NCBI GenBank assembly: GCA_947568835.1
Contig: OX387604.1
Location: 25,263,076 to 25,327,075 of the forward strand
DNA from: Protonemura montana
Lineage: Eukaryota > Arthropoda > Insecta > Plecoptera > Nemouridae
Length of the DNA: 64,000 nucleotides
Direction: 5' to 3'
The translations under genes and the position numbers were made by a program. Below are positions 1 through 64,000 of this stretch, one piece after another (the first letter of the stretch is position 1; every line of letters starts with the position of its first letter). The notes under the pieces were generated by a model, which saw only the letters and a program-made list of their open reading frames with translations, made no database searches and had not been told where the DNA came from.

Positions 1-849
1 GACCAAGATTGACACAAAGAGTTCCTACTTTAATAATTCTTCAAAAATAGTTTGAAAATCTGTAGCCGTCTTACCATTGTAGAGAGATTTGTGTCCTGGC
101 CGTGCCCTGCTTCCTAAGTTTGTTCCCATTCGGCAATACGGTTACACTTACTTGTAATATTGATCTGTCAGGTTCACTTGAAGGAAACTGTACTAAGCAA
201 TATAGGCGCCAGTACACACACCCCAAGAACAATCACATTCTCTTACTCGATTACTTACCCCTCCCCAACCCTCCCCCCCACACCATCATGGATTAGTTTA
301 TATTTATTTTTATTTTCTCATTGGAATATATTGTGCTGTAAAAATATTCAACCGGCAGAAACAAAATCACTTCTTCCACAAGCAGTATAAGACAATAATT
401 GCTGATTCAAAAAAAAACACCCTAGAATCAGGAATTTTGACTATTTTCATAAATATTTGAAATCGTGTACAAATGGCATTTCACATTTCTCTCTCATATG
501 TTAGTCAATTTGATACAGGCACGAAGTCTACAAGTTCCGTTAGTTACTTAAAGACATGTTAATTCACATGTAATATGTAAGTTAGTTTCAGCAAACGGAT
601 TTGTCATTTTCGTTATGGCAAAACAATGAGATTGGCTACTTTGGTCTTAGCAGAGTAGATTAAACCATATTAAACTTAGCTCCAAGTGGGTCGTAAGCTG
701 GACTTCAAACCCGTCAGTACCACAGGTCTCGCTAAATGGCTCTGAAGTTAAATAGTAGTTAAGCAGAAAGTGGATTTCATGATATTACAGAGAATTCAAA
801 CTTAAATACAAGTCTCTACCCCACGCTTTCTCTCTATTTCTCTCCTAAT
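1..849. other. Non-coding, no recognisable gene
   Basis: AT-rich unique sequence. The only frames here are short and overlap a C-rich stretch near 250-290, and they have no protein-like composition. I see no transposon ends, tRNA or splice-bounded exon that I could defend. Confidence 0.5.
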
Positions 850-863
850 CCCCCCCCCCCCCC
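850..863. repeat. Poly-C tract, 14 nt
   Basis: An uninterrupted run of 14 C on the + strand, following a CT-rich stretch. It is one of nine G/C homopolymers of 14 nt or longer in the window. Confidence 0.95.
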
Positions 864-1844
864 TTATTGAAGACCTCACTCAACCTCCCACATCCGATAC
901 AGGCTTATGACAATGCAAATTTGTCGCATATGTCGTTCCCTTTTGCATTATCTTAGATTTCCCACCCCATTTAGTGAACAATCGGTAATTTCTCAGTACC
1001 TTCTACAAGAAAGGGTCGCTGGTTAGTTGTCTTACATAGACCTTGAGTAACTTCGAAGGAAGTCCTTGAAAGCCAAGATATTCCTGAAATTGACGCGGAA
1101 AATGCTGAAAGTGGTGCTGAAAAAAGGTTAATATATTTAAAGTAAATTAAAATTTATGTACAATTAATAATACTATCAAAAAAAGGGGGGGCTGCTTAAA
1201 TTGCGTCTTTATTATAAGAATACGCAAATGACGTTTAGCTTTCATGACGAATGGTAAAATTGAAAGAAGACGTTAAAATGAGATACATGCTTTCAATTGA
1301 AAATCACATTTTTCCATTTCCATCTAATCAGAATCGCATGCGAACATTTTTTGAGATGATAAAAAACACTGTTGAAACTGAATTTAAAACTTATCTTGCA
1401 ACTTATCTTCACAAATCTTAACAAACCTTGCAGCCTATGGCTGTCCAGCTGCTAACTTTGAAGTTCTTTGACGGCAAGTTCCTAAAGTTTGTTCAATATT
1501 GAGAACGTGCTGGTCACAGTAATATCTGATATGAACTGAAATATTAAAAAATATACATTATATGAATCCCGTTCCACAATGCTAAGTCAGAAACTGACAA
1601 CTTTTGGCATCTGCTTTGATAAACCATTAAACTAACTTTAATAAGATCAAGGGTTGGTAAATAAAAGAAGATGTAGTGTTATGATAATAGTTACAGCTGA
1701 AGCTATGCGAGCTCATAGAAGAGCTCTTTGGGTTTCGCTGTCAAAATATGATGACACGAAATTCCTCATTTCCGAGTAAAGCAGCATAAACACGTTACTA
1801 GCACCACAGCTATGTTGGTCCCCACCCTACACTTACTCTCTTCG
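864..1844. other. Non-coding, no recognisable gene
   Basis: AT-rich sequence with no long frame. A short 7-G run lies near 1186. Nothing else is recognised. Confidence 0.5.
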
Positions 1845-1880
1845 CCCACCCCTACCCCACCCCTACCCCACCCCTACCCC
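1845..1880. repeat. C-rich 10-bp tandem repeat, about 3.5 copies
   Basis: The unit ccctacccca repeats about three and a half times inside a pyrimidine-rich stretch. It looks superficially telomere-like, but the period is 10 and the unit is not a known telomere repeat. Confidence 0.85.
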
Positions 1881-3407
1881 TTCCAAACTACCTGTCTCTT
1901 GGCCACACATCTCTAGTGTAAAGGTAGGCTGTACAATCTTACCCCTTTTAAACATTGCATGTGAGAAGCTTACCTATTACCTGCAGCTTAAAGAAAAGAA
2001 TGGAAAAAGAAAAGAATTCCTTTCTCTAAGTCTGTAGATCTGGAGTGGAACTAATAACTGATTCGCAATTCCAAAAGCCCAGAAGCAGAATATTAAAAAT
2101 ACAATTTTTCCAATTCCTGAAATTGAGAAAAAAGCTGAAAACTTCTAAAACTGAAACCCATTGCTTCGATTTTCGTGAAAATTTTTACCCCGATTTTTAA
2201 TACGGGCAATTTGAGGACACAGAAAATTACTCTGGAGATTTTTCCCTACAATTACTACAGTTCCATCTACTCTAAACTACAAACAATTTGGTCCATTTCG
2301 AAGGTGGCTGTAGCTTTTCGCCTTGTGATTAAACCGCTTATCATTGGTGAGAACCCATTAGGGGTTCTAGAATATCAGAATCCATTGTTGGTGGAACTTC
2401 CATGCAAAGATCTGAAATATTATGCATTGAATTTAAGAAAATCTACGTTAGAGTAAAAATATTGTTGACTTCGGTTGATAGATTTGGGTTCGTGGTGAGC
2501 GCTAAGCGAGAAAAGGATATTTGCAATATTTAAAAAAACTTGCCATCACTCTCTCTCTCACAGTGCAATGAGAGACAACTCTAAGTAATATCATATTGCA
2601 CACAAATTACAAGAGGTTCTTCAACAGATTGCGAGTTAAAGATTTGCTCTCCTTTTCTTACAAACATTTGGCATTTAATTGACGTGGAGAAGGAATCATT
2701 TTTGAAACGAAAAGAATGTTTGTATTCTGTTGACAATATCTGTCATCGCGGATTCAACATCAGATGTAGGTAACGTTTAATAACTGCCTAATAATATCTC
2801 TACGTCAAAGTAAAAAAGTTTTCTCTCTTCCCCATTCCACTTGTGAACGCAAGCATCTACTTGTGATTCTAGCCTAGAGTATTCGGAAGGCAAGAAGGAT
2901 TCGGCAGCCAAAGCCCGCATATAATATTTTGACAGACCCTTTTTATATGTATATAAAAAATGTAAAACCCTATAGAAACTCTGCACATTACTTCGCAAAC
3001 TTTCTCGAAAGAAATCGACGAAATCGACTCCCAATCTTATTTAACGCTACCCTCCTGTGTCCCCGCCCAGTCCCTCCCCCACCCAATCTACTGGCTCACC
3101 CACACTTTTTTTTGCATTTTTATTACGCTTCGTCTAAGAAAACTTCACCCCACGAATGCAATTTCTATCTAAATGACACGGAACGGGATCAACTAATATT
3201 TTTAATAAACATAACGATAAAAGAATGACTATCTCCTTTCTTCTCCTTTCTTCCAATAGGTGCGATCTTAGCCGGATGGCTTTTCTGTTGTCAGCGAATA
3301 CCACGTTAAAACGAAGGCCGGAATCTTTTTGAAAATCGAAGAATAGAAGAAAATTTATCCAGCAGCATCATCCTCAGAGTTTTCTATATTTAAAAATAAT
3401 TTTGGCA
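1881..3407. other. Non-coding, no recognisable gene
   Basis: Frames of 85-99 codons occur at 2175-2456 and 2777-3228, partly overlapping on opposite strands. None has a recognisable domain, and such lengths are ordinary background here. A short CT repeat lies near 2550. Confidence 0.45.
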
Positions 3408-3597
3408 AGTAACCTTGACTATTTCAAGAGTTGGCCTTGACAAATATCCAATCAGGTTCGAAGGTCGACCCACAAGGAGTCTAATGAAAATCATATCATT
3501 GGTCATGATATCCAGATGCATAGTTAAACTTGGACGTTTCCATTTTCAGGAACGCCCAGGCCTCTCACTGCATAGTGCGTCGTTAAACACCACAAAT
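3408..3597 (+). mobile_element. Possible tRNA-derived SINE fragment with shared 3' tail
   Basis: AGAGTTGG at about 3426-3433 resembles the second half of a Pol III A box, and GGTTCGA at 3455-3461 matches the start of the B box. Their spacing is close to that in a tRNA. The candidate ends in a 24-nt stretch (3574-3597, core gtcgttaaacaccacaaat) identical to the tail of the 62.2 kb SINE on the other strand. The body between head and tail does not obviously match that element. Known: SINEs often share a 3' tail with a partner LINE. Inferred: this is a separate short SINE, or a truncated LINE end using the same tail. Confidence 0.4.
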
Positions 3598-4595
3598 CAG
3601 ATCAGTACCCTCAGAATTTTCAGTGTCAGAAGCTTTGCTGCGTCTTTCCAGAGCTTATTTCGAAGAAAACTCGGGAAAAAGGTAAACCTTTGGTAAGGAT
3701 TTATGAAAAAAAAATGGAAAAGCTCGTGAATTACGAGTGATAAAACGCGGGAAATCACGCTAGAAACATTATCATTACTTAAGACAAACGCTGGAATCTA
3801 GATTCTACACGTTACCTAGGAACAATAGTTTGACCATAGATTGATTGATTTGCTTCGACCAAAAATCTCTGTAATTTGGCTGTCAAATTAGCATTCCTGC
3901 CAACCAGAGATGAAATTAACGCTGAGGTGAATTGTGAATAAAGAACTCGTTAAACATCACAATACACCGCAAAGGAATTTCACCAACTATTTCTTCATCG
4001 TCAGAACAGCCTAATACGAAAATGATGTTTCGGTTGAAAAAGTCAATCGCTACTCGCCACCTCTTCGGTCACATCATTAATAACCTTTAACGGTGTGCAG
4101 AAGTCACCACTGTTTCTGCCAATCTGGCACACTCGTCGCCCGTTCCACCTCCTCCTCCTTCCTTTCCCCCCATGCCCCTCTCAGCGAACTCGCCCCCCCT
4201 AAGCTCCGCAGAGGAAACACCCATCCTATAGGAAACCTCCCTTATCAAAAGCATTCGCTAGCATTTGCATGGATGCATCAATCAATCAATCACTAGATCT
4301 TAAGACTGGCGAAGAAGGTTTGTGTGCTGTTGCAAAGAAGACTAGGAAACATCTCACTCGGAACTGATTGTAATAAAAAACTAGAATACCAGGGAGAATA
4401 TTATCAAATAATTCAACCTCTGTTTCTATGGATGGATAAAAGTCTGTTTTGAAATCGGTACATTTAATAATTATTAGGTTTAAGATGTATGTTTTGATTT
4501 ATTTGGGGGGTGGTACCATATATTTTAAATGAAATGCAGAATAACTGACTCTAACTCAATAAACAATCGTACAAACAAACAGATTCTTGAAGAAA
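3598..4595. other. Non-coding, no recognisable gene
   Basis: A pyrimidine-rich stretch lies at about 4140-4200. A short ATCA repeat at about 4277-4293 creates Pbx/Hox-like TGATTGAT words on the minus strand. Nothing is recognisable as coding. Confidence 0.45.
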
Positions 4596-4670
4596 AGTCC
4601 TGGAAAGTGAGTCCTGGAAAGTGAAGGCTCCATCTAGTTAGTCCCTTGCAACTGTAGTTCCTTGCAACTG
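4596..4670. repeat. Two adjacent tandem dimers (14 bp x2, 16 bp x2)
   Basis: The 14-bp unit agtcctggaaagtg is present exactly twice at 4596-4623. After 15 bp, the 16-bp unit tagtcccttgcaactg is present twice at 4639-4670 with one difference. These look like nascent minisatellites. Confidence 0.85.
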
Positions 4671-5766
4671 ACTGATACAATTTGTATCTGTTACCATAAT
4701 AAACTTGTGATGTTGTAGCTCTTGATACGTTTTCGAGTAGATATAGTCGATTTTTCGTTCTTTCTTTTGCAGCCCCTCCCAATTGTGATAAATGAAGTCG
4801 GCTGCAGCACCTTTTTTCCCCTCCCGGACGTTTCGGTGGAGGACAGACGCCGCGTCGTCAATTTGATTGATTTCTCCTTTATCGGACAGAGCATGTATCG
4901 TCTATTTCAGTAAAAAGCTCATCATATAATAGGCACAATAACACTAAATTAGGTGCTTAGCGGAACCATTGTTTAAGAATAAGAAGAGAGAGAGAGGAAA
5001 GAAAAATAATTCAAAAATATATTTCTTTTGAACTGTGTTGTGTGAGCTTAAATATTGTGATCGGCATTGTTTCTTGAACTCTAGTTCCTTATAGCTGTAG
5101 TTTTATTTTGAAACATAATTGATATTTGCCGACTTGAGGCTTGATACGATCTCAGAACTTCATTTTTATCCATCTTTTGTCGTAAAACTTAAACGTAAAT
5201 GATCATGTATGTCTATAGGTTCTGGCTCACCATTCATTTCTCTAAGAAAAGGGAATTCTGAAATCTAGTTCTCATATCCGATCTGAAAAGTCGAAGTCAC
5301 ATGAACTAAGTTGACTATTTCCCTGTTAATTGATTTTACAGAGACAAGGTGATAATTAATGAATAATGTATCTATATATTATTACACAGGGTTGTATAAG
5401 TTTCGCCAACGTTGAAAATTTGTGCTGTCGTCATCATATAATTATTCAAGGGGTGAAAATTGAATGATTACTCATATACTCTACAATTTCACCAAAGCTT
5501 ACAAGTCAGAGTAGCCATATTGTCAAAACAGTCTATGCATACACAATAATAACGTGTCATTTGCAATGATGACGTATCAGATTTCATTCAATAAATTCTC
5601 AACGCGCTTTTTTTTATTTGCTCCAACGAACAACAATTTCCTACAAAAAACGTGCGAACAACAAGAAGAAGTGCCACGTCACGATTTTGCAATATAATAT
5701 TCGTTTGTCATCAGCTGCATTGAGTTATGAACTGAAAATACATCACTAAACTTCCAGTTGAATTTA
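4671..5766. other. Non-coding, no recognisable gene
   Basis: AT-rich. Short frames on both strands overlap one another at 4690-4915 and have no domain. An AG dinucleotide run lies near 4985. Nothing else is recognised. Confidence 0.45.
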
Positions 5767-5967
5767 GATGAGAATGTAGCAGAATATCTTCTAAATAAAA
5801 ATAAATAAAATTGCCATACACATTTCAGTACCGAATTCAGTCAATGATTTTAACTTTAGTCATAGCATCAGCTTTCAAAATCTAATTAAAATGTGTCGAA
5901 GCTATCAATTGCTTTCAGCGTTATCATGGTATTACAAAAAGATGAATCCACACATTTCATTAGAGCC
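5767..5967 (+). repeat. Direct repeat copy 1 (about 200 bp, diverged)
   Basis: Aligns in the same orientation with 6868-7060. The first 41 bases match at about 38 positions. Later shared blocks include the words attaaaatgt, tcgaagc and an exact 16-nt block ending at 5934 (cgttatcatggtatta). The offset between copies is about 1.1 kb. The pair could be terminal direct repeats of a small LTR-type (TRIM-like) element, or two insertions of one unclassified repeat. No primer-binding site or protein is visible between them. Confidence 0.75.
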
Positions 5968-6115
5968 AAAACTCATGGGCACCGCCAGAAAATTTGACAC
6001 CCATAAGCAATTGTTGGACGGACAGTGTTTGAGGTTTGATTTGACTTTCACGGTGATTAACTAGATATCGATTATTAACTTAAGAGAGGTGGCAGAGGGT
6101 GAGAAGGTCCTTTCT

Positions 6116-6117
<2 letters not shown>

Positions 6118-6146
<29 letters not shown>
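6118..6146. repeat. Poly-C tract, 29 nt
   Basis: An uninterrupted run of 29 C, the longest homopolymer in the window. Tracts this long are unstable and often mis-sized in assemblies, so the exact length should not be trusted. Confidence 0.95.
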
Positions 6147-6147
<1 letters not shown>

Positions 6148-6557
6148 TCGACCCTGACGCCAATGTCCAGATTAAGTTATGGCGTAAAACGCTATCAAGA
6201 TCAAACACTAAACCAAACACATCCACAAATAGGATTTGATGGAAAACTCAGTTGCTTCCCGTGAGTGGTAAACGACCACACTGGCATTGCAATTCTCTGG
6301 ACCGTATGTAAGCACGAGCTGCTATTTTGTTAATTCCCTCTCATCCTTTAGTCATCGCCCAAAACAATCTTGACTTTCACCATGTTGTTGCCGCGTATAC
6401 GTGTTAAAAGGGATGAAGATTGTGACATCATCTCTGGTCTGATTACTTCTATCTCAGTTGGTTTCGTTGACAAGTGAATGCAGGGAAACATTGCTAATGT
6501 TGGGCATCTCGCTCATGTACCACTTCACTCCACTCCAGCTGTACCACCAGCCACCAA

Positions 6558-6625
6558 CGCCGCCGCCGCCGCCACGCAACGCAACGCAACGCAACGCAAC
6601 GCAACGCACATAACGCAACGCAAAG
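6558..6625. repeat. CCG trinucleotide run followed by ACGCA pentanucleotide repeat
   Basis: A short (CCG)n run is followed by about seven ACGCA units, a break, and two more units. Similar ACGCA/GCAAG-type words recur near 31268-31300 and 39155-39195. A 61-codon frame across it is translated repeat, not a gene. Confidence 0.9.
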
Positions 6626-6659
6626 CGACAAGCGGCTCGCCCGCTCTAGATTGCTTGCA

Positions 6660-6712
6660 ATAATTACTATGCAAAATTATTATTAGCATATTAATTAAAG
6701 AAAATGTGATTA
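6660..6712. promoter_or_regulatory. Cluster of homeodomain/POU-like words
   Basis: Within about 50 bp lie taattac, atgcaaaa (close to the octamer ATGCAAAT), ttagcat and attaattaa. These are core words for homeodomain and POU proteins. Such words are frequent by chance in AT-rich DNA, so this is only a weak regulatory suggestion. Confidence 0.15.
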
Positions 6713-6867
6713 AAATAGAGAGATGGGGGTTTAAGGGGATGAGATAATTAGATGTTCAGGTCGGTTTGTCGATTGGTTGGAACTTAGTGCCATAAGAACG
6801 CTGCGTATGGAAGCTTTTATGATAGTTTATTTAGGGTGTGGAAGTGATTTTCTTATGATGAGAACTG

Positions 6868-7060
6868 GACGAGAATGTAGCAGAATATCTGCTAAATAAG
6901 AATAAATACAAATTAACATTAACTTGATAAAAATGTCCGTCCAGATTTAAGTCTACGATTGAAACTCTAGTTCTAAAATTAGTAATCGAAATCCAATTAA
7001 AATGTATCGAAGCATCATCGTTATCATGGTATTAAAAAACATGTTCCACACATCATAAAT
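6868..7060 (+). repeat. Direct repeat copy 2 (diverged)
   Basis: Second member of the pair described at 5767-5967. It shares an exact 16-nt block ending at 7034 and the word attaaaatgtatcgaagc (one base different from copy 1). It lies 1.1 kb downstream in the same orientation. Several short indels separate the copies, so the duplication is old. Confidence 0.75.
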
Positions 7061-9029
7061 AACGGAAACCTCGAGAAAATAAAGTGTGTTGCCCGTATTT
7101 GTAGAGAGATTTGTAAAAACACATGTTCCACCATTCTAGCCAAACTATTGATAATTAAAAAATAGTCAGAACCTTTTCAGCTGGTTTGCTTCAGAGAAAA
7201 TTAAGTCAACCAGAACCATTTACATCAGAGATTCAGTGGAAATCCAATATAAACCCGTACCAAGGGAGTAAAATACAGGCTTATCAATTTCAACAATTTT
7301 TATCATTTGAGTGCATCTTCATGACAGATCTGCCTCCAGAAGATCGACTTGGTTGAAAAATGATCGAACGTCTTCGTCCTTGGGGACCGATATCAAACGG
7401 TCAAATCCCCCGAAAGAACTATAAGCCCCCTTTTTCGACCCCTCCCCTTCTTTTACGGCTCAATTCGTCTCCCAGTTCTACCAAAAAAGTATATATCTGC
7501 TACAATCAATAATACGCTATAGCGCCTATTGAATTTCATTTATAAATATGAAAAAGATCCCCAGATCTATAGGCTTATTATGGTGTCTGACTTTTGGCCT
7601 TTCAGACATTTATTCAGAATACTGAGCCGGCACCCCCAGGATGAAACCAATAAAATGATAGCTAGCCTTACCAGAAAGAGATGAAAATAAAGGAGAAATA
7701 GAGCCGGCAAATTGCAACTTTAATGTTATCAAATATTTAAATATCTATGAACAATCAATTTGGCTACAGCAGTTCGAGGTACGCACAATTGACTACGCAA
7801 ACAACATTCACACTTACACTTACAAACACACGCACTATTCGGTAGCCAAAAAGGATAAATCTTCAGACTAAAAACTAGAAGGGGAGCCAATTCAAGACCG
7901 TTTAGGGGTCTGGGGGTTGGGGATGGGGGGTCCCAAGGGATGGCCGGGGATGCCCACTTATTGACCAATACAAACCCCAGATAAGGCATGCACGTCCGTC
8001 AAAATTGTGCAATTTAGCGGCCTCCGCTCCAAGCTTTCTCTGAAAGGTTATCAGGTCTGTCGGGAGTGTAAGAAAGCAATGATTTTCAAGGAGTATAAAT
8101 AATATCAAGTCTAATACTACAATTTATTTTTTTTTCTCTACCATAAAAAATAAATGGAGTGAAGATAAGAAAAAATTGTAAGTGTGGTGTTGATGTGGAC
8201 GTTATGTTATAAATGGCAGAAGTATTTTATGTTAGCTCGGGGATTGTTCGATTATTTAGGGCAGTGTTGATTGGTGCTGCACTGTGTGCTTTATGCATTG
8301 AGTTGGAAATATAAGAAGGGTGTGATCTGAGCAAGATATTTCGGATTGACATGTTATTTCATTGGCAACTTTTAATGCGATCAAAATGTCCAACTCCAAG
8401 GCGATCCAAATGTAATAACTATAAACCGCACTAAAAATATTTCGCAGAGAAAAATAACAAAAAATACTCTGTTTTCCCAAACTCAGCCCAAACTCAATCG
8501 AAAAAAATGTGTAAACCTAAAAAAAACTTCATTATTATTTGGAACATAGGCACATTGGAACATTAGGTAGGTACACACATTTGTGTCCGGGTTTATTTAG
8601 CTGACACGATGCTAATTTCGAGCTAGGTATACTTTAGACAAACATTCTCCACCCATCTCGAATATAGGTTCTCGTTTTCAAAGACCGGTCATCCCATTCA
8701 GTACCAAATGGTAATCTCTCCATCATTGAACGCGTATCGGTCAGACATGATGATTGCATATATTAGCACATTGTATAAACATATCACTGCGAGACAAATC
8801 AATAATTCAGCATTAGATATCAGCATACTGTCCATGCAGAAAAAGATCAAACAAGTATACCAGCCAGCCACGTATATTATTGCCACAATGCACCTCTACT
8901 AGGACATCAACTAGTAGCCCCGTGATGGTAAACTGACCATCCCCTTGCACCCACACCCATACAACTCCCCAAACACATCGGCACAACACTAGAGGTCATG
9001 CAATCAAATCAAACCCTTTGATATGTCAA
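7061..9029. other. Non-coding, no recognisable gene
   Basis: Background AT-rich sequence with a G-rich patch at about 7908-7950. A small perfect stem, ctactag/ctagtag with an 8-nt loop, lies near 8894-8915. Frames of 62-86 codons have no domain. Confidence 0.45.
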
Positions 9030-9071
9030 AATAGCAATTCCGTAGTGTCGAATAGCAATTCTGTACTGTCA
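9030..9071. repeat. 21-bp tandem duplication
   Basis: Two adjacent copies beginning aatagcaatt, differing at three positions, form a head-to-tail dimer. Confidence 0.85.
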
Positions 9072-10719
9072 ACCAGCAAACGCTGGGGACTATTTTAAAC
9101 TGTGATGTCCAATTGGATTGGAAGTGTGAAAATTTGTTTTGACGCATTCAAATGTAGGCTGAACGTTTTGTTTGACGAGGGTGGTTTTGATCTGGATGGA
9201 TTGTGAGTGGAGACGCTGGAAGCTGTGATCGTGGTTAAAACGGGGGTCAGGGGGGGAAGATAGAATGGGGTGATTTTCGTATGAGATGTGCCACAAAAGG
9301 ACATTCTCATCTTTGGTGGAGGTGCCGTGCCATGTCACGAAAATCAACAGAAATAATTTTAAAAAATTGTCGTTGCTTTGCATTTTTTTTTTTTTGGAAA
9401 AAGTTGTAATTTAAAATAAATGTACGAGGTCATGGTTAAGCATGTTTTTATTCGCTTCCATCTCCAATAAAAAAGGATATGAGAAGGATAGAAACGACTG
9501 AATCTTAACCCTCTCAACACAATGCGAATTCTGTCAACAATACTTCACCAGTTCACCAGCATCTCCTTCATGACATCGTTCGTTTTAATTGGCATTTTTA
9601 TTAATTAGTGATTCGCCAACATATTTACTAATTGTAAAGATACAATAGGCAGGAAGTATCAAAATCATTTTATAAGAGAGTTGCTAAGGCAAACTCACTT
9701 AAAAAAAATCACCAAGTTTGCAAAACCGGAGTGGATGTTCTGTTTAACCACGTCTAAACCGCCCCCTCCCTATTTTTCCCACCGTTCCTCTCCTTCGCTC
9801 TGCCTCCGCCTTCCTCACTAGATCAAATAGATAGTCACTTGAGCGAGATAATACCAAAGTCATGATAAAAGAGCATCTACCAGCATTTTACTTTGTATAA
9901 TACCAGCCTCTTCACGTTCCAAACAGATGCTGACTTTTCAGAGAATTGATGGCGGTTTTACAACTTTGCATATTGATTCGCCAGGCAGCAGAATAAGCAA
10001 TGAAATGCTGAACGAACAATGCAAATATATGCTGTCAAATATAGATTAGATAGCGTTTTTAAGACAATGCGTGGCGTCAACATTTTCAAGTTTGACACTT
10101 ACTTTTTTTATTAAGGATGGGGCTATTTGCACGAAAAAACTTGCGAGTTGTGGCACGCAAGTTGCCAAAGCCTATTCGCACAAATATGTTTTGTGAATAA
10201 AATGCTAAACCCTTTTCACAGCTACATCGAACCCCAATATTCTCAATATCAACTGTAATGGCAACTCAAGGTAGAAACAAGGTAGAAGGTTAGGTACAAA
10301 CACCACATTTTAGTGCATCATGATATACTATTAAGAAGCTATAATTTATTTAAATATTATAAATATTTCCACAAACGATGTTGTAAACGATAACAAGCAA
10401 TGCTCACAGAGCAATTAGAACCGACTAAAAGCGGCAATCATGACCGCCATTCCTCCACTCCTCCAAACACTCTCGAAACATCAAACTTCGGCGTCAACCT
10501 CGGAACCTCTTTTCAATGTTGGACCACCACCCTCCCGGTATGGCAGTGACCTTGGAACTCTGCATTTTGGTTATTGTATCTTGTCATTAGCCAAAAAATG
10601 GGTTTCAATTTGGAAATCTATGCTCAATGATGTTTGCCTCAATGATACATTGCAAGACTACAATCATTAGGCTAGATTCGGCTCCGAGGCAAACAGACAT
10701 GTTTCGTGTTACATGTATG
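9072..10719. other. Non-coding, no recognisable gene
   Basis: AT-rich unique sequence. Short overlapping frames at 9090-9383 (minus) and 10440-10670 (plus) carry no recognisable domain. Confidence 0.45.
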
Positions 10720-11209
10720 TTACAGCTTCATTTTCCTTAAAAACTACCAATCAGAGTTGGTATCAGCTTCATTTTCCTTAAAAACTACCAATCAGAGTTG
10801 GTATCAGCTTCATTTCCCTTAAAAACTACCAATCAGAGTTGGTATCAGCTTCATTTTCCTTAAAAACTACCAATCAGAGTTGGTATCAGCTTCATTTCCC
10901 TTAAAAACTACCAATCAGAGTTGGTATCAGCTTCATTTCCCTTAAAAACTACCAATCAGAGTTGGTATCAGCTTCATTTTCCTTAAAAACTACCAATCAG
11001 AGTTGGTATCAGCTTCATTTCCCTTAAAAACTACCAATCAGAGTTGGTATCAGCTTCATTTTCCTTAAAAACTACCAATCAGAGTTGGTATCAGCTTCAT
11101 TTTCCTTAAAAAATACCAATCAGAGTTGGTATCAGCTTCATTTTCCTTAAAAACTACCAATCAGAGTTGGTATCAGCTTCATTTTCCTTAAAAACTACCA
11201 ATCAGAGTT
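10720..11209 (+). repeat. 41-bp minisatellite, 12 copies
   Basis: Twelve head-to-tail units of exactly 41 bp, with starts every 41 bases from 10720 to 11171. Each unit begins tatcagcttcatttt (or cattt-ccc) and ends aatcagagttgg. Two subtypes differ at one T/C position and run T,T,C,T,C,C,T,C,T,T,T,T. Unit 10 has one extra substitution, and the first and last units are slightly diverged at the array edges. Each unit contains ACCAATCAGAG, which fits the NF-Y CCAAT-box core, inside a perfect 6-bp stem (taccaa/ttggta, 6-nt loop). The 41-bp spacing is about four helical turns. Whether NF-Y binds is not known. Confidence 0.97.
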
Positions 11210-12430
11210 AATTTAAAATTGATTATTATTTTCAGACACCTCAAATAATATAAAACAAAAGGAAATCAATCCATGCACTTTTCGGTAAGCTCCCACATGC
11301 TTATCATCTTTTCAAAATTCTATGGTCTGCAAGCTTTTCTACGCTTCCCTGTGCATTAATTCAACTTACTCTCCTCCTTTTTGTTGAGCAAATAGCATAA
11401 CATTGTAATATGCAATTTATCGTCAAAGTCCTTAATAGAATTTGTCCCATCTTTAGAATATTACGTATCCCTATTCAAGAGACCACAATAATTAACTAAA
11501 TTCAATTAGATGTAATTAGTAATTAGTAATTAGGGTCACTATAGATTCGTCTTCCTTGGTCCGAACTTCAATTAGCGGACAGGCGCGTTGGGGTACACTT
11601 GAAAACTTGAATAACTAAGTTGGCGCCAATGTTGGTGGGCGGGAGGGAGGGGGAGGAGGTGATGGACTAGCGGCAACCACTTTCTTAATTACGGGAGCAC
11701 CGCGTTCATGATTTCATATAATTTCATAAATGTGGACAACATACATTATTTCCGATAAAAGCATCCCACATATTTTAATGAACACATTTAAGTGTCCAGA
11801 TATTTGTAAGGAAAAACAAATTGTCAGTCCTTCCTACCACCGAGAAGTGTTTTCTTTACGGTGTTTTGGTTATGCGAGGTCAGGGTTAAGTGAGATTCAG
11901 TCATGCCATGTTTTAGAATTGTCCTGTTGGTCGGAAAGAGAAGGTCGAGCGGCTATGATATTTGATATTGTCCACTCAAACCATTTAATTTTCAGATTGT
12001 CGAACAATTTATTGTGCTGCGTACGTAAATACTATGATTTTTTTACATTTGTGATTTTACTAATTGCATTTCTCATCCATTAAATGATATATTTATGCAG
12101 TATTCTGCACATTTTCGGCAATGCAAATTCCGGAGAAACATCTTTCTAAAATGGCATGACCAAAGATTTGCTCCTGAACATCTTTCACTCTGGACTGATC
12201 CACGAAACCTTGATCCATCACGTAATCAAACTCTGAACAGGGGTTCCATTTTTATATGAACCAACATTTTAATAACGAAATCCATTAGTCGTTTAAGACG
12301 TATATAATACCTACTCATGAGATATCTAGTCTCCATCTTCTTTATGTCATTAAATGTCGTCAGCCAGCATCTTAGTTCTATCCGGAGAGATTACTTTCCT
12401 ATTCCCAACCTCCCTCCCACTAAAATCACC
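11210..12430. other. Non-coding; small repeats only
   Basis: Contains a 7-bp repeat taattag x3 at 11513-11533 and a G-rich patch at 11638-11660. A 117-codon frame at 11730-12083 shows no recognisable domain and lies within the background length range of the window. Confidence 0.45.
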
Positions 12431-12490
12431 CTGATATCCCTTGATGCTGGTGCCTCACACCCGGCAATGTTACCAACTGAGATAGCGCTC
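12431..12490 (-). mobile_element. tRNA-like A box, possible SINE head
   Basis: On the minus strand, 12490 to 12472 reads gagcgctatctcagttggt. This is very close to the 5' end and A box of a tRNA (TRGCNNAGYNGG with one mismatch). No convincing B box follows at the right distance and no complete cloverleaf is apparent. It may be a decayed tRNA-derived SINE head or a tRNA pseudogene. Confidence 0.35.
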
Positions 12491-12719
12491 TGGGGTGGGA
12501 GGCAGAACTCGCAGCGAATTAGCATACAGGCCTGTATACACAATGTCTAGCAGTTTGATGTAGGGACAGATTGATCACAAAAAACTTCATCAACTGTCTC
12601 TGAGATTAATATAGAATTAATGGATGCCAGGAGAGCGAACTATCATTTGCTCGTTTCGCTAGAGTCAAATATTATATGTGGGACAGATTTGATTGTACTC
12701 GAGAAGAAAATACCAATCT

Positions 12720-12867
12720 GGTTGTTTTTAGACTCATCTCTTCTTGATTTAGCCTTAGCACTAGTTTTAATCAAAACTATTTGAAATGGGTTTTGAATGC
12801 TAAGTGAAGGACAACTAAATTTCCCAACGTTTCGTAACATGTACTAGTTACTTCTTCAAAGGTAAGA
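12720..12867 (-). mobile_element. Dispersed repeat, copy related to 62.75 kb (fold-back left arm)
   Basis: Read on the minus strand, this stretch aligns over about 150 bp with the + strand at 62752-62885. Shared blocks include cttgaagaagtaac, an acgaaacgt-type block, cacttagcattcaaaaccca, aaaactagtgcta and atgagtctaaaaaca. The first part can form a stem (gtaac/gttac) followed by GAAAC and GTC. That arrangement is reminiscent of hammerhead-ribozyme-like ends reported for Penelope-like retroelements, but the CUGANGA core is imperfect. No reverse transcriptase or GIY-YIG coding sequence is visible. Confidence 0.7.
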
Positions 12868-12964
12868 GCAGTTCTTACCCTTGAAGAAGTAACTAGTACA
12901 TGTTACGAAACGTCGGGAAATCTAGCTGTCCTTTACTTAGCATTTAAAACCCATTTAAAATAGT
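12776..12964. repeat. Fold-back palindrome with 92-bp arms
   Basis: The left arm 12776-12867 and right arm 12873-12964 are reverse complements at about 85 of 92 positions. They are separated by a 5-nt loop (gcagt). The seven differences are all single substitutions without indels, and six of them are G/A-type changes that would still pair as G-U in one RNA strand. The homology to the 62.75 kb repeat continues left of the palindrome but not to its right. This suggests two inverted copies meeting head to head, the right one truncated. Confidence 0.95.
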
Positions 12965-15828
12965 AATTATTAATTAACCAATCTCATCAGAACAGCGCAA
13001 AATAGTGTGAAATGTCGTTTTCGAACGAGTTAGTGGGCAAAATACCGTTCAACAATTGGTTTGCTAAAGAATATCTCAAGACTAATAAGACTTCAAGACT
13101 TTTTAGACTTCAGTCGAAAGAAAACGCAGCCGTCAAATAAAATATAGACATTTAATTCGAAGCAGATTACATTTCTAGTTCCTCATCCAGGTAACATCGA
13201 AGCTAATGTCGTTTCGTCTCAACTTTACTGTGATGCAATAAAAAAGAGGTATGTGGGTGTTACGGTGATATGGACAGTGGAGTGGTAGGGTGGCTTTGGG
13301 TGGGGAAGGTGGAACGAGTAGTTTTCCAAGCTGGTATTAGCTATCTATGCAAACAGACAGCAATTAAATCCTAATTTTAAATTAATTCCTTGCAAGAAAT
13401 CTGGAAAACAACTCAATGTTCTAGATGACCTATTTGTATTCCGATTTGACCACATGTCACACATTCGCAAAATACTATCTTTCTTAAACGACAAAACAGA
13501 AGATCTTCGAATCCCTCCAACCCCCCGCAAACTTGCCACCCTGGCCGGCCAAAGCAGGAGCTCTGGAGTCCCGGCAAACCGATTAATCATCCTTGTCGGA
13601 AGAGATGAAAGCGAGGTTCCTTGGTGACTGCCCGACGCGCGGGCAGGGGTGCCCGACGGGGTGAACTGGGGGGGTGGGAGTGAGGAAGAGGTGTGGGTGG
13701 AAGGGAGGGGGTAAGTGTGTGACGGAGGAGTGAAAGGGGTTGCCTGCTCATTATGGCTGGCCACGAACCCAGCATTAAACGTCCATCCCATCTTATAATG
13801 GACATCTTCAAGATTGTACATGAGAAGATATGGTGTGAGGAGTACACATAGCTTAGATGACACTACATCTTACCATGATACATATAGAACTTTATTCCAG
13901 GAAAATATCTTCCGTAAACAATTCTTGGGAATTAAGTTATTTACTACGTCATAGATTTTACATGGGAGAACGTTGTCTATTAAACTTGTTGGTGGTGTAC
14001 AGAATCAACGCAGGATCAATCAACATTTACATATTTGTGTTTGTGATTGCACAATAAGCAGAATAACCCCCCACTCCCCACCACCCTCACACTCCTTCCC
14101 CTACCGTCAAAAAGACCAACAAATTGTTGTGACCGAAGAATTCCTAGCCGGTGGATATTTACACTCATTTTTTCAAGAGCTGCTTGACATGCGGTCATAC
14201 AAAGAAAGATAATAAATTCACGCTCGATTTTGAGGAATCCATCCTCTTGAGAGAAAGTCAAGAAAAAGTCGTAATCTTTTGCAATCCTAAACAACCATGA
14301 GTATGAGTCTTGATTTCATTCAGTCTCTTTGATAGCAAACGAACACGAGCAATTGTAAAAACGTAATCAATTCTAAATCATGAGTCAGTATATTATATAA
14401 AGAGTCGTATTTCACGGTGTCTAGGCACCCCAATTTTACCACTAGAGCTGAAATGTAGTATAAAACGAATAACTTACCGATAGCCTGCAGCTAGTGAAAG
14501 CTAAGGGAGCTTAAAAAGAATGGAAGTAAAAATTCATTTGCATTTTAACAGCAATATAAATAATTCCAAATTTGCACCTCAGAAACGAACGGTTTGGTGA
14601 TAATATTTCCATTCCAATTTTTTTTTTATGCCACTTACGCTTTAGATTATATATGTTTTTTTCTTTGTCCTAAAGGGCTTTGTATCTCGTTCTGTATGCA
14701 GATATAGTTACTAGGGGGAAATCAAAAGAGATGGGATTTTTTTTAGTACAACATCACCACTAAACGAAATCCATTGGAAAATCTGTATATTGCAAAGCGG
14801 AAATGTTCACCAAAAGAGAATCAGTCAAATTACATATCACGAATCATGTAAAAGAAAATGTATCAAACTTCATGCGTGTTAGCCCTTCGTGCACCCCCTT
14901 ATACAAGTCACAGGGTTATTATTATTCATGGTTTGAAATTGGTTGGCCCCTTTCCAAAACCCGTCGTAGTTCGCAGTTTTAGCGATGCAAGAAAAAAAGT
15001 GCGGGTGGATTCTCTACCGGTGCGGTTGATTGTATACTGACATATTTAAATGCTGCATAGACAAAGGTACTTCACGAAAATCTACATACTTTTCAGTTTC
15101 TTTGATGTGATATGGTTTTACTTTGATAAAAAAATAATTGGCCGAACTTGTGGTCAATTTATTGGGATTTTATATTTGATCTTGATTAGAAAAAAAGTGT
15201 CCCTTGATATTTAGAGGGTTTAACTTTTGTAAGCGGTTGGCGGTGGCCCAGACAAGCAACGGGTGATGAGCAAATGATGCAACAACAAGCGATTCCCTCA
15301 TTGCAAAAGTCACAGACACCTAACCAATAAATTAAGAGAGACAATTAAACCTGATGAACAGTCATGATGAAATATTACGATAACAACAATTAAAGACAAG
15401 CATACCTTGTTAGTAAATCGATAGTAATACAGCAAATATTCTAACAAAAGTTCAGGAAATGTTAATAAAAAGTGGACCAAAAATGCCGAGCAAAATTCAG
15501 CAGTACCATTAGTAATAATCATTATCATTCATTACCATCAGTTATTAGCATTAGTTATATTAACTAGGTTTATAGTTCAAACCATTAGTCATTTACTCAT
15601 TACGGTATGAACGATTCGTACAATTGAAAGGTTCAATTGGTTCAAGTTAAGTACCATTTAAAAACACAGATGTATGCTTCTCTGACTGGGTCCTACCTAC
15701 CTTATTTCCATTCTCCTGACAGGCACTGTAAACAATCTAGAAACGATTCAACGATCAACTGTTAATCGACCTTGAGGAAATGACATTTGGGAAAATGTAC
15801 CTTTGATTTAAATGCCCGTACATCGGTC
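12965..15828. other. Non-coding, no recognisable gene
   Basis: A purine-rich block at about 13640-13735 produces a proline/serine-rich 172-codon minus-strand frame (13345-13863). That frame is low-complexity translation rather than a recognisable protein. Several other 60-90 codon frames overlap on opposite strands. Nothing else is recognised. Confidence 0.45.
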
Positions 15829-15846
15829 GTGAGCCTATGTGCTCAC
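15829..15846. repeat. Small perfect hairpin
   Basis: gtgagc and gctcac form a perfect 6-bp stem around a 6-nt loop, about 85 bp upstream of a TATA-like element. It may be chance. Confidence 0.4.
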
Positions 15847-15927
15847 TCTGTGCATAGTTCGTCCCCTGTGAGTACGGAACGCGGTCCACGGTAAAATATC
15901 AATGCAGATATGATATTCAAAAAGGGA

Positions 15928-16052
15928 TTTATAAGGGGGTAGTCGGTGCTGAGAGAGACTCGGTCTCAAAATACCCCCCACCGGTCGCCGGCCGGGAAGT
16001 GGACTTACGCAACCATTCTCTGAGTTACAATCGTTCCAGCAAGGAGGTAAGT
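15928..16052 (+). promoter_or_regulatory. Candidate TATA promoter, first exon and splice donor
   Basis: A TATA-like word (tttataagg) at about 15928-15936 is followed about 30 bp later by a locally GC-richer stretch. That stretch contains no ATG and ends in AAGGAG|GTAAGTGT, a near-perfect 5' splice site with the GT at 16047. This is the layout expected for a non-coding first exon of about 90 nt. All elements are short and could coincide by chance. No downstream partner exon was identified. Confidence 0.22.
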
Positions 16053-16179
16053 GTCAATTTATTACTCGGAAGTTGCTTGACCTTAATTTATCCCAACTCG
16101 CTATCCAGGTTGACTCGATCTTCTTGGAGCCAGGGAAAAAACTCAAATAATGAATACTTCTGGTAGCTCAGGCTTGTGC

Positions 16180-16260
16180 AGATTCTGTGTGTACCCCAGC
16201 ATCGAACCTGCGACCTCTCGTTGCCCTGCCCTAGGTGCAATAATTACAAAATAGTTCAAA
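16180..16260 (-). mobile_element. Pol III B-box-like sequence, possible SINE remnant
   Basis: On the minus strand, 16208 to 16196 reads ggttcgatgctgg, matching the tRNA B box GGTTCGANNC. It is preceded by gagaggtcgca, as in a tRNA T-arm region. No A box is found at a tRNA-like distance upstream, so an intact tRNA gene is unlikely. A truncated tRNA-derived SINE is the simplest reading. Confidence 0.35.
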
Positions 16261-19200
16261 GACTGACCAAAAATAGTGTTGCTGAAACGTTTAATAAACC
16301 CGAGCTGAACTAACATTTTACCAACGTGACTCATCCAAAAAAGGCGTGCATACACAATTCAAATTACTGATCCGGTGGTTTTATCGCCCATGTTACTTTG
16401 CTACTACACAACGGTTCAAATACAGGTTAAACGCGAAGATAGCTGTGTATTCATAAGCATTTCCCTGAGGTTCATTAATGATTTAAAGCAAAACATAATT
16501 TTTCACTCTTCTTGATTGAGACTCATCTCATTAATATTGCAATCATTAACGACGCTGTGGTAAGAGTAAGGATCTTCCCAGTGGCTTTTTAATGGTCTGG
16601 TTATTTAGTTAAAACTGTTGGATGCATGTGCTCATTTTCTACAGAGGCTAAACATAGGGGGATCATTTTTTACCTATTTACTTCCTTCAAATGAACCGAG
16701 CAAGTTGCTTTCCTTGTTTAGTGTCTTATTTTGTGTCCCTTATGTGTCTTAATTGGAGATCTTCTCGGGGAAAACGTCTTTTTTCAAACAGCCACGGCAG
16801 ACTGGTTAAAATGGGGGGAGGAGGGTTTGGGGAGAAAAGTGCCGGCAGAAGGTTGGATTGACGGAGGTGGAGGAGTGTTTAATTGCTTTGATCCATGCCG
16901 TTAACACGGAGTTTTTTTAATGAATACATGCCTGGTTACACAATCCTTGTCCTGGGCTCTCCCTAGGGACACCAAAGCTTTGGACTACCTGCCTGCAGTA
17001 TCTGATTTGAAAACTTCAGCTACCTCATAGTGAGGCAATATGAGCTATATTCGTAAACTCATACAGAACGCTTCTAACTATTTGATTGGTTTGAATGACA
17101 TTTATCTTTAAACTTACAACAAGTTGTTGCATTTTTCGCGCAGAACCCCGAGTGATAACACATATAAAAATAAAATCTCGTGATGTTAAGATTTCTGTAA
17201 ATTAATTTTTATAATTTGATTCGATTCTGACATCAGATCTACTCGATCTTGAATCGCAGTTTTCGTATGTGAAAAGTTGGTTCCCACTCTCGGCTGCTGA
17301 TGTATAAACTTCAGCATAAAGCTCCTCGACTCGAGAAGAGTGATAACTTTCATGTTGACATTTAGACTTCTACAAAACATTTGGGATGCAGACTCTTACG
17401 CGATCAGACTTTTGGTGGTCAAAATCAATTCCAAAAAATCTGAAAATAAAACAGAGCATCGGGCAAGACTGTGCTAATGGCTGTTGGTGTTCTTTTTATC
17501 TAACATATGGTGTTGTCACAAAAAAAAGTCGCGTTTGTACATTTTGGGTTCTTTTTAAATACCTCACCCCTAATGTGTTTTTCAAAATATCGCATTTTTG
17601 AAAATCGACGACTTTTGGCACACTCTTCTTTCATACGCTATTTTTTTTTCCAAAGGTTTGAATCTTTTTGTGGAGTCTTTCTCTGACCTCGTGGTTCTTG
17701 GAAATCAACCCTAGTTATTAAGTGGATTAAACGGTTTGAGCAATCTTAATTTGCTCACTGTCAAGAAATAAGAACAGTTGGAGGTGCAAATTGAAAGATG
17801 AAATGGGAAATAGGGATACGTGTCCCTGCGAATGATTGCAACGAGATTGGACTTCACTCCAATGGGTGCACATTTTTGTGCACGCTAATCAAATTGGCCA
17901 GTAGTATACGGCCAAAAAGCGCTCGTCGGGAACATCTCCCAATGTTTATTTACTTTGATTAGCAACTATCTCAAAAAAATCCGCTTTAGATAGGTGGTAA
18001 TTTTAGATAAATTCTTTCAAAAGGCTGGATAGGGTGGGAAGGGTGCTGATTTTGAAGGGAGGGGGCACTATGGCACGCTCACACCCCTTCTTTCGCAGCT
18101 ATAATTTCGCAAATGGAGGGGAAACCACGAAGGTCTGTAGAAACCTGATGGTCCTTTATGAACAATGTCGATGGATAATTAACACCATCGAAAACTTTAT
18201 AAGCCCCACAACTTTTCTTACCGCGCTTGTCTTTAAACGAAACTTATCTCCAAACACAATTAGAAAACATATCTTAATGAAAGGTAGATAATAGGCAAAG
18301 TTCTTGTTCCGGGATCTCTTGGGAGCACCAAGTCTGCTAGATTATTCCACAAAAACAAAACAGAAAAAATACTCCAAAAGGCGAAAACCAACTCTGATCT
18401 CATTACTGACATTTACGTCTTGAACCATCGCACTTTCCTTGTGTTTTTCATAATCGATTCGTCGGATACATTTTCTCTTTGGCCATATCTTTCATTCACA
18501 GACTTTTATCATCCTTACCTTCGACCTGTCATCTTGCCGGCATCCCCCCTTTGAGAACAGAACGGCCAGGACGAGCTAAGCAACATTTCGCCTAGCTACA
18601 AACAATGTGTAATAATTACCTATTGATTTGTTAATTAATACGGGCGATCTCCTTTGAGCGGTCGGCATCGGCATGTTAAGAAGTTTAAGTAGAATCGAGG
18701 CTTGACATGGTGTCGATTGTTCACGGGCCATCACAAAAGAACTCACTTATTCTTGATGAAATTGCTCGAGCCAAGAACTGGCCTTGGTGTTTTTCTAGCG
18801 CATTGTCCAGCGATAAGAATCAAAAGTCGGGTAGATACGTGGAGCAGGTATGCTGAGCACCAATCATAGCTAAATGAAATCCATCTTAGAAAAGTGAAAC
18901 TAGAGTATATATGGGCCTAGCGAACATCGACAGAGATTATTCCACTTAATTTAGTACCTACATATTATCGATCAAAATTGTATATTTTATTTTGGGCTAG
19001 GTAACCCAAGGTTGATGGTTAATTAATAGTTGATGAGAAGTAAAATCTCAGGCTAGAAATAGTGATAATATTTGAAAATTGAGGTTTCGGTGATCAGTAA
19101 GTAGCGAGCACGTGCGAATTGATCTTGTTTGAGATGAGCAAGTACCGCGTAACGCGTTCTGATTTCCAAAAGTTACCACAGTCCCAAAGTCACCGCATTT

Positions 19201-20481
19201 GGGTTTACGACGAAGATAATTATATTTCATTTCTGCACAGAAGCCAGGGTAAGGATATCAATAAACTGAGGGACGCTCAGAATTAGATTGATGAATGAAA
19301 GTATAATTGAATGCAAAAGTGACGAATATTGGAAGATAAGAGAAATTTCAGAATACAATGAAAATGAATTAACGGAAAAGACATTAAGCAAAGTGAAAAA
19401 AATGAATGAATGGATTTTTTTACGTGACATCATCAGTCTAATAGAAACGGAAGGGGGTGGTGCAATGCTTCCTTCAGCTTGCTGGGGGAGGAATTAGGAA
19501 TCATCTGCAAAGAGTTCTTCGGTCGAAGATTTAACTTAACGTTTCTACTAATCTTTTAAAAGATTTGAAAGAAAGTTTTAATTGATTTTGAGTCGTCAGC
19601 TTTTCAGGTTGTTTGATTTTTAATTTTAAAGATACTTTTTTTTTTTTTTTAACCTCGGATCCAAGCGTTCGGCCCGCTACGCATACAAACACTTTCGGTT
19701 GCATACCCTGCAGGGGCAGACACTCGTCCACAAATCCAGTCCCAGGTTAAGGCCGAAAGAGACGACTAATTTATGAAACTAAATTGATTGTATTTTTCTG
19801 ACTGCACGCACGAGTAAATAAATTTGATCGAAAATGGGTCCACCCAAACAAAATGATTCGTTTCCTGGCAACGATATTCAATGATCAACTTCCTTCAATT
19901 TGTTTGCCTTCTTCGCTCTGTTATTACTCATGAGGTGTCGTTTGCCCCCCTAGCAAATCATGCGTGACCCAATATTGGTCACAGTCACAGCACCCGCCTG
20001 CCCAGTGGTCGACCCGTTTGGCCCACCGACTTGATGTAAACAATACAAACAATATTGTCACCTTCTGTGGTTTAGATCGTAGTATATTTGTGTCGCTAGA
20101 AAAACCGTAGAAAGGAAGCAATGGTTTCACAAATAAATTATCCTCAAGAAACCCAACCAGCATGCATTCTCCAACACATGCATTTCTCCAATTAAGAAAT
20201 ATGTGGTTCATAATTGATTTACTTCCAAATGAAGGTAAAAAGATCCACCAACATCGGATGCTTTATAAAGTTAAGACTGTTATTGGGAATTGGGTCACAT
20301 TTAGACTATACATCATTTCGGTATTATAAATTGCAATGAGACAAGATGTGGCCGAGAATTTTCCTGACCGAGCAAAGAACATTGGCTAAAGCTGTGTTCC
20401 TGTGACTTTAATTACACCTAGTTCTAGATTGGGCACAAATATGACAAGAGTGCTCCTATCTTAGGGCTAAAGCGTGTACGA
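16261..20481. other. Non-coding, no recognisable gene
   Basis: AT-rich unique DNA. A 16-bp perfect palindrome (aatcttttaaaagatt) lies at 19550-19565 and a poly-T run near 19636. Frames of 60-95 codons show no domain. The stretch 18610-18720 is of normal complexity and could be regulatory, but nothing specific supports this. Confidence 0.45.
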
Positions 20482-20497
20482 GGGGGGGGGGGGGGGG
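20482..20497. repeat. Poly-G tract, 16 nt
   Basis: An uninterrupted run of 16 G on the + strand within a G-rich 120-bp neighbourhood. Confidence 0.95.
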
Positions 20498-21354
20498 TAG
20501 TGTTGGTAGCCGGATTGAAAGTAGGGTGGCGCGGAACGGTAGAAGAGGAGGGGGAGGTTGGTGGGTAATGGTGACATGCATTGTTGAACATCAAAGCATC
20601 TCAGCGTACGTGGTTGTAGCGACGAACAGTAGAAGGGGTAGTTAAGAGGGTAGTAATTTCCACACTCACCCCCTCGCCCCCTCCTCCTTTTGGCATCAGC
20701 TCACGAATCCCCTGCATACTCAGCTACCGATATACTTCCTCTGCATACAGTAGTGGGCATATTTCGTCGCTCTCCGTTATTATTCCTTCCAAATAGTTAG
20801 CAAGTCAAGACACAAACAACTTGCTACCAACAAGGAATAGAGCCAACAAGAATTTACATTATTTAGGTAATAAACATAATACATGTTGTTTTTCTTCAAC
20901 TCTACATGATTTCACTTATCAACTGAATTTGCGTATAAATTTGATTATAATCATAATTCGGCTAGTCTTAGAGCCGTTTAGTCCTAAGCATACCTTGACC
21001 GCGTTATCCAGTTTTGAAACAAAATCACTTGAAGGTAACTAAGCTGGAGATATGAGACCATCCCTAGTATGTACCCCAACACACCCTACCTCCTCCCTCC
21101 CAACTGCCTCCCTCCCTCGCACGGTAAGGGTTGGCACCCGTGCCAGGCTTCCCATACCACTGGTTTCCACGGTACTATATCCTCTTCATCCGCTCGTTGT
21201 GCTGCTTTGTAAATGATTGAACAAGCGTGTAGTTGTGGGTCCGTAAAACCACAGGATGGGGTCAACAGAGTTACTATGAAACTCTGTTCAGACTGCTCCA
21301 AGACGGAATTGCAAACCTTATATCCCGGCACAACCTCACCCTCCCACAACGTGT
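20498..21354. other. Non-coding, no recognisable gene
   Basis: G-rich then C-rich patches (20530-20690 and 21080-21120). Short overlapping frames on both strands have no domain. Confidence 0.45.
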
Positions 21355-21396
21355 CCTCATCATCCTCATCACCCTCATCACCCTCATCACCCTCAT
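21355..21396. repeat. 9-bp tandem repeat (cctcatcac), about 4.5 copies
   Basis: Units at 21355, 21364, 21373, 21382 and a partial one at 21391. The small frames crossing it are translated repeat. Confidence 0.9.
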
Positions 21397-24300
21397 GTTA
21401 AACACAACCATCGCTGTTAAGCCAACCAATAAGTATGAATAGTTTATCAGCATGGTTTCCACGTCTTGAAACGTATGGTCATCTTCTCTGGGCACTCTCC
21501 ATGCTCTAGGTCGTCTATTTTGAACTTATTTGCCAGCCATGGATGATAATAATGATACTTAATCCAATAGAAGATTTAGAATCGAACGGATTATAAAGTA
21601 AGATAGCATCAATATCACTTTGGTCTTTAGATTGGTCAAATAATGTTGTGAGGTTGAGTGATTGACGACGAGAAGAACTAATTTGGAAAATAATAATTGA
21701 GTAACTAAATACTTAGATTTAATTTTATTAGTTTGATAACTAATACTTATAAAGAGACACTAACTAATACTACAAACTATTAACTAATAATACTAGAGAA
21801 ACGCACGTCGAAAATGCTGGCCGTCAGCTGGTCGACAGTTCGGTTACTGCGACACTTCCTCTAACTATTAAGTTGAAACTTGTAAGTTCTAGGCAAGAAT
21901 ACCATCTTGTATTATATGCACAATATTGTTATGTTGCAAGCTTGTGTAGGCATGCAATCAGCTGCTAAGACAGTTTAAGATGGTTTGGTCCTTTTGGGAA
22001 TCATCTTACTTCCCTAACAAAATTAACTGTTAAATATTTGATATCTGAATAGTGGTATAGCGAGTGGTGCCACCAGGGATATTGTTCAAGCTATATCTAC
22101 TGTCGTCGCTGTTACAAGAAAAATCCGTCCTCCTTACCCTCGTGCTGTTGTGTACGTGTATAAGTTAATGCCATTATGCTAGCTGGCATATGATATGAAT
22201 AAGTAAATTGATTTTAGGTAAGTGCGTACAAGCATATCTGGACTGGTGTAAAATAAATTACAAATGCTTCTATCTTTACGATCTTATACAGCGAGTATTT
22301 GGGAGATTTGAATTTTGATAGTCTACGCCTAAAAATGTGTATCAATATCCTCTTTTGTATTCTGTGTAAGCGATTTTAAGCGCTGTTTTACCAGTTTCAC
22401 AGCTCTAAGTTGTTAGAGTTGCTAGAGTTGTTAGCGGTTTCGCATCCAAAGTTACTCTCAGTTACTAATCTGAGTTGCAGGGACTGGTAAAACTTCATCT
22501 ATGAAAAGAATATCTCTCTCCCTTAACGTAGCGTGATCATTTCCTTGAGTATTATTCCAAGGAGCGATCAGAAATGTTTAATTTCCCTCAGCCAACAACT
22601 ACTCGCCATAGTCCAGCGTTACTAACTTGAACACTTTACGTGGTCACCCCCGATAAATAATTACGAGACATGTAATTCTATCCAAATTCCCTCCGCTAAA
22701 ATTAGCTTTTGGAAGTTAAAGTCCACGTAAGCTTGGCGGTCTCTGTGGTTGCATGTTGTGGACTGTGTCATATCACCTATTTCATGACCAAAGGGCAAAG
22801 TCTATAATGAAAGACCAAGACTGACCAAAAGAAATCAAAATAGCCACGAAATGGCTAACGTAAGTATACACTGGTAGTAATCTAAAACAGTATGCCTTTA
22901 ATTAGAGATTTTAGATGCGTCTTGATTGCCTTTCAAAGGGTTCAAATTGCTCTGATTTCACCGTATGTGAAATTCAAACAAACCAGTTCAATTAACAAAA
23001 GTTGGAGACAAAGAGGTAATGCAAGCTTCTGTGCTTCAACTACTAGGCAAACTCACATATTCCCATCTCTTATTAATTGTATCTTGTCATTTCATCCTCA
23101 TATCTTGTTGTGAAATATTAACACCCCCTTAGAAACCGCAATGTTTGATATGCCAGCTAGCTACATAATGTTACAACGGTTAGACGCTATCATGTGATGT
23201 TCCAAAATAATTACTTCACACAGGTGAAGATAACGAACTATTCTTGAAGTGTTTTTATTTGTTGCTTATTTGCTTAAGTAAATTCTAGAGTGAAATACAA
23301 GGTTTGTCCGAAAATGTTGTTGGTAAGATTTAGAAAAGATAGTGCAATGAATGTCGCCAACAATTTGTAGTCAATTTTTAACCTAACTTGGAACGTTGCA
23401 GTCTCTAAGATGTCACCTGTCTCATCATCTCATTACAAGAATAGTAATATAACATCGGTAAATAATTCCTCGCAAATGCAATTCCAAAAAAAACGTTAAT
23501 TGAAAATCGATATTTCATTATGTGGCTGAATTGTGTACAACGTTCTATCAATTGCATGATGAAAAGTCGATATTTTTTAATTGATATTAATAGTTTTTCA
23601 AGAAGTAAATTTAGTTAATCAAACAAATACTAATGATTTGTTAATTGATGGGAAAGGAAATCTGGGCGCGGAATGATTGCTATCAATGATTGCTTAGGGC
23701 TGGGCCTTTCAATCTGGAATCACCAGCACAAATCGGAAATTACAATTATGTGATGAGCTAGGAAACCAAGTGGTAAGCTAACAGTGCCGCAAAAGTAAGA
23801 AGATCAATAAAAGGTTGGGTGTCCAATTAGCCTCGTAATATCGGGGATGATTTTATGATAAAGTTGCGTACGAAGCTCAATCTGCCAGCGAACAAAACTA
23901 AACAAAAATACGTTTTGAAAATTGCGATTTGTGTTATTGTAACTTTGACGGTTAATTTTGTTCGTAATTAGTTAAGGTATTTCTTTCAGAGAATATAAGT
24001 GCCAGTCACTCCCCTCGACTTAGTTCTTCGGATCACTTATCACGTATGCAAGGCACTTATTCGAAAGGAATTCACTAACTTACATTAGATTGTACAACAC
24101 TTATACTTAGCATTTCCAGCCACCGAGGACAGTAACCCCTAAAATGTGCAAGTCCTGTGATAAAACGATGGTAACGACATCTACTTACTTTAGGATACAA
24201 ATTACAGCGAAGTACTGCACAGTATACATACCTCCCTCGATGTTTAATTCAAGTATAATTGAGCAGGACAGCCCAAAAACCTCTTCCATCCCCTACTTTG

Positions 24301-24616
24301 GTGCCTTTTCCACCACTTTCCGAAAACGTTTACGTGGTTTTTGGCGGTCGGAACTTGGGGTTGCATTTAGAGGAACAGAAAAAAGCCACACACGTGTAAT
24401 GGTGGTTTTCACACCGCCGTTTCAAACCTTCGTAATAAAAAGGTATGAAAAATTTAAAGTGACTGCTAGTAAACCGTGGTAAAAGAGAAGAAAGGGAAAT
24501 GGTGAAGGGTAAAGTGAGGGGGAGGGGGGGGGTGGAAAAGCGGTAGAGAGCGATAGAATGAGTGGCTTGGAGCTGAGAGGAACGAGTGATGGAAACCGTT
24601 TGGACGGGGTGGCCGT
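21397..24616. other. Non-coding, no recognisable gene
   Basis: Contains a degenerate 9-bp triplet ttgttagag at 22410-22436. An AT-rich stretch at 23510-23790 holds several ATTGAT/ATCGAT and TTAATTGAT words that could be homeodomain sites or chance. A 112-codon frame at 24144-24482 has no recognised domain. Confidence 0.45.
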
Positions 24617-24639
24617 GGGGGGGGGGGGGGGGGGGGGGG
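24617..24639. repeat. Poly-G tract, 23 nt
   Basis: An uninterrupted run of 23 G, with a shorter 9-G run about 90 bp upstream. The proline-rich minus-strand frames here are translations of this tract. Confidence 0.95.
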
Positions 24640-25261
24640 CAAGGCGAGTTTCTGGTACGCGGGAGCGAGAAACCTTTTCATTTTGCAAATTAAGCCATCT
24701 TTCACGCCAAATTAAAAGTATGCGAGCCTGCAAAGCGGTTTGTTAATTTACGCTTTGCTAGGCTTCTGTGTATTGTCATCATTTTCCTTCCAGTGTACAC
24801 ATTTTGCCGCGGAAAAATAAACACTAAACACTGCAGCTGTAATTGTGTTAGAAATGGACGTAGCATGAAGGTTTCTGCGCCGTTCAGTGACGAAAGCTTA
24901 CAACTAAATACTGTGGTCATCTATAATTTAGAGGTATAGAGGTATCATAAAGATAATGTGATTCTCCCTGGAAAGCAAAATGCATGATACTAGACTTTAG
25001 GTGGGTTTGCATTTGTAGCTCTTAAGTCTAGAAAACGTCTGGTTCCATTCTTTGGAGGTGTAATTCTGACTCTCACTGTAACTTTGCATTCTCAGTGTGT
25101 GATAAAGTTGCATTAAAATAAGATACCTATTAATTAAATTGCTGGTAATTGCTGTTTATTGCATTGGTATATTTTCAATCAATATGTTTGCTGTATTGAA
25201 TTTAAATTGAATTACAAATTCAAATTTTAAGTCTTGAATTACATCTTGTTCTAGTTTTGGA
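24640..25261. other. Non-coding, no recognisable gene
   Basis: Ordinary AT-rich sequence. One minus-strand frame of 72 codons has no domain. Confidence 0.45.
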
Positions 25262-25310
25262 AACCCTTGGACGTTAGTTTCCGAGAATCAAAATAATAAC
25301 GTCAAGGGTT
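25262..25310. repeat. Hairpin with 14-15 bp arms
   Basis: aacccttggacgtta at 25262-25276 pairs with taacgtcaagggtt at 25297-25310, apart from one bulged G, around a 20-nt loop. The arms do not extend outward, so it is shorter than a typical microRNA precursor. Confidence 0.8.
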
Positions 25311-25589
25311 GGCAGTGAGTTTCGAGTCGGCACTTCCACCATAAAACACAACCAATGCATGCCTACCTGCAATTTCTGCACCTGTAAAGGTATTGCTATC
25401 GTCCTCAAATTAACATTTAATTACGAAATTAAAACTGATACGACGTACAATGAGGCTGCATTACCACAATGCTACTTATTTTCAATTTTAACAAGTAATG
25501 ATTCTTGATACTGATAGCTGTATTATATACCGATACTTGCTATGTTACTTTTAGGAGATGTAGATGTATTTTAAGTGGAGAGTTATGTC

Positions 25590-25756
25590 GTTGATAGTTT
25601 GGTAATTTGGTAGTTGGGTATTTGGCTATTTGGGTGGTTGGCTGTGTGGTTGAACGTGAATGAATGGTTTTTGTTTTCCTGATGAGTGGTCTTTACAGTC
25701 GCGTGACAATGAGTGGTCATGTGAACGGTATGGAACGGTATGGGGAACGGTATGGT
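25590..25756. repeat. Degenerate TTGG-rich repeat and gaacggtatg x3
   Basis: 25590-25652 consists of loosely repeating tttgg/gttgg words. gaacggtatg occurs at 25723, 25733 and 25745. Both are small, imperfect simple repeats. Confidence 0.7.
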
Positions 25757-27162
25757 ATAACCACTAGGTTGTACTCCTGGAAAACCAACCACAGGCACAT
25801 TCACAACACGAGAGATTTCCTCGGTAGAAATCGACACGAGCACAGTTAGACATACTTACATGAAGGGAGTTTCTGCCATTTTATCGACATAGAATTATGA
25901 TTAAGAGTGTTACCGTTAAAAATCTTAGAATATCGTGCAGAAAGAAACTACAATAGATTGTCTTGGACATTTTTATGAGGTAGTTTAGCTGATTTTTAAT
26001 TCAAATTAGTGCAAGGGTTGTAAATTTTAGTTGGAGCTCGATTCAAGACATGTAGATTTATTTGTTTTAATTTATTTCTAGATCAAATATTAATTTTGAA
26101 AGTGAATAAATGTTTTTCTTGCAGAACATTCAGGATGCCGATGTGATTCCTGCGAAATAACGAGTATATTCTCAACTCTGTTCTGTAATGTATTATGCAT
26201 TTTTTGCTTCCATAAAGTTTGAACTGAAAAGTTAGTCTATAGTGACTGATATAATATATAATATCAGCTTCTTCAAACTGTGCAGTTTAAGTTGGTAATA
26301 ATTAGTAAAGTTGAACTTTCGTTGGTGCACTGCACGCTGCTCGTGTGTATACGGAAAATATTTCAGTCGTTAATTCATTGTCTTCTATTCACTCTTGGGA
26401 CTCTTTAATATTTCATGTATCCAAAAGTGAGTCGATTGTTTCAATTTTATAATAGGTTCTGAATTAGTGTCGCTTTAAAGGATACTGCAATAGGTAAGAA
26501 TAAGATGGAGGAAAGCATAAGATGCGGCTACTTTCATTGTATGGTAGAAGTTAGTGGTCTGTTGCCATACTTAATCAGTTTTTTACCGACTTTAGGCAGG
26601 AAGTTAAATAATGCAAGCATTTAATTTGATAAAGTTGTCAAGTGTTCACTTTAAGCTTTCTTTGCACAATTCTTACATCAATGACATGATAATTTTGAGA
26701 CGAAACATCACACAACATTCAAACCTAATTTTTATATTAAATAAAATGTTCTGGTATTATATTTTGTAGTAAAAGCCAATAAACAAAGCGTATTTGAATA
26801 AGTAATCAAATAACATGACTAATAACGTGTTTGTCACCCTAAACTTTACAAGCCACGCTAACACATTTGTGAATCTTCTCGCTCGGTTTTTGTATCCTTG
26901 CTTAGATATTTATACGTCAAACATTTTTTTTGTCAAATGAAAAGTTCTCAAATGGAACAAGTCCTTTGCACAAATTTGTGTTTGTTCTTTTGTGCATGTG
27001 TTTGTTATAAGGTGCAAAATGACACACAAAAACGAGCCAAGTTTTTCTCGCTCCCAGCTGCAATTATATTTTAATTAATTATTCAACCCTTCTTCTATGC
27101 TTCTACTTGGCAATAATGAGCAAGAGTATGGGAAGGGGTAGGGGGACATGGGTGGCATGGGT
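25757..27162. other. Non-coding, no recognisable gene
   Basis: AT-rich unique sequence without long frames. A small stem, ctgatat/atatcag, lies near 26248-26269. Confidence 0.45.
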
Positions 27163-27177
27163 GGGGGGGGGGGGGGG
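27163..27177. repeat. Poly-G tract, 15 nt
   Basis: An uninterrupted run of 15 G at the end of a G-rich 55-bp stretch. Confidence 0.95.
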
Positions 27178-28205
27178 TGCACTGGCAGAGGCAGATATTA
27201 CAGGAAGAATTTCTCCTTAGAGCAAAGAAAGTAGCAAGAAATTCAGAGAGTATATACGCGACAAGACTGAAGAGAAGAGAGCGGAGAGAAGAGAAGGTTG
27301 TGGAGCATTGAAACACCCCGGGAACGCTATGCGAGACATAAGATAATGCCTTTACATTTATGATTAAATCAAATTCATTATACGGGGAAAATAATAAGGG
27401 TAATGCAGACGGTAGGAGTGAGGAGTAGCAACAATCTCCTTGAGATGTATGCAGCCTTCTACGCAGGTTTCAGCTCTGCAAGACGTTGAAGAGCAGAATT
27501 CACGTCTCAACTTATCAGGGATTTTGGGGAACAGGTTTTTAGCGTGATTATAGTATTATTACAGAAAGTGCGTGTGCAATTGAGTAAGATTCAATTTCAA
27601 GCCAAGAAATTTTGCGTATACGTAATTGAAACGTATGGTTTTAATAACTTGCAAGACAATCCCATGTGCAATTAAGAAAGAAACATGATATTTATGAGGC
27701 AATAAGGAATATGGAAGACACAAAAAGAAGCTGTTCAATTATCATCCAGTGACAGATGTAATATTAGTGGAGAATATTTAGCGGACGAGGGTAAAGAAGA
27801 AATAGTTTACGATCAGGGTGTGAAACCACAACAAACAATGAAACACCCTTAGATATCTAAATAGATACATATAGATACACGTATAGTTAAAGATATTATA
27901 CGTTAGTTTGAGCTGCTAGGTAGCACAGGCCGGTAATAAATAATACCATCCCCCTTAAGAAGACTTCCCTATGAACACGCCAACTTTTCCGTCAAGCTTT
28001 TTGTATAGAAAACGACTTTGGGGGTTGAAATTCCATACGGAAAATTTCCCTGCTTAAAATCTTGTGAAAACTTTAATAATAATTGTTCGTTGTTCTCTTC
28101 GTCTGCACATTTATAATCTTATTCAATTAATGAACGCATTAACGTAAGCGTTTTCAGGCGTCGCATCCCGAAGCTAACGTCATGTTTTATTGCTGGTGCC
28201 TCCTT
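27178..28205. other. Non-coding, no recognisable gene
   Basis: Includes a purine-rich patch at 27260-27300 and loosely repeated agata/gatac words at about 27850-27895. Nothing coding is recognised. Confidence 0.45.
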
Positions 28206-28226
28206 CCCCCCCCCCCCCCCCCCCCC
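28206..28226. repeat. Poly-C tract, 21 nt
   Basis: An uninterrupted run of 21 C. Proline-rich frames around it are translation artefacts. Confidence 0.95.
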
Positions 28227-28815
28227 ATCTTCACCGCCCACCCTTACCCCTGTCACAGCTCCTGCTCCTGTTTCTACCCAAGGATTCACAGGCAAGGATT
28301 GAAGCTCCTGCAAATTACTACTTTCTTGCTTATCAGAACTTGCTTTTATCAACTAACAATTTTGTATTCACTTTGAGAAATCTTACCGGTAAATTTATCT
28401 TCGTTGAATTCTTAGGTGAGTAATTTTGGTCCTTTGGCGCATACCTGCGCGTGGATTAATTTGCAATTTGATTCGGTCAACCGCTTGAAGAACCCTTTTT
28501 CGAAACGTCTTTTTTCTCAATGCTATGGGAATGTGGGTTGGTATTCGATTAGCCTATTATAATTTCATGATCACAATTATTAGCATCAATTAAAATGTGG
28601 TAACCCGGTATATCATCTTCGTATGAGTTGAACGATAGTAATCAAATATGTTAATGGGGTAAACCGCAATAATATGTAGTACATGTCGCCAGCAGACTTC
28701 AAATTGGCGGTTTAATTCTAAAGAATGCCAAGAGAATGCGCTAATGTCTTTCAAATGTGACTGAAAGAAAATTCAAATTGTCGCAACTGGAGAGTTTAAA
28801 ATTGTGTCATAGCGA
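28227..28815. other. Non-coding, no recognisable gene
   Basis: A good 5' splice-site word (cttag|gtgagtaa) occurs at about 28410-28422. The frame leading into it starts in the poly-C tract and is not protein-like. Words of this kind are expected several times by chance in 64 kb. Confidence 0.4.
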
Positions 28816-28918
28816 TCCTGTTGAATCCTGTTTATCCTGTTAAATCCTGTTGAATCCTGTTTATCCTGTTTATCCTGTTTATCCTGTTTATCCTGTTTAT
28901 CCTGTCGATCCTGTTGAA
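28816..28918. repeat. 9/10-bp minisatellite (tcctgttta), 11 copies
   Basis: Eleven units beginning tcctgt. Five central copies are a homogeneous 9-mer, tcctgttta. The edges carry 10-mers (tcctgttgaa, tcctgttaaa) and one tcctgtcga. Homogenised centre and diverged edges are typical of slippage or unequal-exchange arrays. Confidence 0.95.
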
Positions 28919-30562
28919 AAGTAACTGAAATCAAATTCTTGACATTGAATTGGGCAAAAAAGTGAAGAACGCGCTAGGAAACTTTGCAGCAATAGGGATG
29001 AGAAGCGACGGATAATCAACGCGAATTAATATGTAAACTGCATACGTTCTTCCAGAGTAATCGGCAATATGTGATTTCAAGATAACATGCTGAGAAATGG
29101 ATTAAACCTGCTTTTTGAGTCGTTCATGTGACCAGCTCAAGAATTTTAATGGAAGATCATTTAAATATCCAGTAACATTTTACAAGGGCAATAATCAAGT
29201 CGATATTTTTAAGGTTTTTTTATTTCCTAACAGTTACAGCCTTTTTCTTTCGATTTTTCCTCTAAAGTTTGAAACTAATTTTGATCGGTTCATTTCACAT
29301 GGTGTAGGGTGTACCGCGTCTTTTTATTAAATTGGTAGCGTACACCTATCAATATAATAACAATATAGAAATTAAACGATTTCTTTTTTGTTCGTTTTAA
29401 GCAAAACTCATGAATCATTTTTACATCACTCAAAAGCACGTTTGAAAAAAAGGACGAATAAATATATATTTATGGCATCGAACATTGAGTTCGTCAGTAA
29501 CGGCAGCCGTAGCTGCGCATACAAATTCATTAAAGCGAGATGGAAAAGGTTTGCTTTTGGGTCCATTTCAAAGACTGTTTTACGTTTTAATGTTTCTTGA
29601 TTAAACGGGACGATCGGGTTTATGCTGCTGACCCTATAATTTAGAATGGGTCGTGGTTACAGAAACCTTTTTTTTAACTAGTTACCTTTTATATAGTAAA
29701 GTTAATTTCAAAAAGACTACGAAACTTATCAAATCTTATTATGAGAATTGGATTTTCTTCTTTTTTTTTTATTAGGGTATCGAAAAAGAGTGAAATTGTC
29801 CGTCCCTCCAACAGCCTCTTTCCAAACGCCTACTGATTATCGTCCCACCTTAACATCAGAGTAAACCTTTGAGATGAGAGTGAGTCGACGCGATATCTGA
29901 CCTACCAAGAGCCAACTGAAATTTGATTGCCTCTGCCGCTTAAGCATCCTTCCCACCGGGGTACACAGAGTTCCTGCGGTCCGAAATACGGCTACCCTCC
30001 CGAGGAAATCGCTAATAGTAACAACTCGCTATCTACTTTCCACAAAACACATCACAACTGGTGAATTTCAAGAAAAACGGTGCACAATAAATTTTGATTT
30101 ATATCGACAAACCGTCAAACCACTAATTGACGTTATGTTCAGATATAGGTTTGCCCTAATTCAGTGCTTATTGCGGAGTGGCAGTCATGGGCCATCGCAG
30201 GCCGTCACAGGATTGCATGGGTCCAAGGATCTATCTGATGTGAGTATTTTTGCAAATAAGGGCTGAAACTGAACGCCCTTGGGGCTAGTTCAAACACGTA
30301 GCAAATAAACATGGTAACAAATTGAAGATAATCAAGCATTTCTCACCAGTCAGTGGTAAACGTGATAGGTTGGGGGTTTATGTCTATCAGGGAAATTGTG
30401 CTGATTTCCCACTGGTTTCGTTCAACCAAACTCCCGGCGCATAATACATTTCGCCCAGGATTGATGGCGATACGTAGTTGGGAACATAATACGCGAAATA
30501 TTTAACTCACTACCTGGACTGGAAAACTGCGTTCCTACTTCGGGGTTAGCACGGGGTGGGAA
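28919..30562. other. Non-coding, no recognisable gene
   Basis: Mostly AT-rich. The stretch 29870-30010 is less AT-rich and of normal complexity but has no defensible exon. Frames of about 70 codons at 29115-29600 have no domain. Confidence 0.45.
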
Positions 30563-30578
30563 GGGGGGGGGGGGGGGG
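30563..30578. repeat. Poly-G tract, 16 nt
   Basis: An uninterrupted run of 16 G. A 134-codon minus-strand frame (30422-30826) runs through it and gains a proline run from it. I do not regard that frame as a gene. Confidence 0.95.
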
Positions 30579-31008
30579 ATACGAAAGAGAAATTTTGCGG
30601 CGCCAGGCGCCTTGGCAATAGATAATATATAAGATGGAATAAAAAATAAATGAAAAATGAGCGTTATAAATAACAGAAAAAATAGAAGCTCACGTCGAAA
30701 AGAAAGCCCAGGGGTTTCTTTCATGGCAGACGCGAGAAGTGAGCAAGAAGAAGTGAGAAGGAAATTGGTGAGAAAGAGTGTTTTCTTGTTGCAAACAAAG
30801 TGTTCCTTTTCTCGCTGCAGACGCATCAGGGAAAAACATCTCTCGATGAAGATGGGTTACCGATATATACATTTACAACAATAGATCTATTAGTTTAGAG
30901 GACCAACTTCGGAAAGATCGGCACCCTCGGTAGTTGGTAAAAATTTCCCGCCCCCCGATCCCTGAATGTCCGTCCTTCCTTTTTCCACCCAAACCATGGT
31001 CTCTCACA
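30579..31008. other. Non-coding, no recognisable gene
   Basis: AT-rich, with short frames on both strands and no domain. Confidence 0.4.
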
Positions 31009-31051
31009 ACCACCCACCCACCCACCCACCCACCCACCCACCCACCCACCC
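31009..31051. repeat. (CCCA)n tetranucleotide microsatellite, about 10 copies
   Basis: A near-perfect accc/ccca tetranucleotide tract of about 43 bp, following a pyrimidine-rich stretch. Confidence 0.95.
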
Positions 31052-34000
31052 TTTGGTGCGAGAAGAAAGGGGTGCGATTTTTTTCAGAAAAGCATTATAA
31101 TGCAATGGCAAACAGGCCATTTGTAGCCGTAGTACATAACATACACTGTTACTGTTGATAGGTTCGTGATAGCAACCAATTCCTCAGAAAGACACAGCAC
31201 AGAAGGTAGTAACACTAACAGAGAGAAAAGATATACGTGGAAGCGAGAAAAGAAAGAAAAGCAATGGCCGCAACGGCGCAAGCGACGCAAGCGACGCTAG
31301 TCCGCAAGGATAAATATGAACGTGCAGCGTTCCTGTAATAAAACTTTGTTTTGTTCGCGAAGAAATGGGAGGCAAAGTAAGTTTTCCAAGTTGTACAGTT
31401 TTTCTTGGAGAAAAGCATGCAGCAAGCTTGGAAGTGTCTGAAGTCAACACGTTTAATCCGAGGCAGTATTTCCTTCTAAATTACGTGCTACTGCAAGTAA
31501 TTAAAGTCTACTATTATCTAAGGAGGAATCGCAGACATTTTGTGCGTAACCTAGGTGAACCACAGACCAAGAAGTCGACTTAACCTGCCAATAAATTAGA
31601 AATAGAATAATTTTGTTGTAAAAATTAAAGACCCGTATAGATGAATAACACGCGAAAGTTATGCTTGATTCCAATACCGGATTGAAAATATTCTGTATTT
31701 TAAAGTATGCTTTAAAGAGCTGTGCACGAATAATAATTGGAGAATGTTGCTCATTTCAAAAGGTTGATTTTAACAGTGCGTAATGAAATTGGAAGCTAAT
31801 CTCTGGAGGTCTAATTGAATTATTTGCTAGCTGACACGTATATCAACGACAGGGAGAACTAATCGAACTAGTAACTGGTTTCACGACCTAACTTCTGAAA
31901 TCTGAAATCTCATATCTCACGTATCTCATAATCTCACACACAGGCCAAATGATGTTCCAATTTCATATCAAATATCGCTCACACTTATTACCAATCTTGA
32001 CATGTTCGTTAATTACGCTTGAATCTTATTAGGAAATTACAAAGTATTGAAACTGTTGTACGAGGGTATACAGTGACGTCATTTTAATTTTATAAGTTTG
32101 TAAATAAAGTAAAAAATAAAATATCAATTGGAGAGACTGTGATTAAGAGGTAAACACAATGCTCTGTGTTTTTTTTTTGTAACATAATTCCTAGAATCTC
32201 AAAGAAAAAATCACGCTGATCAATTGGTTAGCTACTCCTGAAGAAATGTACAGTATGGCACACAAATATAATGTCAAACAAGGTTTAAGGTCCCACAGCA
32301 ATAATTAATCGAGTCTTATTCCCATAATAATTGACATCGGTGTTGCGAGTTGCATGAAAAAGCTGTAAAGATTTTAAACGAAATTCAATTTTCTTCTTAA
32401 TTTCTCCTAAATTTTGGCATAAAAAAATTACCTTTACAAAATGGAGGGGAAATGATGAAATGACGAGTTCACTCAGATTGAACCGATTGAACGGTTTCTT
32501 TACAAACTGGTTCATGACTAATATTGAAGAGCGCTGACAGTCGCTGCATTTGTCTGCCGTCCTCCGCCATCCATATGTTTTTTTATCTCACCTTATGGCA
32601 AGCAAAAAACACACAGCAGCACTTTTCAACCTACCTCCATCAAACAAACAAAACCATTCGAAAATTATCTTTCACAACACCTTAACCGGATAATAACCCG
32701 CAGGAATAGAATTTTTCATTCGGCGAGGTTTCAAAAAGCAAGCATTGTTTCCTGTATGTCCCTGTATTCCCTCCCATGCAATCCCAATTCATTGTCTCAA
32801 GTTATGATACTTCGCTATTTCTCACAGGGAAAAATCTTCGGCTCGGGAAAGAGAATGACCATTAATCAATCAAAATGCAGTGAGAATATCAAGTTTAATC
32901 GAAAAAGGAATTTCTCATTTTGATATAACTTTCGTCCGATCGATTCTGGACAAGCGAATATCGAGCAACCGCATTTAATATAGGTGATACTTAAATTTGG
33001 TATGCTGTGTTACCTGATCTCCCCTTCCAGCACTTTTACTCGTAATTCCTAGGCGAGAAAAACCCTTATGAGATGAATTTGCATAGATGCTTATGAATAA
33101 ATTCACCGTGTGTATCTGTAAATGAGAAAACAGTGTAAAAAAAGATGAGAATCTATGAAAAGGTGTAAAAAAATAAATGTGCCTTTTGACAAATAAAAAG
33201 TGCACGAAACTTCGAAAATTCACCAAAATATCAAAAATAAATCCAATTATAAGTTTGTTTTGAAGCAATGTTCGCCTCTCCTTATGCTATGACCTTCATT
33301 TATCAAGAAATTATGTTTTCCAGTCGGGAAATGTATTTCGAGGCGTCCCGGAAAACGGGTGCCGTTTGGTCACGTGGTCAGGCACATAGGAAGACACCCT
33401 CGTCGGCTTGCCGTGTGGTTGTCTGCTTCTGATGATCGTTGCCAATCTCATCTCCTAATTATTTCCCTTCACCTAGTTGTAATCGATCAGTATCCAAATC
33501 TAATGTAATTATTGATGAGTCCCGAAGCTCCTAATCAGGAAAGTATAATCAATATTAATTACCCTGTGAACAATGGACGAATGATTGGAGATCTTGTATA
33601 TCCTTTGAATAGTAAGTTTTTTAGTATGACGGGATTGCACGTGGCTAGCAGACCCAAACCTATAAACCGCTGGTATTAAAAATGTTTTATTTTCCCATTT
33701 TTTTGTGTACTTATTCTTGATTTTTGTTTGATTAATCAATTGATTTTTGTGCTACAAATTATTTAAATTGCACAATCCAATAATGTTCTACCATAGAATG
33801 GTCATATATAGAATGTTCCTCTCAAATATGTAGAAAATACGGCCACGAACGGGTTAGAATATACAAATATACATTCGCTTTCATCTGAAAGCTCTGAGTT
33901 ATCGAATATGGATTCAGTTCTGTGTTACCTTTTATTGCAGGATTGCACCCACGCTCTTTCCAGACAAACAAAGCGCGGAACTTGATTCTTATGAAGAATA

Positions 34001-34757
34001 AATTATTATTATTTTCATTAGCTGTACGATCAAATAAATGAAGATATTTCAGGTATGCCCTATTGCCATGAAAACAGGCATAAAACTATCGCGGGAGTCC
34101 ATTATGACATGTTGGAAGCATCTCATCTCAAAAAATTATACAGTCAACGACATGGTGTATAAAAAGATGAACAAATACGTTCCAGGCTCTAAGAAAGAAT
34201 TCTTCATACTTAAGCAATGAGAGAGACAATGAGAGAAAACCGTGCACACCAATTTTATTTGCAGATTTCTTTCAAATCGCAACATTTAATTGAAGATCAC
34301 TGTGTTTAACCGGCGGTGCAACTAAAGCAAGAAAAAAAACATGCAAATGTGGTCTACTATAATATTATGTAATAACGTTTTATAGAAGATCGTATCAAGC
34401 ATTTATAGGAAGCTGATTGCCAGAGGCATTGAATCGAGTTGCTATACTTGATACACTTATTTAAAATATATGCTGCGACAGTTGAATAGTGAAACCTGTT
34501 AGGAACTGCGGAGATCGCTTATTTCGGCAGCAGACACAGCTAGCGAATCTTCAAAATGTCAAAAATCAGACTTAAATGTCAAGGAGCAGAAGAGATGAAA
34601 CCCCTTTTTTCAAGGAGATTAAAAAAAAAACGCTTAAGTTATTGGTGATCACCAAAGTGATGTTGTAAATACATGGGAAAAAAAAAGGTGAATATCTTGG
34701 ATTACATATTTAGCTTTTGACTGAGGAGAAATTGAGCTATTTGTGAAGAGAGAGGGT
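31052..34757. other. Non-coding, no recognisable gene
   Basis: A small gcaagcgac-type duplication lies at 31268-31300, and imperfect atctca repeats at 31895-31938. gtcacgtgg (E-box core) occurs near 33371. All frames are under 100 codons and lack domains. Confidence 0.45.
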
Positions 34758-34773
34758 GGGGGGGGGGGGGGGG
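34758..34773. repeat. Poly-G tract, 16 nt
   Basis: An uninterrupted run of 16 G following a short purine stretch. Confidence 0.95.
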
Positions 34774-35440
34774 TAAATAGGCAAAAACACTTTCCCCTCC
34801 CCAGTCTTTACGCTGCGGTGCTTACAGCCATCTTCATGTCTAAGTCGCAAAATGTTGCTTAAGTATTGTCTTGATTGGACGATTACCCTGATATTACAGT
34901 CACTTGAAAACAATACAAATCCCAGATCTCATTCAAATATTTATGACAGCCATTTATATGTCCTGATAATAAAAAACACTCAAATATTGCAAATGGAACC
35001 CACGTTTTTGTCCTCTGAGTCTCTTAAAGTAAGTAAAGAAAGGAAAATAAAACATATCGTTCAAATTCAATTTTAATCAGTAATCACAATATGTACTGAA
35101 CTTAAACTGCGAATTTCCCTGATTCCGAAATAAAAATAAATAAAAATGATCAGGTACCATCAAAAAGAAAGACGTTACTAAAAACAGCATGAGATAATTA
35201 ACTTCAAAACAGTATATTTTATAAGAGAACTTCGTCTCCTTACCAACTTAGAAATAACTTTGATTAAATGAATGACTTTCAAGATCCAAGAAGTAGGTAT
35301 ATTTCTTAGCTTCTAAACGCTGTCTTAGTTTTAGAGTGAACCTCAAACGTCTGATGACGTGAACTGCTTACAAACTGCTCCGGGCGATATGTCCTTCGCT
35401 TTACATGCTCCCAGATTTCCATGACAACCAGCTAAAGAAA
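34774..35440. other. Non-coding, no recognisable gene
   Basis: AT-rich, with one 74-codon frame at 34852-35076 and no domain. Confidence 0.45.
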
Positions 35441-35490
35441 CCATTTCCCATTTCCCATTTCCCATTTCCCATTTTCCATTTCCCATTTCC
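35441..35490. repeat. 7-bp tandem repeat (ccatttc), 7 copies
   Basis: Seven consecutive 7-mers. The fifth carries a C-to-T change. Confidence 0.95.
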
Positions 35491-36135
35491 TTAGTTAGCC
35501 AAAATAATTGTTATGCCACAATTATAAAGCTTGTGAAGGTCACATCAAATTTTTCTTTCAAACACGTCATTAAAAATGTCTATTATGTGGTAATTTTCTT
35601 TAAAACAATTACTTCTCTGAAACGCTTAGATGTGCCCCAATTTTGATCTGTACCCCCTATTATTTCACGTTTGGGAATTCTGCATGGGACCAGAACTGTT
35701 AGCTTGCACTAATTTCGAGCATTTTTTATTTGCACCTGGCTTGTATTTTTAAAAGTGGCACCAATTGAGTGAAGTTGAAACTTAACGGATATTTCTCGTT
35801 GAGGGAGGTTGAGGTTATAGGTCCCTAAATTTCAAACTCTACGGTACCTAGCCCTACTTTATACTAGTCCTATTCTTCACCATATATCTTCGTCCGAGAG
35901 ATTTAGATGAGACTTCAGGATTCGTCCCAATTCTTGTAATTACAGAGCAATCCCACTACACCAACATCTCCACCACGTACCCAAACCTAGTGCCTTAACA
36001 TAGTTTACCACAGTAAATAGCTAATCGAATATTTTGTCGATGATAGTACCTAAGCCAGCTACCTAATTAAGTTCCTCAACCAAGATCAAGGTCCAGGGAT
36101 TGACATCTAGAACGACGATCACGAAAAATTAATAA
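35491..36135. other. Non-coding, no recognisable gene
   Basis: No feature beyond ordinary AT-rich sequence. Confidence 0.45.
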
Positions 36136-36302
36136 AAACATAGTTGGTCTAGCTAGAAGTGTTCATGAGAGGGCACATTCGTTTTAGCACTTACTAGGAT
36201 AATAATAATAATAATAATAATCATAATGTTTATTATAAACATAACACAAATAAGAAACATACAAAAGAACATAGTTGGCCATGAGAGGACATATTCGTTT
36301 TT
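36136..36302. repeat. Imperfect direct repeats flanking an (ATA)n tract
   Basis: The words acatagttgg and atgagagg(g)(c/a)(c/t)a-attcgtttt occur at 36138-36184 and again at 36270-36302. The first copy has 17 extra bases in the middle. Between them lie an (aat)n microsatellite (about 36198-36220) and AT-rich DNA. The layout could be a small retroelement tail with duplicated flank, or a simple local duplication interrupted by a microsatellite. Confidence 0.7.
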
Positions 36303-39300
36303 GAACATCGAATGGTTTTTTTTGGTCAGCAGCCCACACACTATAGGTACGATAATTTGAAACCAGCCTGAAAGAAACACCTTTTTTATCACGGATTGAA
36401 TGTAATGATAAAATATAATATTGTACGAAGTTCGTGGATGTTGTGCGAACATGCAAAGATCATAATTTATAAAATTGCAGCGCTATAAAAAGTCAAGTAA
36501 ATTATCATACCGATTGTTTCACCACCTCCAGATATAAGAGCGGCCGTTTACCCTGACGTTTGACCAAACTCTGTTGAAAGTCCTTGGTTTAATCGAATGA
36601 GAATTGCGCGTTATAGTTGCATTCTTTTTGTGGGAAACTCCGTCATAAGGCTAAGAAGATGGAGCAATAAACTATTTCGTATGAAGTAATTAAAATCAAC
36701 AATTAAACGGGCTAGATTTTGCAGATTTATCAGAATAAAAGTTGCATTTTAAATATAAAGTAAAGTAAAAAACGCTTCAGTTAATTCTGATGCAAAATTA
36801 GCGTCTACCTTTGAATCAAGTAATGTTCATCGCATTTTTCTCTGTATAACTGCCATAGATCCCATTCCCAATTACTATTAGTACTTAAACACCATTATTA
36901 TTATAATATGGCTACTACTCTAATGAATAATGGAAACAAGAGATATTATGTTCAAAATACATATCCTCTCTCTTTCAATACACACCTAAATGGATTGCTT
37001 CCCTTCACCCTGAAAATTATCTGGACTTAGTCTTTTATCCCAACAGAAAGTTTCCGTAATTATAGTAATATGCCCCGCAGAGTAAAATGCACGAGATCCT
37101 CCTATTATTATTTGGAAGGCCGATCATTTGTTCAGCCAGATGACACACGTGGCTTGATGGTTTCTTGAAGACAGGTAGAACCGCAAGACTTGCTGAAAGG
37201 AACTGACTGCCATTATATGAGGCTTCACACAGAAAGCTATTACAAGTGCAATGCTCTCTTAGCATAAATGGCAATCATAGAACAACTATTAATATAATTA
37301 TCATTCTGGAATCTGGAAACAAAGTGACTGATAAATTGCATGTGCGAAAATAGTCGACGTCTTATGGTAAATCTAGAGGCAAAGAAATAAGTAACATAGG
37401 TATATGTATGTTTGCTATATGCATTCATAGACGTGATTTTCCGTCATTTTGCATTATAATATGAATTTGTCCGTAGTGGAATGTACTAAGCACAATTATA
37501 TTCATGTATCATGTAGGATGATTGACTATGAGGCAGCGACCAGTCATTTTTTTAACCCTTGCAACGTAGTCTGTACACACTCATATTAGCAGGTTTAATT
37601 ACGACTAAATTATACGTTCCATAAAATGATAAAAGTGGGTAGGCACCTTGGGATATGTCGTTTATATAGATGTGTCTCGAATGATATATAAATCAAAACT
37701 GTTTTAAATTTAATAACACACTTACGAACTCTGCGTATAATAATACACATACTAGATTATTATGTTTTACTAGAATAATCAGACACAAAAGCATGTTAAC
37801 TATTTCCACATCTTGAGCTCATTTTTAAATATTCTGCAATTTTAATTTAGGGACATGTATGCCTTTTTGTATGAAGTTCATGCCATATTCGTAGGTGATT
37901 TTGATTAGAGTGCTAAAGTGTTGTTATATATACATGTTAACCTAGCGCCATTAGTCTCAATCGTTATTTGTTACCATAGTCTTAAAGAATTCATATTTTA
38001 AGAGATATTTTAATACTTATAAATATGGTCAGCCGCATTTCTTGTGAGCAATTACTCCGACATGGCCTGTGCAGGCATAAGTGGTATCTGATTTCATTAG
38101 CATAAATTGCAATTATATTCTAGGTTCGACAACTTATTCTATAATGTGGCAGGAACGGCTGAAGTGTAACAAGGCAGTGCAGATTGACACTTAGCTAGAA
38201 GCTTGCTTCGAGCTGCATATGACCCCAAGAGGTTTACACTTTACACAGTCCGGCAGACGAATAAATATTCATTTTTCAATTCATGTGATAATAATATATA
38301 GTCGACTGAGCTAAGAATGTTGTGACAGTATTATTATTATCTATTACGCACTTGATTCTCGATTGATCAAGAAAATTGCATTTTTCTAAATTATCTGCAC
38401 GATAGTAAGAATGTGAGCTTGAATTCATTTGCATAGCTGCATCGAACAGTTTTTTTTCCCAGTGAACGGCACACAAATTGTTTGGTTTTAAATGCACATT
38501 AATGCAGATTCTTAAACTATAATTTTCAAACAGATGCATTCTTAGTAAAAAAAATGCGTATACACCTGCAAGTCTGTGATTTTCTTTAAAATGAACAATC
38601 AATGCAGTAAAATTGATAAGTGAAATAATTGAACCTTTACCGTGAACACAAACGTAATAATTGACACCTTCTTGGAAATAATTGTTACACGAGACCGCCA
38701 AAAGAGTTTCAAATGTAATTAAAAAAGTTAATTGCGTTATTTTTTTGCCGAATAAAAATGGCCCATCGGAGAAAAAAAGAAAGAAATAAATGCCGATTCA
38801 TGTCTAATTTGGAAGTGGAGCGGGGGCAGAATTAGTAAATGTCACGTTCCCTTAACTCTTGAGTAATAATTATACAAATAACTTGAAGTGAAATATTCTC
38901 ATACATTACTACAGTTCCTCTAACTGTCAATAATCATATCTACAAATCAAATCACATCTTTGGAAGAGACACCACGGTACATAGATTTGTACCAACTATA
39001 AAATAACTCCAAAAAACAACTTCATTTGGCGAGGTATATTGACAATGTGACAGAATTGCTTGCTTGTTCATCTCATTTCTCTGAAACAAACACAAGGAAC
39101 GGCGTAGCGTAGAGCAGCACGACTTGGCGGTCTGATCTCTGTGGTGGTACTCAAAAGACGCAACGCGCAAGACTAGACACAAGGCACAAGACGCAAGATT
39201 GTAGACCGGCGGGTAGGCACTTTGTCTTCTAGCGCCCATCACAGGCTCTTAATGGTAATAAACAGCTGTAGCAAAGGTGAGATTCAGCGTTATAATTACA

Positions 39301-42300
39301 AACTGCTACGAACTAATGTCTTAACATGGTCTTCGTAAAATTAATTATCCTCTGTCTGTATATGTATAGGTATGTATAGTATGTGTAGATGATACAATTT
39401 CAGACCATTTGTAACCTGATTGGTATTTAGGGAGGTATAGGGAGGATCTAAACTTTGAAGTTAATCTTAGAGATGCAAGTTAAGAATACAATTTTTTTAT
39501 AAAGTTTGATAAAGATTCATAGCGTACAAAATGATAATTGCAATTGAAATCAACTGTGTTGGTACGCCTGTCCCATTCCACAACATACATAACCACATGG
39601 ATATTATGTTATTCATGGTGTTGATATATCAAAAGTTTCACCTAAGTTTGCTAGTTCCAACTCTAAGATGAGTGGTGAAGATATTTTTATGTTTCTTGCA
39701 TAATGGAGCGCATTGGCTTCAGGGTATGGCTCGTTTTGAAGGAAGGTGAGATAGTGCTTGCTACCGTATTCGCTTACTAAACTGGATTTCTTATAGAAAA
39801 CCTTATGTACAAATTATGATCGACGTTTTGAAAGATGCAAAATTATATTATATAAAAAAACGGGATGGTTCATTGTTATTTATAAATTATAAAATTATGT
39901 ACATCTCTTTGTAATTTAGAGTCATATGTTGACTTTGAGGATTGTGCATATATTCAAAAATCCTTCTAGCATTTAAATCATGTAAATGTAATTATTCCTA
40001 ATCTGCTGCTCACGAGACTTTAGTTCAGCAACATTCTTTGGTTCCTTCGCTTTTCAATTCTATTTTCTTACACTTTTTAATGAGTTTAAGTGAAGTTTTC
40101 GATACGCTACCGTAACGAAACGTCCCGAATAGAACATTTTTAACGTTACCATCGCAGCGGACATAAGGAAAGATCACTTTTAATAGGTATAGGTATGGTG
40201 TATATCTTTATAGACTACAACATGATAGCTCTTTTTTTGGATTCCTAAAATTCAGTGGACAAAAATCGTCTGCGCTAGAATCTTAGCCCGTCTCCTTCCA
40301 GATTGTCGCCTCTTACCGCCCAAAAAAAACTGTCAAGAATAAAAAAAAGATTTAAATTCAAAATAGTTCTCGATTTTTCGAACGCTACCCAAGTTCATAC
40401 CAAACTGCAATACGTTCGTGGTTCTTCAGCATTATTAACGGTTTATCTTTATTAACTGTTGTTGGGTACCTATTTAAGAACCACGTGCTATGCTCGGCAC
40501 ACCAAAGAAGAGTCTGAATTCATTGGTAATGAATAAAAAAAGGGATTTATAAAGATCCAAACTAAAGATCCAACTTTTCTTGAAAGGTAGCTTTGATTGG
40601 TTACTCAATGAATTGGGAGTCTCACCATTGTTATTATCACGGGTGTAAAAAGTGTCGAGAGCAAAGTAACAATTAAATAGGCGGTCCAATTATCCGGAGT
40701 GACCATTCGAGGAGGGGCCTGGCAGTAGAAGGCTGGACTAGCAGCATTTCAATGCCCCTCACAGTTGAAGCACTGCGTTTTAATTGCATCAAATAAGAAT
40801 GATTACCATATTGAACAAGTAATAATACAAAGTTGCGTGTAAACTCTTGAAAATGACATATACACCCACCCCTGCCACCCCCACCTTTAAAAAAAAACAA
40901 TGTATACTCTTTTTATTTACTTAATTCATTATTAGCACGTGATTTTTTTTTTATTGATATTAAAGTATCAGGGCCTGCTATGAAATTAATCGAGAAAAGC
41001 GGATTTTAATGCATGTGTTTTTTTTTTCTGAGCCACACGCTACAAACTTACAGTGAACTGTGGACAGCTGTAAACACAACGAGAAAAATTTGTTAGAATG
41101 ATTGCTTCAATGTGTGAGATTGTCTTGATTTGATTAAATTTAATTTCAAGAATAATAACTTTTGTTGATGCTTAACTGAATTGCAGACATATTCCTAGCC
41201 AGTTCATAAAACTAATGTATGAAACCAACAGTAATTTAATTTGAAAATATCGTTTCCCTTTCCATTCACAAAAATTAACCGTCGGTAATTTTTGATACAC
41301 TTCAATAAATTTGGTACGTGTACGCACCCGTATGAAAAAGAACTAAGCCCTGGGCAGACAGTGCATTCTAGAATATGATCCCATCTGTCTCTAATATTAC
41401 CTACATTGAAAGGGAACAGAGCGATTATATAAGTTACAATAAAAAATTCTCACGTATCGGGACCAGTCGCCGTTAAAAATATTAACAAAGGATATGGATT
41501 AAAAATTCGAAACATTGCATTATAAAAAATATAGTGAAAATCCAATAAAGCCAATTCTACATTATAAAAGTATACTGTCGATTTCACAGTATCGAATAAA
41601 CAATTGAGGAACAAAAAAAGGTAGGCAAAAGTGAAATGGAGGTGTTAAATCAAAGTGAATATATACTAATGTTTGCGGACCACGCTTTTTTTTAGCCGAA
41701 CAATTCAATTTTCTCTTTGTTTCGTTTTTTTTTTTTACTCTCATTTGAAAAGTTTGTACCAGCTTTGGTTGCCTATTGAACGTCTTATGATAAATTCACC
41801 GATCATGATCTTGGAGGTAAGATTCCTCGCCCAAGGCTCAAATTCACACGTGACAAGTTCAACCACACGATTCTACTGAAGCCGGAACCAAAAATATTTT
41901 TTCAAACAAGCAAGTTCGCTAAACGGCATAGATTTCTACAGATTCGGTATTTACCAAGAAAAAGGGAAAACATTACGAAAAAGCTCAATTAAACGCATAT
42001 TTTGACTAAACATTTTTAAATAACACCGAAAACACAAAAATTGTTACTATCATAGATACTGGCCTAATTTGATTTTTGCTTTTTGAGTGACTAATTCCGT
42101 ATGTGCTCGTTTTTTAATTAGAAAGTAATTCGATGATAATTGTGCGCTTTATTATAGATTGTCAAACTAGCTGAAGATTAACATGCGACAATTATTACAT
42201 AAAACAGAGCATTTTCTCAAATAATCAGTCGCCTAATGAGATGTAATGCAATATTTAGGTGCCTTTGAAGCAAAGAAGCTTTGAAACACAAAACCAAGCA

Positions 42301-42880
42301 TTTCAGAGCTAAATAACGTTGTTTCTTTCAAGATGTTACGGACACCGAAACACTTGATTTTTAAAGTGAACAAAAATGCACGTGACTTTAATTATGTAAG
42401 TGACGATTATTTCTGTCACCACCAATTTTCAAGAAGGCGGTAACAAACCGTAGGTAATCAGTAAATCTAGAAATAGACAAACATAGGACAGCAGGTGGCT
42501 ACTTCCAGTTCGGTCTCAATAACTCATCACATCTATAACCTCCAAGCACTAAATCTTGGTAAACCTATATCTGTATTCTCTGAGACATTTTGATATGCAA
42601 TTTCTGATTAAATAAGTGTTTAAGCGACCTCTATTTGCCTCATTTAACTCTCTCTTTTTCATTAGTCTTAAATAACAAATAATTACTTAACTGGCAAAGC
42701 ATATATTTCTTGAATATGTCAATTCAAAGCAATCAAGAATTTTACTGACATAAATTTTCAAAAGCCTGATTTTTTTTATTAGCTACACCAGTTATTATAG
42801 AAAGGTACTTATTGGTAGATTTATATTACACATACAAATAAGTTTTTATTTTTTCTGTTCTAAACTAAAGAACTGTGAAA
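36303..42880. other. Non-coding, no recognisable gene
   Basis: A long AT-rich stretch with almost no repeats. Its longest frame is 141 codons (minus, 38276-38701), with AT-driven composition and no domain. Loosely repeated tatgtatag words occur near 39358-39390. ttaaacaccattattatt near 36886 vaguely recalls the SINE tail at 62.2 kb but is too short to call. The word taacgaaacgtcccg near 40113-40127 recalls the 12.8 kb repeat, without its stem. Confidence 0.45.
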
Positions 42881-42960
42881 TCGCTATGACTATTAGAGTG
42901 TGTCACGTGACTAGGGGTTGGAGTTCGACACCCGAGGGTGACCTTGGGACGAGTTGTTCT
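42881..42960 (+). mobile_element. Possible tRNA-derived SINE head with embedded E-box
   Basis: gagttcgacaccc at 42921-42933 resembles a Pol III B box. The stretch tattagagtg about 30 bp upstream resembles the end of a degenerate A box (GGTAGAG). The following cccgagggtgaccttggga resembles the start of a SINE body. Between the two boxes lies gtcacgtgac (42902-42911), a perfect palindromic E-box of the USF/MITF type. No tail or target-site duplication was identified. Confidence 0.35.
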
Positions 42961-43546
42961 ATGGTTTTATTGATTTAGAAGAGAAAACAGGTTGTTTTAT
43001 TGCCTTGGGTTATATCTCTCACATGTTTATTTTAGATTTAACAGGAAAAATCATTTTCTCCGTGAAAATTAATTTGTTGTCCTTGAAAATAATGTAAGCA
43101 CACGCCGGTTTAGAAAAGGTTCAAGGTTAATCCAGAAAATAAACCGATTCGTACGCTTTCTAAAAAAAAATCGTTTCATGTCTTGCATAGGACCACACAA
43201 GTGTCCTATTCTTTATAGAGTTTTTTCAAATCACTTCAAATGATTCAACAGAAAAATGGAATGATCGCCAAAAATTTCTAATCGAATAACATAAGGTTTA
43301 ATTTTGCATTTAGTGCATTTGTAAAAAATCACAATTCAATACTTGAAGTAAACTCGCATACAAAAAAGTGGCAAATTATTAGTTTATGATGAAAAGATTA
43401 AGGGCGTGGGGTTGTGAGGGTTTATGTCTCTTTGATTAATAGCCAAAGGCGTCATCTTCGCTCTCGCACTTCTAGTCAATTATCTCATTTAAATCCAATT
43501 GTCAAGTAAACATTCCCGGCCAAGTCTCTTCCCCTCCCCCCCTCCT
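42961..43546. other. Non-coding, no recognisable gene
   Basis: AT-rich, ending in a pyrimidine-rich stretch. Confidence 0.45.
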
Positions 43547-43557
43547 CCCCCCCCCCC
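43547..43557. repeat. Poly-C tract, 11 nt, in a pyrimidine-rich block
   Basis: An 11-C run inside a C/T-rich region from about 43530 to 43790. The 89-codon plus frame here is mostly a leucine/serine translation of CT-rich DNA. Confidence 0.9.
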
Positions 43558-45173
43558 TCTTTTCTGCACCCCTTGTCGATCTGCCCTTGTTCCTTTTCCC
43601 TGTTCCCGGTGTCCCCCGTCTAGTTCATCAGGAATTATACAAACATACTGTTAGGGATAAGCGACGCACTTCCAGCCAATCTCTCTCCTCTCTTTCTCCT
43701 CTCACTTTCTCTGCGTTAGCTTCCTCTCTTTACCAACTCCTCTGCCTTTCGCTTTCCTCTCTATTTCTTTTACTTCTTTTATTTACCAGTCCTGACAAGA
43801 TGTACTGTTATCTAAGCAAAATCATTTGGCTTGTACTGGAAACTTCCTTTTCTTAGATTGGGCTAACAAACAATAATATAAGAAAAACGTATCCAAGCAG
43901 AAGTGTACTTTTTGATAATTTTCTTCGTTGAAGATTCTCTCCTCTGAAATTATCTGATAAGCAAAGATGGCTCTTATTAAAATATATAGGCATGGCATGG
44001 GCCCCTTCTAAAATGCATTGAAAACCATACTCATAATTCGCAAAGTGAGTTTCATTGAAATTATTGTGTACATTTCCATTTCTTTGGGCAATTGCTCCCT
44101 TTTCCTCGTTTGAAAACCGGGAAGATTTTTTTGTAATTTGCTCCCGGCAAAGTGTTTTCACCGTAAAAGCCCAGTTAAGTTTTGAATTAGTGGCAGAAGT
44201 TAAAGGGTTAGAGTAAGAAGTTAACGAAGAAATAAAAGGGGTGAAAGTTAAGCCATTGCATTTCAGAGAGGAATGCTAGAGACGGTCTTAATGTTCTCAC
44301 ACTATGTTAAATAACATTGTTAGAACGGATTGGTGCCCGCATAAATTTCCAATGCCGCATAGTAAAATGGATAACAAACAGATTTAATTTCACCAACACT
44401 ATAAGAACGTAAGCGAAATCGAAATTGAAAATCCTCTTAGCCCTCTGAAACATTGGAATCATTTTGACATCACTTCAAATAATATTAATTACAAAAACAA
44501 AGCTTCCTGTAATGTAAATAAAGGCCATAATATCGCCAGCCAACAGCGAAATATTTTGTATATGCGAATTGACTGCATCTCAATCAAATTTTTGAACGAA
44601 TTATTCGAGAAAGAAGGGGATTTAGCCACCACTGAGCCAACCCCCCCTTTCCACTGCTATGTGCTCATTCCTAAGGGCCGGACTTTCTGTCCCGTCCCGT
44701 CTTATTTCTCAAACGTGGGTGGCGCGCTCTCGTCTTGACTCGCCAAGCTTCTCAAGCTAAATGACGATCGTTTTTGTCTTCAACTTATCACGCGCAGTTT
44801 TTTTTCCTTTGTGACTAAGTATTTGTCGTAATAACAATTAAGAAAAAATAAGAAAAAAAAGAAAAAACGCGCGACACGTATTCTAAAAGCCCGCTCCGCT
44901 TCTTCTTTTTTACAATTCTATGCTAGACTATCGCATAACATTAACCAAGTTTTCATTGTGCCAGTGAGCTGATTTCTTACCTCTACAAAGTTTATTATAT
45001 TGTTACTCTGAACCCATGGCCAGTCGTTACTAAATACAGAAAAAATAAAGCAAAAAATAAAAAACAGAAATTTGAAATAATAATGTAGCAGCTAATTCGG
45101 CGGGTAATTAGAGACTGTTGGAATGGTTCATGATAAAGAACGTGAGCTGGTCCTTGGTCAGTGTGGGCACTCA
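43558..45173. other. Non-coding, no recognisable gene
   Basis: The pyrimidine-rich stretch ends at about 43790 and is followed by AT-rich DNA. A 102-codon minus frame at 43853-44161 has no recognised domain. A purine-rich A/G patch lies at 44840-44870. Confidence 0.45.
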
Positions 45174-45253
45174 GCCCGCCCGCCCGCCCGCCGCCCGCCG
45201 CCCGCCGCCCGCCGCCCGCCGCCCGCCCGCCGCCCGCCGCCCGCCCGTCCGCC
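45174..45253. repeat. C/G-only tandem repeat (CCCG/CCG), about 80 bp
   Basis: About 80 bp with almost no A or T, built of interleaved CCCG and CCG units that often combine into cccgccg. It sits abruptly in AT-rich DNA and packs roughly 20 CpGs. Alanine/proline/arginine-rich frames across it are translated repeat. Confidence 0.95.
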
Positions 45254-47287
45254 TAACGCTTCACCGTTTGCAATTTTGTCTTCTGGGTCAAAAACAAGCA
45301 AAATCAGCCAATTGATCCGCATAAATATCGCAGCATAAAAATCGATTTGAGGATTTGATCACTGCTTCAAATTGATATAAGATTTTGAGTTGGTATTGAC
45401 AACCATGACCTATAATCTTCAGAATATATCAATATAGATATGCTCCACCATTCCTCTAAAAAAAAAAATCCATGCTTGATTTGATCTTTTTTTAACCGGA
45501 TATGATCTTAAAACTGATACTATATCATATAAAATGGATTCAGACATATGATAGGCTCATTCTCAAATGTCGATAGGAAAAGTCACGCTCATGAGTCAAT
45601 TATTAATCTTATAAATGCCACATGAAATGCTATCGGATCCGGAATTGACTTAATAATTGACCTTTATCATTTTTATTATGTGCCTTGCGTTTATTTGCAG
45701 TCAATTTGCGACCAAAAACATGAAAAAGTGAGAGAAATAAAACGAGAACCCATCGACTTGGGTATCCAAGAAATGTATAGGTAGCACCTTCTTGTTTCAA
45801 ATTACGCTTAAGATTTTCACAAAAGATATGACGTGTCTATGTAATTAGCTTGAAATGTTTGGCTAGCGCCGAATGACAGATCTGTCGGCAAGTTTCTGCA
45901 ACATTCGTGGGAACAGTTTGTCGGCAGTTTGTCGGCCCATGGCGCCCCAGACGGACCCCCACTGGGCTCATCGTTGCATCGCACCTACAACGTGAACCAC
46001 CTCCTTTCCTCTCTCTCTCTATCCCTCTCATTACCGGCCTTTTTCTTTCAATTTTTGTTTCTTTTCGTTCGTTTTTTCAACACAATTGTCTAAAGGAAAG
46101 TTCAGTGACGGCTGCTTGCCAGGCCACAGTCATCCAGAATCGATCTATTCTCTGAAATTGCTTTTCATTTGTTTTCCAATCTGGTGCTAATAGCCGGTAC
46201 CGATGTTTGGGCTCTTGAGTGTGGAGCAAAGGGAAAGAACGATACGAAACTAGGCAAGTGACCTTTTAACTCTAAGATGAAGCGGCTAGCTTCACCTCAC
46301 TCAAAATCTACCAAACTTAATAAATGATAACGTTTCTCATTTGAAATGTTAACGTTCACTTCATTAACAAAATCAGGCGTTAATGAGCTGAAAAAGAGAC
46401 CGCATGATGAGGCACAAATAGCTTGATGATTTACCTCGTAAACTACTTCAGACCGCAAGAAGAGATGTTTCTTATAAGATAAGTAATAACAGGTTTTTGT
46501 CAGGTTTTTGTCAGAGTTTGACCACTGATGTAATGTCACAGAATAAGTCTACGATATAGAACTGTGTGACATCACGCGTATTGTGTGTTTGCCACTCGTT
46601 ATTGTCAATATCTCTAATTAAGTGCTTTTCAGATCCACCTTTGCTGACAAAAACAGATGAAAAGCTGACAATGGATGACACGTGGTAAGGTTGTTTCGGT
46701 TCGCGTGGGGGTGAGGTGGGCCGCTTGTTTTCACTTTCATTAGTTGAAGCGTGGGGCTAACTGTCACTGTCAACCTGCAGTAGAAATCAAAAACAATGCG
46801 AAACAAAAGCTTTTGATTTCAAATTCAATTCATAATGCCAAGCTCAATCAAAATATTGTTTCAATTGCGTAAAGGTGAGGTGAAATCGTTCTCGATTCAT
46901 TTCGCAAACAACAGAGACGAACGTTGACAATAATTAATGTACAAAATTGTCAGATCTCTCTGCATTTGCGTTGGCCACAAATAGACACAAAACACACACC
47001 GAAAAATAATAATGGTAATGAAAGGTTCCCTACGTAGGAAATAGCTGGTCTGAAAACAGACAAATTGCTATAATAGTACCTTTACCCACAATAAACACCT
47101 TTATTTAGCTAAAAGAATGGTTAGCAATATAAAATACCGTAAAAAACCCATCGATAGATTTCGAAAGGGCAACATGGGTTAGAGTATGAAAACCTTCCCA
47201 CATTATTGTTATTTATTTCTGCTTTGAAAAAGCTGCACGAATTACGTCTTTGCTCTGTAATCAAGTGATATTGTCTGTGACTATAAG
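45254..47287. other. Non-coding, no recognisable gene
   Basis: Mixed AT-rich DNA. 45870-46000 is less AT-rich, with short repeats of gtcggcagttt and no convincing exon. Frames reach 82 codons on both strands without domains. Confidence 0.45.
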
Positions 47288-47620
47288 TTGGCTTGGTTGG
47301 CTTGGTTGGCTTGGTTAGCTAGGTTAGCTAGGTTAGCTAGGTTAGCTAGGTTAGCTAGGTTAGCTAGGTTAGCTAGGTTAGCTAGGTTAGCTAGGTTATC
47401 TGGGTTAGCTAGGTTAGCTAGGTTAGCTAGGTTAGCTAGGTTAGCTAGGTTAGCTAGGTTAGCTAGGTTAGCCAGGTAAGCTAGGTTAGCTAGGTTAGCT
47501 AGATCAGCTAGGTTAGCTAGGTTAGCTAGGTTAGCTAGGTTAGCTAGGTTAGTTAGGTTAGCTAGGTTAGCTAGGTTAGCTAGGCTAGCTAGGCTAGCTA
47601 GGCTAGCTAGGTTAGCTAGG
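47288..47620. repeat. 9-bp minisatellite (ttagctagg), 37 copies
   Basis: Exactly 37 units of 9 bp (333 bp) with no indel. The first three are ttggcttgg. Most are ttagctagg. Variants include ttatctggg, ttagccagg, taagctagg, tcagctagg and a run of three ctagctagg near the end. The unit contains the palindrome tagcta. Because 9 is divisible by 3, a leucine-alanine-arginine frame stays open across it, which does not imply a protein. Confidence 0.97.
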
Positions 47621-49161
47621 TTTTGACGTGCTTTGATACCCTGTCATTAGAAAAGGTGGCTCTCCAGCAACCGTCACGTCTAGCTTTGCGAATCATCCTC
47701 GGCAAGCAGCGATCGCTCGGTTTGTCCCCACTGCTCGCCTGCCCTGCACCAATATAGTCTCCACTAGGGTCAAAACGTTTGACCTGCTCCATTGTAATAA
47801 CTTGAAACAAGTCGAAACCGTTTTATGGCTGCCCGTACCGATAGAGCTTTATGATGATTGTAGAGAAGGTATTTTCGTTTATGTAGTCGGGTATATTATT
47901 TTTGTTTTATAAAACTGGCTAACTTAATGATAGACTACAGGTCGTCTTATATTGTTGTTCAATATGAAGAGCTCGCGCATATCTTTAATTAGAATGATTG
48001 GTTCGACTCATTGTTAAGATCGTTTATTGATGATTAGATTTAAACGTTAAAACGTTTGTCTAACCCGTGATTTAGTTAGCAAAGATCCATCGGAAATGTT
48101 TTTCCCAGAAGATGAACCATGTACTACTAAATTATTGTTGGTGAAAGCGATCACAATGTTTTCCGATTTTTTTTCTAGCCACGAGGAATTTTAATTTTTT
48201 AACGACAACAGAAGTGGATGAGATGAATTTAATGGCAGTAGATTTTTTTTACATAGCAAGTATTTATCGTGATGGATAAAGTTAAACTAAAAATAAAATG
48301 ATTGACTATACAAATTGGAGGTAGTCAACGTAGGTTTGTCATGAACTTTTCCTTGCCTATCTCTTTTAGCAAACATATGCCATCTACATGTTTATTTTAT
48401 TTCCTAGCAAAGCAACTCCTTCAGAGTTGTCCAGTTAAATACGATCCCAAAACATAGCATCCATGATTGTTGTATAGATATATATTGGTCATTCTCACAT
48501 CCAATGATTACCGCAATAAATTGTCAAAGAGATAGATATAAAAGATAACGATTTTATTACACTTCTACGCGCTTGCTGCCAAAATACAACGCCACATGAG
48601 ACGAATAATATGGTTAGAACTTTATCTAATGCCTCGTAATAAAGTATATATGAGCATCCCTGCGAGGGCCACCATGATATCGTGCTGGTACTGGCAGTTA
48701 CTTGCCACACTTTCTAGCATCAAAAAGCAGAAAGTAAAGATGGGGGAGGAGAAGAGATGGGATGGGACTTCACCAACCTAACCATGCCCTGCGACGCGTT
48801 GGTGGCGTCTTGAAAACCAACACTAAAGCAATTAATAGTGTACTCGATGATTTATAGACGCGGCGGAAAGCAAGGTGCTTCCATTCATTACACGTAAACA
48901 CAAAATTTCACGAACTAGCGTTGCACAGAGTAATACTGCTCGGCTTCGTTCCCCACCGGTAAAACAAGAATAAAACAAGATTCTAGGCCTATTACAAAAC
49001 TTCGTTTCAAAGTAAAATTACCGAAATACCTCAACAACAAAACTTTCATTAAGATATCTCCACCGAAGTAAGAGGGTTTCTTTATTTAGTTTCCTCTCGG
49101 CAGATGCTGGTTTACATCCAAGATAGGGATTATTGGGAGAAGCGTTGATCAAGCCTAGAAA
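47621..49161. other. Non-coding, no recognisable gene
   Basis: The first 150 bp (47640-47790) are less AT-rich and non-repetitive, but the 64-codon minus frame in them has no domain. Remaining sequence is ordinary. Confidence 0.4.
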
Positions 49162-49494
49162 ATGAGCAGTCGTAATTCAATAATTAGACGCGAATGTAAT
49201 TTTCCATCATATAACCTCATTACAGAATGGGCTAAAAGAAAAGAGTACTACTCCTGTACTTTACTAATAGCTTTCTCGAAAATTTCCACCCATAGGGAAT
49301 TAATAGACACTTTTGGCTTTTTAGCCGAACACAACAACAGGCGGTCTAAGCTTTTCGAGCAGGACGAAGAGGCAAAGAGGAAGATGAGACGATCGCAAAA
49401 GAGGGAAGGATTTCTCCACCTTGTGCCTATTCCTTTTTCACAAAGTACACCATACGGCGCTTCTGTTTTTACTTTAGTGAGATTATCTAATTAA
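49162..49494 (+). other. Open frame of 110 codons, unrecognised, probably chance
   Basis: A frame starting at an ATG at 49162 and ending at 49494. Its middle is charged (EQDEEAKRKMRRSQKRE), more protein-like than most frames here. I recognise no domain or signal, and no flanking splice sites stand out. At this length the window yields several frames by chance. It is listed only so that it can be checked against transcripts. Confidence 0.1.
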
Positions 49495-52400
49495 TAATCC
49501 ATCTCTCTTACCAGTAAATGAATTATTTCTTATTACCATATACATTCAAGTAAAGTTTGGCGAGGTCTGATTATCGGCAGGGATGACTTCGCGATTCGTG
49601 CTCTTCTGAAACCATTCTAAAACGACAGCCTGTTTATTTTTTATCATTGAAACTCTTGGGCTTAATTGATATTAGTAAACGTTTCCCTAATTGGTAATAA
49701 AATAATTTGTTGAATTGTTCGTTTTGGGCGACTGAATCTAGACTGCAATATTTTATTCTTCTCATATTTGAGGCGCAGAGAATTTAAAAGGTTTTGCAAA
49801 ACTCTGGTATTTACTTAGTTGCTACCGATTGTCAAAACGCTGAACGTAAAATACCTAACTATTTGAACACTAGTTGGATCTATCTTTCGCTACGCTCATT
49901 CATTGATTATTTGCTGCAGGTACAAGTTTTATTTTAACATATATTTACATATTTCACGATTTTTGAGACGGCTTTAGTTTAGCAGTATTTTTTTTTCGTT
50001 GGAATATTCCTTGGCATTCGGTGCTTTTAAAAAGAATACCCTGCATCGCCTTGGCAGGGGCTGGACAATCAAGTACATTCTCAAATCACAAACAATAATA
50101 ATTAGGTATACAAGAGAATTAAATGTTGTGCTCATTACATGACCTTACATGAGACTTGACCTTAGTTACCTGTATAGACCATACGGGTTGGACTCGCTAC
50201 AGCTATAATTATGTTACAAATTTATAATAATATAGAATATAAAATTTATTGTCATGCGATCACTCAGTGGCGATTGAAGCATTGTCTTCTGTGCAATTTA
50301 ATTACAAGTTTTGTACACAAAAGTATGTTGATGAAGATTGAAATGAAGCAATTTAAGAAATAAACAACTTTATACTACCTGTTTTCGATACCCTCACGAT
50401 TTGAAGTTGCAAAAATACATCTATAAAGCTAGTAAACGGGGATACGGGAAACATTTAAAATATGAAGAAGGTTAGATTCGCGGTCCCTTTTCATCACCAA
50501 TAAGGTAAGTAATAATTTGTCGACATCTGTTTCCAACCTCAAGGATGCTAGACTAAACCACTAAAAGTATTCTATGGAACACATTTATGAATCGTTCTGA
50601 TCCAGCAGATTCAATCAATACCCTTGAGTCATAGAATTTACCTCCTCCATTTACCAAACGATGTCTTTCTGACTAAGCTTGGTCCCAATTTCACCTATAA
50701 TTTCACTCCATTCCATCAATTCACATCACCTATTTAAACGTTACAAAACGTTCAATAAAAACATTTTTTAGGGCTCCAGCTCTTGACGGAAATTCTTGAG
50801 AAGAAGAAAGACAATAGGCGTATCATATCAAGCCACATCCAACACATGTGGTTTCTTACTTGTTCTGCTTCAAGCATAATCATTTACAATAATGTCTCCA
50901 CCTCCCAGAACGACGAATATTAAATTGATCCAATGTTGGTGTTTTGGGTGCATGGGTTTTTTATACTCGGGGATATAATATGAATTTATAATAGCAATAC
51001 CCTGTGGATGAATAAAAAGTCGTGTTGAGTCGATTCCAAGCAAGAGTTTGATGTGATTATGCTATTTACAGTTGGCGTGTTCACCGATCTGAATGCACAC
51101 ATATGCATCACATATGCCACGCGATCTACAGGCTTAGTTTTCCAGATTATATGATAAACTACCTTCAGTCCGATACCGATCTGATCAATTAATAAAGCTA
51201 ATAACAGCCCTCTCAAGATCTCAGATCGCTACGCTTTTAATCCAAATAATTTTATTGTATTTTTTGAATAGAGGTTTATTGGAAAGAAAAGATTAAATTA
51301 TGCAACACTATCTTATTTTGCGGTCATAATAGTTTTAATCAATCGTACAAAAAAGTCTTTTGACTGATTTCAATAGAAAACATATAACTAATAACCATCT
51401 GCTCAGTAACGATGCTCTGCGCATTGTATAAATATAGGTAGAAATATCAGTGATCTCTGTAGAAGAAGATACATACTGATGCATTTTGTAGGTATATTCA
51501 TACTGCCACCACATATATACTATAATTTCCTTTCGTTGTTGTTTTGTCATAATATCTCTTTGTGTATTGCTTCGAGTCTTTCATCCCATCTCGCTCTGCC
51601 CTACCATCCCGCTCCATATTCCTCCGGTAAGAATCTTTTATCCAACATCCTCCCCCCTACCCCTAGCAACCCACTGCAAAACAGACACATCGACAACGAT
51701 GGGACGGTCAGGCCCCTGTTTTCAGAGCATCCAATTCGAAAATATGATTTTGGTTTGTGTGTAGCTTCTTGCAGCGTGGTGAAAACCTTTTCCGATCCAT
51801 CCGAGCGGATCTCAATCGCTTCGAAGAAAATGGTATTCATAAAAAGAGATGAAATGAAAGCAGAATGGGAGTTGGAACAGTATTTTTTTATTCAAGTCTT
51901 CTGGTGGCGTCTAAAATATAAAAGAGCTGCAGGAATTGCAACGAGGTTTTGTTGAGAACTAACAGGTCATGTGGGAATCGCATTTGATGAGGCGAACTAT
52001 GCTATCCTTATGTGATCCCAATCGACCCGCCAAAGTGCCATTGAGTGCAGAGATCTTCTGCCATGTACCACAGCTTCCGACCTAGAGGTCGGCCACTACT
52101 GGTCAAAAATTGTTACAGATTATTAGATATTATAGAAAATACGATGGGCAAGTTGATAATGATTGTGATTATGTATCTGTTACAAGGAAACGAGTTGCGG
52201 CCTCACATGGGTCTTCTAAAGATGAACAGCATATTATAAAAGGTGATACGAATCATAAAAACGAATAAAATAGGATAAGTTACGAACTAAAATGTATATG
52301 AAATGGCAAAAAATGTCAGGAAATGTAAGGAAGTGTCAAACAAATTAAAATTACTGAAGTCATGGTTTAAGACGCTCGTTTCTTGTCGGCTCCCAATTCT

Positions 52401-54552
52401 CTTTGACGCATCGATCTGCTTTAACTTCAAGTGGCTAAAGAAACTCTATCAATACTTGGGTTGCCATTTCCTGCAATTATGCAGGGGAGTCGGCCACGCT
52501 ATTTTGTGTTTGGAAATTGACCGGCTGGTAATTCTACAAAAACCTTTCTTCCTATTTTCGTTGCTATAATAATTACAGACAGCTGATCGACGACAACGTC
52601 AGGGGGTGCAGTGGAGGGGGAGGGGGACTGAAAGTTAGATTTAATATGCGATAATTAGGTCTGAAGACTTTAATTTTTAGTAGCCCTAAATTGCGCAGGC
52701 CTAAGATTTAAATCGGACATATTCTCAACAATATTTTACGTAAATTTTCACGCTTCCAGCGCTGCAGGCGAAGATTTAAGGTTTCTGAGTGAATTCATTT
52801 TTAAAAACTGTTGGAACATTGGTCACAAGCTGAGAAGATCGGTGTCTTTCTTTTGCAAGCGGTGGCGACTAATTCGAATAATGACTCATTCAAGTGTTTA
52901 TTTTACCCCTTTTTGCTTGTGGGGGGAGGACCTCTGTCCTTCCCCTTTCGTCAAATCATCTTCATCTCAAATCTTCAAATTGTCACAACTTTACAAAAGT
53001 GCAATTGTGCAAGCCCCACTAAAGAATGTCTACGAGATGCATGCAAAGATGACATACAAGAATTTAAATCATCTCGCTGCATACATTTGCTACTAAATAT
53101 TTGCGAGCCAGGGGTGCCAGACTATTTTTCACACAATTCTAACCCATTTGAGTTGTGCCCTGCGGCATCGCAGGGAAAAGTTGCAGTAACGAACGATGAT
53201 GAGTATGACTGACTACTAAAAAGTGACTCGGACTGAAAACTGCTGTGATAGGTGTGAAATAGGTGGAGCGGGAAATTGATTTGGGGGGAGGGGGGTTAAA
53301 TGTAGTTAGGTTGGACTCGATACTTCAATTTGCCCCATTATTAGCGCAAACATATCAGGTGGCTGACCAAAAAGCTGCGAGGGTGGCTAGGTGTTCATCA
53401 CTCGCTGACTATCAGGTCCACTCATCAGTAATTGGTCATTTTAGTTAGTTAAAAACCAATTTAGCTTTCGTATAAAAAGATGTGGTATTACATACACAAG
53501 CTATTACAGATACGATAGGAAATATCTGGTTGCAATATCGTATCCAACTATCCTTGATTAACCTGTAACTTTGCATCCGTGGACTGAAAATCATGTTACT
53601 CGACAGTGTGTTGGGTTAGCGTTCATTTAGCCATCGTTTTAATTTGCCGTACGATATTGGTGGATAAGTGTTTTTTCACGGGTCGCTCAGCTGTAGAGTG
53701 GTCACGTATTTAACAGTGTGCTGTCGTATACATACCCTCCACCAATTACTTTACCAATTCAAATCGAAAATTCGACTGCAGAATAATTATTTACGGTACA
53801 ACAGTACCTATGAAGTTATCTTTTGGCTACAAAACAACCATACACTGGCAAAAAAAACTACATACAGATTAATAATACACGGGCTGTCCCTAATCTCCAG
53901 CGAGAAGTTCCCTTTCATCTGTGTTGATGTATCCTCAAGGAAGTAACATGTTCACGAATGATTACGTATCATCCCTTTATTGCTCTTAATCCCCTTCGAT
54001 TCCCCCTTCCACTCCACCCTCCTCTCTCGCCAGCGACCCAGAAAATCTTTTACAATGCGATCTTAGGGTACACTCTCCGAAATCTTACTAGTAATGCCGG
54101 GCGTCTGACCCCACCCTACGGCTGCACACAATGCAATGTAGACTTGTTAGTCAAAGTTTTGATTTTATGCCAAACCGCACTCCAGAAAAAGCTATCCAAG
54201 CCTTATGTGCCCTGCCGCGTTCACCCTTTCTAATGCTACTAATGCGTACCCTTCTTTGAAAGAGGGCAACACCAGTTTTTAGAAGAAATTACTCTACAAC
54301 TTATCTGCTGTTTACGCTTTAAATATCTCGTATCTCTTTTGATTGATGTGGTGGTTCATCCGTCGCATTTAAGTTTTTAACTCGGTTTCAGAATCAAATT
54401 TAAAATTCAATTTTTTTTAATATAAATGTTTCAAGCTCCGACTATAATTGCTACGTTATAAAGAGTCCTTCGACAACTAATGGCATTTTCCTTCCAAGTA
54501 TTTTCGTAGACGAATCTCGCTAAAGGCAGTTCGGATTCCGGTATGAGTTTTG
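49495..54552. other. Non-coding, no recognisable gene
   Basis: AT-rich. A perfect splice-donor word (taag|gtaagt) occurs at 50501-50510, but the frame ahead of it is very short. Frames of 158 codons (51479-51955) and 133 codons (52811-53212) have no recognised domains and overlap alternative frames of similar length. A purine/G-rich patch lies at 52600-52630. Confidence 0.4.
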
Positions 54553-54607
54553 GAGCACTGGGCACTGAGCACTGGCCACTGAGCACTGGCCACTGAGCAC
54601 TGGCCAC
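54553..54607. repeat. 14-bp minisatellite A (gagcactggccact), 4 copies
   Basis: Units start at 54553, 54567, 54581 and 54595. The first carries a G in place of a C. It ends 38 bp before an unrelated repeat of the same period. Confidence 0.95.
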
Positions 54608-54645
54608 AGCGGAGGTTGGTTACTGTCGTAATGACTCAATGACCG

Positions 54646-54841
54646 GGGACCATCAAATAGGGACCATCAAACAGGGACCATCAAACAGGGACCATCAAAT
54701 AGGGACCATCAAATAGGGACCATCAAATAGGGACCATCAAATAGGGACCATCAAATAGGGACCATCAAATAGGGACCATCAAATAGGGACCATCAAATAG
54801 GGACCATCAAATAGGGACCATCAAACAGGGACTATCAAGCG
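54646..54841. repeat. 14-bp minisatellite B (gggaccatcaaata), 14 copies
   Basis: Thirteen near-identical units plus one diverged last unit, 196 bp with no length change. A T/C subtype (aaata or aaaca) runs T,C,C, then nine T, then C, so the subtypes cluster at the edges. Confidence 0.97.
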
Positions 54842-55956
54842 ATATCAATACATATCACCACATATAGGACCATATCAATACTCAGTCGCCGCGGTCGAAT
54901 GTTTTATTCTTAATTATGCAGATTTTGTGGCCATGGGGCTGGATGATCAGATCATGTCTCGTCTGATCCAAGCCGTGTCGGCTTGCGATTACATTCAAAG
55001 TTCAGACATAAAATAGTTCTTTTCCACCTTTTTGTTTCAGTCTCTTTTTTCTTACAAACAAACCGTTTTACCAACTGATCTTTAGAGGTTCATTATTATT
55101 GTTATTTTTATTTTTATTATTATTATTATTATTATTATCATTGTTATGAATGTCCCACCCATCAGCTTAACCACTCCTACCTTTTCATCATAATTATATG
55201 TAATTGTACAGCATACAGAAATATACGTAGAGGTCTAAACCTACGCAAACTTTTTTATGTCTTTGAAAATACGTGATCATATTAACAACATTACATATTC
55301 AGTCATATACGTGAATAACATATTGAAATGGTCGAACCAATCGAGGCCCAGATATTTCAAGGATAAACTTTTGATTGGATGCTAAGATATCTGTTCAATT
55401 ATTCAAGTATTTTTTTCTATACTTGGCTCGGTTGGAAGATCAGTTTTATTGTCAATGGAGGTGTAAGCTTTTGGCAATTTCACGTTTTATAAATGCCCGA
55501 TAGCTTCAGGCCTTGGGACAATGCGATTGTTTTTGGGATAAGACAGTTTTCAAAGTCACGACGGGACACTAATTCTAGCTGTATCAAACTGAAAAACGTT
55601 TTAGTGGTTTTGGAGATGAATGCTTTAGATTGCAGCTCAAGCAGTCGAGAACAAGATTGGACGTAGCGTTATCCTCGCCATGTTGAATATTTCGTTTAGA
55701 TGTGATTTCTGGAGGAAAATAAGGTATACAAGCAAGTTTATTAGGTCGGTAAACTTTGTTGATATTAAATCGTAAGATGGGAAACTAGAAAGTGGAGAAA
55801 ATCTGAACTGGTAGAGGATAGATATTGTGAGACATCTTGTTGTAACGATTCTCTTTGGCCCTGTGAGGTTTTTCATTAAGACGACATTCATCATTGGCGA
55901 GGAAGGAAACTGAGATGCATCTCGAAAAGTCCTATAGACTCTGGAATCCAACACTA
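54842..55956. other. Non-coding; short ATT microsatellite
   Basis: An (att)n tract lies at about 55108-55138. gtctcgtctgatccaagc near 54956-54973 weakly recalls the 5' half of 5S rRNA but is too short to call. No gene is recognised. Confidence 0.45.
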
Positions 55957-55998
55957 GGCACCCGGCACAAGGCACCCGGCACAAGGCACCCGGCAAAA
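55957..55998. repeat. 14-bp minisatellite C (ggcacccggcacaa), 3 copies
   Basis: Three units of 14 bp, the last ending in aaaa. This is the third repeat with a 14-bp period within 1.5 kb, unrelated in sequence to the other two. Confidence 0.95.
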
Positions 55999-56877
55999 GG
56001 CCCCCAGAATTACTCAGTATTTAAGTGAGAATTAAAGATTAAACGGCCATTGGTCGAGAATGATGTCCCAAAACATAAATTTGACCGAATGGGGACGAAT
56101 GCCTTTGCTAAAATATATAAATAGAAAGCAAGTCTATAAGGGAAATACAATATAGCGGTGGATTTTCGAAGAGAAAGTGTTCGCAAAAATTGAGTTAAAA
56201 TTCCCATTCGATGGAAAGTGTTTGCAACATCGCCCCAGCCACCCCTTTCCAGTTTGTTCCACCGAAATATTACCCCCTACCCTTCCCACTCTTTCTCCAC
56301 CTCCCGCCGCCACCAAGACGAGGCTAAAGAATAACAACATTAGACGATGCGAGAGCGAGAGATGAAAAAAATATGCATTTGAATGCAAATCAAGATGTTC
56401 GCTTCTCGTATAACGTTATAATATTTCGTTCTAGCTTTCGTTCACCCCTTAAGTCTCAACCCCTAATCGTTTATGTTCGCGATTTTGACGAGACAAAACA
56501 CACGCGCACGCACACACGCACACACGCACACAAACACAGGCCAGAGAATGAAGGAAGAACAAAAAATCCTGCAAGTTGCGGGGGGAAAAAAAGGAACTGT
56601 AGAAGAAAATACTAAAATGAAATTAGGCCTTGGAGAGCAAGAGTGATGGTACGGTGACTAGAGTCACCCAGCTTGGAGCAAAATTCACCCTTAAATAACA
56701 TATTTTCAAGGAGATTTAGAATTAAAGCTGTTACGGTATCTTTTATTATAATTCTCCCCTCGGGATAGATCATTTTAGTTCCAAGATCTTAAAGTGGCTT
56801 ACTGATATGACTGAATGGCCCATTAAATTGCATATGATTTTCTCGATGTGTCTGTACGCGAGAGTGTAGGTCTGGAG
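55999..56877. other. Non-coding; CA-rich microsatellite
   Basis: A cacgca/cacaca tract lies at about 56502-56537. Short frames have no domain. Confidence 0.45.
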
Positions 56878-56929
56878 CGTCGTTTTGGGCGTCGTTTTGG
56901 GAGGCGGCGGCGGCGGTGGCGGCGGCGGT
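56878..56929. repeat. 12-bp dimer followed by (GGC)n
   Basis: cgtcgttttggg occurs twice in tandem (56878-56901), followed by an interrupted ggc trinucleotide run (56903-56929). This is GC-rich relative to its surroundings. Confidence 0.9.
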
Positions 56930-57870
56930 GACGTCTGCAACATTCAACAATGCGTTGATGCTTTAATCCCGCGCTATGGTGCAAGCGCACACTGTCAAAT
57001 GTAGCTCCTCTCCTCTGACAAGTAAACAGTCTTCAGCCAGATATTAAATGCTGTCAAACGTATATTTTCCGCACTCCGTCAATGAATTCAATCCTCTCGT
57101 GGATTATCATTTTAAATACTGTCAGAAAAAAGGAAGTAACAGACATGTTTGAAATGAAATTCGAATAAAATTGCGACTTATACATTCATAAGGGCGACTC
57201 CCTAAAGGAATTGCTTCAAATTAAGCACGTACTTGAAATCCAATTGGCAATATTTTAAAATATGGAAATAATAAAAATAAAAAAGGCTAATTGTCAGGCT
57301 GGCTGGAGACTTAGATAGTTATGTTCGACAGTTGGAAAGCCAATGGCAGTACGGTGAGTTTACTAGATTCAAGAAGCCACATCTGCAGCCGGCTAATTTG
57401 AATTAAAACATTCCGTATTTCTTACTTAACGCAAATTAAATGCGATCACTCATTTTACAGGCGGGGTTATCAATCAAATTTTCTGATGGAAATTAATTTG
57501 TTTTTGCTCGAAGGTCTCAAAAGAATTTAAATGATTTCGGTGGCCAACAGTTAGTCGAGCAATTTAATAATATGTTTGCATGCCGTAGAATGTCGGTCAT
57601 AAAATAGGTAAGTTAGCCCAGGTTTTCTAATTGGCAATGCTCGATGTATTATCTTGAAGTGTATGTGGAATTTGTGTTTGTGGGCTGGTTGGCACCGTGA
57701 GCATGGGTCCCATGACAGCCTACCTCGTCACTTGCCATGGATCAAAGATTGGATATATTCCGTCTCTCGTCTGTTCAATCGAGACGAACTAGCCGTGGAA
57801 ACGTCGTAATAGTCTGCAGCTATAGGTACTCGTCCTAATAATTCTCATCTTTCTGACATTTTGATTACAG
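56930..57870. other. Non-coding or upstream of a candidate exon
   Basis: 57690-57840 is less AT-rich and contains two overlapping short frames starting at ATGs in fair context (57701 and 57739). Neither is recognised, and neither connects to the candidate exon at 57871 across an intron of believable length. Confidence 0.35.
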
Positions 57871-57994
57871 GGCAGAACAAAATGATTCAATGCAGCAAAG
57901 TATTGATGGAGACCGTTCACAGGTTTCATACCCTGAAGGCACTGAAAGAGCAGTCAGTGAGGATTGGAAATACTTAATTCAAAAACAATATTAA
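57871..57994 (+). other. Candidate terminal coding exon, product unknown
   Basis: A pyrimidine-rich stretch ending in ttgattacag (57861-57870) is a good 3' splice site. From 57872 a 40-codon frame runs to a TAA at 57992-57994. It is closed upstream by an in-frame TGA at 57854, so it could only be translated after splicing. The peptide is hydrophilic and of normal complexity: it starts AEQNDSMQQS, includes SYPEGTE, and ends SEDWKYLIQKQY. That composition is unlike the AT- or repeat-driven frames elsewhere. An AATAAA lies about 440 bp downstream (58434). I do not recognise a family, and no partner exon was found. Confidence 0.2.
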
Positions 57995-59925
57995 ATCGAG
58001 CTTGCCAGTCTAAAGTCATTATATTTTATAATCATCTTGAATTGGAGCTAGTCCAATCAATTTCAAAGCGTATCAGACATCAGGTAGATCTATTTACATC
58101 TTGATGTTACATGATATAATTTATTTTCTTTAAACTGAAACCCAGTTTTTAGATGTTTTGGTAGTCGGATGGATGTCAATCATTTAGTAAATGCATGAGT
58201 ACATCCCTCTTGTCGATTTCTAGGAATCTTTTTAAATTACGTCCAATGGCTAGTAGTGAATCTGCCATAGCAATTCTATTTGCCCCCTGGCGAAATTTCA
58301 ACCAGTTTTGTAATATGTAATAACGATTGGTCGCAGTATGAGTTTGGGAATTGTGCTACCATCTCCTCCCCCTTCCATCCCCCAATCCATAAAATGCCTT
58401 CCACCCACCCTATACCAATTCCTCAACATTTAATAAAATATTTCCTATCGTAGCTCTAACTGAAATTCTCATTCGATAACCACAGCAACTGGTCATCCAT
58501 AATATCATACTTTGCAAAGGGCTGGAAATCGAGCTCAATCAGAAAGCCGCAGTGAAACGTCTGCTCGTGGAATTTATCTTTCCTTTCCTGCTGAGTATTT
58601 GCGTTTTTAACAGGAGCTTGAAATGTTATGAGCAACTAAAAACGAACCAACGGGAAACATTCACATTTTTAAGGGATACAAAAAACTGAGTTATTTATCA
58701 AAATAAAATTGACCCCGGCCAAGAATTGCGACACAGCTGACATTTTTAGAAATGTGAACTGGAGAGACCAGAATATTGGCTCACATGCAATAAATTAATT
58801 AATCCAAACGCAATGAATTAAAAAAAAAGTAAATAAGCAGGTCACGTAACATGAAAGCGATAATTGAGAACAATGAATTAACTTGTATTTAGATCAACTC
58901 GGTCAATTCTTTGCAGGCAAGAAAAATCTCTAGATATGTTTGATGAGGACCAATCAATCAAGACGGTTGCCATAACATTTTAAATTTAATTAATATTTCC
59001 CAGTTCCCCACCCCTTTTAAATGCCACCCTGTTCAGTGAGTTTCTACGATCGAATTCCAAACGAGCTAGATGAGCAAAAGGAGGGAGATCACTTTTTTTT
59101 TTATGTGAGTTTTGGAAATCATCCGACGACATATTATTTTTGTCAAACAACAAAAGATTTAAGTTTTCATTAAAATCAAAATGCTTGACTTCGCTCTTGG
59201 CGATGGGCTGAGGCAGAAATGTGCCTCTCTGTATCTCGGGAAAGGAACCTGAGAGAAAACGATTTCGCGGAGCATATGAAATCCTGAGAGCGCTTCTTCA
59301 AAACCATCCGAATTTCCTGCAATAAATGCTAAAAATATACATCTCATACTTCTTTCATTACTTGAATAAACTGTAACACATAAATGCATGATTAAAAGAG
59401 AGTATTTTTGTGACTTCAAAACATGTTTACCGCAAGATGTTTGCAAATGAAGTTTTTCCCTTTGCTCTTTGCTACATCATGCTTTTTTTAGCTACCCTAA
59501 GATCAGAAATAAAGGACGCGGCATTATTTCATCTCTCGTCTCTTAAAACTGTGGAATTCTTGTGCGAATTATAAAGAGAATCACAGTGACTTTTTTCACC
59601 CTACAGGGCCAAGATGGTAAAGGCTACAAGATCACATAGAAAATGATACGCAAAATCTGTATACAAATTCTACTAGAGATAATTTCAGGATGTAAAGGTA
59701 AAGTGGGAGAAAGGAAAAAGGAAAAAGGAAAAAAAATTTAATGAAAGACGGGAAAGTTGAATTTTCTTTTATAATGTCAAAAGTCGCCACACGATATAAT
59801 CATGTCTAGAAAAGTCTTGAGCAATTCACTGGATATTTCAACATAAGGCGAGCAAAATTCCATTGCATGGCTTACGAAGTTCCAATTTTTCACGAGTTTA
59901 TTCCAATCTCCATGCAGTGCCCTTC
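57995..59925. other. Non-coding, no recognisable gene
   Basis: AT-rich, with a ggaaaaa repeat at about 59713-59738. Just before 59926 lies one degenerate half-unit of the 33-bp repeat (59889-59925). A 95-codon minus frame at 59159-59446 has no domain. Confidence 0.45.
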
Positions 59926-61590
59926 TGACCTTTATTCCAATTTTACTGCAATGCACTGTGACCTTCATTCCAATTTTACTGCAATGCACTGTGACCTCCA
60001 TTCCAATTTTACTGCAATGCACTGTGACCTCCATTCCAATTTTACTGCAATGCACTGTGACCTCCATTCCAATTTTATTGCAATGTATTATGACCTTCAT
60101 TCCAATTTTACTGCAATGTACTGTGACCTTCATTCCAATTTTACTGCAACGCATTCTGACCTTCATTCCAATTTTACTGCAATGCATTCTGACCCTTATT
60201 CCAATTTTACTGCAATGCATTCTGACCTTTATTCCAATTTTACTGCAATGCATTCTGACCTTCATTCCAATTTTCCTGCAATGCATTCTGACCTTCATTC
60301 CAATTTTACTGCAATGTACTGTGACCTTCATTCCAATTTTACTGCAATGCATTCTGACCTTCATTCCAATTTTACTGCAATGCATTCTGACCTTTATTCC
60401 AATTTTAATGCAATGTACTGTGACCTCCATTCCAATTTTACTGCAATACACTGTTACCTCCATTCCAATTTTACTGCAATGTATTATGACCTTCATTCCA
60501 ATTTTACTGCAATGTACTGTGACCTTCATTCCAATTTTACTGCAATGCATTCTGACCTTCATTCCAATTTTACTGCAATGCATTCTGACCTTTATTCCAA
60601 TTTTACTGCAATGCATTCTGACCCTTATTCCAATTTTACTGCAATGCATTCTGACCTTTATTCCAATTTTACTACAATGCATTCTGACCTTCATTCCAAT
60701 TTTCCTGCAATGCATTCTGACCTTCATTCCAATTTTACTGCAATGTACTGTGACCTTCATTCCAATTTTACTGCAATGCATTCTGACCTTCATTCCAATT
60801 TTCCTGCAATGCATTCTGACCTTCATTCCAATTTTACTGCAATGTACTGTGACCTTCATTCCAATTTTACTGCAATGCATTCTGACCTTCATTCCAATTT
60901 TACTGCAATGCATTCTGACCTTTATTCCAATTTTAATGCAATGTACTGTGACCTCCATTCCAATTTTACTGCAATACACTGTTACCTCCATTCCAATTTT
61001 ACTGCAATGTATTATGACCTTCATTCCAATTTTACTGCAATGTACTGTGACCTTCATTCCAATTTTACTGCAATGCATTCTGACCTTCATTCCAATTTTA
61101 CTGCAATGCATTCTGACCTTTATTCCAATTTTACTGCAATGCATTCTGACCCTTATTCCAATTTTACTGCAATGCATTCTGACCTTTATTCCAATTTTAC
61201 TACAATGCATTCTGACCTTCATTCCAATTTTCCTGCAATGCATTCTGACCTTCATTCCAATTTTACTGCAATGTACTGTGACCTTCATTCCAATTTTACT
61301 GCAATGCATTCTGACCTTCATTCCAATTTTCCTGCAATGCATTCTGACCTTCATTCCAATTTTACTGCAATGTACTGTGACCTTCATTCCAATTTTACTG
61401 CAATGCATTCTGACCTTCATTCCAATTTTACTGCAATGCATTCTGACCTTTATTCCAATTTTAATGCAATGTACTGTGACCTCCATTCCAATTTTAATGC
61501 AATGTACTGTGACCTTCATTCCAATTTTACTGCAATGCATTCTGACCTGTATTTCAATTTTAATGCAATGTACTGTGACCTTCATTCCAG
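59926..61590 (+). repeat. 33-bp minisatellite, 50 full copies plus a partial
   Basis: Fifty consecutive 33-bp units occupy 59926-61575, and a partial unit ends near 61590. A unit begins tgaccttcattccaatttta and continues to tgcaatgcattc. No unit has gained or lost a base, so three long frames remain open. These are two on the plus strand (59867-61624 and 59958-61748) and one on the minus strand (59777-61585), encoding 11-residue repeats such as DLHSNFTAMHS or KIGMKVRMHCS. With 33 divisible by 3, open frames are expected and do not show coding. Units 16-31 (60421-60948) and 32-47 (60949-61476) have the same order of variants and appear identical by eye. Units 5-15 are a shorter, slightly different version of the same block. 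About three quarters of units carry tgacctt(c/t)a, the reverse complement of the TNAAGGTCA orphan-receptor half-site. Confidence 0.97.
60421..61476 (+). repeat. Higher-order duplication, 2 x 528 bp within the 33-bp array
   Basis: Two adjacent 16-unit blocks meet at 60948/60949. Diagnostic variants recur exactly 528 bp apart, such as the unit ending aatacactg (60441 and 60969) and the ending tgtattatg (60477 and 61005). I found no difference between the two blocks on reading through both. This implies a very recent duplication, gene conversion, or an assembly duplication. Confidence 0.92.
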
Positions 61591-62194
61591 CTTGCGTTTT
61601 GACGCTTGGCAGCCAACGTATTAATCACTCGCGACAATCCACATTAAAAGTGACAATAAAAGTAACGGCTTCAACAACTGTCAACCAGATTGGCAAACTA
61701 CATTGCTTCTCACTCCACAATACTTATAAGATTATAAACAATATTTAAGAAACCCGTGACAAATATAGAGACATGTGCGCTGAAAACACAGAACGCTTGA
61801 CATGTTTAATCATAATTGGATGAATAGGGTGATGATATTTTATCCTTTTGAAATATAATGGCCGCCTACCTTGGATAATGATGTTTTACGAACGACCTGG
61901 AGCGGATACTTCGCACCTGGCAGACTGTGGTTTTTTTTCTTACAATCGACAGTTGATGTCAGGTTCGGAAATGGTTTAAGTTTGTTGATCTTTTTTTGAT
62001 CTTTTTGTTCATCTTTCGCTAGGCGCACGACGTTGTAAATATATTTTCAATGTCGCTCGTTGGCGGAAAAAGAGTTTTTCCTCGCTTTTCTTCATGCACA
62101 AAAGTGTAAACCAATCAAGACTGTGATTATTACGAAGAAATGTAATCGAATATTACAATATAATCGAGCCTTTGTTTAAATAGTAGTTATCTAT
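61591..62194. other. Non-coding, no recognisable gene
   Basis: Ordinary AT-rich sequence. The 33-bp-array frames run only a few codons into it. Confidence 0.45.
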
Positions 62195-62605
62195 ATTATT
62201 ATTATTATTTGTGGTGTTTAACGACGCACTGTTTTGACATCTGGCCATGCGGCACTGGTCTAATGGCGTCAGTGAATGAGTGGATGTTGATGAGGGTGAT
62301 GATGAACATAATCTTGCCTAGAAGGGAGGGGAAACTCGGTGCCGGCACGTAGCCTACTCCTGTCGAAGACCAAGGGGACCACCGGCTTAACATCCCTTCC
62401 GAAGGACGGTACAACTCTTACAGCAGAATTCCTCCACAAATCCATGCTGCCGAGAGGTTGATAAGCAAGGCGAGTGAAGTTGCTGTACTAACTTTCATCC
62501 CTCCTACCTATCTCCCGAACAGAACTGGCCATGTGTATTCTGGTCCTGACTCAGCGCAGTGTTGCTTAACTTCGGTGATATCATGAGAACCAGTGTTTCC
62601 AACAC
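62195..62605 (-). mobile_element. SINE with 5S rRNA-like head (SINE3-type)
   Basis: Read on the minus strand, about 62592-62540 reads ggttctcatgatatcaccga, agttaagcaacactg, then gagtcaggacc. This closely parallels the internal part of animal 5S rRNA (GGUUCUC...GAUCACCGAAGU.AAGCA), including the Pol III A-box region. The later 5S part (TTGGATGGG...) is degraded. A roughly 300-bp body follows, containing ggatgttaagccggtggtcc. It ends in gtcgttaaacaccacaaat and an (AAT)n tail at 62195-62210. Length of about 410 bp, 5S-type head and simple-repeat tail fit 5S-headed SINEs such as the DeuSINE group. Target-site duplications were not identified, and assignment to a named family needs alignment. Confidence 0.62.
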
Positions 62606-62606
62606 G

Positions 62607-62624
62607 CCAAACCGTTCGGTTTGG
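62607..62624. repeat. 18-bp near-perfect palindrome beside the SINE head
   Basis: ccaaaccg and cggtttgg are perfect 8-bp arms around TT. It lies immediately upstream of the SINE's 5' end and may mark a hairpin-forming insertion site or be coincidental. Confidence 0.7.
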
Positions 62625-62751
62625 ATTCAGAAAGGGGATGTTCCTGTTAATGGCGTGGCGATATTTGTTCTTTTATTAAGCGATCACTAAAAAATGTAAG
62701 ATTTGTGTTTTTTTTGTGTATCGGAAAATTGTCAGGACTGCTTTTACCCTT

Positions 62752-62885
62752 GAAGAAGTAACAGTTACAAGTAACAAAACGTCGGAAAATTTAGTTGTTC
62801 TTCACTTAGCATTCAAAACCCAGTTGAAATAGTTTTTGTCAAAACTAGTGCTAGGGTTACATCAAGTAGACATGAGTCTAAAAAC
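62752..62885 (+). mobile_element. Dispersed repeat, copy of the 12.8 kb fold-back arm
   Basis: Starts ccttgaagaagtaac and includes aacaaaacgtcggaaaa, cacttagcattcaaaaccca, aaaactagtgcta and atgagtctaaaaaca. These align base for base, with scattered differences, with the minus strand of 12720-12865. It is a single copy here, with no inverted partner. The initial stem region differs from the 12.8 kb copy but can still fold (gtaac-a-gttac). A Penelope-like element end is one possible identity, not shown. Confidence 0.7.
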
Positions 62886-63543
62886 AAATACTAAGCGGTT
62901 TATTATATGATAGTAATGTTTTACAATCGTTTTTTTTTTGGGAGAAGAGACTAGTTCTTGTATGTATTTTAACAGGTCAAGGTTTTTTAGGATTCGTGCG
63001 ATTATTTCTACTAAATTTTATATTAGTTTGATTTAATATTGAGCATAGAAACATTAGATATTTGTACTTATTCAAAAGACAATGCTGTTACGGTTAAAAC
63101 ACAGTGCTATTTGCCATTCGAGATCAACAATTTTATTTTTAAATTGTAGTACTTTGCATCTTATTCAATATCTAAATTAAACATCTTAATGAATACAGTA
63201 AAATTATGCATGACGATAAGGGCTGTCAGGCTGACAATAAATTTAATATTTAATTACATGTCACGTGACATAGTCGCTGGTAGTAATCAAGTGCTGCATA
63301 TTACTATTAGATTGAAATCAACACAGATTTCTCATGTGTGCTATTTTCTAGCCTCGTGGTAATCACGGGATGAAATATTATATTAAGGGATAGCGAAACC
63401 ATGTTTGCATATTTTCAATGATAAAAAGAGACTTTAGAGCAAACTAACGGTTTTCATTATTTGCGCCACGCAAATAATCCACTGACTTTCTCGGATCAAG
63501 TCAAAGATTTGAAAAAGAAGGAAACTGCATTATGGTAAAGTGT
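62886..63543. other. Non-coding; contains a 14-bp palindromic E-box
   Basis: AT-rich. The perfect palindrome atgtcacgtgacat lies at 63258-63271, the second GTCACGTGAC in the window. No gene is recognised. Confidence 0.5.
63258..63271. promoter_or_regulatory. Palindromic GTCACGTGAC E-box
   Basis: The sequence matches the extended E-box bound by USF/MITF/TFE-type bHLH-zip proteins. Only the motif is seen. There is no nearby promoter to give it context. Confidence 0.3.
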
Positions 63544-63561
63544 GGGGGGGGGGGGGGGGGG
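63544..63561. repeat. Poly-G tract, 18 nt
   Basis: An uninterrupted run of 18 G on the + strand. Confidence 0.95.
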
Positions 63562-64000
63562 TTATCATTGATCAAGAATAATTCGAGGAAAGAAGCTGTT
63601 TAAGTTTCCTGATACTATTTCTGAAGCTTCTAAGGACACAATTCTAAACGATAATGTTATTAGCAGAGAGGTGAACCAATGTTAAAGTCAACTCTAAATT
63701 GTCTACCTGTAAGCGTTTAAATCTAGTTTAATACATGCTATTCTGACTTAGGATTCTATCCGCAAGGAATTGCTTCAATCGTACTTGATATATTTAGATT
63801 TTTTTAGCAAGAAAGTCAAGAAACCAGAAGCTATTTGAAGTACCATTGAAGTTGACCTTTCTTTTTTTTTCAGTGTGAAATTGTTCATGTTAATAAACCC
63901 TTAAAAAGCTAAATACCAAAATAGGATAATTGTTCATCGTGGTTAGAAATATCTTCAAGTTCGCAAACAATCGTGATATGATTTACAACTTCCCATATGA
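63562..64000. other. Non-coding, no recognisable gene
   Basis: AT-rich to the window edge. A poly-T run near 63862 followed by cag resembles a 3' splice site, but the sequence after it has no long frame within the window. Confidence 0.4.

Follow-up and report, generated by a model that had tools for sequence, protein, structure and literature searches.

Minisatellites are tandem arrays whose units range from about 7 to 100 bp in length. The part of PMC8122249 on which we draw describes minisatellite arrays of 0.5-30 kb with a unit of about 15 bp; the groups it mentions are vertebrates, fungi, and plants. It also describes higher-order repeats (HORs), in which unlike units form a block that itself recurs, near-perfectly, as a larger unit, and the Smith model of unequal crossover. 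The corresponding part of PMC10502081 deals with human minisatellites that carry unit variants, namely a 30-mer on chromosome 12, a 25-mer of ABCA7, and a 69-mer of WDR7, and with the ways in which these long-unit arrays change, which include unit duplication, contraction, and point changes.

Here we analyze an array of 33-bp units from the stonefly Protonemura montana. The window, i.e., the whole stretch of 64,000 nucleotides that was analyzed (C16:25263076-25327075), belongs to a genome of 258.5 Mb in 34 contigs. The cuticle chitin-binding family PF00379, a large complement of which is a mark of arthropods, yields 130 matches in this genome and registers in 0 of 14 control genomes. The array is very probably a single-locus, noncoding minisatellite of the VNTR type with nested block duplication, one older and one recent.

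Results

Extent and units of the array

Tandem Repeats Finder reports a 1.67-kb array of 50.5 copies with 0% indels (Table 1), which places it within the range of minisatellites in both unit and array size. When phased on the anchor ATTCCAATTTT, it resolves into 50 complete units stepping by exactly 33 bp, and the original prediction that all 50 share this length is thereby confirmed. If up to 3 mismatches are allowed, a 20-base anchor hits the window 50 times; in shuffled sequence, the mean is 0.01. The units fall into 16 sequence types, for which a minimum spanning tree requires at least 18 substitutions, and their order along the array reads CDDDEFGHIJKFJIL / MNFJIHIOKFJKFJIL / MNFJIHIOKFJKFJIL / PQR.

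The predicted absence of indels holds within these borders but not beyond them, as a decayed unit with a 1-bp insertion adjoins the array on the left. This unit has a local alignment score of 43, compared to 36 for the top of 5,000 shuffles, and 36-base pieces from positions 1-59000 of the window score at most 32. The diverged edges fit unequal exchange, because edge units would be replaced least; a decayed unit on the left and private unit types on the right are what would be expected of an array homogenized from its middle.

Table 1. Coordinates of the array, its parts, and the neighboring SINE (positions in the window)
Feature	Position	Strand	Evidence or remark
33-bp tandem array	59923-61589		Tandem Repeats Finder
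50 complete units	59934-61583		stepping exactly 33 bp
Decayed edge unit, 34 bp, 1-bp insertion relative to 33-bp consensus	59900-59933	+	local alignment score
Older block, 15 units CDDDEFGHIJKFJIL	59934-60428	+	12 units pair with the next block
Perfect 528-bp (16-unit) periodicity	60231-61496	+	about 2.4 copies; contains 60421-60948 and 60949-61476
99-bp tri-unit duplication K-F-J-K-F-J	60675-60901	+	second instance at 61203-61429, within the following 528-bp copy
Right-edge units P, Q, R	61485-61583	+	each type occurs once in the array
5S-headed SINE	62175-62634	-	Rfam RF00001, 43 bits at 62513-62620; TTA-rich end

Genomic context

A search of the rest of the genome for the 33-bp unit, which had been proposed along with the original prediction, places the array at one locus only in 258 Mb: no second array was found elsewhere by a DNA search that skips very common words. 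The left flank (58600-59933) is likewise single-copy in the genome search. With up to 3 mismatches, the 20-base anchor matches 122 sites genome-wide, 50 of them within the array, and the 72 others outnumber the 18 found in a reversed-pattern control. Among the matches listed, those outside the array stand singly at scattered places and have 2-3 mismatches; a sequence with 3 mismatches turns up repeatedly in this set and perhaps represents an unrelated dispersed repeat. Viral and prokaryote contigs contain no exact match, as expected. Of the 229 listed frames that reach 60 aa, 27 outside the array were compared with Pfam; none scored over the cut-off, and these scans located no gene.

Two candidate identities were rejected. 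The window lies 4.3 Mb from the end of its 29,637,898-base contig, which speaks against a chromosome-end array, and an array that is part of a transposon is contradicted by the single-copy left flank and by SINE matches that start only about 0.6 kb to the right of the array. The 5S-headed SINE found there belongs to a dispersed family for which the genome yields 8,069 first-look candidates, of which 40 were scored; its best full-length matches are 87-90% identical. Separately, arrays of 91-bp units in four of the 10-kb pieces sampled below (L018:9343-9999; L023:6392-7125; L024:4580-4987 and 9149-10000; L026:8799-9714) match positions 270-353 of the SINE query, overlapping its 5S-like region. 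Judging by this match, these minisatellites were apparently born from the SINE.

Nested block duplication

Identity is 0.960 at a distance of 16 units, compared to a median of 0.909 across unit distances, and the match at a distance of 528 bp is perfect over 738 bp (60231-60968 versus 60759-61496). Blocks thus resemble each other more closely than units do, as in HORs. As the perfect match extends to 738 bp, the block borders are arbitrary: the two 16-unit blocks of the original prediction, which had looked identical and prove to be so at 100%, represent one choice of phase. The related shorter block that was said to precede them is also apparent in the unit string. It differs from the next block by 4 substitutions over 12 paired units, with a 1-unit gap, a 3-unit gap, and three leading units left unpaired, a count that depends on a gap cost set to permit whole-unit gaps and that supersedes the 28 substitutions in 15 paired units of an earlier alignment with a high gap cost. 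At a still smaller scale, perfect 128-bp runs at a distance of 99 bp, beginning at 60675 and 61203, mark a tri-unit duplication inside the younger block.

The contrast between these 4 substitutions in the older pair and the complete lack of differences over the 738 bp that match at a distance of 528 bp bears out the earlier suggestion of recent amplification. Zero differences in 528 bp place the divergence since the last duplication below about 0.6% (95% bound 3/528, calculated by hand). The mutation rate of insects is near 3e-9 per site and generation; if this rate is assumed, the 528-bp duplication would be younger than roughly a million generations.

We compared these runs with a neutral simulation that comprises random block duplication, block deletion, and substitution alone, matched to 35-70 units and a median identity of 0.88-0.94; its block sizes, rates, and starting array are assumed, and two mutation rates are pooled. 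For mean blocks of 2, 5, 10, and 20 units, respectively, perfect runs of at least 528 bp at least 2 units apart arose in 1/118, 4/107, 10/87, and 16/69 arrays, and runs of at least 738 bp in 0/118, 0/107, 0/87, and 2/69. An earlier simulation with the same run length and distance, also with pooled mutation rates, had given 0/27, 0/48, 3/52, and 3/50 for blocks of 2, 5, 10, and 20 units; a second earlier one, which included one-unit distances, gave 4/87, 9/71, and 15/60 for mean blocks of 5, 10, and 20 units. Under this model, neutral turnover can attain a 528-bp block provided that it copies large blocks; the full run of 738 bp lies at the upper end of what such turnover yields and is reached with large blocks only.

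Identity over as much as 738 bp is also what an assembly artefact that made the perfect 528-bp duplication would produce. Such an origin is very improbable: the array is just 1.67 kb long and has single-copy sequence on its left, and the tri-unit and older block copies show a like process. Furthermore, with its 258 Mb in 34 contigs, the assembly was presumably built from long reads, and these would span the array.

Absence of indels and open reading frames

The indel rate of this genome can be gauged from 17 SINE copies, i.e., those among 50 matches in which 330 or more columns are aligned, which show 36 indels per 438 substitutions. This ratio of 0.082 depends on the alignment and uses the SINE copies as a stand-in for neutral DNA. 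At this ratio, about 1.5 indels are expected for 18 substitutions and the probability of none is about 0.2, lying between the computed values of 0.27 for 16 substitutions and 0.19 for 20. The absence of indels in the array is thus unremarkable and expected from the local SINE indel rate.

It is against this background that a coding repeat must be judged, in which the array would constitute an exon or part of one, encoding up to about 600 residues in an 11-residue repeat whose unit length is kept by selection on frame. The interior without indels would accord with it, as would the three of six frames (+0, +2, and -1) that stay open over the whole array and yield ORFs of 585 to 602 aa. The claim that frames are open on both strands throughout is correct for these three and fails for the others, which hold 45-53 stops each; an N-F-T sequon was foreseen in most units and, counted by eye in one plus frame, is present in 39 of the 50. 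However, open frames come easily by chance to tandem 33-mers because 33 is divisible by three: among random 33-mers of the same composition, 35% have exactly three and 65% have three or more.

The variants point the same way. In the three open frames, the 16 distinct variants divide into silent, replacement, and stop changes as 5/11/0, 3/13/0, and 2/14/0, compared to neutral expectations of 4.7/10.7/0.6, 3.6/12.4/0, and 2.9/12.5/0.6 when transitions are weighted twofold. This comparison, which had likewise been proposed at the outset, is neutral in each open frame: neither depletion of replacements nor one favored frame was found with these 16 variants, a number that affords low power.

One long frame of the array exceeds the Pfam cut-off for EpCAM_N, Colipase-like, and MOSP_N, a second for ObR_Ig, PsbQ, DUF4653, and Intu_longin_3, and the third for no family. 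Among these seven families, Colipase-like alone had stretches passing by themselves, and in six 66-aa pieces of the array (3 minus and 3 plus, two of them identical) no family reaches the cut-off, EpCAM_N attaining 24.3 bits against 27.5. The matches of the long frames were set aside as apparently summed weak repeat scores to mutually unrelated families, and a PDB search with one open frame gave no match. Given the chance-level frame counts, the neutral variant split, and the lack of convincing family matches, we reject a coding function, which we regard as highly unlikely. The proposed selection on frame fares no better, since the local indel rate accounts for the missing indels and the edge unit itself carries a frameshift.

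Comparison with other arrays in the genome

A sample of 314 kb, consisting of the window and 25 pieces of 10 kb (L010-L034), holds 25 arrays, window included, with a period of 7-150, at least 6 copies, and a score of 150 or more. The sample is not random, as five pieces are on C16 beyond the window and two are at contig starts. Three compound arrays with reported periods of 10, 150, and 111 and inner units of about 5, 50, and 37 bp were set aside; off spacings occur in each of them, and two of the reported periods are multiples of three. An array was counted as indel-free if every spacing of its anchor word is a multiple of the period. Among the 22 simple arrays, this applies to all 8 of the 8 with units divisible by three, the present one included, versus 7 of the 14 others. 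The difference (one-sided P of 0.02) is a weak trend noticed after the fact, and it is the sole result leaning toward a coding repeat held in frame by selection; some of the divisible-by-three arrays could be coding. The indel-free arrays also include units of 14, 29, 41, 68, and 91 bp, and length conservation therefore does not need a frame. We consider it very unlikely that this array and some other divisible-by-three minisatellites are kept indel-free as translated, lineage-specific repeat proteins of 11-residue (or similar) units arising de novo.

Perfect block copies are seen elsewhere in the sample. At distances of 3 or more units, 15 control arrays hand-picked from the sampled list include runs of 685 bp at distance 4 in an array of 98-bp units, 300 bp at distance 3 in one of 91-bp units, 179 bp at distance 12 in one of 15-bp units, and 163 bp at distance 5 in one of 41-bp units. 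The 738-bp run is the longest of the 16 arrays compared, which counts against an ordinary minisatellite.

Several of the sampled arrays merit mention in their own right. The window holds three more indel-free minisatellites, at 10723-11209 (41 bp), 47287-47622 (9 bp), and 54646-54838 (14 bp). Tandem arrays make up most of the 10-kb piece L024 (G000:C14:2500001-2510000); they comprise 15 bp x 111, 41 bp x 59, and arrays with 5/10-, 37-, and 91-bp units. A 98-bp x 63 satellite (L016:1-6202) opens contig C1 (G000:C1) from its first base; it contains the 685-bp perfect run at 4-unit distance and is a candidate subtelomeric repeat. At L023:1309-2038, a 60-bp x 12 array has copies that are 97% alike and three open frames; it is a possible coding repeat.

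A regulatory or structural array kept by selection, such as a binding-site cluster, is hardly credible: columns 1-11 (ATTCCAATTTT) are identical in 49 of the 50 units (unit table, by eye), the array contains 49 copies of CCAAT and 38 of CATTCC, strings that presumably resemble known factor sites, and the longest conserved run has a P of 0.04 with the last unit's variant left out, but this P becomes 0.32 with the variant included, and any 33-bp unit repeated 50 times will carry some known motif 50 times.

Discussion

The case for a noncoding minisatellite with nested block duplication draws on several features of the locus. The unit order is nested, the 528-bp periodicity holds without a mismatch for 738 bp, and beside it stands an older pair of blocks; the array is the sole one of its kind found in the genome and its left flank is unique, as befits a single-locus minisatellite. 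In each of the three open frames, the variants split as under neutrality, the lack of indels is no surprise (P of about 0.2), and arrays of this sort abound in the sampled parts of the genome, with perfect multi-unit copies in some of them. Finally, perfect runs of at least 528 bp are obtained from the neutral model. Set against this are the rarity of the 738-bp run in the simulations and the divisible-by-three trend. No function is needed to explain the features of the array.

Its history can be read, at least in outline, from the order of the units. The array would have started with the tandem duplication of a short sequence and grown by the copying of single units and unit blocks, through unequal sister exchange or replication slippage. 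We infer that units diverged first, after which a block of 12 or more units may have been duplicated, subsequently gaining 4 substitutions along with whole-unit gains or losses. A 3-unit piece would then have been duplicated inside the younger block, or alternatively lost from the older one. The 528-bp block was probably duplicated last, so recently that no base differs.

By itself, the array is of little significance, being a further locus of a well-known class. It is nonetheless a tidy small example of nested block duplication, the steps of which are readable from unit order, and an illustration that neither open frames in a 33-bp array nor a perfect multi-unit block need have a function behind them.

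The original prediction likened this structure to centromeric-type HORs. The likeness of shape stands: as in alpha satellite and other HORs of the kind covered in part by PMC8122249, a multi-unit block of unlike units recurs near-perfectly. Kinship does not follow from it. Unlike alpha satellite, which forms long arrays at the centromere, the present locus comprises about 2.4 copies of one block in a single 1.67-kb array located 4.3 Mb from the contig end, with no homologous array found elsewhere in 258 Mb; smaller block copies in other sampled arrays weaken the centromeric connection further. Minisatellites and VNTRs provide the closer parallel. The unit of 33 bp departs from the about 15 bp given in the portion of PMC8122249 used here, which names vertebrates, fungi, and plants, but the array lies within its range of 0.5-30 kb and the unit variants are arranged in a distinct order. 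The human minisatellites in the corresponding portion of PMC10502081 vary between people and are disease-linked, whereas this array is known from one assembly; with them it shares long units and changes by unit copying and point changes.
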